Positions 1-41,555 of a DNA stretch of 41,555 nucleotides are shown here, piece after piece. The stretch is taken from contig CADCJO010000031.1 in assembly GCA_902801765.1 (NCBI GenBank), positions 1-41,555 on the forward strand, given 5' to 3'. The notes under the pieces are model-generated. The model saw nothing but the letters and a program-made list of their open reading frames with translations. It was not told the DNA's origin and did no database searches. The position numbers and the translations under genes were made by a program. Each line of letters begins with the position of its first letter. Positions within the stretch are counted from its first letter, which is position 1. The DNA comes from an uncultured Eubacteriales bacterium (GTDB taxonomy: Bacteria; Bacillota; Clostridia; Christensenellales; Aristaeellaceae).

Positions 1-103
1 GTAATTTCGCCAGGTGTGGGTCCAGGGTCCTCAGGACCCTGGTTGGGGTCTGGGGCGAATAGCCCCAGCGTAATCCCCAAGTGTATTAAAGTGCCCTTTT
101 CAT
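1..103. repeat. Partial hairpin-array repeat (right end of a copy)
   Basis: This stretch contains a perfect 10-bp hairpin (arms 22-31 and 33-42, CCAGGGTCCT/AGGACCCTGG), a second hairpin around 52-69 (CTGGGGC/GCCCCAG), and ends in GTGTATTAAAGTGCCC, a variant of the terminal inverted repeat of the complete copy at 15795-16135. The rest of the copy lies outside the window. No gene is seen here. Confidence 0.7.
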
Positions 104-110
104 AACAGAG

Positions 111-136
111 TAAAATGCCGCGCTGACAAGCGCGGC
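111..136 (-). terminator. Rho-independent terminator of the solute-binding protein gene
   Basis: Read on the minus strand, GCCGCGC and GCGCGGC (130-136 and 117-123) form a 7-bp stem with a 6-base loop, followed by ATTTTA. It starts 14 bases after the stop codon of the gene at 150-1616. Confidence 0.75.
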
Positions 137-149
137 AAAGCTGTAAGCA

Positions 150-1616
150 TTATTTCCCCTGGTAGACTTCAAAAGCGTGCTGGCGAATGGCGAGCAGATC
201 CGGCAAACCGGCTTCGTTGACCTGCCGCACATAAGCATCCCACTCGGTAACAATATCCGCTTTCCCGGTCAGGAACCGGGGCCACCACTGGTGCGTCACC
301 TTATTTACGTTTTCAAGCAATGTTTCCAAAGCCGCTTCTTCCCGGGCAGTGTAGTTCATGCATTCCTGGGGATAATACTCCGTCACCATATCGACGTTTG
401 CCAGCGCTTCGGCATACGCCTGACGCTCATCATCCACACGCAGCGCCTCGGCGTCCGCCCGGCGGATGTAAACCGGCAGCACGTTGGCAAGGTCGCTTTT
501 CAGTGTTTTTTCGGAATATTTCGAGCGGTAGAACGCGTCCAGGAAACGCATTGCCGCTTCGGGAGCGGCGCATCCGGCACTGACGGCCGCGCAATTGCCA
601 CGGATATTCAGGCTTGAATAATCAAAAGACCAACGCGCTTCCGAGGTGGTCAGCATATCGTCGCTGTTGTCCAGCGGCGGAAGGGGAACATATTGGTCCT
701 TCAGCTTTTCACCAAACTGGCTTTCGGCGCTTGTCCCCATGGCAACACCCACGATGGCATAGCCGCGCTTATCGCCATGGGAGCGGGCGATGTAATCCGT
801 TTCCTCTCCCCGGGTGGCTTTCTTGGAAACAAGCCCTTCCGTATACAGCTCATTCGCGTACAGCAGCAGCGCGCGGTAGCGTTCGTCCACGGCATAGTTT
901 TTCACTTCGCCGTTTTCCGCGAAGAATCCGTCGGCCCCGCCGTTGGTCAGCTGCACGCCCCAGCTTCCAATCAGGTTTATGAGGGAATACGGGCTGCCGA
1001 ACCAGCCGCAATAATCCATCGGGATTTCGTCGGAAAGGTCGCCGTTGCCGTTGCAGTCGTTCTCCCTGAACGCTTTGAGCACATGCTTCAAATCGCTCAG
1101 CGTTCTCGGCATAGACAGGTTCAGCTTTTCCAGCCAGGCCCGGTTGATATACATCATCGTTTCGCACGCCGGTTTCACGCCCAGGAAGGCAGGCGCGCTG
1201 TACATGTCTTCGTTGGCATTGCTTGCCAGGGCCAGCGTATCCGGCTCATCCGAAAACATTTCCTGCATGGCGGGCGCGTGGCGGAAGGCAATCATGCTCA
1301 GCTCCGCAAACAGCTCAGGCCGGGCTTTGATATCCGTGTCTGTAACCGCGTTGAACAGCAGGTCGGGCAGCTGACCGGACGCAAGGCGCTTTTCCTTTTC
1401 CCCGCTCCATTCCTGTTCCGTCTTCTGCTCCCAGGTGATTTGAACCCCCGCTTCCCGGGCAGCTTCATCGGCCAGCGCGGTCAGCGCTTCCCTGTCCGTT
1501 TCCTCGGGCATCACCATCAGGGCGGTCAGAGAAACCTTCTGCTCTTCCGCCGATCCGAAAGAAATCGCGCTGAATAATAAGACAAATGCCAGAAAAAAAG
1601 AAAGAATAGGCTTCAT
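150..1616 (-). CDS. Extracellular solute-binding protein, family 1 (sugar ABC transporter type)
   Basis: The 488-residue product begins with a signal peptide (residues 1-23, MKPILSFFLAFVLLFSAISF then GSA/EEQ). There is no lipobox cysteine, so signal peptidase I cleavage is likelier than lipoprotein anchoring. The mature part resembles LplA-like carbohydrate-binding proteins that deliver sugars or oligosaccharides to an ABC importer. Residues 187-197 (DCNGNGDLSDE) form an EF-hand-like calcium loop often seen in this group. The start at 1616 was chosen because AGGAGG lies 6-7 bases upstream; a longer frame reaching 1778 has no ribosome binding site and would bury the signal peptide. No permease or ATPase genes adjoin, so the gene is an orphan here and its substrate is unknown. 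It has its own terminator. The family call is firm; the ligand cannot be predicted. Confidence 0.85.
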   Translation of the reverse strand: MKPILSFFLAFVLLFSAISFGSAEEQKVSLTALMVMPEETDREALTALADEAAREAGVQITWEQKTEQEWSGEKEKRLASGQLPDLLFNAVTDTDIKARPELFAELSMIAFRHAPAMQEMFSDEPDTLALASNANEDMYSAPAFLGVKPACETMMYINRAWLEKLNLSMPRTLSDLKHVLKAFRENDCNGNGDLSDEIPMDYCGWFGSPYSLINLIGSWGVQLTNGGADGFFAENGEVKNYAVDERYRALLLYANELYTEGLVSKKATRGEETDYIARSHGDKRGYAIVGVAMGTSAESQFGEKLKDQYVPLPPLDNSDDMLTTSEARWSFDYSSLNIRGNCAAVSAGCAAPEAAMRFLDAFYRSKYSEKTLKSDLANVLPVYIRRADAEALRVDDERQAYAEALANVDMVTEYYPQECMNYTAREEAALETLLENVNKVTHQWWPRFLTGKADIVTEWDAYVRQVNEAGLPDLLAIRQHAFEVYQGK

Positions 1617-1641
1617 GAGTTTGTCCTCCTTTATTTCCCTT

Positions 1642-1670
1642 ATTGTAGCCGATCTTGCCGCGCGGTGGAA
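1642..1670 (-). promoter_or_regulatory. Possible promoter of the solute-binding protein gene
   Basis: On the minus strand TTCCAC and TACAAT are separated by 17 bases, about 25 bases upstream of the start codon at 1616. The -10 is good and the -35 is weak. A terminator for the preceding gene lies just upstream, so a separate promoter is needed in this gap. Confidence 0.4.
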
Positions 1671-1691
1671 TGGATATTCCGGTAGATTGAT

Positions 1692-1722
1692 GTAAAAACT
1701 CCCGGCCAAAACCAGCCGGGAG
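1692..1722 (-). terminator. Rho-independent terminator after the Mrp gene
   Basis: On the minus strand CTCCCGGC (1722-1715) pairs with GCCGGGAG (1706-1699), and TTTTTACA follows. It lies about 65 bases after the stop codon at 1789 and separates the lipid-type operon from the solute-binding protein gene. Confidence 0.85.
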
Positions 1723-1788
1723 CAGACAGCATTGAACGGGATCATCCGCTGGGCAGAGCCGTTCCGGCTCCGCTCCATTTGTGCCGCA

Positions 1789-2607
1789 TTATTTCAGGAT
1801 ATTTTTCAGCGCGTCATCCAGCCAATCGCCCTCGAACAGCTCGATGAGGCCAGCGTCGCAGGCGGCGGTGAGCTTGGGGTTGATGGGCAGCTTGCCCAGC
1901 ACCGGCACGCCGAAGCGCTGGGCGATTTCGTCGGCGTGGCTGTCGCCGAACACGGACACGTGCTTGCCGCAGTCCGGGCAGACCACATAGCTCATGTTTT
2001 CCACAATGCCCTTGACGGGGATCTGCATCATGTCCGCCATGTTCATGGCCTTTTCCACGATCATGCCCACCAGCTCCTGCGGCGTGGTGACCACCACCGC
2101 GCCATTGACCGGCACGGACTGGAACACGGTCAGCGGTACGTCGCCGGTTCCCGGAGGCATGTCGATGTACATGATGTCAATGTCGCCCCAGAGCACGTCG
2201 GTCCAGAACTGCTTGACCGTGCCCGCGATGACCGGGCCGCGCCACACCACGGGGGCGGTTTCGTCGTCCAGCAGCAGGTTCAGGCTCATCAGCTTGATGC
2301 CCGTTTTGCTTTCCACCGGCAGGATGCCTTCCTCGTTGCCCATGGCGTTCTGCTTGATGCCGAAGGCCTTGGGGATGGAGGGGCCGGTAATGTCGGCGTC
2401 CAGGATGGCGGTTTTAAGGCCCGCCCGCTGGGCCAGCACGGCCAGCAGCGCCGTCACCATGGACTTGCCCACGCCGCCCTTGCCGCTCATGACGGCAATG
2501 ACCTTTTTGATGTTCGTGCCCGCGTGGGGCTTTTCCAACAGACTTTGCTGATCCCGACTGGGGCAGTTGGCCCCGCAGGAGGAGCAGTCATGGGTGCATT
2601 CGCTCAT
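1789..2607 (-). CDS. Mrp/Nbp35-family iron-sulfur cluster carrier ATPase
   Basis: The 272-residue protein is a deviant Walker A P-loop ATPase (SGKGGVGKS, residues 41-49) of the Mrp/ApbC/Nbp35 family, which carries and delivers Fe-S clusters in the cytoplasm. Cys4, Cys8, Cys11 and Cys15 form an N-terminal cysteine cluster, and CPDCGKH near residue 205 supplies the conserved CxxC that bridges a cluster in the dimer. MPPGTGD is the switch region. Length is normal for the family. The start at 2607 has an AGGGAGA ribosome binding site. It begins 40 bases after the stop of the ligase-carrier-synthase fusion gene, so the two are probably co-transcribed, although no Fe-S enzyme is evident in the neighbourhood. 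That pairing may be coincidental. Family assignment is very secure; its client proteins are unknown. Confidence 0.93.
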   Translation of the reverse strand: MSECTHDCSSCGANCPSRDQQSLLEKPHAGTNIKKVIAVMSGKGGVGKSMVTALLAVLAQRAGLKTAILDADITGPSIPKAFGIKQNAMGNEEGILPVESKTGIKLMSLNLLLDDETAPVVWRGPVIAGTVKQFWTDVLWGDIDIMYIDMPPGTGDVPLTVFQSVPVNGAVVVTTPQELVGMIVEKAMNMADMMQIPVKGIVENMSYVVCPDCGKHVSVFGDSHADEIAQRFGVPVLGKLPINPKLTAACDAGLIELFEGDWLDDALKNILK

Positions 2608-2647
2608 CGTTCTATCTCCCTTGATTTATTTGAAGATCAGTTTGCCA

Positions 2648-5600
2648 TTAAGACGGCAGCTGAATCCCTGCTTCCTTGGCGCATTCCACCAGCTTGTCCA
2701 GGGCCTCCACGATTTCCTCGGGCTTGTGCTCGCTGATGACGCAGAAGCGCAGGCGCGCCTTGTTTTTCGGCACGGCGGGATACACGGCGGGCGGCACGAT
2801 GACGCCTTTCTTGCGCAGGCGGTTGCTCAGCTCCCAGGCGTCCTCATCTTTGCCCACCAGGATGGGCAGGATGGCGGTTTCCCCGGCCAGGCAGGTGTTC
2901 AGGTTGCGCTTGTGCGCTTCCTCATAGAAGCACTTGATGTTGCGGTGCAGCCGCTCCACGATGCTGTGATCCTTTTGCAGCAGACGGATGGCCTCCAGGC
3001 TGGCCGCGGCCAGCGCGGGTGAAATGCCCACGGAGAATACGAAGCCCGGCAGGTTGTAGCGCATGTAGTCGATGATGGCATGGCTGCCCGCCAGATACCC
3101 GCCGCAGGTGCCCAGGCCCTTGCTCAGCGTGCCGTATTTGATGTCGATGTCGTCCGGTGCCAGGCCGAAGTATTCGTCCACGCCGCCGCCGGTTGCACCG
3201 ATGACGCAGGCGGAGTGGGCCTCGTCCACCATCAGGAAGCAGCCGTACTTCTTTTTCAGCCTCACGATCTCCGGCACGGGGGCGATATCGCCGTCCATGG
3301 AATACGCGCCTTCGATCACGATCAGCACCTTGGCGAACTTGTGGCGCAGGTTGCGCAGGATGCTTTCCAGCGCCGCCACGTCGTTATGGGGGAAGGGCTT
3401 GGCAGTGGCCTGGCTGAGGCGGCAGCCCTGCTCGATGGAATTGTGGGCGATGGCGTCGTAGACGATCAGATCGCCCTTGCCGCAGAAGTTGCCCACGCAG
3501 GTCACGTTGGTGGAGTGGCCGCCCACCAGCACCAGGGAGGTTTCGGTGTGCTTCCATTCCGCGATGGCGGCTTCCAATTCCTTGTGCAGGGTTTTTTCGC
3601 CCGCCAGCAGGCGGCTGCCGGAGGCGGAAGTGCCGTACTTGTCGATGGCGGCCTTGGCGGCGGCCTTGGTTTCCGCCCGGCCGCTCATGCCCACGTAGTT
3701 GTAGGAGCCGAAGTCCAGCATCCACTGGTTGTCCACGAAGGACTTATCCAGCAGCGGCGAATCGTGGGCCACGAAGTAAGGGTTCTCCTGCCCCTCGCCC
3801 ATGAGGGACTGATACCGCTTTTCAAAGGCTTTGTATTCCGGGGAATCCTCGAACCGGGTGATGGGCGTGACCGGCTCCTGATTCTCCGGGTTCGCGCTCT
3901 CATAGGCCACGTCCCCGCGGACTTTCGCGTACAGCAAGGCGGACAGATCGTTCACCGTGGTGCACTTGCCGTATTCCTCGGTGGGAATCATCACGTTGAA
4001 CTGCTCTTCGATTTTGAGGCTCATGCCCAGCACCTGCAGGCTGTCGCCCCCCAGCTCGTCGATGAAGTGGGCGTCGTCCTTAATCTGGTCGGGGGTCACG
4101 TCCAGGGTTTCGGCGTACACGGCCCGAACCTTCTGCTTGATTTCTTCCAGCTGCAAATCGGAGGGAGTGTTTTCTTCCTGGACGATGGGTTTATTCTCCT
4201 CAAAGGAAACCTCGTCCCGGCGATTGAAGTCGATCTCCCGGTAAGCCAGCTTCTTTTCCTCGATCTGCTTTTTGAGGGCCAGGCGCTTGACCTTGATGCC
4301 CCCGGCGGTCTGGAATTTTTCGCTGGTCACCAGCACCCGGTTCACCCGCTTGATGGCAGGCAGGCCGCTGTTGATGCGCCGCACCTGCGCCATCAGGGTG
4401 GCGATGTACTCGTCGTCCTTGTAATGCTGACCCAGGTTCAGCACCAGCGTAATGTCCTCATAGTCCACCACGCCCTTTTTTCTGCCAGGCAGATGGGGCA
4501 GGTGGGAGAGGATGCCTTTTTCTTCCTTTTCATCTTTTTTGCCCGTGGCTTTCACGCCCAGCACGCAGAACTGCTCCACGCCCTCCAGCGCGCCAAACGC
4601 GTCCTCGATCTCGTCGGGGTACACGTTCTCGCCGGACTCGTTGATGATCACGTCCTTGGCCCGGCCTTCCACGTACATACGGCTGCCCTTTTCCAGGCGC
4701 ACGATGTCGCCTGTGCGGAACCAGCCCTCGTCGTCCAGGATGGGCGGCAGCAGCTTGCCGTCCACCAGGCGGCCCGTGTGAATGGTGTCGCCGCGGATGT
4801 ACATTTCGCCCTGGTTGGATTTTTCTCCGTCGCTCTGCACCCGGTATTCCGCGCTGCTGAGCGGCCGGCCCACAGAACCGGAGGTGCGGGTGATCACGTT
4901 CATATTGGTTTCCACCGACGTGATGCCCGTTTCCGTCATGCCGAAGCCCGACACGGTAAAGTATCCCAGGGCGGACAAGGTGCGCATATGTTCCTTGGGC
5001 GTATGGCTGCCGCCCAGGATGATGCACCGAACGTCCGAGCCCAGCATTTGGTCAGTCACGGACTTAAACAGCACGTTGCGGGCGAAGTCCAGCCCGAAGC
5101 CCGGGGCGATGGACTGGAGCGCCAGGGAGATGCCCCGCAGGGTTTTAAAGCCCGCGCGTTTCAGTTTGCTCTCCTTAGCCACCCTTTTATTCAGCGCGAC
5201 AGACAGGTTATTCGCCAGCAGCGGCACAGCCATCAGATGGGTGATCTTGAAATGCTGGGCCGTTTTCTGGATGCACTGGGGGCTGCGGTCATGGAGATAA
5301 ACCGTTTCATAGCCCAGGAAATGAATCCATTGCAGGCAGACCATGAACCCGAAAATGTGGTGGTAGGGCAGGAACGCCAGCTGCCGCCGGGGCTCGTCGC
5401 AGATGATGCGCTGGTTGGCGTGGTACAGCATTTCGGCGTTCAGCACCTGGCTGCAAACCGCCTGTTCGTTGTACACAAACACCCGGCTGGTGTCCGTGGT
5501 GCCGGAGGTACACAGGGCCACCATGGTGCCGAATTCCGGCTTGAAGCCCTTTTGCTCCTTCGCCATGGACAGCTGTTGGATGGTGAACTGCGCGGTATTC

Positions 5601-5992
5601 CCCGGCAGCGTCCGGGGGCTTTTGCCGATCAGCGCAATGGCCCCGGCCTGGCTCAGGATGTAGGCGGTCATTTCGTCCGTCAGGGTAAAATCCATCAGCA
5701 CGGCGTTGTAGCCCGCCGCTATCACGCCCCAGAACAAATAAAACCATTCGGGACACGTGTCCGCCTGGATGCCGACGAACTTGCCCTGGTTCTTCTCCCC
5801 CAGGGCAGACCGCAGCAGCGACGCCACAGCATAGCTTTTCGCCCGGTATTCCGCGAAGGTAAAGGACTTGTCCTCGTCCTTCTCCAGCCACCGCGCCGCG
5901 ACCTTGTCACCATCGCTGCAAATCAGCTCAAACAGGTTTTGCAGCGTCATCTTCTCCCGCAATTTTTCACTGCGAGCGAGCACTTCACTCAT
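2648..5992 (-). CDS. Acyl-AMP ligase / acyl carrier / alpha-oxoamine synthase fusion
   Basis: This 1114-residue protein has three domains. Residues 1-590 are an adenylate-forming ligase: TSGTT at 162-166, GMTETG at 351-356, the hinge GRAKDVIINESGEN near 443-456, and a C-terminal lysine in GGIKVKR near 567. Residues 615-695 are an acyl carrier domain with Ser651 in GGDSL as the phosphopantetheine site. Residues 735-1114 are a PLP-dependent alpha-oxoamine synthase of the KBL/AONS/serine palmitoyltransferase family: HNS at 850-852, DEAHS at 923-927, and the Schiff-base lysine K958 in TLSKGLG. The architecture implies that a free fatty acid is adenylated, loaded on the carrier, and condensed with an amino acid with loss of CO2 to give a 2-amino-3-keto lipid. 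Start 5992 carries AGAGG; the longer frame to 6076 runs into repeat sequence. Domain calls are firm; substrates are inferred. Confidence 0.9.
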   Translation of the reverse strand: MSEVLARSEKLREKMTLQNLFELICSDGDKVAARWLEKDEDKSFTFAEYRAKSYAVASLLRSALGEKNQGKFVGIQADTCPEWFYLFWGVIAAGYNAVLMDFTLTDEMTAYILSQAGAIALIGKSPRTLPGNTAQFTIQQLSMAKEQKGFKPEFGTMVALCTSGTTDTSRVFVYNEQAVCSQVLNAEMLYHANQRIICDEPRRQLAFLPYHHIFGFMVCLQWIHFLGYETVYLHDRSPQCIQKTAQHFKITHLMAVPLLANNLSVALNKRVAKESKLKRAGFKTLRGISLALQSIAPGFGLDFARNVLFKSVTDQMLGSDVRCIILGGSHTPKEHMRTLSALGYFTVSGFGMTETGITSVETNMNVITRTSGSVGRPLSSAEYRVQSDGEKSNQGEMYIRGDTIHTGRLVDGKLLPPILDDEGWFRTGDIVRLEKGSRMYVEGRAKDVIINESGENVYPDEIEDAFGALEGVEQFCVLGVKATGKKDEKEEKGILSHLPHLPGRKKGVVDYEDITLVLNLGQHYKDDEYIATLMAQVRRINSGLPAIKRVNRVLVTSEKFQTAGGIKVKRLALKKQIEEKKLAYREIDFNRRDEVSFEENKPIVQEENTPSDLQLEEIKQKVRAVYAETLDVTPDQIKDDAHFIDELGGDSLQVLGMSLKIEEQFNVMIPTEEYGKCTTVNDLSALLYAKVRGDVAYESANPENQEPVTPITRFEDSPEYKAFEKRYQSLMGEGQENPYFVAHDSPLLDKSFVDNQWMLDFGSYNYVGMSGRAETKAAAKAAIDKYGTSASGSRLLAGEKTLHKELEAAIAEWKHTETSLVLVGGHSTNVTCVGNFCGKGDLIVYDAIAHNSIEQGCRLSQATAKPFPHNDVAALESILRNLRHKFAKVLIVIEGAYSMDGDIAPVPEIVRLKKKYGCFLMVDEAHSACVIGATGGGVDEYFGLAPDDIDIKYGTLSKGLGTCGGYLAGSHAIIDYMRYNLPGFVFSVGISPALAAASLEAIRLLQKDHSIVERLHRNIKCFYEEAHKRNLNTCLAGETAILPILVGKDEDAWELSNRLRKKGVIVPPAVYPAVPKNKARLRFCVISEHKPEEIVEALDKLVECAKEAGIQLPS

Positions 5993-6026
5993 GTTGTTTC
6001 CTCTTTCTGATGTGGTAAACGTTACG

Positions 6027-6430
6027 AGGCAGGGGGCTTCTTCAGCCCCCTGTACCCCTGAACCAGGAGATTTCATCTCCTGGACCTCAATAGCGGATGA
6101 TGCTTGAACCGAGAAATCAGCTTGGTTCCCGATGAAGATTGGAGGAACGCGGAAGATTATCTTGGTGCCGTGATGCTTCTGGCCCGGCGGCGAAGCCGCC
6201 AGCCCGGATGCTTTGCATCCGGTGAAAGCCAGGGAATCATCCGTAGGGGAAAGTTCGCTTTCCCCTACGGATGTTCCCGGGCTTTCTTGGGCCAGAAGCC
6301 CTCAAACTTTTCGTAACCCCAGCGCACCAAGCGGAACTTGTCTGCTTATTCCAACAGCGCAAAATCGCCTATTGCGGGTCCAGGGTCCTCAGGACCCTGG
6401 CGCAGGTCTGGGGGCGCGCAGCCCCCAGCG
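6027..6430. repeat. Hairpin-array repeat block, gene-free gap
   Basis: The 443-base gap between the fusion gene and the dehydrogenase gene contains a chain of hairpins rather than a gene. They include AGGGGGC/GCCCCCT near 6031-6051, CCAGGAGA/TCTCCTGG at 6063-6082, GGCGGC/GCCGCC near 6187-6200, GGATGC/GCATCC near 6206-6220, a perfect 13-bp stem at 6241-6270, the CCAGGGTCCT stem at 6380-6400, and CTGGGGGC/GCCCCCAG near 6408-6428. Modules are shared with the copies at 1-103, 15795-16135 and 41457-41555. No terminal inverted repeats are visible, so this copy looks degraded or composite. Confidence 0.75.
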
Positions 6431-6435
6431 TTTCC

Positions 6436-7245
6436 TTATTTCCCATAATACGGCCCGATGATTTTTTCAAACCATCGGTTCGGCAGCAGGTCATGCAGCA
6501 CGACGGCCAGATGCTGATCGGGCTTGGCGATGCGCAGCCGCCGGGGCAGGCGCTTGCGTTTCAGGGCCTTGGCGATTTTTTCGCCCAGCCTGTCCGGGTC
6601 GCTGCCGTTCGCTTCGTCGTGGGCAATTTGCGCGGTACCGGCCTCAAAGGCTTTCCGGTAAGGCGAAGAATCAGTCATGCCTGCGGAATGCCGCCGATAG
6701 GCGCTGCTGCCGCTGCGGTGGTCGCCCGGCTCCACCAGCATGATTTCGATGCCGAAGGGCTTGACCTCGTAGCTCAGGCACTCGGAGTAGCCCTCGATAG
6801 CGTGTTTGCTGGCGGTATAGGCCCCCTCGAAGGGAATGCCCAGCAGGCCGTTGATGGAGGAAAAGTTCACGATGCGGCCTTTCCCCTTTTCCCGCATATA
6901 GGGCAGCGCCTTGGAAATCATGGCCGCCTGGCTGAAAAAGTTGGTTTCCATCACCTGGCGCAGTTCGTCCAAAGCGTAGCTCTCGCACGCGCCCAGAATC
7001 AGCATGCCCGCGCAGTTGACCAGGATCTCCGGCGGGCCGAAGGCTTTGAGCGCTTCCGCCGCGAAGGCGTCGATGCTTTCCTGGCTGGTCACATCCAGCG
7101 CCAGACAATGGCACCCTTCCACCGTTTTTCCTTTGCCAAAGGAGCGCGCCCCCGCCACGACGGTAAACCCGTTCCGCGCCAGCGCCTGGGCCGTATGCAA
7201 TCCCAGTCCGCTGGAAGCGCCCGTGATCCATACCACCTGCGCCAT
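6436..7245 (-). CDS. Short-chain dehydrogenase/reductase (SDR)
   Basis: The 269-residue product is a classical SDR: the Rossmann motif TGASSGLG is at residues 8-15, NCAG lies in the middle, and the active-site Ser, Tyr and Lys lie in VNFSSINGLLG and YTASKHA. It should interconvert an alcohol and a ketone with NAD(P)H. The start at 7245 was chosen over a GTG at 7266 because AAAGGAGGG lies 6 bases upstream. It has its own promoter and precedes the alpha-oxoamine synthase fusion gene on the same strand, across a 443-base repeat block. Eukaryotic 3-ketodihydrosphingosine reductase is an SDR that acts straight after serine palmitoyltransferase, so reduction of the 2-amino-3-keto lipid is an attractive but unproven role. 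SDRs are too diverse for sequence alone to fix the substrate. Confidence 0.88.
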   Translation of the reverse strand: MAQVVWITGASSGLGLHTAQALARNGFTVVAGARSFGKGKTVEGCHCLALDVTSQESIDAFAAEALKAFGPPEILVNCAGMLILGACESYALDELRQVMETNFFSQAAMISKALPYMREKGKGRIVNFSSINGLLGIPFEGAYTASKHAIEGYSECLSYEVKPFGIEIMLVEPGDHRSGSSAYRRHSAGMTDSSPYRKAFEAGTAQIAHDEANGSDPDRLGEKIAKALKRKRLPRRLRIAKPDQHLAVVLHDLLPNRWFEKIIGPYYGK

Positions 7246-7295
7246 GGCCGCCCTCCTTTCGCTCACCGATGCGGAAGATTCTGGTGAACTTATTT

Positions 7296-7324
7296 ATTAT
7301 ACGCTATTTTGCAATGGATTGCAA
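7296..7324 (-). promoter_or_regulatory. Promoter of the SDR gene
   Basis: On the minus strand TTGCAA (7324-7319) and TATAAT (7301-7296) are separated by exactly 17 bases. The -10 lies about 50 bases upstream of the start codon at 7245. This promoter could also drive the fusion gene and mrp if no terminator acts inside the repeat block at 6027-6430. Confidence 0.7.
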
Positions 7325-7358
7325 ACCCATTCAGCGCCAAAAACAAGATAAAAGCAGT

Positions 7359-8138
7359 TTATTTCCCGTTCATTTCGTCCACGAGCGCGGCGGGCTTCAC
7401 GCTCATCTCCGCCCAGGCGGGGGAAAAGCCGCAGGCAACGGCATTTCGGGCGGAACGGATATTCGACCAGGCGCAGCAATAAAACGGCGCTTTATCCCGG
7501 CGCAGAATTTCCAGTGCCAGCCGGCTGGTCAGCGCCTTGGCAATGCCCTGCCTGCGATAAGCGGGCAGCACATCGATGCCGATCTGCCACATGTCCGCGC
7601 CGTCCGCCGAGCACCCCGCCAGACCGATCAGCCTGCCCTGGTCGTAGGCCCCAACGCCCAGCACGTCCAATTCCTTGCGCTTTTCGCACAGGGCGTTGCT
7701 CCATTCGGGCAGGTACAGGGACGCAAAATCCTTTTGCTCCAATACCTTCGTTTCGTACCCGCAGGGCAGGGCTTTCAGCCTGTCCACATCCGGCAGGAAG
7801 TATTCCGCCATGAAGCAGACTTTCAAGCCCAAAGGGGTCAGGCGTTCCTGGAGCCAATGGAGATTGGGGGTTTCAAAGCAGTGATACCAGGTAAAGCGGC
7901 TCAGGTATTCCTGCACGATGGGATTGCATTCCTCCTGTACCGACGCCACGATGTTGCTGCCGTAGGTGACAAAGTTTATGGGCAGCGGAGCCTGATAGTA
8001 TTTCTTTGCGTTCGGCCCCAGCCCGGCGGGGCAGATCACGTTTTCTCCCCGCAGAAAATCCTGCGGCTGACAGTTGCAGTCCCAGGCCGACTGCCGCAGC
8101 GCGATGTCCCGAATCTCCCGGTTCGTCAGCACGTCCAT
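7359..8138 (-). CDS. GNAT-family N-acetyltransferase
   Basis: The 259-residue protein has a C-terminal GNAT fold. The acetyl-CoA pyrophosphate-binding motif is in IGIDVLPAYRRQGIAKALTS (residues about 178-197, with RRQGIA as the Q/RxxGxG/A loop), followed by the beta-bulge and AWSNIRSARNAVACGF typical of motif B. The N-terminal 120 residues are less conserved and may hold a second, degenerate GNAT-like half. The acceptor substrate is unknown. Start choice is uncertain: GGGAGG abuts the ATG at 8138 with almost no spacing, whereas a GTG two codons later (8132) has about 7 bases of spacing and may be the real start. The gene is monocistronic in appearance, lying between the SDR promoter and the terminator of the glucan synthase gene. 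Confidence 0.82.
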   Translation of the reverse strand: MDVLTNREIRDIALRQSAWDCNCQPQDFLRGENVICPAGLGPNAKKYYQAPLPINFVTYGSNIVASVQEECNPIVQEYLSRFTWYHCFETPNLHWLQERLTPLGLKVCFMAEYFLPDVDRLKALPCGYETKVLEQKDFASLYLPEWSNALCEKRKELDVLGVGAYDQGRLIGLAGCSADGADMWQIGIDVLPAYRRQGIAKALTSRLALEILRRDKAPFYCCAWSNIRSARNAVACGFSPAWAEMSVKPAALVDEMNGK

Positions 8139-8231
8139 CCCTCCCGTTCTGCTTCCAAGCTATTTTACCATACTCCGACAGGAATAACCATATCAGAAAC
8201 ATCGGCTTTTCGGGCATTTCTTGCAAAAAGC

Positions 8232-8253
8232 AAAAATCCCCCGCAGAGGGGGA
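8232..8253 (-). terminator. Rho-independent terminator of the glucan synthase-like gene
   Basis: On the minus strand TCCCCC (8253-8248) and GGGGGA (8242-8237) form a short stem followed by TTTTT. It begins 20 bases after the stop codon at 8273. Confidence 0.8.
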
Positions 8254-8272
8254 AATCGGTCAGCCAACAGGT

Positions 8273-11200
8273 TTACCGGAGCGGGAAGCGGGCCTCGTGC
8301 GTTTTTCCATCGGATGTAAGCGTTACCCAACCGTCATCGGATTTGACGCCGTCCAGGGTCACGAACAGGGAATCCGGGTCGGCAGTAAAATGGTAATTGG
8401 CCGTGCCGAATCGGTAGATGATCGTAAAGGCTTCCATGCTTTCAGTGCGGACAGGGTGCAGCCGTGCCCGGTCGCCCCGCTTTTCAAAGCCCAGCAGCTC
8501 GGTCACGATCACCCAGTACAGCCACGCGGCGCTGCCGGTGTACCAGCTCCAGCCGCCCCGGCCCAGGTGCTGCCCGGCGTACACGTCGCCGCAGAGCACG
8601 TAAGGTTCAGCCCTGTACGTCAGGGCCTTTTCTTTTGTATCCGTGTGATTCTCCGGCAGGATGGCCCGGGTGATTTCCCAGGCCAGCTCCGTTTCTCCTA
8701 CCCGGCACAGAGCCAGGATGAGCCAGGGTACGGCGTGGGTGTACTGCCCGCCGTTTTCCCGCACGCCCGGCAGGTATGCGCCGATGTAGCCCGCGTTTTC
8801 TTCGGGGGTAAAGGGCAGGTCCAGCAGCTTCACGATGCCGACCTCCCGGTCATACAGCCTTTCCACCGCTGCCGCCAGCGCCGCCCTTGCGTGATGCCGC
8901 GGCGCGCCGCCCAGCACGGCGAAGCACTGGCTGATGAGATCAATCCGCGGCGGGTTCGTGTCCGGGCCAGCCAGCGGCGTGCCATCCTTATACCAGGCCC
9001 GGAGATACCATTGCCCCGTCCAGGCGCTTTCGGCGCTGTCCAGGATCTGGCGGCGCAAAGCCTGGTATTTTTCTTTGATTTCCGAAGGGCAGAAAGGTGC
9101 AAATTCTTTCAGCACCAACGCGAAGAAGAAGGCCAGCCATACACTTTCCCCGCCCACCCGGTTCATGCCGTCGTTCCAGTCGCTGCTGCCCATGAGGGGC
9201 AGGCCATGTTCACCCAGCGCTACGGAATCCATCGCCCGCAGGCAGTGGGCCAGCAGCGGTTCCGTCCAGGGCGTGACGGCGGGTTCCTCATAGCGGTCAA
9301 CCTCATTTTCCGTCAGGGGTAGGGATTGCAGGTAGGGAACGGATTCCTCCAGAATCGCTTCGTCTCCGGTCACCTCCATATATTTCGCCGTCAGCCAGGG
9401 CAAAAACAGCTTGTCATCACTGACGCGCGTGCGCACGCCGCGCCGGGGCGGATGCCACCAGTGCTGTACATCTCCTTCTTTGTATTGGTGCCCGGCGCAA
9501 AGGAGAATATGCTCCCGGACATATTCCGGTTCGGTATACAGCAGCGCCAGACAGTCCTGCAATTGGTCACGGAAGCCGATGGCCCCGCCCGCCTGGTACG
9601 GCCCGACGCGCCCCATCAGCCGGGAAGCCCGCACCTGATATGGCAGCCACCGGTTCACCATGCGGCCCAGCGTTTCGTCGAAGGAGAACAGCAGCAGGCG
9701 GCTCAGCCGGTCGCTCCAGAACCCGCGCACTGCCCGGGCCGCGTCAGAAGCGCTTTCCGAAAGCAGCGCGGTAAAGTCGGCTTTCGCGTTTTCAATACTG
9801 GTAGATACACCCAAGCCCAGGGTCACCCGCTTGGGTTCCCGGGGAGAAAGAACAATGTCCGCGCGGAACAGGGCCACGCTGCCCACACCCTGGGCATTTG
9901 AAAGCAGCGCCGGAGGTATATCACTTCCCGTCTTGCCGAAGCAGGAAGCGGCGGTCAGCGCTTGGCACTTCGCCCCTTCCATGCCCGCCCAAGCCGTACC
10001 GGTAAAATTCCCGCTGGATGCGGTTGCCAGCTCACCCTCCGCCCGGCAGCGGGTGGTTTCGGGGTGTTCGCCCAAAGCGAAACGCACGATCCACCAGCAG
10101 GTGACGCGCTGTTCCTGTTCGCTGCGCAGGGTCACGGCGCGAATGCCCAGAGCTTTTTCCAAATGGGAAAACACGGCGGTCTGGCACAGGGTTTGCCCGG
10201 CCAGGACATGGTAAACGGCCAGACCCGGCTCGTACACCGCTGCGCCACGGGTCAGGGGCCAGACGCGGCCTTCTTCGTCCGCCAGCCACATTTCTTCGCT
10301 GGGCACGCCCCGGTACACGTCCGGCGTCGCGCGGGTGACGCGGCCCAGGCGGCTGTTGCCCGCGAAGGAGGTCAGGATGCCCGTTTCACACACCACCGTA
10401 CCGAAGTATTTTCCGCACAACAGCTGGTGCCAGGGTACCGGCGCGGGGGACTTTACGCAGTACGCCCCATCGCGGGTATACCCGCCGAAACCGTTGTCAT
10501 GATTCAACAATTCAGGTGGTATTGATTCGGGGATGGAAAGCGATTTTTCTTCTGTCTCAGGCAATGGCGTCCTCAATGCGCCAAGCTGCTGCCGCAGGCT
10601 GTACCCGCCGCGCAGCGTGAGGGCGGACAGGCTTTCCAACGCCAGCACCTCCGTTTCCGTGCCGGAAAGCAGATGCACCCCGCCGGGCTGGCCCAGCATG
10701 TCCCGGTCGGGACTGACCTGGACGCAGTGCAGCACCCGGTCATGGCAGGGCCGCCGGTATTCCGTTTCCTCCGGGCAGAAGAACAGCACGTCCACCGCCA
10801 CGCCCCGCAGCCGTATCCAGGCGTGAGCCCGGAGCGCGTGACGAATCAGCGCCTGCCCGGTGCTTTCATCCACCCGCATGAAAAGCACAGGCAGCGTTCC
10901 GGACACCCCGAAGCGCCACAGCGCATCCCGCGGCGCAGATGGAAACACCTGCTGGTGGGGCTGGCCGGTAAAGATCAGCGCGCCCAGCATTTGCTGGTAC
11001 AGCCCCAATGCGCTGCCCTCCATCCGCAGCAGCCGCGCGGTCATGGCGGCCTGGGTGGCAGCCAGGGAAAACGCGGCTTTCGCCCGGCTGAGGGAAACGG
11101 GCATTGTATCCAATTGCTCCTTGGTTTCCGCGAACGCGGTCACAAAATAAACCGTGCTTTTCCTGTGGGCGGGCACCCGCAGGCTGACGGTAAGGGACAG

Positions 11201-14200
11201 GCAGGGGGTGATCACATCCCCGGTTTCGCAAGGTGTTTCTTCCGATAACTGAGCGGGTTTTTCGTAACTGCCCAGCCGTCCCAGGAACAGGGAACGGTCT
11301 CCCTGCCGTTTGGTCACTAATCCATCTCCAACAGCAGTGTGGCCGATCAGGGGCATCACGTCGCTTTCGTTCCTCGGCAGGCGTTCCGATAACAGGCCGT
11401 GTTCGCCCCAGGGTGATACGCGAACGGACAAATCCCGGAAATTGGGATGGGCTGTGTCATCGGGTTGCCTACTCTGGGCGATTTCCAGGAAGGAAACCGC
11501 CTGCACCCGCCGCTCCTCGGGGGCGGGGTTTTCGATGGTCAGCGCCGCCACCGCCGCGCCGGTCAGGGGCTCCACGCAGCAGGAAACGGCGGTTTGCAGC
11601 CCTTCCCATACGGCCTGATAACGCGCCGCGCCGCTTTCAAACACCGCGTTTCCTTGGACGGCGGGGCGGATCAAGCGTCCGCTGCTTTCATCCAGCAGAT
11701 AAAACTGCGGCCCGGTCTGCGCTCCGGCTTCCGGGTCGAAGCGGGTGGCCTGCATCCCCCGATGCGCAAGGAAACCCTGTCCATAAGCGTTCAGCACCCA
11801 GGTGGTGCCGCTGCCATACAGAGCATTGGCGTCCACCGGCAGGCCGGGCCGGGCGGCGCGGCGGATGGGATGGAAAGACGCTTCGGCCTTACGCGGCGCG
11901 GGGTATTCCTTTCTCCGGGGCGCTTGGGTAGGCGCGCGCTCCAGCAGCAGGTCGCTTTGGGCTTTCGCTTCCGGCGGGGTCATGAAGGCCCGCACCAGCA
12001 CGTTATCCCGCAGGGCGTTGCACAGGGAGCACAGAATCATCCCCTGATGATGAGCCATGTGGCTTTTCACGATCTGCGGCGCGGGGCCGAGGCGCTGGGG
12101 CGTGTAGTCCGCCGCCTCGAACAGCCCGTGTTCGTCCGTCCAGCCCAGCTTCCGCATCCGCTCCAGGTTTTCTGCCGCCGCCCGGGGAAAGAAGGGCAGG
12201 GCCAGCATGGAGGCGTAGGGCGCGATGACCGGGCTCGCCGTTTCCGGACTGCGGGCCAGAGCGGGCAGGCCGAAGGCGCGGTACTGGTAATTCAGCTCCG
12301 GGTCGAAGGCGGCGTACCCGCTTTCGCTGACGCCAAAGGGCCGGTCGGGACGGTCGCTCATCTGCGCGCGGACGGCGTTGAGGGCGCTTTCCCCCAGCAG
12401 CGTGCCGGGTGTCAGCGGCAGCAGGAGATTTGGCATCAGGTATTCAAACATCGTGCCACCCCAGGAAAGCAAGGTCGGTCCGCCGCCCGCCCGGGTGACG
12501 GCGCGGTTCAGCCGCAGCCAATGCTTCCGTTTGATTTGCCCCTCCATAATCGCCAGATAAGAGGTCAGGCGGACTTCGCTGGCCAGGGTGTCGTAGTGCG
12601 CGGCGGTGGGGCGGTTTTCCTCCGCCTCCCAGCCGATGTAAAACAGCTCGGCTTTCCCGTCGTACAGTGCGCGGAAATCCGCCTGCCGCGCCAGCGCGTC
12701 CAGCCGGACGGGCAGATCGGCGTCCTTTTCCGAAAACTCATTCAGATGATTTCGGCAGATTTGCGCGCAGCAAAGCAGACAGGCGGCCAGGTTGCCGCTG
12801 TCCACCGTGGACACGAACCGGGGCGGCAGGGGCTTCCCATCCGTCAGGCTGTACCAGTTATAGAAATGGCCTTTCCAGGTATCCAGCTTTTCCAGGGTTT
12901 GCAGCGTTTCGTTCAGGCGTTTGGCCATATTGGCAGTGGTGATGAAGTTCAGCTCCCTTACGGCGCAGCAGGACAGGAGATACAGCCCGATGTTCGTGGG
13001 CGATGTGCGCAGGGCCGGGCCTTTGTCCGGGTCGGTCTGCACGTTGTCGGGCGGCAGGAACAGGGTGCTTTCGGTCACGGTGTCCTCAAAAAAGCGCCAG
13101 GTAGCCCGGGCGGTATTGCGCGCGTTTTCCTTCTGGGCGTTGGTCATCGGCCGCTGACGGTTGGCAGGCGCGTCAAAGAACCGCACAAGCAGCGGCGCGA
13201 CGATCCAGCCGACGCCCACAATCACCCCCGCAGTGAAGCCGCCGGGAAGCATCGCCAGCGCCAGCATCCCCGCGCCCGCCGCCAGCTGGAAAAGCTGGCA
13301 GGAAAGGGGCAGGCTGTTTTCCTCCTCGCTCTGGGCTGCCGTGACCCAGGAAAGCAGGTTCCGGTGGCTGACAAACTGCCGCCACAAGGCACGGAAGGCG
13401 GCGTCCAGGGTGGTCTGGGCCTTGCCGGGCAGGAGCAGCAGACGCTGCCCCATACCGTGAAGAGGCCAGGGCAGGGCCAGCAAAAACAGTCCGGGCAGGT
13501 TCAGCCCGGCGGCAAGCAGCAGGGATGCCGTTTGCGCAGCAGAAAGCAGCGAACGCCGCAGGTTGTCCCAGATTTTGTGGCGGGACAGCAGCGCCAGCCG
13601 CCTGTCCGTCAGGAAGGGAAGCAACTGCCAATCACCCCGGGTCCAGCGGTGGAGGCGCTTGCGCCAGCCGGAGAGGGTCGCGGGGTGGGAATCGTACAGC
13701 GCAATGTCGTCCGCCAAAGCGCTGCCCGCCATTTCGCCCTCGATCAGGTCGTGGCTCAGCAGCCGTCCGGTGGGGAGCCGTCCTTCCAGCGCTTTCAGCC
13801 AGGGTTCCGGGGCGTAAATGCCCTTGCCCACAAAGGAGCCCTGACCAAACACGTCCTGGTACACGTCCTGGACGGACAGATGATAGGGGTCGGCCCCGCC
13901 CGCGCCGCCCAGCAGCTTTTGCGTCCGGGTGCGTACGGCGTCCGCACTGACCTCCATCCGGGGTTGGACGACGTTCACGCGGCCTTTTTGCAAAGGATGC
14001 AGCATCGTGCCGACCAGCTTGTACGCCGCCCCGGCGGGCAGGAAGGTGTCCGCGTCCAGGGTGATCACGTAGGCGTAGCGGCCATGAAGGGTTTTTGCAT
14101 CCGTGGACATATACAGAAACGTGTCCCGGCATTCCCCCTCCGCGATCAGCTTGTTCAGCGCTTCCAGGGCCCCGCGCTTGCGCTCCCGGCCCGTGTACTG

Positions 14201-15664
14201 CCGCTGGCCCATGTCCCATTTCCGGGCGCGGTGCAGATACAGAAAGCCGCCGCCCTGCTGCCGGTTCAGGGCGTCGACGCTCAGGCGGGCCGCCAGCAAG
14301 ATTTCTTCATCCTCCGGGGCCGTTTCTTCCGCGCTGTCCGCAAAGTCCCCCAGCAGCATAAAGTCCAGGCAGGGGTCGGGATTCGCCGCCCGCAGCACCG
14401 CCAGATGCCGCGCCATGCGCATGGCCTGCTTCCGCCCGGTCAGCAGGCAGGGCACCACCACCAGGGTGCGGGTGTCCTCATTCAGTTTTTGCAGCGCAAT
14501 GCGGGGCAGCATCCGGGCGGGGAAGCGCTTTCGCAGGATGGAAAAATAAATCAAACGGGCTATATCAGAAACACAAAGAACAATGAACAGCCAGGTATAC
14601 CAAGGGGTTTTGAACCAAACCGCAGCGCCAAGGGACAGCGCGGCGGCGGCATACAGCGGCAGCAGGAACAAGCCCTGCCGGTGCCTGCGGGCAAACCCGG
14701 GGGCTTTCTTTCCCAGCGCCAGCCCGATCAGGTCGGGCCGTTCAATCAGGTAATAGCCTGCCTCCGCCTCGACGCCGGTTTTATTTTGGGTCAGCTCCAC
14801 CGCTGTTTTCGCGGCGTCCCCCTCCGGCACATGGAAGCGTTTGGCGGCGCGGCAGGCGCAGGCACGGTAAAAAGCCCGGCTGTCCGCATCCATGCGGCGG
14901 TAGGTGGGGTCGCCGCGCAGGGCCTCGGCCACCGGACTGAGGCGTTCGGCGATGCGGTCAAAGGGCAGACGTTCGATTTGGCGCAGCCGGGCGATGATCC
15001 GCCCGGCCTTTAAGCCGTCCTGCTCCCATTGGCTTTGCGCTGCCTGCAGAGCGTCCGACGCTTTCGTGCCGGTCTGGTTCAACAGTTCATCCACGCGGCG
15101 CAGAGCGTCCGCGTCCTCCTGCTCGTCCAGCCTCAGCAGTACCCGGCCCAGCAAGGCAGGATCATGGGGCAGGCGGTCTTTCTGGCCTTTTATGAAAGCA
15201 ACGGCCCAGGCCTGGGATTGATGGTATAAATCAGGTTCCTGGATACAGGCATCCAATAATGCGGCTAATTCCTCGAATAAGGCGCAGGTCAGCGCTTGGG
15301 GCAGCAGGTCGATTTCCGCCTGGGTCAGGGCGTCTTTCCCGATTTCTTTTCGAAAAACGCGCACCAGTTCGCCCGCTGTCAGTTCTTCCGTTTGGACAGC
15401 TTTCCGCGCGATCAGCAACAGCCGGGGCATACCGGATACGGCAGGCAGCTTTGGAGAAAACCGCAATTGCCGGTTCAGCGCGTCGGCAGCGTCCAGCAGC
15501 AGCCGTGCGTGATCCTCCACCCATTGGCCCGCAGGCGGCACATCCTCCCGGGGGATACGGCCGACCGCCTGCACCGCCCGGCGGATCTGCTTTTCAATTC
15601 CCCGCGGGGAACGCAGGCGGGTAAACCCGGCGGTCGCTGGATATTCCTTGGTTTTCTGCTGCAT
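8273..15664 (-). CDS. Cyclic beta-1,2-glucan synthase-like giant protein (GT84 + glucoamylase-like + GH94)
   Basis: This 2463-residue membrane protein has the layout of cyclic beta-1,2-glucan synthases (NdvB/ChvB). A soluble N-terminal part precedes two membrane segments (about 330-375). A processive GT84 glycosyltransferase follows, with DADTFLP and the RLHRW/RGDWQ (RxxRW) acceptor motif. More membrane segments flank LLLAAGLNLPGLFLLALPWP and ALAMLPGGFTAGVIVGVGW. Next comes a glucoamylase-like domain (from about 890, including DTWKGHFYNWY and VSTVDSGNLAACL), and the C-terminal half is a GH94 phosphorylase region with the acid motif SSDWNDGMN and ENGGQYTHAVPW. The family polymerises UDP-glucose, cyclises the chain and trims it. 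Proteobacterial members are nearer 2800 residues, so this one is somewhat shorter. Start 15664 has TTGGAGG 6 bases upstream. Pgi upstream on the same strand may reflect shared glucose-phosphate metabolism. A linear rather than cyclic product is possible. Confidence 0.88.
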   Translation of the reverse strand: MQQKTKEYPATAGFTRLRSPRGIEKQIRRAVQAVGRIPREDVPPAGQWVEDHARLLLDAADALNRQLRFSPKLPAVSGMPRLLLIARKAVQTEELTAGELVRVFRKEIGKDALTQAEIDLLPQALTCALFEELAALLDACIQEPDLYHQSQAWAVAFIKGQKDRLPHDPALLGRVLLRLDEQEDADALRRVDELLNQTGTKASDALQAAQSQWEQDGLKAGRIIARLRQIERLPFDRIAERLSPVAEALRGDPTYRRMDADSRAFYRACACRAAKRFHVPEGDAAKTAVELTQNKTGVEAEAGYYLIERPDLIGLALGKKAPGFARRHRQGLFLLPLYAAAALSLGAAVWFKTPWYTWLFIVLCVSDIARLIYFSILRKRFPARMLPRIALQKLNEDTRTLVVVPCLLTGRKQAMRMARHLAVLRAANPDPCLDFMLLGDFADSAEETAPEDEEILLAARLSVDALNRQQGGGFLYLHRARKWDMGQRQYTGRERKRGALEALNKLIAEGECRDTFLYMSTDAKTLHGRYAYVITLDADTFLPAGAAYKLVGTMLHPLQKGRVNVVQPRMEVSADAVRTRTQKLLGGAGGADPYHLSVQDVYQDVFGQGSFVGKGIYAPEPWLKALEGRLPTGRLLSHDLIEGEMAGSALADDIALYDSHPATLSGWRKRLHRWTRGDWQLLPFLTDRRLALLSRHKIWDNLRRSLLSAAQTASLLLAAGLNLPGLFLLALPWPLHGMGQRLLLLPGKAQTTLDAAFRALWRQFVSHRNLLSWVTAAQSEEENSLPLSCQLFQLAAGAGMLALAMLPGGFTAGVIVGVGWIVAPLLVRFFDAPANRQRPMTNAQKENARNTARATWRFFEDTVTESTLFLPPDNVQTDPDKGPALRTSPTNIGLYLLSCCAVRELNFITTANMAKRLNETLQTLEKLDTWKGHFYNWYSLTDGKPLPPRFVSTVDSGNLAACLLCCAQICRNHLNEFSEKDADLPVRLDALARQADFRALYDGKAELFYIGWEAEENRPTAAHYDTLASEVRLTSYLAIMEGQIKRKHWLRLNRAVTRAGGGPTLLSWGGTMFEYLMPNLLLPLTPGTLLGESALNAVRAQMSDRPDRPFGVSESGYAAFDPELNYQYRAFGLPALARSPETASPVIAPYASMLALPFFPRAAAENLERMRKLGWTDEHGLFEAADYTPQRLGPAPQIVKSHMAHHQGMILCSLCNALRDNVLVRAFMTPPEAKAQSDLLLERAPTQAPRRKEYPAPRKAEASFHPIRRAARPGLPVDANALYGSGTTWVLNAYGQGFLAHRGMQATRFDPEAGAQTGPQFYLLDESSGRLIRPAVQGNAVFESGAARYQAVWEGLQTAVSCCVEPLTGAAVAALTIENPAPEERRVQAVSFLEIAQSRQPDDTAHPNFRDLSVRVSPWGEHGLLSERLPRNESDVMPLIGHTAVGDGLVTKRQGDRSLFLGRLGSYEKPAQLSEETPCETGDVITPCLSLTVSLRVPAHRKSTVYFVTAFAETKEQLDTMPVSLSRAKAAFSLAATQAAMTARLLRMEGSALGLYQQMLGALIFTGQPHQQVFPSAPRDALWRFGVSGTLPVLFMRVDESTGQALIRHALRAHAWIRLRGVAVDVLFFCPEETEYRRPCHDRVLHCVQVSPDRDMLGQPGGVHLLSGTETEVLALESLSALTLRGGYSLRQQLGALRTPLPETEEKSLSIPESIPPELLNHDNGFGGYTRDGAYCVKSPAPVPWHQLLCGKYFGTVVCETGILTSFAGNSRLGRVTRATPDVYRGVPSEEMWLADEEGRVWPLTRGAAVYEPGLAVYHVLAGQTLCQTAVFSHLEKALGIRAVTLRSEQEQRVTCWWIVRFALGEHPETTRCRAEGELATASSGNFTGTAWAGMEGAKCQALTAASCFGKTGSDIPPALLSNAQGVGSVALFRADIVLSPREPKRVTLGLGVSTSIENAKADFTALLSESASDAARAVRGFWSDRLSRLLLFSFDETLGRMVNRWLPYQVRASRLMGRVGPYQAGGAIGFRDQLQDCLALLYTEPEYVREHILLCAGHQYKEGDVQHWWHPPRRGVRTRVSDDKLFLPWLTAKYMEVTGDEAILEESVPYLQSLPLTENEVDRYEEPAVTPWTEPLLAHCLRAMDSVALGEHGLPLMGSSDWNDGMNRVGGESVWLAFFFALVLKEFAPFCPSEIKEKYQALRRQILDSAESAWTGQWYLRAWYKDGTPLAGPDTNPPRIDLISQCFAVLGGAPRHHARAALAAAVERLYDREVGIVKLLDLPFTPEENAGYIGAYLPGVRENGGQYTHAVPWLILALCRVGETELAWEITRAILPENHTDTKEKALTYRAEPYVLCGDVYAGQHLGRGGWSWYTGSAAWLYWVIVTELLGFEKRGDRARLHPVRTESMEAFTIIYRFGTANYHFTADPDSLFVTLDGVKSDDGWVTLTSDGKTHEARFPLR

Positions 15665-15748
15665 GAAACGCCTCCAACAAAATCATCACCACCGCGTGTG
15701 TACGGTTTATGCTATTGTGCGCCGGAAGCAAATGGTTTATGCGCACAG

Positions 15749-15772
15749 AAAAAGCCCCGCAAAAAACGGGGC
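15749..15772 (-). terminator. Rho-independent terminator downstream of pgi
   Basis: On the minus strand GCCCCG (15772-15767) and CGGGGC (15759-15754) form a stem with a 7-base loop followed by TTTTTC. The hairpin-array repeat lies between it and the pgi stop codon, as if the repeat had inserted between gene and terminator. Confidence 0.8.
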
Positions 15773-15794
15773 GGAGGATGGGTGATGATCAATG

Positions 15795-16135
15795 GGGCAC
15801 TTTAATTCACTACCTACAATCGAAGGAGAGGGAACGCTGGGGGCTGCGCGCCCCCAGACCTGCGCCAGGGCGGTGACCGCCCTGGACCCGCAACTGGCGA
15901 AATTGCTTTGTTGGGATAAGAAGACAAGCTCCGCCTGCTGCGCTGGGGTTACGAAAAGTTTGAGAGCTTCTGGCCCAAGAAAGCCTGGGAACATCCGAGG
16001 GGAAAGTGAACTTTCCACCTCGGATGATTCCCTGGCTTTCCCCGGATGCAAAGCATCCGGGCTGGCGGCTTCGCCGCCGGGCCAGGGTGCACGAGGGCCG
16101 CATAGGCCCTCGCCCCGTAGTGAATTAAAGTGCCC
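15795..16135. repeat. Complete hairpin-array element with perfect 19-bp terminal inverted repeats
   Basis: The ends are exact inverted copies: GGGCACTTTAATTCACTAC at 15795-15813 and its complement at 16117-16135. Inside are successive hairpins: CTGGGGGC/GCCCCCAG near 15838-15857, CCAGGGCGGT/ACCGCCCTGG at 15865-15885, a roughly 12-bp stem at 15995-16023, GGATGC/GCATCC near 16043-16058, GGCGGC/GCCGCC near 16064-16078, and GAGGGCC/GGCCCTC near 16093-16111. No convincing coding frame is present: open frames cross hairpins and lack ribosome binding sites. No transposase is encoded, so it would be a non-autonomous MITE-like unit if mobile. A clear target-site duplication is not evident. Confidence 0.8.
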
Positions 16136-16147
16136 TTTCATACTGCC

Positions 16148-17731
16148 TCAAATATCCAGCAGGTCGCTGTACACCTTCAAAGCGCCGTCGGTGTCGTGGG
16201 CCAGAACGCGCTTGGCGAGCACTTTGCCCAGCTGTACGCCTTCCTGGTCGAAGCTGTTCAGGTTCCACACAAAGCCCTGGAACATGACTTTGTTTTCAAA
16301 GTGGGCCAGCAGCGCGCCGAGGGCTTCGGGGGTGAGCTGGTCGCCGATGATGATGGAGGAGGGACGGCCGCCGTCGAAATTCTTGTTGGGGTTCTCGTCC
16401 TTTTTGCCGCAGGCGAAGGCCATGATCTGGGCCGCCACGTTGGCGCACAGCTTCTGCTGGCTGGTGCTGCCCTGGATGTTCACGTCCATGCCCGCCTGGT
16501 TCCTGCGGAAGCCCACGAATTGGAGCGGCACGATGTCGGTGCCCTGGTGCAAAAGCTGATAGAAGGAGTGCTGGCCGTTGGTGCCGGGCTCGCCGAAGAT
16601 GACGGGGCCGGTGACGTAATCCACGGGCTCGCCGAAGCGGTTCACGGACTTACCGTTGCTTTCCATATCCAGCTGCTGGAGGTGGGCAGGGAAGCGGGAA
16701 AGCGCCTGGGAATAGGGCAGCACGGCGGTGGCGGGATAGCCCTGCACGTTGCGCTCGTACACGCCGATCAGCGCGTCCAGCATAGCGGGGTTCTTGAGCA
16801 GGTCGGGGTTCGTCGCCAGCTTGTCTTCCTCGGCGGCGCCGTTCAGGAACCGGGCGAAAATGTCCGGCCCGAAGGCCAGGGAAAGCACCGCGCCGCCCAC
16901 GCAGGAGGTGGAGGAATAGCGGCCGCCGATGTAATCGTCCATGAAGAACGCGGCCAAGTAATCGCTGCTCTTTGCCAGGGGCGAGGTTTCGCTGGTGACG
17001 GCCACCATATGCCTGGCGGGGTCGAGACCGGCGTTTTTGAGGGCGTCCTTGACGAAGGATTCGTTGGTCAGGGTTTCCAGAGTGGTGCCGGACTTGGACA
17101 CCAGCACGAACAGGGAGTGCTTAACGTCGATGCCCTTCAGCACGCTGGCCGCGTCGTCGGGGTCCACGTTGCTGATGAAGCGGGCTTCCAGCTTGAAGCA
17201 GCCGTTCTGCTTGGCCCAGTTTTCCAAGGCCAGGTACATGGCGCGGGGGCCCAAGTCACTGCCGCCGATTCCGATCTGCACCACGGTGGTGAACTTTTCG
17301 CCCGCGGCGTTGGTGATTTCGCCCGCGTGGACTTTCTTCGCAAAGTCGGCTACCTTCTGCTGCTGGGCCACGTAGAATTCCCGCTTGTTCACGCCGTCGG
17401 CCATCACGTTTTCGCCCAGCTGCCCGCGGGTGAGCTGATGCAGCACCAGGCGCTTTTCACCGGTGTTGATCACTTCGCCGTTGTACAGCGCGGCGTATTT
17501 TTCGGTGAGCTGCATTTCTTCGGCTAAATCCTTGAGCACGGCCAGCACGTCGGCGTCCACCTGCTTGGCGGCGTAGTTGTAGCTCAGGCCCCCGGCCATG
17601 GGCACGCAATATTCCTTCACGCGCTTGGCGCCGCTTTCGCCGCTCATGGCGTCCTGCAGGCAGACGTGGTTTTTCAGTCCCTGCAGTTTTTTATACGCGG
17701 CGGTGGTATCAAGATTTTTCCAGGCAATCAT
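16148..17731 (-). CDS. pgi: Glucose-6-phosphate isomerase
   Basis: The 527-residue product is a phosphoglucose isomerase, interconverting glucose 6-phosphate and fructose 6-phosphate in the cytoplasm. Signature regions include VQIGIGGSDLGPRAMYLALE, the phosphate-binding LVSKSGTTLET, the region around SVGGRYSST-like GGRYSSTSCVGGAVLSLAFG, and the C-terminal FVWNLNSFDQEGVQLGK with its catalytic-region glutamate/lysine. The length is typical of the long form of the family. The start at 17731 has AAGGAAG 7 bases upstream. The gene appears monocistronic, with its own promoter and with a terminator placed beyond a 341-base repeat element. Its product feeds both glycolysis and, through glucose 6-phosphate, UDP-sugar supply for the neighbouring glucan synthase-like gene and polysaccharide locus. 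The assignment is very secure. Confidence 0.97.
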   Translation of the reverse strand: MIAWKNLDTTAAYKKLQGLKNHVCLQDAMSGESGAKRVKEYCVPMAGGLSYNYAAKQVDADVLAVLKDLAEEMQLTEKYAALYNGEVINTGEKRLVLHQLTRGQLGENVMADGVNKREFYVAQQQKVADFAKKVHAGEITNAAGEKFTTVVQIGIGGSDLGPRAMYLALENWAKQNGCFKLEARFISNVDPDDAASVLKGIDVKHSLFVLVSKSGTTLETLTNESFVKDALKNAGLDPARHMVAVTSETSPLAKSSDYLAAFFMDDYIGGRYSSTSCVGGAVLSLAFGPDIFARFLNGAAEEDKLATNPDLLKNPAMLDALIGVYERNVQGYPATAVLPYSQALSRFPAHLQQLDMESNGKSVNRFGEPVDYVTGPVIFGEPGTNGQHSFYQLLHQGTDIVPLQFVGFRRNQAGMDVNIQGSTSQQKLCANVAAQIMAFACGKKDENPNKNFDGGRPSSIIIGDQLTPEALGALLAHFENKVMFQGFVWNLNSFDQEGVQLGKVLAKRVLAHDTDGALKVYSDLLDI

Positions 17732-17787
17732 GGCAATCTTCCTTTCTTAAATCGAATCAACGATGAGATATTTCCAGTTCAACTTCC

Positions 17788-17815
17788 ATTATACATGAAT
17801 TTGTCCGCCTTGCAA
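17788..17815 (-). promoter_or_regulatory. Promoter of pgi
   Basis: On the minus strand TTGCAA (17815-17810) and TATAAT (17793-17788) are separated by 16 bases, about 57 bases upstream of the pgi start codon. Confidence 0.6.
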
Positions 17816-17856
17816 GAGCGAAATGCCAAAAAATGCGCGGAAATGCGCGTCAGACC

Positions 17857-17885
17857 TTGAAACATGGCATTGCAGATGATATAAT
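17857..17885 (+). promoter_or_regulatory. Promoter of the polysaccharide operon
   Basis: TTGAAA (17857-17862) and TATAAT (17880-17885) are separated by exactly 17 bases. The -10 lies about 67 bases upstream of the first start codon at 17953. It diverges from the pgi promoter. Confidence 0.8.
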
Positions 17886-17952
17886 GAGCATTGTGTTTCC
17901 TGGCCGATTTTTGGAGAATAGATACTGTTTTTGATAAAGGAGCTTGGTTTTC

Positions 17953-18897
17953 ATGAACCGTGTGCTTGTGACTGGAGGCGCGGGGTTTCTGGGCAGCCAT
18001 GTATGCGCTGAACTCATGAAATCGCCTGACAATTATGTGACCGCGCTGGACGACCTGTCCACGGGGAAGAGGGAAAATATCGCTTCGCTGCTGTCTTCAG
18101 ATCGTTTTGAATTCATCCAATGGGACGTGCGGCAGCCCTTTGACCGGCCTGTGGATCAGATTTACCACGCCGCCTGCCCGGCCAGCCCCAAGGAATATCA
18201 GCGGTCGCCCACCTCCACCACGAAAACCTGCGTGCTGGGCACACTGAACATGCTGGAGCTGGCGAAAAAATATGACGCGAAAATCCTGCAATTCTCCACC
18301 AGCGAAGTGTACGGAAACCCGCTCCTTCATCCGCAGAAAGAAGAATACTTCGGCAATGTGAACCCCATCGGCGTCCGCTCCTGCTATGACGAGGGCAAGC
18401 GGTGCGCCGAATCGCTGTGCTTCGATTACGCGCGGGAGTTCGGTACGAAAGTTAAAATCATCCGTATTTTCAATACCTACGGTCCTCACATGGACATCGC
18501 GGATGGGCGGGTGGTGTCCAATTTTATTGTGCAGGCGCTGCGGGGCGATCCCATCACCATTCACGGCGACGGCAGCCAAACCCGCAGCTTTTGCTATGTG
18601 GACGATCTCGTGTCCGGCATCCTGCGGATGATGAACGATACCGCTGATGATTTTCAGGGGCCGGTGAACCTGGGCAACCCAGAAGAAATCACGGTGATAG
18701 CGCTGGCGCGAAAGGTATTGGAGATGACCGGTTCTTCCTCCCGGCTGCAATATCTTCCGCTGCCCGGCGACGACCCCGTTCAGCGCAGGCCGGATATTTC
18801 GCTGGCGGGGGAAAAGCTGAATTGGAAACCCAAGGTTTCATTAGATGATGGATTGGAAAAGACGATTCAGTATTTCCGGGAGATTGCCGCGCCATGA
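17953..18897 (+). CDS. UDP-glucuronate decarboxylase (UDP-xylose synthase)
   Basis: The 314-residue extended-SDR enzyme should convert UDP-glucuronate to UDP-xylose in the cytoplasm using bound NAD. TGGAGFLG at residues 7-14 binds NAD; STSEVYG at 115-121 supplies the catalytic Ser/Thr region; Tyr145 and Lys149 lie in RSCYDEGKR, which together with HAACPASPKEYQ is characteristic of the decarboxylase rather than of dTDP-glucose dehydratase or UDP-glucose epimerase. AAAGGAG (17936-17942) supports the ATG at 17953; an in-frame TTG at 17944 sits too close to it. It opens a five-gene operon and overlaps the next gene by ATGA. The presence of this gene suggests xylose, or a sugar derived from UDP-4-keto-pentose, in the exported polysaccharide. 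No UDP-glucose dehydrogenase is present in the window to make the substrate. Confidence 0.88.
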   Translation: MNRVLVTGGAGFLGSHVCAELMKSPDNYVTALDDLSTGKRENIASLLSSDRFEFIQWDVRQPFDRPVDQIYHAACPASPKEYQRSPTSTTKTCVLGTLNMLELAKKYDAKILQFSTSEVYGNPLLHPQKEEYFGNVNPIGVRSCYDEGKRCAESLCFDYAREFGTKVKIIRIFNTYGPHMDIADGRVVSNFIVQALRGDPITIHGDGSQTRSFCYVDDLVSGILRMMNDTADDFQGPVNLGNPEEITVIALARKVLEMTGSSSRLQYLPLPGDDPVQRRPDISLAGEKLNWKPKVSLDDGLEKTIQYFREIAAP

Positions 18898-19523
18898 CCA
18901 GTGTTCAGCCCAACAAGCGTTTTGCCTATCGCTTCATCAAACGAACCACCGATATTGTTTTCAGCTTGCTTGGCCTGATTGTGTTGTCGCCGCTTTTCGT
19001 TGTGATTGCAGTCGCGGTTGCGTCGGAACGGGAGGGCGGCGTGATTTTCCGTCAGGCGCGGGCGGGATGGAAGAACCAGCCGTTCACGATGTACAAATTC
19101 CGCACGATGGTGAAGAACGCCGCCGCGCTGCGGGAGGAGATGGAGCAGTTCAACGAACTGGACGGCCCGGCCTTCAAGATGAAGAACGACCCCAGAATCA
19201 CCAAAGTAGGACGTTTCCTGCGCCGCACCAGTCTGGATGAGCTGCCGCAGCTGTACAATGTTTTGAAGGGCGACATGTCGCTGGTGGGGCCAAGACCGCT
19301 GCCTACCTATGAATCGGAAAAATGCAGTGCAGAACAGCTTCAAAGGCTTTTGGTGAAGCCGGGTATCACCTGTTATTGGCAGGCGTGCGGCAGAAACGAC
19401 GTATCCTTTGACGAATGGATCGAAATGGATTTGCGGTATATCAGGGAACAAAGCATCCGCACGGATGTGAACATTCTGCTGCAAACGGTGAAAGCGGTAC
19501 TGTCGGGAAGGGGCGCGTATTGA
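18894..19523 (+). CDS. Undecaprenyl-phosphate sugar-1-phosphate transferase (initiating enzyme)
   Basis: The 209-residue membrane enzyme belongs to the small bacterial sugar transferase family (PglC / C-terminal part of WbaP). It starts polysaccharide assembly by moving a sugar 1-phosphate from a UDP-sugar to undecaprenyl phosphate at the inner face of the membrane. A basic N-terminus precedes one hydrophobic segment (about 23-45, IVFSLLGLIVLSPLFVVIAV). The conserved core follows: FRQARAG, TMYKFRTMV, the DP motif in MKNDPRITKVGRFLRRTSLDELPQL split by the catalytic region, and LVGPRPLP. The start overlaps the previous stop (ATGA at 18894-18897), so translation is probably coupled. The transferred sugar cannot be read from the sequence. 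The assignment of the step is firm. Confidence 0.92.
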   Translation: MTSVQPNKRFAYRFIKRTTDIVFSLLGLIVLSPLFVVIAVAVASEREGGVIFRQARAGWKNQPFTMYKFRTMVKNAAALREEMEQFNELDGPAFKMKNDPRITKVGRFLRRTSLDELPQLYNVLKGDMSLVGPRPLPTYESEKCSAEQLQRLLVKPGITCYWQACGRNDVSFDEWIEMDLRYIREQSIRTDVNILLQTVKAVLSGRGAY

Positions 19524-19524
19524 C

Positions 19525-19989
19525 ATGGCGCGGAAAAAGATTCTCATGGCGGCGTCCTCCGGCGGGCATCTGGAAGAAGCGCTGGCGCTGCGGAAGCTGA
19601 AAGAATACTACGATACCGTGCTCATCACCGAACGGACAGACTACAAGGTGAATTGCTGGCAGGATACCATTTATCTCATGCCCCAGGTGAACCGGAAGGA
19701 ACTGAAAAGCCTGATTCAGTATGTGGGCTGTTTTTTCAAAACTTTTCAAATTCTGCGCAGGGAAAAGCCCGACGTGATCCTGTCCACCGGGGCGATGGTC
19801 GCTTATCCCGCTTTGCTTTTGGGTAAGTGGATGGGCAAGAAAATCATCTTCATCGAGTGCATGTTTAACGTGGACGCGCCGACGCTGACGGGCAAGCTGG
19901 CCTACAAGTTCGCCGACCTGTTCATCGTTCAGTGGGAGGAAATGCTGAAGGTCTATCCCAAAGCCGTGCTGGGAGGGCGTGTGTTTTGA
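19525..19989 (+). CDS. PssD/Alg14-like glycosyltransferase membrane-anchoring subunit
   Basis: The 154-residue protein matches the Alg14/PssD/Cps14F family, the N-terminal half of a split GT-B glycosyltransferase. ASSGGHLEEA near residues 10-19 is the glycine-rich family signature, and DVILSTGAMVAYPALLLGK is the second conserved block; the hydrophobic stretches here anchor the complex to the membrane. Its catalytic partner is the next gene, which it overlaps. Together they should add the second sugar to the lipid-linked primer made by the preceding transferase, as PssD/PssE or Cps14F/G do. It starts one base after the previous stop codon. In many genomes the two halves are likewise adjacent. 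The acceptor and donor sugars are not predictable here. Confidence 0.88.
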   Translation: MARKKILMAASSGGHLEEALALRKLKEYYDTVLITERTDYKVNCWQDTIYLMPQVNRKELKSLIQYVGCFFKTFQILRREKPDVILSTGAMVAYPALLLGKWMGKKIIFIECMFNVDAPTLTGKLAYKFADLFIVQWEEMLKVYPKAVLGGRVF

Positions 19990-20462
19990 TTTTCGTGATC
20001 GTGGGTTCCCAGAAGTTTCCCTTTGACCGGCTGATCCGGCAAGTGGACCGGCTGAAAGAAAAGGGCGTGATTGCCGACGAGGTTGTCGCTCAGATCGGCG
20101 CTTCAACGTATGAGCCCAAACACCTGAAATGGCAGCGGTTCATGGACAAAAGCGACTTTGACGCAGCGATAGCTGCCTGTGATCTGCTGATTACCCATGC
20201 GGGCGAGGGCTCCATCATGACGGGGCTGCTGAAAGGGAAGAAGGTCATTGCCGTGCCGCGATACGCAAAGTTCGGCGAGCACGTGAGCGACCACCAGCTG
20301 GAAATCGCCCGGGCGCTGGAAAAGCAGCGCTGCATCGTGAACGTGGAGGACATCGGACAGTTGGAAAACGCCGTGCGGACGATTGACCAAATGGAATTGA
20401 AACCTTACCGGTCCGGCAACGACAGCATCATCCGATTGCTGCGGGATTTCATCGGAGACTGA
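19986..20462 (+). CDS. PssE/Alg13-like catalytic subunit of the split glycosyltransferase
   Basis: The 158-residue protein is the C-terminal, nucleotide-sugar-binding half of a GT28-type glycosyltransferase (PssE/Cps14G/Alg13). LIFVIVGSQKFPFDRLIRQV is the typical N-terminus, and THAGEGSIMTGLLKGKKVIA with VPRYAKFGEHVSDHQLEIA is the donor-binding block. The best start is TTG at 19986, which overlaps the previous stop as TTGA and has GGGAGG at 19971-19976, 9 bases upstream. Upstream codons in the same frame run inside the previous gene with no ribosome binding site, and there is no nearby in-frame ATG. The overlap suggests equal, coupled production of the two subunits. It is followed 3 bases later by the next glycosyltransferase gene. 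Confidence 0.88.
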   Translation: MIFVIVGSQKFPFDRLIRQVDRLKEKGVIADEVVAQIGASTYEPKHLKWQRFMDKSDFDAAIAACDLLITHAGEGSIMTGLLKGKKVIAVPRYAKFGEHVSDHQLEIARALEKQRCIVNVEDIGQLENAVRTIDQMELKPYRSGNDSIIRLLRDFIGD

Positions 20463-20465
20463 GCC

Positions 20466-21611
20466 ATGGCGAACGTGTTCTGGTACTGCGAAAAGTGGCA
20501 GCCCGGCGGGATTCAGCGGGTACAGGTGAACTTGCTGCCGTATTTTGACCCAAAGGAAATCCAATTTGATTTGGCGTTCAGCGAGGACGATACCGCGTTG
20601 TTCGATGACAAAATCCGGGCGGCGGGAGCAAGGAAGCTGCTGACGCTGAACAAGCGCTGCCACGGCCCCGGCAGGCGCACGCTGACGAATATCTTTGCTT
20701 TGCGAAAAATAATGAGAGAAGGGCATTACGACGCGGCGCACTTCAACGCCTGCCACGGGGTGGAAATGATCTATCTGTTCTGGGCATGGATGTACCGCGT
20801 GCCGGTGCGCATCGTCCACGCCCGGAACAATAATATCGGCGCAGGCGGGAAATCAAGGCCGGTCAAGGTGCTGGCCCATCAAATATGCAAGCGTCTGTTT
20901 GGCTGGACGGCGACGGTCCGGCTGGCGAACTCAGAGCTTTCGGCTGCATGGCTGTTCCGCAAATCAGGTATAGAAAAGAATCGGGTGCGCGTGCTGAAAA
21001 ACGGCATTGACGCGAAAGCATTCGCCTTTGATCCTGTTGGAAGAGAACAAACACGAAAGGCACTTGGACTGGAAAACGCTTTCGTGGTCGGCCATGTTGG
21101 ACATTTCAGCTATCAGAAGAATCATGAATTTCTGCTCAGCGTGTTCGCGGAAATCGCAAGGCGGGAGCCGAAGGCCCGCCTGCTGCTGATCGGCGAAGGC
21201 GATGGAAAAGCGGCGGTTCGGGAACAGGCGCAAAAGCTGAATGTTTCTGACAAAGTGTTTTTTTATGGGGCAACTGAAAACGTGCCGCCGCTGCTTTGGG
21301 CGATGGACGCCTTTGTGTTTCCCTCCCGCTTCGAGGGCTGCGGCAACGCGCTGCTGGAAGCGCAGGCGGCGGGCCTGCCCTGCTTTGCTTCAAAAGGCGT
21401 GATTCCGCAGGATGTAGCCGTGACCCCGCTGGTGCGTTGGCTTGCGCTGTCTGATTATCCAGCGCAATGGGCCGAAGCGATTCTTGCAAATCGGGGAAAG
21501 ACTCCGCGCCTGGCGCACGATGCGGAAATCATCCAAGCGGGCTTTGACCTGGCGGCAATGGCTAACAGCCTGAAACGGATATACCTTGGGGCAAGTAGAG
21601 CAGAAATATAA
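20466..21611 (+). CDS. Glycosyltransferase family 4
   Basis: The 381-residue cytoplasmic protein has the GT-B fold of GT4 enzymes. The N-terminal domain has the glycine-rich acceptor-side loop QPGGIQRVQVNL. In the C-terminal domain VGHVGHFSYQKNHEFLLSVF starts the nucleotide-sugar domain, LLLIGEGDG follows, and the donor-binding E-x7-E motif lies in FPSRFEGCGNALLEAQAAGLP. It probably adds one sugar with retention of configuration to the growing lipid-linked repeat unit. It starts 3 bases after the PssE-like gene, and is the last gene before a 483-base repeat-rich gap that splits the polysaccharide locus. Donor and acceptor are unknown. Confidence 0.9.
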   Translation: MANVFWYCEKWQPGGIQRVQVNLLPYFDPKEIQFDLAFSEDDTALFDDKIRAAGARKLLTLNKRCHGPGRRTLTNIFALRKIMREGHYDAAHFNACHGVEMIYLFWAWMYRVPVRIVHARNNNIGAGGKSRPVKVLAHQICKRLFGWTATVRLANSELSAAWLFRKSGIEKNRVRVLKNGIDAKAFAFDPVGREQTRKALGLENAFVVGHVGHFSYQKNHEFLLSVFAEIARREPKARLLLIGEGDGKAAVREQAQKLNVSDKVFFYGATENVPPLLWAMDAFVFPSRFEGCGNALLEAQAAGLPCFASKGVIPQDVAVTPLVRWLALSDYPAQWAEAILANRGKTPRLAHDAEIIQAGFDLAAMANSLKRIYLGASRAEI

Positions 21612-21700
21612 AGGGCGCATTAAATTAACAGGGATTAGGGAATAGGGATTAGGAAAAGTACAGATTGATCATGATGACACGAATCAACTGTTTTTGCGGA
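21612..21700 (+). repeat. Repeat-rich start of the gap inside the polysaccharide locus
   Basis: After the stop codon there is AAGGGCGCATTAAATTAA, which loosely resembles the end of the hairpin-array element, then a short direct repeat (GGGATTAGG twice, 21633-21655). No gene or terminator is evident in the 483-base gap 21612-22094; its remainder is covered by the two repeat entries that follow. Confidence 0.4.
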
Positions 21701-21708
21701 CGTTACTT

Positions 21709-21848
21709 TGTCATCCCGACTGGAGCGGAACGAGAGTGGAGCGGAATGGAGGGACCTGGGAACTGGGTTTCATGCTGCTTGGTCGAAGGCGTTTCTCTTA
21801 GGTCCCTCGACTTCGTTCCGCTCTCGCTCCACTTCGCTCGGGATGACA
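21709..21848. repeat. MITE-like palindromic repeat, GTCATCCCGA family, copy 1
   Basis: The element starts TGTCATCCCGA and ends with its exact complement TCGGGATGACA. Inner arms also pair imperfectly, including GAGGGACCT with AGGTCCCTC (near 21752 and 21801) and GAGCGGAAC with GTTCCGCTC. About 140 bases; no coding frame. Two related copies are at 31968-32110 and 39147-39281. Confidence 0.75.
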
Positions 21849-21899
21849 ATGTTTGTTGAATGAATAAATGTTTGTCTGTTGATTTCAAAGTACGCAGTA

Positions 21900-21956
21900 T
21901 ATAATACTGTACTCTGAACTCTGTACTCTGAACTCTAATACTAAACTCAAGCTAAA
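21900..21956 (+). repeat. Short tandem repeats with a possible weak promoter
   Basis: ACTCTGAACTCTGT is repeated in tandem with decay (about 21910-21945). TATAAT at 21900-21905 has TTGATT 15 bases upstream, a poor promoter that could serve the downstream glycosyltransferase gene at 22095. No other promoter candidate stands out in the gap. Confidence 0.4.
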
Positions 21957-22094
21957 AATGTATCAGATTTGGGATGGATTTTACGCCGTGGCTAAGCTGA
22001 ATGGAGGGAGGCGTAGCAGCGCTACGTTGACCTGAAAGCGCCCTTGAACAAACATCGACTGAACAAATAAAGCCTTATTAAGGAAAGCGACTTC

Positions 22095-23246
22095 ATGAAG
22101 ATACTCTTTATCGCTCACAGCGGAGAAATCAGTGGCGGGGCGAACCGCTCGCTGCTGACACTGATGACGGGCCTGCGGGAGCGGTTCGGCGTTTTGCCCA
22201 GCGTGCTGGTTCCGGGAGATAATACACAGCTGGAAAAGCGGTGCAAAGCCGTAGGGATTCCTGTATATACAGCCCATTATCACACCTGCTGCACCGTGTT
22301 CCGCCATACGCCAAAGGATCTGCTCCGCGCCGCCAAGCTGCTGCTGGCCCCGATGCTGGACAGGCTTGAAGCAAAACGGCTGAATCACCCGCTGCCCGCT
22401 GATTTCGATTTGTATTACACTAATGAACGGATGATCTGCGTGGGCGGGTATCTGGCCCATCTGCGGGACAAGCCCCACGTGTGGCACGTACGCAGCTTTT
22501 CCCGGGCAAACCGCACCTGGTTTCCACCCGCCTGGTATCGGAAAATGAACCGGTATGCCGACCGCATCATCCTCGTCTCCCAAGCGCTGTTTGACGATTT
22601 TGCCCCGCATATCCCGTCTGAAAAGCTGCGGAGAGTATATGTGGGCCTGGAGCCGGCACGCTATTTGCAAACGGAGCATCAAGCGCATTCCGGCTTCCGA
22701 TTGCTGCTGGCGGGCAGGCTCACACCCGCTAAAGGGCAGGAAGACGCTCTGCGCGCCTTGGCTATCCTCGTCCACCAGTATGGGGCGGACGCTTATCTTT
22801 CCCTTGCTGGAACCCCTCCTGCTTACGAAGGCCCGGCGTATGCCGGCCGCCTGCGGAAATTGGCCCGGCAGCTGGGCCTGGAAAGCCGGGTCAGCTTTTT
22901 GGGGGAAGTGGACGATCTGGGCGCAATCCGGACGGAAACAGACGTGGAGCTGGTTTGCTCCTGGATGGAGCCATTTGGCAGAACCACCGTGGAAGCCATG
23001 CTGGCGGGCCTGCCTGTGGTTGGCTGCAATACAGGCGGAACCGCCGAAATCATTCTGGACGGAATCACCGGCTTGCTCTATCCATCGCGGGATGTGAACG
23101 CTCTGGCAGAAAAGCTGAACGGGCTGCGGGAGCACCCGGAAGCAGCCGCAAAAATGGGCCGGACGGGGCAGGAGAGAGCCTTGCAATGCTTCACGGCGGC
23201 GCAAATGGTCTCCGGTGTCATGGAGGTTCTGCATGCGCTCGCTTAG
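22095..23246 (+). CDS. Glycosyltransferase family 4
   Basis: The 383-residue protein is a GT-B fold GT4 glycosyltransferase. The N-terminus MKILFIAHSGEISGGANRSL carries the glycine-rich loop; the C-terminal domain begins near LLLAGRLTPAKGQEDALRAL and contains FLGEVDDLGAIRTETDVELV and the donor-site motif CSWMEPFGRTTVEAMLAGLP (E-x7-E). It should transfer a sugar from a nucleotide donor to the polysaccharide repeat unit. AAGGAAAG lies about 8 bases before the ATG. It is separated from the upstream operon by a repeat-filled gap but overlaps the next gene by 14 bases, so it forms a second transcription unit or a read-through extension of the first. Its sugar is not predictable. Confidence 0.9.
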   Translation: MKILFIAHSGEISGGANRSLLTLMTGLRERFGVLPSVLVPGDNTQLEKRCKAVGIPVYTAHYHTCCTVFRHTPKDLLRAAKLLLAPMLDRLEAKRLNHPLPADFDLYYTNERMICVGGYLAHLRDKPHVWHVRSFSRANRTWFPPAWYRKMNRYADRIILVSQALFDDFAPHIPSEKLRRVYVGLEPARYLQTEHQAHSGFRLLLAGRLTPAKGQEDALRALAILVHQYGADAYLSLAGTPPAYEGPAYAGRLRKLARQLGLESRVSFLGEVDDLGAIRTETDVELVCSWMEPFGRTTVEAMLAGLPVVGCNTGGTAEIILDGITGLLYPSRDVNALAEKLNGLREHPEAAAKMGRTGQERALQCFTAAQMVSGVMEVLHALA

Positions 23247-24399
23247 GCTGGACGCGGACAGCTTTCGGATTCGGGCGTCCGACGGGCTGTATCTGCTGGC
23301 TTACCTCCTGTGCATGGCCGACGCCATCCTGATCAGCTATACCACCCTGAACGGCACTGCCGCCGCGCACCATGTCAGCGTATTCCTGCGTTATTCCTCG
23401 CTGCTCCTGATGATTGGAAAGCTGGTGTGGGATGGAAAGCAGCGCCTTACTTCCCTGCTGTTTACCTGTGCCGCCTGTCTGCTGATCGGCGCAGCCCTGT
23501 TCCGCTCCGGCTACAACCATTTGCTTTACCTGCTGGTGGCTTGGCTGGGCGTTTGGAATGTGGATGTGAAAAAGGTTCTGTGGATCGACTTTGCGGCCCG
23601 GCTTTTTCTGACGCTGTTCATTATTACCGGCACGCTGCTGGGGGCGATCGAGAATTACGTCACCTACCGCATGGGATCACCGCAGCTGCGTTATTCGCTG
23701 GGCTTCAATCATCCCAATACGCTGGCGAGCCTGGTCCTGTCGCTGGTGCTGGAGGAAGCGTGGCTGACCCGCCGAAGCCCCGGCGCAATCTATACGCTTG
23801 CGCTTCTGATCGGCGTGATTCCCCTGTATTTCCTGACCCGGAACCGCACGGCCATCGCCCTGACGGCCGCGTTTCCGCTACTGCTGCCCTATGCGTTTCG
23901 CCGCCGTCCCATGCGAAAAGCCGGGCGGGCATTTTGGACGCTGTTTCCGCTGCTGGTCATCGGGTTTTCCATCATCGCCATGCTGCTGTGCCGCCGGGCG
24001 CCCCTTTTCCGGCAATTTGACCAGCTGATGAGCAACCGGTTCTGGAATTCCCTGAAGGTGTACCAGCAGTACGGCGCATCCCTGCTGGGGCAGCGGGTTC
24101 AGCTGCTGTCCGTGCGTCTGGCGCGGGTACAGCATGAAAGCCCGATCCTGCTGGACGTGGCCTATCTGCGCACGCTGATTCAGGCCGGGCCGCTGATATT
24201 GCTTTTCTACGGCGCGCTGTATGCTTCCGCGTTCCGAAAGGCCTGCCTTGCGGGGGACAGATATACCATTCTGGTCTTTATGCTGTTCATGCTGTACGGC
24301 ATGATCGAATCCGGGTTCAACAATGTGTTCATGAATTTTACCCTGCTGATTGTCCTGCGCAAATGGCATGACCAGCCGAAAAAGAATCAGAAAAACTGA
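23233..24399 (+). CDS. Wzy-like polysaccharide polymerase / O-antigen ligase-type membrane protein
   Basis: The 388-residue protein is very hydrophobic, with about ten predicted membrane segments (for example YLLAYLLCMADAILISYTTL, LLYLLVAWLGVWNV, FLTLFIITGTLLGAI and LILLFYGALYASAF). A polar loop follows LGFNHPNTLASLVLSLVLEE, a stretch typical of Wzy polymerases and O-antigen ligases. In a locus of glycosyltransferases it most likely joins lipid-linked repeat units on the outer face of the membrane. The start at 23233 has GGAGG 6 bases upstream and overlaps the previous gene by 14 bases. Sequence conservation in this family is low, so the call rests on topology, the one motif and context. Confidence 0.78.
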   Translation: MRSLRLDADSFRIRASDGLYLLAYLLCMADAILISYTTLNGTAAAHHVSVFLRYSSLLLMIGKLVWDGKQRLTSLLFTCAACLLIGAALFRSGYNHLLYLLVAWLGVWNVDVKKVLWIDFAARLFLTLFIITGTLLGAIENYVTYRMGSPQLRYSLGFNHPNTLASLVLSLVLEEAWLTRRSPGAIYTLALLIGVIPLYFLTRNRTAIALTAAFPLLLPYAFRRRPMRKAGRAFWTLFPLLVIGFSIIAMLLCRRAPLFRQFDQLMSNRFWNSLKVYQQYGASLLGQRVQLLSVRLARVQHESPILLDVAYLRTLIQAGPLILLFYGALYASAFRKACLAGDRYTILVFMLFMLYGMIESGFNNVFMNFTLLIVLRKWHDQPKKNQKN

Positions 24400-24419
24400 T
24401 TGTACCGCCCGGGAAGGTA

Positions 24420-24448
24420 TTGAAATCATCGCCCGTTCGGGGTATGAT
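24420..24448 (+). promoter_or_regulatory. Promoter of the secreted LRR protein gene
   Basis: TTGAAA (24420-24425) and TATGAT (24443-24448) are separated by 17 bases, about 34 bases upstream of the start codon at 24483. Confidence 0.65.
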
Positions 24449-24482
24449 GAAATGGAGCAGAAGGCCGCTCCTGGAGGGAAGC

Positions 24483-25934
24483 ATGAGAACAAAACGCTTT
24501 GTATGCCTATTGTCCGCGCTGGCATTCTTTTTCTGCCTGGCCGCGCCCGTATCCACCCTGGCGGAATCCGTCCAGTCCGCGCAGCAGGCGTTTCAGCTGA
24601 GCGAGGATGGAAACGCGCTGATCAAGTATCATGGAAGCGCGTCCTTCGTATCCGTGCCGGATGGGGTGCACGTTATCCGCGGCGGCGCGTTTGCCGGAAA
24701 CAGGAACGTCGTCACCGTATATCTGCCCGACTCCGTGGCGGAAATCGAAGGCGGCGCGTTTGAAAACTGCGCCAACCTGCAAAATATCATCACCAGCGGG
24801 ATGAGCAAGCTGTCCGTGATCGGCTCGAACGCGTTTGCCGGATGCCCGCTGCTGAATACCAGCTTCATGTATGACATCGTGGACGGCGACATATCCGACA
24901 GCGCGTTTTATCAGCCCACCGCCGCGCCTACGGTCCAGCCGGCACAGCCCGGCGCCACGCCCACTGTCCGGCCTGGCAGCCGGCCAGCGGCAACGGCTTC
25001 CCCAACTCCGGTTCCAGTCAGCGGCGCTTCGCCTTACGATGATTTCAGAATCACCCAGCAGCCGGTCAGCGTTCAAGCAGCGGAGGGGGATTATGTAGCG
25101 TTCACCGTCTCCGCTGTGGGCAGATATGCCGTTCTTCTGTATCAATGGCAGAGAAGCAGCGACGGTGAGAAGTGGGAGGACATTAACAGCAGGAGCACCG
25201 CGTTTCGCGGCGTTACCACCGATACCCTCGGCTTTGCCGTGACCCGCGGCAGCGCCAAGCTGATGTACAGGTGCGTCGTCATCGACGGCAATAGAGCATT
25301 GAGCTCGGACGCCGTTTCCGTTCTGGTCGTGGAACGGGAACCCGTTCCGCAAATTGAGTTTTCTGCCGCCACGGAAAATCAGGTGCTTTACGCGCCCTCC
25401 ACGATCGGCGCGTGGCAGGAAACCGCCACCTCCGCCATCATCATCTGGAGCCCCGCGGAGCAGGCCCAAAGCTACGCACTGTATCGATCCATGAACGGCG
25501 GCAAGCCTGAACTGATCAAAATTCTGACGGATTATTCCTATACGGACACCGGCCTGGATTTCCTCGGCAACGATTACAGCTATTCGGTCGCTTCACTGAT
25601 GACTCTCCCGAACAGTGAAAAAACTGTCCGCAGCGAATTGTCCGACTCCGCCCAGGTGGAGAAAATTTCCACCGTTCAAAACGGCGCGGAGCTGAACGGC
25701 GTGGGATATACCATCACCCCCGACGGCGCGGTAGTGACCGGTTACAAGGGGCGGGCGACAGCCCTGACGATTCCTCCCACAATTCCTGTTGGGAATAAAA
25801 CCTATACCGTGATCGGCATCGGCCCGGATGTCTTCCGCGGCAACAAAACCCTCAAAACCATTTCCCTGCCCAACACCATCCGCGTGATCGAAACCGGCGC
25901 TTTCGCTTACTGCAACGCCATGATCGACCATTGA
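24483..25934 (+). CDS. Secreted BspA-type leucine-rich repeat protein with Ig-like and FN3-like domains
   Basis: The 483-residue protein starts with a signal peptide (1-26, ending near PVSTLAES). Residues about 45-145 are BspA-type (LRR_5) repeats of the form VPDGVHVIRGGAFAGN. A Pro/Thr/Ala-rich linker (about 148-180) leads to an Ig-like domain (ITQQPVSVQAAEGDYVAFTV to VSVLVVERE), then an FN3-like segment (TSAIIIWSPAEQAQSYALYR), then a second short LRR_5 stretch. It ends abruptly inside a repeat (GAFAYCNAMIDH) with no sortase motif, dockerin or membrane anchor, so it is either secreted free, held by an unseen partner, or C-terminally truncated. GGAGG precedes the start at 24483. Such proteins usually bind host or bacterial surfaces, but no ligand can be inferred. 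It has its own promoter and terminator. Confidence 0.8.
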   Translation: MRTKRFVCLLSALAFFFCLAAPVSTLAESVQSAQQAFQLSEDGNALIKYHGSASFVSVPDGVHVIRGGAFAGNRNVVTVYLPDSVAEIEGGAFENCANLQNIITSGMSKLSVIGSNAFAGCPLLNTSFMYDIVDGDISDSAFYQPTAAPTVQPAQPGATPTVRPGSRPAATASPTPVPVSGASPYDDFRITQQPVSVQAAEGDYVAFTVSAVGRYAVLLYQWQRSSDGEKWEDINSRSTAFRGVTTDTLGFAVTRGSAKLMYRCVVIDGNRALSSDAVSVLVVEREPVPQIEFSAATENQVLYAPSTIGAWQETATSAIIIWSPAEQAQSYALYRSMNGGKPELIKILTDYSYTDTGLDFLGNDYSYSVASLMTLPNSEKTVRSELSDSAQVEKISTVQNGAELNGVGYTITPDGAVVTGYKGRATALTIPPTIPVGNKTYTVIGIGPDVFRGNKTLKTISLPNTIRVIETGAFAYCNAMIDH

Positions 25935-25952
25935 TCTTTTCCGAAAGCAACG

Positions 25953-25987
25953 CCTCCCCGCGCCGGATTGTCCGATGCGGGGAGGCA
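25953..25987 (+). terminator. Rho-independent terminator after the LRR protein gene
   Basis: GCCTCCCCGC (25953-25962) pairs with GCGGGGAGGC (25978-25987) over 10 bp, followed by ATTCTTATA. It lies 18 bases after the stop codon. Confidence 0.8.
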
Positions 25988-26039
25988 TTCTTATACTTAT
26001 AATAATAGTCAAGCTGCAAAGAATGAAAAACAATCACAA

Positions 26040-26140
26040 GGCAGGGGCCTTCGCGGGTCAAGTACCCCGCGCCAGGGGGGATGTTCTCCTCGGTGGGGTC
26101 TGGGGGAAACCTCCGGCATTCCCTGCCCGCTGGATTGATA
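26040..26140. repeat. Degenerate hairpin-array repeat
   Basis: A near-palindrome (CGCGGGT at 26052 with ACCCCGCG at 26064), GTCTGGGGGAAACCTCC and GGCAGGGG/CCCTGCC arms recall the modules of the repeats at 1-103 and 6027-6430. It fills the gap between the LRR gene terminator and the convergent asnA stop codon. No gene or clear asnA terminator is seen here, although the hairpins could act as one. Confidence 0.45.
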
Positions 26141-26172
26141 ACTCATCCTTGAGAACATGGCTATCAACAGTA

Positions 26173-27180
26173 TTACAGCAGCACAATGCCCGCTTTCTCG
26201 CAGGTTGCGTGGGTGGCGGGGTCCCAATAGGAGGACTGCACTTCGCCGATGTGGGCCTTGCCCAGCAGCAGCATGCACATGCGGCTCTGGCCGATACCGC
26301 CGCCGATGGTGAAGGGCAGCTCACCCTTCATCAGCGCCTGGTGGAAGGGCAGCTTGCGCCGTTCTTCCTTGCCAGCTAATTTCAACTGGCGCTTGAGAGA
26401 CGTGGGGGACACGCGGATGCCCATGGAGGAAATCTCAAAGGCGCAGCCCAGCAGCTCGTTCCAGAACATGATGTCGCCGTTCAGCGCCCAGTCGTCGTAG
26501 TCGGGGGCGCGGCCGTCATGGGGCTTGCCGGATTTCAGCTTGCCGCCGATTTGCAGGATGCAGGCGGTTTTGTGCTCCTGCAAATACAGGTTCTCCCGTT
26601 CCTTGGCGGTCTTGTCGGGATACATGTCCTCCAGCTCCTGGGTGGTCACGAAGGAAACGTCACGGCACAGGGCTGTTTTCACCGCGGGATATTCCCACTT
26701 CACCCGGTCGAGGGTGATGCAGATGGCGGTGACGATGCGCTCCATGGTGTCCTTCAATAAATCCATGGTGCGGTCTTTTTCCTCGATCACCTTTTCCCAG
26801 TCCCACTGGTCCACGTACACGGAGTGCAGATTATCCAGGGTTTCGTCCCGGCGGATGGCGTTCATATCGGTATACAGCCCTTCGCCCACAGGAAAATGAT
26901 ACCGGGCCAGGGCGAAGCGCTTCCACTTGGCCAGGGAGTGCACCACCTGGGCTTCCTCGCCGGTTTCCAGCATATCAAAGGACACGGGCCGCTCAACGCC
27001 GTTCAGATCGTCATTCAGGCCGGAAGCCCCGTCCACAAACAAAGGCGCGGATACGCGCTTTAAATGCAGCGCGTGGCTCAGGTTGCTTTCAAAGGTTTTT
27101 TTGATCAGCGCAATGGCTTCCTGGGTTTCATACAGGCTCAGGCTGGACGTATATCCTTTGGGCACGATCACATGGCTCAT
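26173..27180 (-). CDS. asnA: Aspartate-ammonia ligase (asparagine synthetase A)
   Basis: The 335-residue enzyme makes asparagine from aspartate, ammonia and ATP. It belongs to the class II aminoacyl-tRNA-synthetase-like fold. Conserved regions include the N-terminal YxxTQ-type YETQEAIALIKKTFE, RVSAPLFVDGASGLNDDLNG, ALARYHFPVGEGLYTDMNAIRRDE (split in two blocks), HSVYVDQWDWE, and the C-terminal GGIGQSRMCMLLLGKAHIGE. Length agrees with the E. coli enzyme of about 330 residues. The start at 27180 has AAAGGAGGGA; a longer frame to 27219 would begin upstream of the mapped -10 box and is excluded. The gene is monocistronic, with a strong promoter. The nearby T-box leader is on the opposite strand and does not control it. 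Very secure assignment. Confidence 0.97.
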   Translation of the reverse strand: MSHVIVPKGYTSSLSLYETQEAIALIKKTFESNLSHALHLKRVSAPLFVDGASGLNDDLNGVERPVSFDMLETGEEAQVVHSLAKWKRFALARYHFPVGEGLYTDMNAIRRDETLDNLHSVYVDQWDWEKVIEEKDRTMDLLKDTMERIVTAICITLDRVKWEYPAVKTALCRDVSFVTTQELEDMYPDKTAKERENLYLQEHKTACILQIGGKLKSGKPHDGRAPDYDDWALNGDIMFWNELLGCAFEISSMGIRVSPTSLKRQLKLAGKEERRKLPFHQALMKGELPFTIGGGIGQSRMCMLLLGKAHIGEVQSSYWDPATHATCEKAGIVLL

Positions 27181-27209
27181 GCGGATTCCCTCCTTTTTAT
27201 TACCCAAAG

Positions 27210-27238
27210 AGGATAGCAAGAAGCAGCCTGTTTGTCAA
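27210..27238 (-). promoter_or_regulatory. Promoter of asnA
   Basis: On the minus strand TTGACA (27238-27233) and TATCCT (27215-27210) are separated by 17 bases. The predicted start of transcription is about 23 bases upstream of the start codon, which fixes translation at 27180. Confidence 0.8.
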
Positions 27239-27304
27239 TTCCCGGGGCTGTATTTTCGGTGAATTTTATCCATTGTACACGAATTGTTTTTCTTTATTTT
27301 CCCC

Positions 27305-27333
27305 TTGACAGAAACTTGATTCTCCTGTATACT
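27305..27333 (+). promoter_or_regulatory. Consensus promoter of a candidate small RNA
   Basis: TTGACA (27305-27310) and TATACT (27328-27333) are separated by exactly 17 bases. Immediately downstream, at 27343-27358, is GTTAGAAATTACTAAC, symmetric at 14 of 16 positions, which could be a repressor operator or the first hairpin of the RNA. Confidence 0.8.
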
Positions 27334-27339
27334 GATCAT

Positions 27340-27448
27340 GCAGTTAGAAATTACTAACTTCAAGTCATACCCATGAAACCTTCGTTCTCCTCCTTTTCTC
27401 CTCCCCTGAAAGCATGCATCGTGCGGCATCACGGCGCATGCTTTTTTC
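27340..27448 (+). ncRNA. Candidate trans-acting small RNA, about 108 nt, with C/U-rich anti-Shine-Dalgarno region
   Basis: A consensus promoter is followed after about 100 bases by a strong terminator: AAGCATGC (27410-27417) pairs with GCATGCTT (27436-27443), an inner CGTG/CACG extends the stem, and six T follow. Between them is no open frame with a ribosome binding site. The 5' end can form a GTTAG/CTAAC hairpin (27343-27358); bases 27381-27406 are almost all C and U and contain CTCCTCC and TCTCCTCC, complementary to GGAGG-type ribosome binding sites. This layout (5' hairpin, single-stranded CU-rich stretch, terminator) matches Gram-positive regulatory RNAs such as FsrA and RoxS of Bacillus in kind, not in sequence. 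A very short frame starting at 27338 (12 codons) exists but would begin at or before the first transcribed base. Confidence 0.6.
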
Positions 27449-27481
27449 TTCTGTTTTTCCGCTGTTTTTCAATTCCTTGGC

Positions 27482-27510
27482 TTGACAAAACGGTATTCTG
27501 GTGATACACT
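27482..27510 (+). promoter_or_regulatory. Promoter of the T-box leader
   Basis: TTGACA (27482-27487) and TACACT (27505-27510) are separated by 17 bases. Transcription would begin near 27517, just before the stem I sequences of the T-box. Confidence 0.8.
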
Positions 27511-27516
27511 GCTTTC

Positions 27517-27937
27517 AATTCCATACCAAAGGCGATGACGAAGACGGCGGGGAACGCGCCGCATCCAGAGAGCCGGGGCAGCTGAAAACCGGCGGCGGAT
27601 GCTTCCCACCACGCCCATCCCTTCCGAGCCGAAGCGGTGAAACCGGGAAACCCCTCAGTCAGCGTTCATGACATAGTGGGCCCCAAAACCCCTCAGTCAG
27701 CTTCGCTGACAGCTCCCCTAAGAAGGGAGCCAAAGAGAGCCTCCCCTATCAGGGGAGGTGGTGCGAAGCGCCGGAGAGGTTCAACCGGAACTAATCGTCT
27801 TCCGTGATGCCGCGTCAGAGCAGCAGGCTTGGAACACGAGCCTCATGAGCGGCGCAGCAATGCGCAATTTGAGTGGTACCGCGAGCTGAAATTCAGCCCG
27901 TCTCAAAGCAAAAACACTTTGGGGCGGGCTTTTCTTT
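27517..27937 (+). promoter_or_regulatory. T-box leader (tRNA-sensing riboswitch) with terminator
   Basis: GCGATGACGAAGA near 27531 is a stem I start; GCATCC (27561-27566) pairs with GGATGC (27597-27602) around the AGAGAG bulge (27567-27572) and a CCGG-closed terminal loop. GCCGC/GCGGC arms near 27809-27853 resemble stem III. GAGTGGTACCGCG at 27871-27883 is the T-box sequence that binds the tRNA acceptor end. A 13-bp terminator follows (GCCCGTCTCAAAG at 27896, CTTTGGGGCGGGC at 27917-27929, then TTTTCTTT). Uncharged tRNA should favour read-through. The specifier is not certain: ACC followed by A (27608-27611) would mean threonine, but the specifier loop lacks the usual AGTA/GAA pattern. The leader is longer than usual because a dispersed repeat is inserted at about 27647-27785. 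The next gene is the acyl-CoA synthetase fusion at 28229, an unexpected T-box target. Confidence 0.85.
27647..27785. repeat. Dispersed palindromic repeat inserted inside the T-box leader
   Basis: The unit runs from AACCCCTCAGTCAGCTTCG (about 27687) to GGAGAGGTT (27773-27781). It contains GTCAGC/GCTGAC, AGCTCCCCT with AGAAGGGAGC, and CCTCCCCT/AGGGGAGG hairpins. A truncated second copy of its left end (AACCCCTCAGTCAGCG) precedes it at 27648. Similar repeats are common in gut Clostridia. Its inverted ends would let it fold out as a separate arm between stem I and stem III. Confidence 0.75.
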
Positions 27938-27945
27938 GCGGATAA

Positions 27946-28228
27946 CCCGACTCCCAAATACAACAAAGCCTTCTGATAAACCGGTCAGGCAACGGTACAG
28001 AAGGGGGATTGTCAAGGGGAACTCCCCTTGACTGAAATCCGCACCGGCGGCATGTACGCCGGGAGGACAGAAAATTTCAGAAGGGAACGCAGATGACCGG
28101 ATGAAATTTTCTCACCTTGCAGATTTTCTGCCCGTGAACCTTTGGTTCACAAGAAAATCTGTGCGGGGGGGCACGCGGGGGGGTATGCAATACCCGCCCG
28201 CGACGAAATGAAATGGAGGAACAAAAAG
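27946..28228 (+). other. Hairpin-rich 5' leader of the acyl-CoA synthetase gene
   Basis: No gene is seen in these 283 bases. Four inverted repeats follow one another: GTCAAGGGG/CCCCTTGAC (28011-28032), CCGGCG/CGCCGG (28044-28062), AGAAAATTTC/GAAATTTTCT (28069-28112), and a two-part stem CAGATTTTCT-GTGAACC with GGTTCAC-AGAAAATCTG (28120-28161). A G-rich stretch at 28163-28187 comes last. None has a clear T-tract, so their role (RNA stability, processing, or remnants of repeats) is open. Confidence 0.55.
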
Positions 28229-30502
28229 ATGGACGTAGCCCAGGCCCAGCATATCCCCGACCAGGTGCGCGAGGTAGCCGCCCGTATCCGGGAACTGCGC
28301 GAAATCAGCGGGTATTCCGTGGCGGAAATGGCCCGGATGACCGACGTGACTGAGGAAACCTACCAGGCGTATGAAAACGCCCGGATGGACCTGCCCTTTA
28401 CTTTCCTGCACAAGTGCGCTCTGACCTTCAAGGTGGAAATGATCGACCTGCTGGAAGGCCGCAGCGCCATGCTGTCCTCCTACACCATCACCCGCAAGGG
28501 CGCGGGCGAGGTGACGGCCCGGGAGCAGGGCATCGACATCCGAAACCTGGCCCCCATGTTCCGCAAGAAGATTTCCGAGCCTTACTTCGTGCGCTACACC
28601 TACGATCCCACCCTGCAGGACAAGCCCATCCACACCACCACCCACTCCGGCCAGGAATTTGACTATATCCTGTCCGGCGCCATGAAGGTGCAGGTGGGCC
28701 ACAATGTCGAGCTGCTCCGTGAGGGTGACTCCATTTACTACGATTCCTCCACCCCCCACGGCATGATCGCCGCCGAAGGGCGCGACTGCGTGTTCCTGGC
28801 CGTGGTGCTGCCCGGCGAAGAAGTGGAAGAGCGCCAGGTGATGGAAACCATCAAGGCCAGCCAGACGCCCGAGGACGCGCACTACGTCTACGAAAAGTTC
28901 GCCCATCCCATGGAGGACGAAACCGGCGCGCTCAAATCCATTTCCTTTACCAACCTGGACACCTTCAACTTCGCCTTCGACGTGGTGGATGCCCTGGCCG
29001 ACACCAAGCCCGAAGCTCTGGCCATGCTGCACCTGGACGAAAACAGGCAGGAGCGGCGCTTTACCTTCCTGGATATGAAGAAGCAATCCAATCGCGCCGC
29101 CAACTATTTCCGCTCCCTGGGCATCAAGAAGGGCGACAAGGTAATGGTGGTGCTGCGCCGCCAGTATCATTTCTGGCTGAGTATGCTGGCGCTGTGCAAG
29201 ATCGGGGCCATCGCCATCCCGGCCACTGACCAGCTGCTGGCTCACGACTACGAATATCGCTTCGAAAAAGCCCAGGTGGACGTGGTGCTGTGCACCGCTC
29301 ACGGCAAGGCCACCGAGCACGTGGAGGAAGCCCTGCCCAAATGTCCCTCTGTCAAGACCCTCGTCATCTGCGGCGGCAGCCGGGAAGGTTGGCACGACTT
29401 TGACGCCGAATTCGGCCGCTTCTCCTCCCGCTTCCCCCGCACCGAGGACACCGCCTGCGGCAACGAACCCATGGTGATGTTCTTCAGCTCCGGTACCACC
29501 GGCTATCCCAAGCTGGTGGCCCACAGCCACACCTATCCCATGGGCCACTTCATCACCGCCAAATACTGGCACTGCGTGGAACCCGGACGGCTGCACCTGA
29601 CCATCTCCGACACTGGCTGGGGCAAGGCCCTGTGGGGCAAGCTGTACGGCCAGTGGCTGTGCGAAGCGGCGGTGTTCGTGTATGACTTTGACCGCTTCCA
29701 CGCCGAAGAAATCCTGCCGCTCTTTAAGAAGTACGACATTGCCACCTTCTGCGCGCCACCTACCATGCTGCGCATGCTGATCAAGGAGGATCTGGCCAAG
29801 TACGACCTGAGCTCCATCCACCACGCCACGGTCGCCGGCGAAGCCCTGAACCCCGAGGTGTTCTATCAGTTCCAGAAGGCCACCGGGCTTTCCCTCATGG
29901 AGGGCTTCGGCCAGACCGAAACCACCCTGTCCGTGGGCAACCTGGTGGGCATGACGCCCAAAGTGGGCTCCATGGGCAAGCCCTCGCCGCTCTTTGACGT
30001 GGACATTGTGGACAACGAAGGAAAGCCTGTGCCCGTCGGCGAAGTGGGCGAGATCGTCATCCGCCTGGGCGAAGGCAAGCCCGCCTGCGGCCTGTACCTG
30101 GGCTATGTGGGCGTGGAGGATCATCACGAGGACGGGCTTTACCACACCGGCGACACCGCCTGGAAGGACGAGGACGGTTACTACTGGTACGTGGGCCGCC
30201 TGGACGACGTGATCAAATCCTCCGGCTACCGCATCGGACCGTTCGAGATCGAGAGCGTCATCATGGAGCTGCCCTACGTGCTGGAATGCGGCGTCAGCGC
30301 CGCGCCCGATCCCATCCGCGGCCAGGTGGTCAAGGCCAGCATCGTGCTGGTCAAGGGCAAGGAAGGCACCGAGGAGCTCAAGAAAGAGATCCAGAACTAC
30401 GTCAAGCAGCGCACCGCGCCGTATAAATACCCCCGCATCGTGGTCTTCCGGGACGAACTGCCCAAGACCATCAGCGGCAAGATTCAAAGGAATTTGCTGT
30501 AA
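28229..30502 (+). CDS. HTH - cupin - acyl-CoA synthetase (AMP-forming) fusion protein
   Basis: The 757-residue protein joins a regulator-like N-terminus to an enzyme. Residues about 11-76 are an XRE-type helix-turn-helix (RIRELREISGYSVAEMARMT). Residues about 120-195 are a cupin (GQEFDYILSGAMKVQVG to YYDSSTPHGMIA). Residues about 240-757 are an AMP-forming ligase closest in style to medium-chain or aryl acyl-CoA synthetases: SSGTTGYPK at 420-428, GFGQTETT, the YWYVGRLDDVIKSSGYRIGP hinge, and the adenylation lysine K751 in ISGKIQ. It should activate a carboxylic acid to its CoA thioester; the cupin may sense a related ligand and the HTH may bind DNA. Start 28229 has GGAGG at 28215-28219. A T-box leader and a structured 283-base leader lie upstream, and a strong terminator downstream. 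The acid substrate is unknown. Confidence 0.88.
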   Translation: MDVAQAQHIPDQVREVAARIRELREISGYSVAEMARMTDVTEETYQAYENARMDLPFTFLHKCALTFKVEMIDLLEGRSAMLSSYTITRKGAGEVTAREQGIDIRNLAPMFRKKISEPYFVRYTYDPTLQDKPIHTTTHSGQEFDYILSGAMKVQVGHNVELLREGDSIYYDSSTPHGMIAAEGRDCVFLAVVLPGEEVEERQVMETIKASQTPEDAHYVYEKFAHPMEDETGALKSISFTNLDTFNFAFDVVDALADTKPEALAMLHLDENRQERRFTFLDMKKQSNRAANYFRSLGIKKGDKVMVVLRRQYHFWLSMLALCKIGAIAIPATDQLLAHDYEYRFEKAQVDVVLCTAHGKATEHVEEALPKCPSVKTLVICGGSREGWHDFDAEFGRFSSRFPRTEDTACGNEPMVMFFSSGTTGYPKLVAHSHTYPMGHFITAKYWHCVEPGRLHLTISDTGWGKALWGKLYGQWLCEAAVFVYDFDRFHAEEILPLFKKYDIATFCAPPTMLRMLIKEDLAKYDLSSIHHATVAGEALNPEVFYQFQKATGLSLMEGFGQTETTLSVGNLVGMTPKVGSMGKPSPLFDVDIVDNEGKPVPVGEVGEIVIRLGEGKPACGLYLGYVGVEDHHEDGLYHTGDTAWKDEDGYYWYVGRLDDVIKSSGYRIGPFEIESVIMELPYVLECGVSAAPDPIRGQVVKASIVLVKGKEGTEELKKEIQNYVKQRTAPYKYPRIVVFRDELPKTISGKIQRNLL

Positions 30503-30559
30503 AACTGTTCTATCCCAAGACAAACGCATGACTGAACAAACTGTAAACAAGCCCAACCC

Positions 30560-30589
30560 AAAAGGCTTCCCCTCAAGGGGAAGCCTTTT
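30560..30589. terminator. Terminator, perfect 13-bp stem
   Basis: AAAAGGCTTCCCC (30560-30572) and GGGGAAGCCTTTT (30577-30589) form a perfect stem with a 4-base TCAA loop and work on either strand. It ends the acyl-CoA synthetase transcript. Confidence 0.85.
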
Positions 30590-30616
30590 GGCGGTCCCTA
30601 TTAACAATTTGTTCAT

Positions 30617-30712
30617 TATCGCGGAAAGCACATGCTTCCGATCCGGCAAAGGATACTTTTTCTGCTTTGGAAGCCCGTAGTTCGGATACGCGTTTTCTAT
30701 GCCTTCAATCAT
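30617..30712 (-). pseudogene. 5' fragment of a probable phage structural gene
   Basis: On the minus strand an ATG at 30712 has an excellent ribosome binding site (GGAGGTGA, 6 bases away). The first 32 codons include GLPKQKKYPLPDRKHVLSA, which resembles a recurrent segment of phage-encoded capsid or head-maturation proteins of Firmicutes that normally continues for many more residues. Here the similarity stops near 30617, and the frame continues through a terminator and then antisense to the acyl-CoA synthetase gene, so it is a cut-off relic rather than a working gene. The resemblance is from memory of the motif, not from a search. The good ribosome binding site argues that the start region once functioned. 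Confidence 0.5.
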
Positions 30713-30730
30713 GCACTGTCACCTCCGAAA

Positions 30731-30759
30731 TTGACTTTTATTAAAAATTCATCTAAAAT
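30731..30759 (+). promoter_or_regulatory. Promoter of the zinc-ribbon membrane protein gene
   Basis: TTGACT (30731-30736) and TAAAAT (30754-30759) are separated by 17 bases, 30 bases upstream of the start codon at 30790. Confidence 0.65.
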
Positions 30760-30789
30760 GACTCCATCAAAAGCCTGGAGGCGAACCGC

Positions 30790-31068
30790 ATGCGATGCTA
30801 TCGATGCAAACGACATGGAAAACTGGTTACCATGGTGAAATACGGCGACGGAACAGCCAGATGCCCGAAATGCGGAAGAACAATCCATTATGAACCGCGT
30901 AAAAGACGGCGTAACGATTCGGACGGAAACCTTGTGTACACGGCCGTCAGTATGATCTTATTCGGTTTTGCTGCCGCCATAATAAAGCTGTGGCAAATCA
31001 CTTTGCCGCTTTGGGCGATCGCCGGAATCATGATAGCAATTGAGTTTTTAGCCAAGCGTAAAGACTAA
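30790..31068 (+). CDS. Small zinc-ribbon membrane protein
   Basis: The 92-residue product has two CxxC pairs (Cys3/Cys6 and Cys25/Cys28) that form a treble-clef or zinc-ribbon fold, then a basic patch (PRKRRRN, about 36-42), and two hydrophobic segments (about 49-67, YTAVSMILFGFAAAIIKLW, and 69-87, ITLPLWAIAGIMIAIEFLA). It therefore probably sits in the membrane with the zinc ribbon in the cytoplasm. GGAGG at 30777-30781 is 8 bases from the ATG. It has its own promoter. No specific family or function is recognised; proteins of this layout are common and mostly uncharacterised in Firmicutes. Phage-like fragments flank it on the opposite strand, which suggests this whole stretch was once an integration site. 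Confidence 0.75.
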   Translation: MRCYRCKRHGKLVTMVKYGDGTARCPKCGRTIHYEPRKRRRNDSDGNLVYTAVSMILFGFAAAIIKLWQITLPLWAIAGIMIAIEFLAKRKD

Positions 31069-31069
31069 C

Positions 31070-31186
31070 TCACTCAAAGGCATCCTTATTCAGCTTATAC
31101 GCAATAAACGCGTCCATCATAGCCGCGACAGCATCGATTTTTTGGTCATGACGCTTTTTCCACAGCCATGTGTTTATGTATCGCAT
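31070..31186 (-). CDS. Small hypothetical ORF or phage-gene remnant, 38 residues
   Basis: The minus-strand frame encodes MRYINTWLWKKRHDQKIDAV then AAMMDAFIAYKLNKDAFE. Its ATG at 31186 has GGAAAG about 7 bases upstream. The frame is open for 14 more codons upstream before a stop, and that extension reads as protein-like sequence (LDDLSRNERKEL), so the present start may be secondary. The DQKIDAVAAMMDAF stretch recalls the C-terminal tail of phage large terminases, but this is weak similarity judged by eye. It converges tail to tail with the zinc-ribbon gene, with one base between the stop codons. It may be a real small protein, or the last piece of a lost phage gene in line with the fragment at 30617-30712. 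Confidence 0.4.
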   Translation of the reverse strand: MRYINTWLWKKRHDQKIDAVAAMMDAFIAYKLNKDAFE

Positions 31187-31206
31187 GAGTTCTTTCCTTT
31201 CATTTC

Positions 31207-31235
31207 TTGACAGATCATCCAGCTTCTTCTATAAT
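31207..31235 (+). promoter_or_regulatory. Perfect consensus promoter
   Basis: TTGACA (31207-31212) and TATAAT (31230-31235) are separated by exactly 17 bases. Transcription should start near 31242, so in-frame TTG and ATG codons at 31207 and 31234 lie in the promoter and cannot be translation starts of the gene downstream. Confidence 0.9.
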
Positions 31236-31305
31236 GGAACCAAGCCTTGGGGATGGCACCCATCACAAAAAACAGCAGGCGCACACCGCAAAGGGGAGGA
31301 TACCC

Positions 31306-31875
31306 ATCGAAAAAAACGTGATTGTGGTGGATGAAACTGGGAAAGCATACGAATTAACCTGGCTGAAAAGAGCCAACGGTCTTGTGAAAAAAGGCAGGGC
31401 ACGCTGGCTGGATGAACGAACGATCTGTCTTGCGTGTCCGCCGGAACAAACGGAGGATATAACCATGGAAGAAAACAAAGACCGGGCAATCCCTGAGAGC
31501 GGATTGACGTTAGAAAAGCTGCTTGAAAAGATGGACGCCCTGCGGCATGAGATGCAGGATTTGACGCAAACGATTCATGTCGTGGACGCGTTGCCAGAGA
31601 GCGTTGATGCCATGGCACGCGCAAAAGCAATCGGCGATATGTTTGTCGAGCGGGAAAAGACCCTTCGTCAGCAGCTCAGCTTCCTGGAGCGAATCTATGA
31701 CGATCGTTTTTCCACCTCTTCCGAAACGGAAAAAACGGATCGGATTCGCATGATCCTGGATAAAATGAACGATTTAATACCGTGCTTTGATTATTCGGAA
31801 GAAGGCAATGAAGGCAACCTGAACGCGCTCCAGGTAATAACGGCGCTTTATAACGACTTGTTGAAACAGGCATAA
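31306..31875 (+). CDS. Hypothetical coiled-coil protein; start codon position reads ATC
   Basis: The protein of about 189 residues has an N-terminal domain EKNVIVVDETGKAYELTWLK then RANGLVKKGRARWLDERTIC and LACPP, a block I recall from uncharacterised proteins of gut Clostridia that usually begin with Met-Glu-Lys. Residues about 65-150 are rich in Leu, Glu and Lys heptads and should form coiled coil; the C-terminal 40 residues are acidic and helical. A consensus promoter at 31207-31235 and GGGGAGG at 31293-31299 point to initiation 6 bases later, where the codon is ATC. The nearest ordinary alternative is GTG at 31318, 18 bases from the ribosome binding site. Either AUC is used, or the start codon has mutated and expression is low. 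A 22-codon frame from ATG 31253 overlaps this start out of frame and might affect it. Function unknown. Confidence 0.7.
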   Translation: MEKNVIVVDETGKAYELTWLKRANGLVKKGRARWLDERTICLACPPEQTEDITMEENKDRAIPESGLTLEKLLEKMDALRHEMQDLTQTIHVVDALPESVDAMARAKAIGDMFVEREKTLRQQLSFLERIYDDRFSTSSETEKTDRIRMILDKMNDLIPCFDYSEEGNEGNLNALQVITALYNDLLKQA

Positions 31876-31883
31876 CAGCAACG

Positions 31884-31916
31884 CCCCTGCTTCTATGATG
31901 GAAGCAGGGGTATTTT
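31884..31916 (+). terminator. Rho-independent terminator
   Basis: CCCCTGCTTC (31884-31893) pairs with GAAGCAGGGG (31901-31910), followed by TATTTTC. It lies 9 bases after the stop codon of the hypothetical gene. Confidence 0.85.
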
Positions 31917-31967
31917 CATCCTGTGCTTAACAGACCCTCATGAAACAGATTATCAGCCGCCCTTCAT

Positions 31968-32110
31968 TGTCATCCCGAGCGAAGTGGAGCCAGAGGCGAC
32001 ACGGAGCCGAGGGACCTGAGAGCTGGAAATAACGTTGCTTGGCTGCTTATGCCTGTCTCAGGTCCCTCCACTTCGCTGCGGCTCTCGCCTCCGCTTCGGT
32101 CGGGATGACA
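31968..32110. repeat. MITE-like palindromic repeat, GTCATCCCGA family, copy 2
   Basis: The ends are TGTCATCCCGA and TCGGGATGACA; internal arms include GAGGGACCTGAGA with TCTCAGGTCCCTC (near 32009 and 32055). It fills most of the gap 31917-32192 between two convergent genes; no separate terminator of the flavoprotein gene is seen there. Confidence 0.75.
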
Positions 32111-32192
32111 GTGTTGGTTGGTGTTGATAATGTTCCTTGGTCGATATTGTTTCAACTTCGTTGGACAGCATTGCCTGCGAGGGGAAGGTTTT

Positions 32193-34082
32193 TTACTTCA
32201 CATACGCCGCGGCCTGTTCGCCGGCGATGCGGCCGAACACGATGATGTCGGCGACGGCGTTGCCGCCCAGGCGGTTCGCGCCGTGGACGCCGCCGGTGAC
32301 TTCGCCCGCGGCGAAGAGGCCGGGGATGATCTGGCCGTCAGCGTTCAGCACGTGAGTTTCGGGGTCGATTTTCAGGCCGCCCATGGTGTGGTGGATGCCC
32401 GCGGTGACCTTGACCGCGTAGAAGGGCGCGGTATCCAGGGGATTGGCGAAGGAGGTGCGGCCAAAGTCGGGGTCGTTCTTTTCCGCCACGTAGCCATTCC
32501 ACTTTTCCATGGTGGCGGCGAAGGCGTCGGCGGGAATGTCCAGCTCCTTGGCCAGCGCTTCATAGGTGTCGCCGCTCAGCATCAGGCCGCGCTTGATGTA
32601 GCCCTGAATGACGGAGGAAGCGTCCACCATCTTCTGGTCCACCACCAGCCAGGAGAAGGAACCGGGCTGGGCGATTTCGGCGGCGGACACCACGTCGCGG
32701 GTGCCCACTTCGTCGATGAAGCGTTCGCCGTTGGCGTTGATGAGCACCGCGCCGTCGCCGCGCAGACCCTCGGTGATGAGGGAGGCGGTGTCGGCCTGCA
32801 CGGTGGGATGAATCTGAATCTGCTCCATGTCCACGGTGGCCGCGCCGAGGGCTTCGGCCATCCGGATGCCCTGGCCCTGGATGCCGGAGGCGTTGGTGGT
32901 CATGAACCCGGCCAGGTCGGGCTTGTACTGCACCACCATATCCAGGTTCGCGCCGAAGCCGCCGGTGGCCAGGATGACGGCCTGAGCGTTCACGGTGACA
33001 AGGTTGCCGGTTTTGCCGACGGCCTGCACGCCCACCGCAGCGCCCGCTTCATTGGTCAGGATCGCGGTGGCGGTGGTATCCAGGCACAGGGTGATGTTTT
33101 CGCGTTCCTTCATGGCCGCTTCCAGGCGGGGCACGATGTACGCGCCGACGGAAACCACCTTGCCGTTTTCGTCCACGGGGCGGTGGATGCGCTTGACGGA
33201 CGCGCCGCCGAAGGCCGCCACGTTGTTGAGGTCAATGCCGACAGTTTCCAGCCAGGCAATGGCGTCGGCGCTGCCGTTGACCAGCGTTTTGACCAGCTCG
33301 GGGTCGTTGATGCCCTTGCCGCCGATCATGGTGTCCAGGGCGAAGAGCTGCACGGAGTCAAAGTATCCTTCGGGAGCGGCCTGCCAGGCTTCCCACTGGG
33401 ATTTGACAATGCTGGCGGAGTTGGAGATGAACTCGTTGTCCGCATAGCTCTCGGCGGCGGTCAGGGTCTTTTCCACGCCCGCGGCTTCGCCGAATTCGTT
33501 CTTATCCTGATACGTGGTTTTCGCGGCGTTCATGCCGCCGGTGGACTTGACGGAGTTGCCGCCCACGGCGGGCTGGCTTTCCAGCACGACCACTTTTTTG
33601 CCCGCGTCCGCCGCGGCGATGGCGGCGGTCATTCCCGCGCCGCCCGCGCCGACGATCACGATGTCCGCGACCAGGGTTACGTCCTCAGCAGCTTCCTGGC
33701 CCGCTTCCCGCAGGTAATCCTCGGGGTTCACGCCCGCGTTTGCAAGAGCGGCCTTTGCCGCTTCCAGCACCCCATTGCGGGTGATCTGGGCGAAGGTGGC
33801 CCCAGTATAGGTGTCCACGATGCCGTTGGCGTTCACGAAGGCTTCGGGCCATTCGTTGATGATATTGCCGCCAATGCCCGCGGTTTCGCCGTCGCCCGTG
33901 ATTTCCACATAGGCGATTTCGCTGTCCACCAGGGTGATGGATACGGTCACGTCCCCGCCAAAGCCCTTTGCCGTGGCGGCGCCGGTCACGGCGGTCACTT
34001 CCACGGTGGTCGCCATGGCCGCGGGCACGAGGGAAAGCAGCAGCATCAGCGCGATCAGCGCTGAAAAGATACGATTGCGCAT
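32193..34082 (-). CDS. Secreted FMN-binding / FAD-dependent reductase (fumarate reductase/flavocytochrome c-like)
   Basis: The 629-residue protein has a signal peptide (1-24, ending AAMA). Residues about 30-115 are an FMN-binding domain with D90-x-x-T-G-A-T96, the sequence that ApbE-type flavin transferases use to attach FMN to threonine. Residues 139-629 are an FAD_binding_2 domain: VGAGGAG at 144-150, GGMNAAKT, and the C-terminal GGVHGANRLGGNAVADIIVF. This is the layout of extracellular flavin reductases related to fumarate, urocanate and other enoate reductases, which dump electrons from the membrane on an external acceptor. No heme motif (CxxCH) is present, so electrons must come from another flavoprotein. 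Start 34082 has AGGAGG; the gene has its own promoter. The acceptor is not predictable, and no ApbE gene is in the window. Confidence 0.88.
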   Translation of the reverse strand: MRNRIFSALIALMLLLSLVPAAMATTVEVTAVTGAATAKGFGGDVTVSITLVDSEIAYVEITGDGETAGIGGNIINEWPEAFVNANGIVDTYTGATFAQITRNGVLEAAKAALANAGVNPEDYLREAGQEAAEDVTLVADIVIVGAGGAGMTAAIAAADAGKKVVVLESQPAVGGNSVKSTGGMNAAKTTYQDKNEFGEAAGVEKTLTAAESYADNEFISNSASIVKSQWEAWQAAPEGYFDSVQLFALDTMIGGKGINDPELVKTLVNGSADAIAWLETVGIDLNNVAAFGGASVKRIHRPVDENGKVVSVGAYIVPRLEAAMKERENITLCLDTTATAILTNEAGAAVGVQAVGKTGNLVTVNAQAVILATGGFGANLDMVVQYKPDLAGFMTTNASGIQGQGIRMAEALGAATVDMEQIQIHPTVQADTASLITEGLRGDGAVLINANGERFIDEVGTRDVVSAAEIAQPGSFSWLVVDQKMVDASSVIQGYIKRGLMLSGDTYEALAKELDIPADAFAATMEKWNGYVAEKNDPDFGRTSFANPLDTAPFYAVKVTAGIHHTMGGLKIDPETHVLNADGQIIPGLFAAGEVTGGVHGANRLGGNAVADIIVFGRIAGEQAAAYVK

Positions 34083-34137
34083 AGCATATTCCTCCTGACA
34101 GATAATCCGAAAACCCATCGGGATTCCAGTTGATTCT

Positions 34138-34167
34138 ATTATATAATACGATCCTGCCGCCTGTCAA
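34138..34167 (-). promoter_or_regulatory. Promoter of the FMN/FAD reductase gene
   Basis: On the minus strand TTGACA (34167-34162) and TATAAT (34143-34138) are separated by 18 bases, about 55 bases upstream of the start codon. Confidence 0.7.
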
Positions 34168-34253
34168 AGTTTTCTTTGCAGCATAGAAGGGCTATCGTTT
34201 GCTGCTTTTTTTATGAAGGAATAATTACAAAAGCAAGAAACAAAACCACATTG

Positions 34254-34359
34254 TGTAGGGGCGGATATGAACCGCCCGCTCTGTCAGTTAAACATCAAAC
34301 TTCATTTTTCAATCATTCTGGTTGATGTAACGTTCGGGCGGATCATATCCGCCCCTACA
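34254..34359. repeat. Inverted-repeat element, TGTAGGGGCGGAT family
   Basis: The 25-base ends are inverted copies with one mismatch: TGTAGGGGCGGATATGAACC then GCCCG at 34254-34278, and the complement at 34335-34359. A 56-base AT-rich centre separates them. It lies between the divergent reductase and htpG promoters; no gene is seen in this 480-base gap apart from these elements. Confidence 0.75.
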
Positions 34360-34431
34360 TTTTTCCATGGTGTTGCAGCGTGCAAATTTCGTAAGCGATT
34401 GTCCTGCGGCGCAAAGGAAATAAGAAATTTG

Positions 34432-34458
34432 TTAGCACTCTTTTTAATTGAGTGCTAA
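34432..34458 (+). promoter_or_regulatory. CIRCE element (HrcA operator)
   Basis: TTAGCACTC (34432-34440), nine bases, GAGTGCTAA (34450-34458): a perfect match to the CIRCE consensus, the binding site of the heat-shock repressor HrcA. It lies 7 bases upstream of the -35 box of htpG. Confidence 0.95.
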
Positions 34459-34465
34459 AATTTGC

Positions 34466-34494
34466 TTGCATTTTGGATATGCCCGTGTTATAAT
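34466..34494 (+). promoter_or_regulatory. Promoter of htpG
   Basis: TTGCAT (34466-34471) and TATAAT (34489-34494) are separated by 17 bases, about 68 bases upstream of the start codon. CIRCE lies just upstream rather than over the start of transcription. Confidence 0.75.
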
Positions 34495-34562
34495 GCTTTT
34501 CAGCGTGGTGACATACCCGCTTCACGCAACCGACAACCGATTTTATTTGGAGGCGAACATAG

Positions 34563-36422
34563 ATGGAAAACAAAGGCAATATTTCGATTCACGCGCAAAA
34601 TATCATGCCGGTGATCAAGCGCTGGCTCTATTCCGATAAGGACATTTTCATCCGCGAAATGGTCAGCAACGGCTGCGACGCCATCACCAAGTATAAGATG
34701 CTGCATGCCGATACGGACGAGGATCTGCGGATTACCGTCACCGTGGACAAGGACGCGGGCGAGCTGCGCTTCACTGACAACGGCATCGGCATGACCGCCG
34801 AGGAAGTGGAAAAGTACATCAACCAGGTGGCCTTCTCCAGCGCCGAGGAATTTTTAAAGAACTACACCGGCGACGACAAGGGCGGCATCATCGGTCATTT
34901 CGGCCTGGGCTTCTATTCCGCGTTCATGGCCGCCGATAAAGTGACCATCGACACCCTGAGCTATCAGGATGGCGCTGCTCCCGTGCTGTGGGAAAGCGAG
35001 GACGGCATGTCCTTCACCATGCGCGACGGCGGACGCACCGAGCGCGGCACCACCATCATCCTGCACATCACTGACGAGGAAAAAGAATTCCTGGACGGCT
35101 ACCGGGTGCGGGAAGTGCTGGACCGGTACTGCGGCTACATGAGCGTGCCGATCTACCTGCAAGACCTGAACAAGGACGAAACCAAGAAAGACCCCGACGA
35201 GCCCACCGGCACGGCGGAAGAAGAAAAAGCAAAGGAAGAAAAGCCCATCAACGACACCCATCCCCTGTGGCTCAAAAACCCCAAGGACTGCACCGAGGAA
35301 GAATACAAGGAAACCTACCGCAAGCTGTTCCACACCTTTGAGGAACCGCTGTTCTGGGTGCATCTGAACGTGGATTATCCCTTTAACCTGAAGGGCATCC
35401 TGTACTTCCCCCGCATCAAGCGGGACTTCGGCGGCCAGGAGGGCGAAATCAAGCTGTTCAACCGCCAGGTGTTCGTGGCCGACAACATCAAGGAAGTCAT
35501 CCCCGAATTCCTGATGCTGCTCAAAGGCGTCATTGACTGCCCCGACCTGCCCCTGAACGTTTCCCGTTCCTTCCTGCAGAACGACGGGTATGTGAAGAAG
35601 CTCTCCGCCCACATCACCAAGAAGGTGGCGGACAAACTGAACGGCCTGTTCAACACGGAGCGCAAGCAGTACGAAACCTACTGGGACGACATTCATCCCT
35701 TCGTGAAGTACGGCTGCGTGCGGGACAGCAAGTTCTACGACATGGTGAAGGGCAGCCTGCTGTTCAAGACCACCAAGGGCGAATACCTGACGCTGGACGA
35801 ATACCGCAGCCGCAACGAGGGCAAGGCGGAAAAGAAGGTCTACTACACCACCGAAGCGAACCGCCAGGCCGCGGCCGTGGCGCTGTATACCGACAAGGGC
35901 ATCGACGTCGTCGTGATGGACACCCTGATCGACATGAATTTCATGAGCTTCATGGAATTCGGCGGCGGCAACGAGGGATTGCAGTTCGTGCGCGTGGACG
36001 CCGACGTTTCGGGCCTGACCGAGGAAAGCGAAGAAGGCAAGGACATCGACCAGGCTTCCATGGAAAAGCTGTTCCGGGACGCCCTGGGCGATCAGGAGCT
36101 GACCGTGAAGATCGAAGCCCTCAGCGACCATAACCTGCCCGTGATGCTGACCGAAGAGGAGCAGGTGCGCCGCTATAAGGAAATGAGCGCCATGTACGGC
36201 CAGGACTTTGGCTTCCCCTCCAAGTACACCCTGGTGCTGAACCGCCTGTGTCCCACCATCCGCGCCTTGGCCGCCATGGAGGAAGGGGACGTAAGCCACT
36301 TGCTGTGCAAGCAGCTCTTTGACCTGGCCCGCCTCTCCAGCCGTCCCCTGGAAGCGGAAGACCTGAAAGACTTCATCGCCCGCAGCAACGAAATCGTGGC
36401 CATGATGGCGGAAAAAGCATAA
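34563..36422 (+). CDS. htpG: Chaperone HtpG (bacterial Hsp90)
   Basis: The 619-residue cytoplasmic chaperone has the GHKL ATP-binding domain at the N-terminus (about 1-215). REMVSNGCDAITK carries the catalytic Glu and Mg-binding Asn, LRFTDNGIGMTAEEVEKYI the DxGxG loop, and GHFGLGFYSAFM the glycine lid region. The middle domain (about 225-490) has FNLKGILYFPR, NRQVFVADN and LNVSRSFLQND with the conserved Arg that contacts ATP. A C-terminal dimerisation domain follows. The acidic, Lys/Glu-rich stretch near 204-230 (EEEKAKEEK) is longer than the linker in typical HtpG. Length is close to the E. coli protein (624). GGAGG at 34549-34553 supports the start. A CIRCE site indicates HrcA control, unlike Bacillus subtilis, where htpG is not in the HrcA regulon. 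Very secure assignment. Confidence 0.96.
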   Translation: MENKGNISIHAQNIMPVIKRWLYSDKDIFIREMVSNGCDAITKYKMLHADTDEDLRITVTVDKDAGELRFTDNGIGMTAEEVEKYINQVAFSSAEEFLKNYTGDDKGGIIGHFGLGFYSAFMAADKVTIDTLSYQDGAAPVLWESEDGMSFTMRDGGRTERGTTIILHITDEEKEFLDGYRVREVLDRYCGYMSVPIYLQDLNKDETKKDPDEPTGTAEEEKAKEEKPINDTHPLWLKNPKDCTEEEYKETYRKLFHTFEEPLFWVHLNVDYPFNLKGILYFPRIKRDFGGQEGEIKLFNRQVFVADNIKEVIPEFLMLLKGVIDCPDLPLNVSRSFLQNDGYVKKLSAHITKKVADKLNGLFNTERKQYETYWDDIHPFVKYGCVRDSKFYDMVKGSLLFKTTKGEYLTLDEYRSRNEGKAEKKVYYTTEANRQAAAVALYTDKGIDVVVMDTLIDMNFMSFMEFGGGNEGLQFVRVDADVSGLTEESEEGKDIDQASMEKLFRDALGDQELTVKIEALSDHNLPVMLTEEEQVRRYKEMSAMYGQDFGFPSKYTLVLNRLCPTIRALAAMEEGDVSHLLCKQLFDLARLSSRPLEAEDLKDFIARSNEIVAMMAEKA

Positions 36423-36430
36423 AAATATTT

Positions 36431-36475
36431 CTGGGGGAAACCGCTCTTTGAAGACCAAAGAGCGGTTTCCCCCAG
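36431..36475. terminator. Bidirectional terminator with perfect 20-bp stem
   Basis: CTGGGGGAAACCGCTCTTTG (36431-36450) is followed by five loop bases and its exact complement (36456-36475). T-rich sequence flanks both sides (CCCCTTTT on plus, AAATATTTTT on minus). It lies between the convergent htpG and ABC ATPase genes and probably serves both. Confidence 0.75.
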
Positions 36476-36546
36476 CCCCTTTTCCGAGAAAGTCAAAAAG
36501 GGAATTTTGCCTTTCGGTTGTTTTTGAACAGCTGGAAGGCTTTTTA

Positions 36547-37347
36547 TCATTTATTGCTGTCAATGCCCAGCAGCATCCGGTCGTTGTCCAGCGCCTTGCC
36601 GCTGGCCTGGCGGAATTTGTCGGTGAGATCGTGAATGGTGAGCTTGGCTCGTTCTTCGCCGGTCACGTCGTAGATCACCTGGCCCTGGTTCATCATCAGG
36701 GTGCGGTTGCCCAGATCCAGGGCGGACTGCATGTTGTGGGTGATCATGAGGCAGGTGATTTTATTTTCCTCCACGATGGAGCGGGTCAGGGCCAGCACCT
36801 TTTCGGCGGTGCCGGGGTCCAGGGCGGCGGTGTGCTCGTCCAGGAGGAGCAGCTTGGGGATGTGGTAGGTGGCCATAAGCAGGGTCAAGGCCTGGCGCTG
36901 CCCGCCGGACAAGAGGCCCACCGGCTGTTTCATCCGGTCCTCCAGTCCCATGCCCAGCAAAGCCAGCTTGTCCCGGAACGTTTTCTTGTCCGCGCCGGAC
37001 ACCCGGCTCAGCCAGCCGCCGTTGCCCGCGGCCAGGGCCAGGTTTTCTTCGATGCTCATGTCCGGAGCCGTGCCGCGCATGGGGTCCTGGAACAGACGGC
37101 CGATCTGCTTGGCCCGCTGGTGCTCAGGCATCCAGGTGATGTCCCGCCCGTCCATGACCACCGACCCGTGATCCGGGAAAAAGCTGCCGCAGATGGCGTT
37201 GAACAGGGTGGATTTGCCCGCGCCGTTGGCCCCGATGATGGAAACGAAATCGCCCTTGTGTATGTGCAGGGACAATTTGTCCAAAGCCAATTTTGCGTTC
37301 ACCGTGCCGGGGTTGAAGGTTTTGGATACTTCGTTTAAGATCAGCAT
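36547..37347 (-). CDS. ABC transporter ATP-binding protein, probable tryptophan importer
   Basis: The 266-residue ATPase has all the ABC motifs: Walker A GANGAGKST near residue 40, the Q-loop in GRLFQDP, the signature LSGGQRQAL, Walker B LLLLDEHTA, and the switch histidine in LMITHNM. It belongs to the small TrpZ-type group of ATPases that partner a single-gene permease and a PF04392-type binding protein. It follows the permease gene by one base and has GGAGG before its start at 37347, so they are co-transcribed. With the Trp-specific T-box at the head of the operon, the likely cargo is tryptophan. There is no domain out of the ordinary. Substrate is inferred from the leader and not from this protein. 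Confidence 0.9.
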   Translation of the reverse strand: MLILNEVSKTFNPGTVNAKLALDKLSLHIHKGDFVSIIGANGAGKSTLFNAICGSFFPDHGSVVMDGRDITWMPEHQRAKQIGRLFQDPMRGTAPDMSIEENLALAAGNGGWLSRVSGADKKTFRDKLALLGMGLEDRMKQPVGLLSGGQRQALTLLMATYHIPKLLLLDEHTAALDPGTAEKVLALTRSIVEENKITCLMITHNMQSALDLGNRTLMMNQGQVIYDVTGEERAKLTIHDLTDKFRQASGKALDNDRMLLGIDSNK

Positions 37348-37348
37348 C

Positions 37349-38299
37349 TTACCGCCCTCCTTCCGGCAGGGAAGCGGGACGTTTCCGCATCCCCATGGAT
37401 TTGAGCAGCAGCGGCAATTGCTTGCGCAGGTACGGCCCGGAGATGGCCAGCACCACGATGATGGAGGAAACGGCTTTCAGCATGAAGGCGGGCATGTTCA
37501 GCCGCAGGGCCAGGGCGTACACCAGCCGGAACAGGAACGCGCCGATCACCGCGCCGACAGCGCGAAGCGGCACCGAGCGGTGCTTGCTGATGATGACCCC
37601 GCCGATCAGCAGGCTGGCCAGCGCTACCGTCACCATGCCGCTGCCCATGTTCACCTCATAGTTCTTTTGCTGCTGGGCCATGAGGCACCCCGACAGCGCC
37701 GTGAACGCGTTGCTGACGCAAAGGCCCACGGTGGTGGTGAAGGCCGGGTTAATGGAGGAGGAGCGCACCATGTCCGCGTTGCTGCCCGTGGCGCGGATGG
37801 CCAGGCCCAGCTTCGTGCGCAGGAAAAAGCACAGGAACAGCACCACCAGCGCCACCGCGATCAGCATCACGATCAGGGTGTACTGCCCGGCGAAGGGGGT
37901 ATCCTTGAGCAGGCCCTTCGCCATGGTGAACACGGTGGTGGTCTTGTTCATGGGCAGGGTGGCCTTGTTGCCGGTGAGCGCCATATTCAGGGAATACAGG
38001 CCGGTGTTTACCACGATGCCCGCCAGCAGGCTTTGCACGCCCATGCGCATTTGCAGCGTGGCGGTGATGAAGCCGGAAACCGACCCGGCCAGCATGGCCG
38101 CGGGCAGCGCCAGCCAGGGATGGCCCGAAATGGCCACCAGCGCGCCCACCGCCGCGCCCAGGGTAAAGCACCCGTCGGTGCTCAGGTCGCACACGTTCAG
38201 CATGGAATAACTCAGGAACAGGGCCAGCACCGTCAGGGCGTTTACCAGGCCCAGTTCCAGGGCCGTCTGGCCCAGGGCAAGCAGTTTGTCAGGCGTCAT
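37349..38299 (-). CDS. ABC transporter permease, probable tryptophan importer
   Basis: The 316-residue membrane protein has about nine hydrophobic segments (such as ALTVLALFLSYSMLNV, VGALVAISGHPWLALPAAML, YTLIVMLIAVALVVLFLCFF and VALASLLIGGVII) and matches the branched-chain-amino-acid-type permease family (TrpY-like, BPD_transp_2). CDLSTDGCFTLGAAVGALVA and AIRATGSNADMVRSSSINPA, the latter with the cytoplasmic coupling helix, are typical. Its ATG (38299-38297) overlaps the stop of the preceding, frameshifted methyltransferase gene as ATGA, so its translation was probably coupled to that gene; GGAG lies upstream as its own site. The frameshift upstream may therefore lower its expression. One permease gene suggests a homodimer in the membrane. 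Confidence 0.9.
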   Translation of the reverse strand: MTPDKLLALGQTALELGLVNALTVLALFLSYSMLNVCDLSTDGCFTLGAAVGALVAISGHPWLALPAAMLAGSVSGFITATLQMRMGVQSLLAGIVVNTGLYSLNMALTGNKATLPMNKTTTVFTMAKGLLKDTPFAGQYTLIVMLIAVALVVLFLCFFLRTKLGLAIRATGSNADMVRSSSINPAFTTTVGLCVSNAFTALSGCLMAQQQKNYEVNMGSGMVTVALASLLIGGVIISKHRSVPLRAVGAVIGAFLFRLVYALALRLNMPAFMLKAVSSIIVVLAISGPYLRKQLPLLLKSMGMRKRPASLPEGGR

Positions 38300-39086
38300 G
38301 GTTGTTTTTCTCCGTTTGTGTGATGTGATGGAATCGGCTTCTTCGCCAGGTATAAAACATATGTATCGTTGAACACGATGCGGTTTCCCGCCTCCAGCAC
38401 GGCGTCGCGCAGGCCGGAAAAGAAGCGAGTTTTATCAGGCTCCGGGATCACCAGATGATCGCAATGGGTGCCGCTGTAAGCTACATATTCGTCGGCAGTC
38501 AGCACCCGCTGGCCGCGGTATTCCCGCTTTTCAAAATCCACATAGCCGTACGGACGGCATGATCATAATGGAAAGCGCCGTGGGAATAGGGGATGTCCGG
38601 CTTGAAGTACGCGGCGTATACCTGCTGGATTTTCTGGTACAGCGCTTCGTTGGGCGTGCGGTAATCCCCTTGGGTCAGCATCATGGCCAGAACGCCGCCG
38701 GGCTTGAGCAGGGAAAAGGTTTTGGAAAATGCGGTTTCTTCGGGAATCCACTGGATGGTGGCGGCGGAATAAATCAGGTCGAAGGTCTGGCCGCAAAAAT
38801 CGTGGGTGATGAAGTCGCCGTTGACGATGTGGAAGTTGGGGAAGCGCCCGTATTTTTTCTTCATCTTTTCATACAGATGCTCGCCCAACTCGATGGCGTG
38901 ATAGTCGCAGCCGGTACTTAGAATGGGGTCGGTGGCCTGCCCCGTGCCGGGGCCCAGCTCCAGCACGGTTTTGTCCGGCCCGAGGGCGGCGTATTCGATC
39001 AGGTCCGCGAACAGCGCCGGGCTGTACCGCGGCCGCCAGCGGTCGAATTGCTCGGGAATCGTGTCGAACACTTTCCGGAATTCCAT
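38296..39086 (-). pseudogene. SAM-dependent methyltransferase, broken by a single-base frameshift
   Basis: Two frames together give a complete class I methyltransferase of about 262 residues. The first (start 39086) holds the SAM site VLELGPGTGQ, the acidic residue region NGDFITHDF, IYSAATIQWIPEE and PGGVLAMMLTQGDY, and ends in nonsense after HYDHAV. The second continues with YGYVDFEKREYRG, EYVAYSGTHCDHLVIPEP and ends NDTYVLYLAKKP, the usual C-terminus of the family. The shift sits at about 38551-38553, where one base appears to be missing (CG instead of CGN before TAC). The start 39086 has AAAGGG; the upstream ATG at 39116 has no ribosome binding site. It lies between binding protein and permease genes of a transport operon, an unusual place. 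It could also be a sequencing error. Substrate unknown. Confidence 0.82.
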
Positions 39087-39146
39087 TCTCGATCCCTTTC
39101 CCCGTTTCTTGTTCATTCAAGACAATTTCGCAAACGAACGGAACAT

Positions 39147-39281
39147 TGTCATCCTGAGCGCATCCGAACGCGAAGGATCTAAAAGCAACAGGCGCTGTCC
39201 AGCAACAGACTACCCTACTTATAGATCCTACCCGCCTTTGGCGGGCGCAAGCTAACGCGTCCGGATACGCTCAGGATGACA
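39147..39281. repeat. MITE-like palindromic repeat, GTCATCCTGAGCG copy 3
   Basis: The ends are TGTCATCCTGAGCG and CGCTCAGGATGACA, with inner arms GGATCT/AGATCC and GCATCCGAACGCG-like sequence pairing imperfectly with ACGCGTCCGGATACG. It lies in the transport operon between the binding protein gene and the methyltransferase pseudogene. Confidence 0.75.
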
Positions 39282-39328
39282 TAGTTACTTTTTTACTTTG
39301 AAGCCACTTGCGAGAAATTGCTGATTCG

Positions 39329-40357
39329 TTATTCACCCAAATCGTCAAAGCTCTCGGCGGTGGTGATGGGCTGCACGGTGGTGCAGAAGGGGGCGAAGGC
39401 GGCGGCGATGGCGTCGTAGTCAAAGCCGATGGCCGCGCAGGTTTCAGTGTTCACGGTGGCAGTGCCGTTGTCAAAGGTCTTGACGGGGGTGGCGGCCACG
39501 TCCGCGCCGTTCACCAGGATGTCCGCGATCATGTTGGCGGTTTCCTTGCCCAGGTTGGCGTAGTCCACGCCGTAGCCCAGGAACGCGCCGTTCAGGGCGA
39601 AGCTGTCCGCGCCGGTGTAGTGGGGGATTTTCGCCTCGGCCAGGGTTTCGTAAATCGCCAGCTCGGCGGCCATGATGGTGTTGTCGGTGGGGGTGAACAC
39701 GGCGTCCATGCCGTCGGCCACGATGGCGTCGGCGGCCAGCATCACTTCGGAAATGCCGCTGCCGGAGTATTCCTTAAAGGACACGCCCTTGGCGGTGAGG
39801 ATTTCCTTGGCCGCGGCGATGGGGGCGGTGGAGGCGTCCTCGGAGGGGTTGTAGAGCAGGGCGATCTTGCTGGCTTCGGGATTCGCCGCGAAGATCAGGT
39901 TGAATACCGCGTTGGTATCCAGATAGTCGGAGGTGCCGGTGATGTTGGCGCCGGGGGCTTCCAGGCTGTTCACCAGGCCCGCGCCCACAGGGTCGCTGAC
40001 GGCGGCGAACACCACGGGAATCCGGTTGTCTTCCGTCATGCCCTGCATGGTCATGGCAACGGGGGTCGCCACGCCCACCATCAGGTCCACTTCCTCGGCG
40101 ATGAAGTTGGCGATGATCTGCTGCATCACGCTGCCGTCCAGGTTGCAGTTGTCTTCCAGGATTTCAAAGGTCACGCCCTTTTCCGCTTCAATTTCTGCCA
40201 GCTGGGAGCGGATGTTGGCGATGATCTGGTTCAGGGAGGCGTCGTCCACAAAGTTACAGATGCCGATTTTGAAAGCTTTCTTTTCTTCCGCCAGGGACAG
40301 GGAGCACAGGGAAACCGTCATGACCAGGGCCAGAACCAAAGCGATGATCTTTTTCAT
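39329..40357 (-). CDS. ABC transporter substrate-binding protein, probable tryptophan-binding (TrpX-like)
   Basis: The 342-residue protein has a signal peptide (1-23, MKKIIALVLALVMTVSLCSL then SLA/EEKK). A cysteine lies in VSLC, but the -1 residue does not fit a lipobox, so secretion without lipid anchor is possible. The mature part belongs to the PF04392 (ABC_sub_bind) family: GICNFVDDASLNQIIANIRS, the VDLMVGVATPVAMTMQ loop, IPVVFAAVSDPVGAGLV, TDNTIMAAE and HYTGADSFALNGAFLGYGVD are all typical. Such proteins deliver aromatic amino acids or related ligands to TrpYZ-type partners. A T-box leader with a Trp specifier lies upstream, giving the best evidence on substrate. AAAGGA lies about 10 bases before the ATG. 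Downstream on the same strand are a repeat, a broken methyltransferase, permease and ATPase. Confidence 0.9.
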   Translation of the reverse strand: MKKIIALVLALVMTVSLCSLSLAEEKKAFKIGICNFVDDASLNQIIANIRSQLAEIEAEKGVTFEILEDNCNLDGSVMQQIIANFIAEEVDLMVGVATPVAMTMQGMTEDNRIPVVFAAVSDPVGAGLVNSLEAPGANITGTSDYLDTNAVFNLIFAANPEASKIALLYNPSEDASTAPIAAAKEILTAKGVSFKEYSGSGISEVMLAADAIVADGMDAVFTPTDNTIMAAELAIYETLAEAKIPHYTGADSFALNGAFLGYGVDYANLGKETANMIADILVNGADVAATPVKTFDNGTATVNTETCAAIGFDYDAIAAAFAPFCTTVQPITTAESFDDLGE

Positions 40358-40375
40358 GGGAATACCGTCCTTTCA

Positions 40376-40499
40376 GTTTTTAGTTTTTAGTTCTAAGTTC
40401 GAAGTTCGAAGTTCTAAGCTGTTTTGGTCGCCTAAGTACGAATCTTCATTTGCTTGTGTAAGTAGATTCGCTTAGAACTTAGAACTTAAAACTTAGAAC
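40376..40499. repeat. Short tandem repeats in inverted arms
   Basis: The left arm (about 40376-40420) repeats TTCTAAGTTCGAAG-type units; the right arm (40469-40499) repeats CTTAGAA units that are complementary to it. They can form a long imperfect hairpin between the T-box terminator and the ribosome binding site of the binding protein gene. Confidence 0.6.
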
Positions 40500-40520
40500 G
40501 ATTTCCACTTCGTGGAAATG

Positions 40521-40792
40521 AAAAACGCCCCAACGCACATGTTCTGTGCGCTGAGGCGGAATTTCCGTGGTGCCACTCAGCTTTGCTTTCATTGAAAGCA
40601 CGCTCTGCCGCGTACATCGTGATACGCGCCGCCTGGATAACGGGAGCGGTCGCCCGTCGCTGCCTACTCGCCTTCGCTTTCGGAGCGCCCTCCGGAGCCC
40701 ATTCACTTCCGCCGCCCGCGCCGCCGTCCCACTATCGGCGGCTCCCTTTGCCGTGCAATCGGAAGCTACTCTTCTCCATCGCTGGTTTGTGC
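40521..40792 (-). promoter_or_regulatory. T-box leader, tryptophan specifier (TGG)
   Basis: On the minus strand GCGATGGAGAAGAGTA (stem I start with the AGTA S-turn) is followed by AGGGAG, the terminal-loop region GATAGTGGGACGGCGGC, and GTGAATGGG, in which TGG (40701-40699) follows GAA and precedes a purine, the usual specifier setting, so it should read tRNA-Trp. GAGTGGCACCACGG (40578-40565) is the T-box sequence, slightly off consensus. The terminator is a 14-bp stem (CGCCTCAGCGCACA with TGTGCGTTGGGGCG, 40558-40526) followed by TTTTT. When uncharged tRNA-Trp accumulates, read-through into the transport operon is expected. This leader is the main evidence that the operon imports tryptophan or a precursor. 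Confidence 0.9.
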
Positions 40793-40796
40793 GTTT

Positions 40797-40825
40797 ATGA
40801 TACAATCTGGTCGATTATTTGTCAA
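40797..40825 (-). promoter_or_regulatory. Promoter of the T-box-controlled transport operon
   Basis: On the minus strand TTGACA (40825-40820) and TATCAT (40802-40797) are separated by 17 bases; transcription starts just before stem I of the T-box. Confidence 0.85.
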
Positions 40826-40865
40826 GAGAGAAATTGTTCTCTGATTGTTTTTCCTGTCCGACTGG

Positions 40866-41420
40866 TTATTTCAGGAATTTCAGCTTGGGCCTGATCCTGT
40901 TGCCGTAAAGCATCACGTAATAAATCAGCAGCCAATCGTACAGCATCATACAAAGAACATAAGCCGCCAGAAACAGGACGCTCAACAGAACGCCCATTTC
41001 CTCAAAGTCTTTCAGCACCGCCAGGACGGGGAACAGAAGCTGCAGCAGCGCGTACATGACCACCATCGAAACGGTGAACAGCGCGATTTTCGCCGCGATG
41101 CGCAGCGCCTTGGGCTTGAGCTTGTCCAGCCGCCATTTCACGATAGAATAATAGCCGATAAACAGATAAAAGAACGCCGCCTCCTTGTCAAAATCCAGCA
41201 TCAGCGCCAGCGCCGCCACGGCAAAAAACGTGGCCCAGGCAGCCTTTTCTCCGAATTCCAACAGAATGGGCAATAGCAGCAGCCCGCACAGCATGGGCAC
41301 CGCGTAGGTGGCAACGGGAATGACCCCGCCCAGCAGCAGGATGACCATCGACAGCCCCGCCGCCATGCCGCAGAACGCGATCATCATGCTCTGCTTCCGC
41401 GCCTTGGAATGGTTACTCAT
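40866..41420 (-). CDS. Integral membrane protein of unknown function
   Basis: The 184-residue protein has about five or six hydrophobic segments: MMIAFCGMAAGLSMVILLLG (about 12-31), VATYAVPMLCGLLLLPILLE, AAWATFFAVAALALML, AAFFYLFIGYYSIVKW, IALFTVSMVVMYALLQLLF and LLSVLFLAAYVLCMMLYDWL. Charged loops (RLDKLKPKALR) favour a cytoplasmic side by the positive-inside rule. The size and the GMAAGLSMVILLLGGVIP start resemble S-components of ECF-type transporters, but no family signature is certain. The start at 41420 has AAGGAGAG about 8 bases upstream. It lies upstream of the T-box promoter on the same strand, so it is not under that T-box. A partial hairpin-array repeat lies just beyond its start. 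Function not assigned. Confidence 0.7.
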   Translation of the reverse strand: MSNHSKARKQSMMIAFCGMAAGLSMVILLLGGVIPVATYAVPMLCGLLLLPILLEFGEKAAWATFFAVAALALMLDFDKEAAFFYLFIGYYSIVKWRLDKLKPKALRIAAKIALFTVSMVVMYALLQLLFPVLAVLKDFEEMGVLLSVLFLAAYVLCMMLYDWLLIYYVMLYGNRIRPKLKFLK

Positions 41421-41456
41421 GTAATTGCTCTCCTTGCTGATAACAATTGTACTTTG

Positions 41457-41555
41457 AAGGGCACTTTAATACACTACGGGGCGAGGGCCTATGCGGCCCT
41501 CGTGCACCTGCACCAGGAGATTTCATCTCCTGGACCTCAATAGCGGAAGCAGCAT
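41457..41555. repeat. Partial hairpin-array repeat (left end, running out of the window)
   Basis: It starts with GGGCACTTTAATACACTAC, one base different from the terminal repeat at 15795-16135, followed by GAGGGCC/GGCCCTC (as in that copy) and then CCAGGAGA/TCTCCTGG with a 36-base stretch (41512-41547) identical to 6062-6097. It therefore mixes modules of two other copies. Confidence 0.75.

Follow-up and report, generated by a model that had tools for sequence, protein, structure and literature searches.

Can a sphingoid base be built on a single polypeptide, directly from a free fatty acid? The question is raised by a contig of 41,555 bases, analysed here over its whole length (the window), one of the 93 contigs that make up a 2.4-Mb genome of 81% completeness. 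One gene of this contig fuses a ligase, a carrier and an alpha-oxoamine synthase (AOS), and an SDR gene precedes it. We consider it probable that the fusion is a one-chain sphingoid-base synthase, independent of acyl-CoA, that makes 3-ketosphinganine from serine, and that the SDR then reduces the ketone.

The ORF of the fusion (2648-6076, reverse strand) contains, in this order, the Pfam domains AMP-binding (E-value 2.4e-41), PP-binding (4.9e-13) and Aminotran_1_2 (2.7e-50). Its initial 21-25 residues match three other sites in the same genome and thus look like part of a dispersed repeat. The gene therefore most likely begins downstream of them, at the ATG at position 5992 (MSEVLARSEK), which is preceded by AAAGAGGAAACAAC. 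Counted from this ATG, the residue numbers of a preliminary description of the locus are exact: Ser651 (GGDSL), Lys958 (TLSKG) and TSGTT at 162-166. The same description had placed ligase, carrier and PLP-dependent AOS with intact key residues on one polypeptide, and both the Pfam matches and an alignment of 17 fusions (42-69% identity to that of the window) bear this out. On the ligase and carrier side C161, T162, S163, G164, T166, K567 and D650-S651-L652 are invariant, and T165 nearly so; Lys567 is presumably the catalytic lysine of the C-terminal part of the ligase (A10 motif). On the AOS side H850, D923-E924-A925-H926, S957-K958 and R1082 are invariant, i.e. the PLP lysine, the DEAH/DDAH motif, the PLP-stacking histidine and the substrate arginine of a fold type I AOS are all present. 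MenE, 4CL and others are the fold matches listed for the ligase domain; FAAL was not among the matches listed by two programs (50 each), which rules nothing out. Searching with the SPT model NF047600 returned a single AOS in the genome, the fusion itself.

The SDR lies upstream on the same strand, as had been described. It has the nucleotide motif and the YxxxK signature of its superfamily (TGASSG, NCAG, YTASK), and AAAGGAGG, a good ribosome-binding sequence, stands ahead of its ATG.

Table 1. Positions in the window of the fusion, the SDR and their main elements (gene coordinates include the stop codon).
Feature	Position	Strand	Basis
Ligase-carrier-AOS fusion gene, 1114 aa	2648..5992	-	
AMP-binding (acyl-adenylating) domain; TSGTT loop 5495-5509	4778..5911	-	Pfam PF00501 and motif
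Lys567 codon in GIKVKR	4292..4294	-	Invariant across 17 fusions
Carrier (PP-binding) domain; phosphopantetheine Ser651 codon 4040-4042	3932..4135	-	Pfam PF00550
PLP alpha-oxoamine synthase domain	2690..3721	-	Pfam PF00155
AOS codons	Lys958 3119-3121; His850 3443-3445; Arg1082 2747-2749	-	Alignment
SDR, KDSR-like reductase, 269 aa	6436..7245	-	Best NCBIfam model NF049977
443-bp spacer between SDR and fusion; its end 5993-6076 is a repeat-like piece that extends the fusion ORF	5993..6435		

The three parts of the fusion are those of a known bacterial system. In Caulobacter, AasR loads free palmitate onto the dedicated carrier AcpR, and acyl-AcpR is the substrate preferred by SPT, which forms 3-oxo-sphinganine (CC_1165, CC_1163 and CC_1162; PMC9386255). 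That triad consists of three separate proteins, is found in Proteobacteria and has CerR and CerS as partners (PMC11324152), whereas the fusion is one chain, has an SDR as partner and occurs mostly in Clostridia. In the simplest reading the fusion would be a one-chain version of the triad: ligase, carrier and oxoamine synthase form one unit with intact residues, and acyl transfer between them is a prediction. A free long-chain fatty acid would be adenylated by the ligase domain and its acyl group transferred to the internal carrier, at the phosphopantetheine of Ser651; decarboxylative condensation with L-serine at the PLP domain would then give 3-ketosphinganine. The SDR would act on this ketone to yield sphinganine, the role that KDSR has in eukaryotes and in Bacteroides. 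The SPT partner of Bacteroides BT_0972, unlike the fusion, is a discrete protein. The activity proposed for the SDR is that of BT_0972 itself, which reduces 3-ketosphinganine in a gut bacterium (PMC9278070). Ketone reduction in the eukaryotic order, which the SDR step would follow, has been called unusual in bacteria outside Bacteroides and Prevotella (PMC12134224).

Which AOS is it? With the fusion, no curated AOS model of NCBIfam attains its cut-off. The highest score is that of bioF, at 336.9 for a cut-off of 426. The best SPT model, NF047600, comes below it (293, cut-off 640); NF047599 (274, cut-off 500) and NF047603 (231, cut-off 670) score lower still, and the fusion is thereby not filed as an SPT. 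The bioF score raises the idea that the fusion stands in for BioW and BioF, i.e. that it converts pimelate and alanine to 8-amino-7-oxononanoate, the biotin precursor. A natural fusion of this kind is known: BioWF of Corynebacterium amycolatum joins a ligase to an AOS and turns a free acid into an aminoketone, as we propose for our fusion, but it is a di-domain protein lacking a carrier, passes through a CoA thioester and belongs to the biotin pathway (PMC9544090). We give practically no credence to a biotin role, which is argued out by bioB: a match to this biotin synthase model turns up in none of the 60 family genomes (own included, incomplete as they are; E 1e-30), whereas among 14 control genomes 7 exceed the model's own cut-off. 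Moreover a ketone-reducing SDR would be superfluous for the 8-amino-7-oxononanoate step, and the fusion AOS stands apart from BioF on the AOS tree.

This tree (72 rows, quick method, SH-aLRT support only, midpoint root) unites fused and stand-alone AOS in one group of 52 rows (support 98). The stand-alone forms are nested among the fused ones and so look like fusions that have lost ligase and carrier. The group joins the AOS of PKS proteins or clusters and two unannotated plasmid AOS (58 rows, support 100). On the opposite side (support 100) are BioF, KBL, ALAS, the solved SPTs and the discrete AOS of two genomes, G001 and G041. The finer order is unsure because several reference branches are long and one AOS, that of locus L134, is aberrant. 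The latter lacks the PLP lysine (GSLCGAF) and has a long branch; it was retained both for the tree and among the full fusions counted below.

The fusion AOS thus lies outside the solved-SPT group and next to PKS-linked AOS, of which type one member is a proven SPT (PMC12134224). The branch is represented in our tree by other PKS genes or clusters (L150, L151, L154 and L155), not by that SPT, PfSgaB, itself. PfSgaB, the AOS of a PKS cluster, accepts L-serine almost to the exclusion of alanine and glycine, and the PfSgaA/SgaB/SgaC sphingolipid cluster also includes a KDSR-like SDR (PMC12134224). There a PKS builds the acyl chain, whereas the fusion would activate a ready fatty acid through its ligase domain.

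The choice of serine is also suggested by the active site. In SPT, Ser242 has been modelled as bonding the beta-hydroxyl of the substrate (PMC3870968); the invariant Ser957 of the fusions aligns to it, and E. coli BioF and KBL have a glycine there. The argument is weakened by the serine found at this position in Azospirillum BioF and Thermus KBL/BioF. Nearby, the fusion has SYNY for the SNSY and SKG for the SKS of Sphingobacterium SPT. These differences would suit the same chemistry with another amino acid (alanine, glycine or another) to give 1-deoxysphinganine-type or unusual aminolipids, reduced by the SDR. Pocket specificity is unreadable from sequence alone, and a Black Sea study reports alanine as a possible substrate of SPT and hypothesises lysine (PMC11334938). 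But the preference of PfSgaB, on the neighbouring branch, and the conservation of Ser957 speak for serine, and we hold another amino acid to be unlikely.

We then turn to the reductase partner, whose linkage to the fusion in relatives the preliminary description had left to a genome survey. In the family sample (60 genomes, own included, threshold E 1e-60) 36 genomes have a match to the fusion, sorted by hand into 20 fusions, 9 stand-alone AOS (67-72% identity), 6 distant discrete AOS (34-38%) and 1 ligase fragment; some of the 20 fusions are cut at contig edges and one is split across two contigs. In 12 of the 20 fusion loci the SDR immediately precedes the fusion on its strand, and it adjoins none of the 9 stand-alone AOS. 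An SDR ortholog is present elsewhere in the genome for 6 of the 8 fusions that have no adjacent SDR and for 6 of the 9 stand-alone cases. Overall 24 of 29 family genomes with AOS have the ortholog, versus 2 of 31 without (both 24, AOS only 5, SDR only 2, neither 29; Fisher p = 8e-10). Counted by genus, the figures are 18, 4, 2 and 26 (p = 6e-8). The ortholog threshold, E 1e-60, was picked after seeing a gap from 9e-68 to 1e-42, and the p-values overstate independence since the genomes are related and some are incomplete. The 5 AOS genomes without SDR ortholog and the 2 with ortholog but no AOS count against the association. One of the genomes with SDR but no fusion is G035, while its congeners G512 and G639 carry fusions. 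The layout can also differ inside one genus: G026 has a stand-alone AOS, G550 and G628 have fusions.

A second set, of named genomes, was limited to the best 80 of 574 related loci and so samples them unevenly; nearly all its records are MAGs, in which single contigs are possibly misplaced. Ligase, carrier and AOS are complete in 69 of these 80 loci, and an SDR adjoins 36 of the 69: upstream in line (up to 1 kb) in 30, downstream in line (up to 600 bp) in 5 and upstream divergent in 1. The other 33 have no adjoining SDR (6 of them at a contig edge), which weighs against the pathway reading, as does the gap of 443 bp in the window, where the link is one of gene position. As for the remaining loci, 2 are cut inside the fusion and have an SDR, while 8 with AOS alone and 1 with a ligase and a cut AOS have no adjoining SDR. 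The preliminary description had named missing linkage in relatives as a refutation of the pathway; the linkage is found in both sets, at 12/20 and 36/69 loci.

ORF clustering places the SDR family in 39 of 81 loci and the next neighbour family in 12 of 81. The absence of a recurring biosynthetic cluster argues against a short- or medium-chain aminoketone product serving as a signal or secondary metabolite (CAI-1- or pyrazine-like) instead of a membrane lipid. Such a product comes to mind because AOS domains are known in PKS-type assembly lines (PMC3870968, Table 2) and because PKS-linked forms are nearest to the fusion AOS, by sequence among plasmid records and on the tree. But the CAI-1 synthases are the weakest solved relatives listed (E 2e-22, versus 1.4e-63 for the SPT 3a2b, in a list extending to 1e-20), and we regard a signal or metabolite as very unlikely.

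A GNAT gene beside the SDR (7359-8138) was considered as the N-acyltransferase of the pathway, but its protein matches only its own genome (E 1e-4, loci L035 onward); the neighbourhood is thus not conserved. An Mrp-like gene (1789-2607) likewise matches only its own genome at the same threshold and over the same loci. A CAT-like acyltransferase beside the SDR of a Treponema locus (L114), taken as a ceramide-synthase candidate, shows no clear association: matches of about 30% identity occur in 27 of 29 AOS genomes versus 23 of 31 without AOS (p = 0.08). No N-acyltransferase or ceramide synthase was thus identified, so that a free base, a ceramide or another product are all possible, and N-acylation of the base would be a later step.

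Could the SDR be an unrelated housekeeping reductase, adjacent to the fusion merely through shared ancestry of the neighbours? Many linked loci are closely related, and unlinked SDR copies stand amid ordinary genes: those recurring beside them encode an rRNA methyltransferase, a Band 7 protein, an MTA/SAH nucleosidase and a protein without Pfam match, and were not retained as partners. But adjacency takes three arrangements and is seen in Clostridium, Lachnospiraceae, Oscillospiraceae and Treponema as well as in members of the family; in two loci (L125 and L132) the SDR ORF shares 4 bp with that of the fusion, and most non-adjacent cases still have the ortholog in the genome. A housekeeping SDR seems to us distinctly unlikely, also because linked SDRs come from both sides of the SDR tree. 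This tree (45 rows, built without outside SDRs) has two sides, supported at 99 each, with fusion-linked members in both. Most upstream-linked SDRs fall on the first, together with the unlinked orthologs of the family. The second holds downstream and divergent SDRs (Treponema, Lachnospiraceae, Oscillospiraceae, others), three upstream SDRs of Clostridium type, and those of G001, G020, G038 and G052 that adjoin discrete SPT-like AOS. Fusions are thus paired with reductases from both sides, one of which also partners SPT-like genes.

The best curated model for the SDR of the window is NF049977, 3-ketodihydrosphingosine reductase, at 229.7 bits, below the cut-off of 400. It also comes first for 8 of 10 SDRs scanned (six of them next to fusions, one next to a discrete SPT-like AOS and one 2 kb from a stand-alone AOS), with a top score of 328.6 in L107, and for 2 of 2 in a further scan. 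The exceptions are L133, where it ranks second, and an extra downstream SDR in L097, which has no match to it. NF049977 is nevertheless weak as a label, since none of the SDRs scanned attains the cut-off and sub-cut-off matches occur in 9 of 14 control genomes. Nor does the KdsR model discriminate as a genome-wide marker: at 1e-35 it matches 16 of 18 fusion-bearing genomes, but also these 9 of 14 controls. Taken with linkage and co-occurrence, and with an AOS beside the PKS-type SPT branch, the best-model result supports the sphingolipid-like aminolipid pathway put forward in the preliminary description; this support bears on the pathway and does not extend to the product itself.

How far does the fusion spread? 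In an order sample of 200 genomes 18 match at E 1e-100, 16 of them with the AOS part and 2 on the ligase side only; 11 of the 16 belong to the family, own included. In a phylum sample of 398 genomes, at the same threshold, 3 match: the own genome and two carrier-AOS proteins without ligase. By record title, the best 80 of 574 loci distribute as Bacillota 68, Bacteroidota 5, Planctomycetota 4, Spirochaetota 2 and Pseudomonadota 1, and the titles of several of the nearest give goat, roe deer, sheep or red deer as source. One carrier of both genes, Clostridium sp. N3C (locus L106), whose SDR ORF ends 26 bp before the fusion, is a deposited isolate, DSM 100067 (PMC5684752).

The domain layout has been known since 2013, without function. 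The A-CP-AOS proteins of Microscilla (A1ZVW4) and Blastopirellula (A3ZWL3) have the same Pfam order, AMP-binding, carrier and Aminotran_1_2; both their cluster type and their product were entered as "?", and section 7 of that paper does not discuss an SDR partner (PMC3870968). More recently, a 2024 study of Black Sea MAGs reported Spt-like proteins in 38 phyla, some within longer proteins; its main text does not name Bacillota, Clostridia or Firmicutes (PMC11334938). In the literature searched, outside which lie most subscription journals, we found no paper describing the fusion as a sphingolipid enzyme, nor its spread in Clostridia, its reductase partner or its place beside PKS-type AOS, from which the function is proposed.

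Bacterial sphingolipids of the gut have been connected with host physiology, and Bacteroides and its relatives are regarded as their main source (PMC9278070, PMC10865984). We see about even chances that much of this rumen and gut Clostridia family makes sphingoid bases from free fatty acids, with a self-contained megaenzyme that releases no acyl-CoA and a eukaryote-like ketone reductase, and that scattered relatives labelled Treponema, Planctomycetota, Bacteroidales and Burkholderiales do so too. Clostridium sp. N3C makes the question directly testable. If the proposal is true, the route would differ from the PKS route as well as from the bacterial pathway with a discrete SPT, and the gut Clostridia would hold a source of sphingolipids missed by canonical SPT scores or by searches for CerS/CerR neighbours. 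The sphingoid-base producers of rumen and gut would then have been undercounted, and a single chain skipping acyl-CoA would illustrate a way for an anaerobe to channel free fatty acids into sphingoid lipids.

A carrier-alpha-oxoamine synthase (AOS) protein that lacks the ligase is found at locus L194, in a genome (G095) from another family of the phylum, with 55% identity across the carrier-AOS part; its layout is intermediate. At locus L134, the AOS domain of a fusion lacks both the PLP lysine (GSLCGAF in place) and the DEAH motif (DGSH in place), and this fusion is perhaps a different enzyme or a dead one. At locus L119, from a record titled Burkholderiales, a gene on the same strand as the fusion and directly 3' of it encodes a possible tailoring enzyme.

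In the window, the fusion ORF is lengthened in frame at its N-terminal side by a repeat-like piece, of which the same 21–25 residues are matched at three further sites of the genome (contigs C17, C18 and C25). Elsewhere in the window, the 786-aa protein has the layout of a regulator plus a ligase, and the 2463-aa protein resembles cyclic beta-1,2-glucan synthase.

Coordinates of the features
Location	Coordinates	Strand	Feature
Window	5993-6076		Repeat-like piece
Window	8273-15664	-	GH94 + glucoamylase-like domains, 2463 aa
Window	28142-30499	+	Helix-turn-helix + cupin + AMP-binding, single chain, 786 aa
L194	5223-6713		Carrier-AOS protein
L134	8005-9177		Fusion, AOS domain
L119	9370-10383		Fatty acid desaturase gene

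Elsewhere in the window's family (genomes G001, G020, G038 and G052; loci L065, L175, L176 and L177), a KDSR-like SDR directly adjoins a discrete SPT-like AOS. Thus two designs of the AOS and SDR pair coexist in the family.
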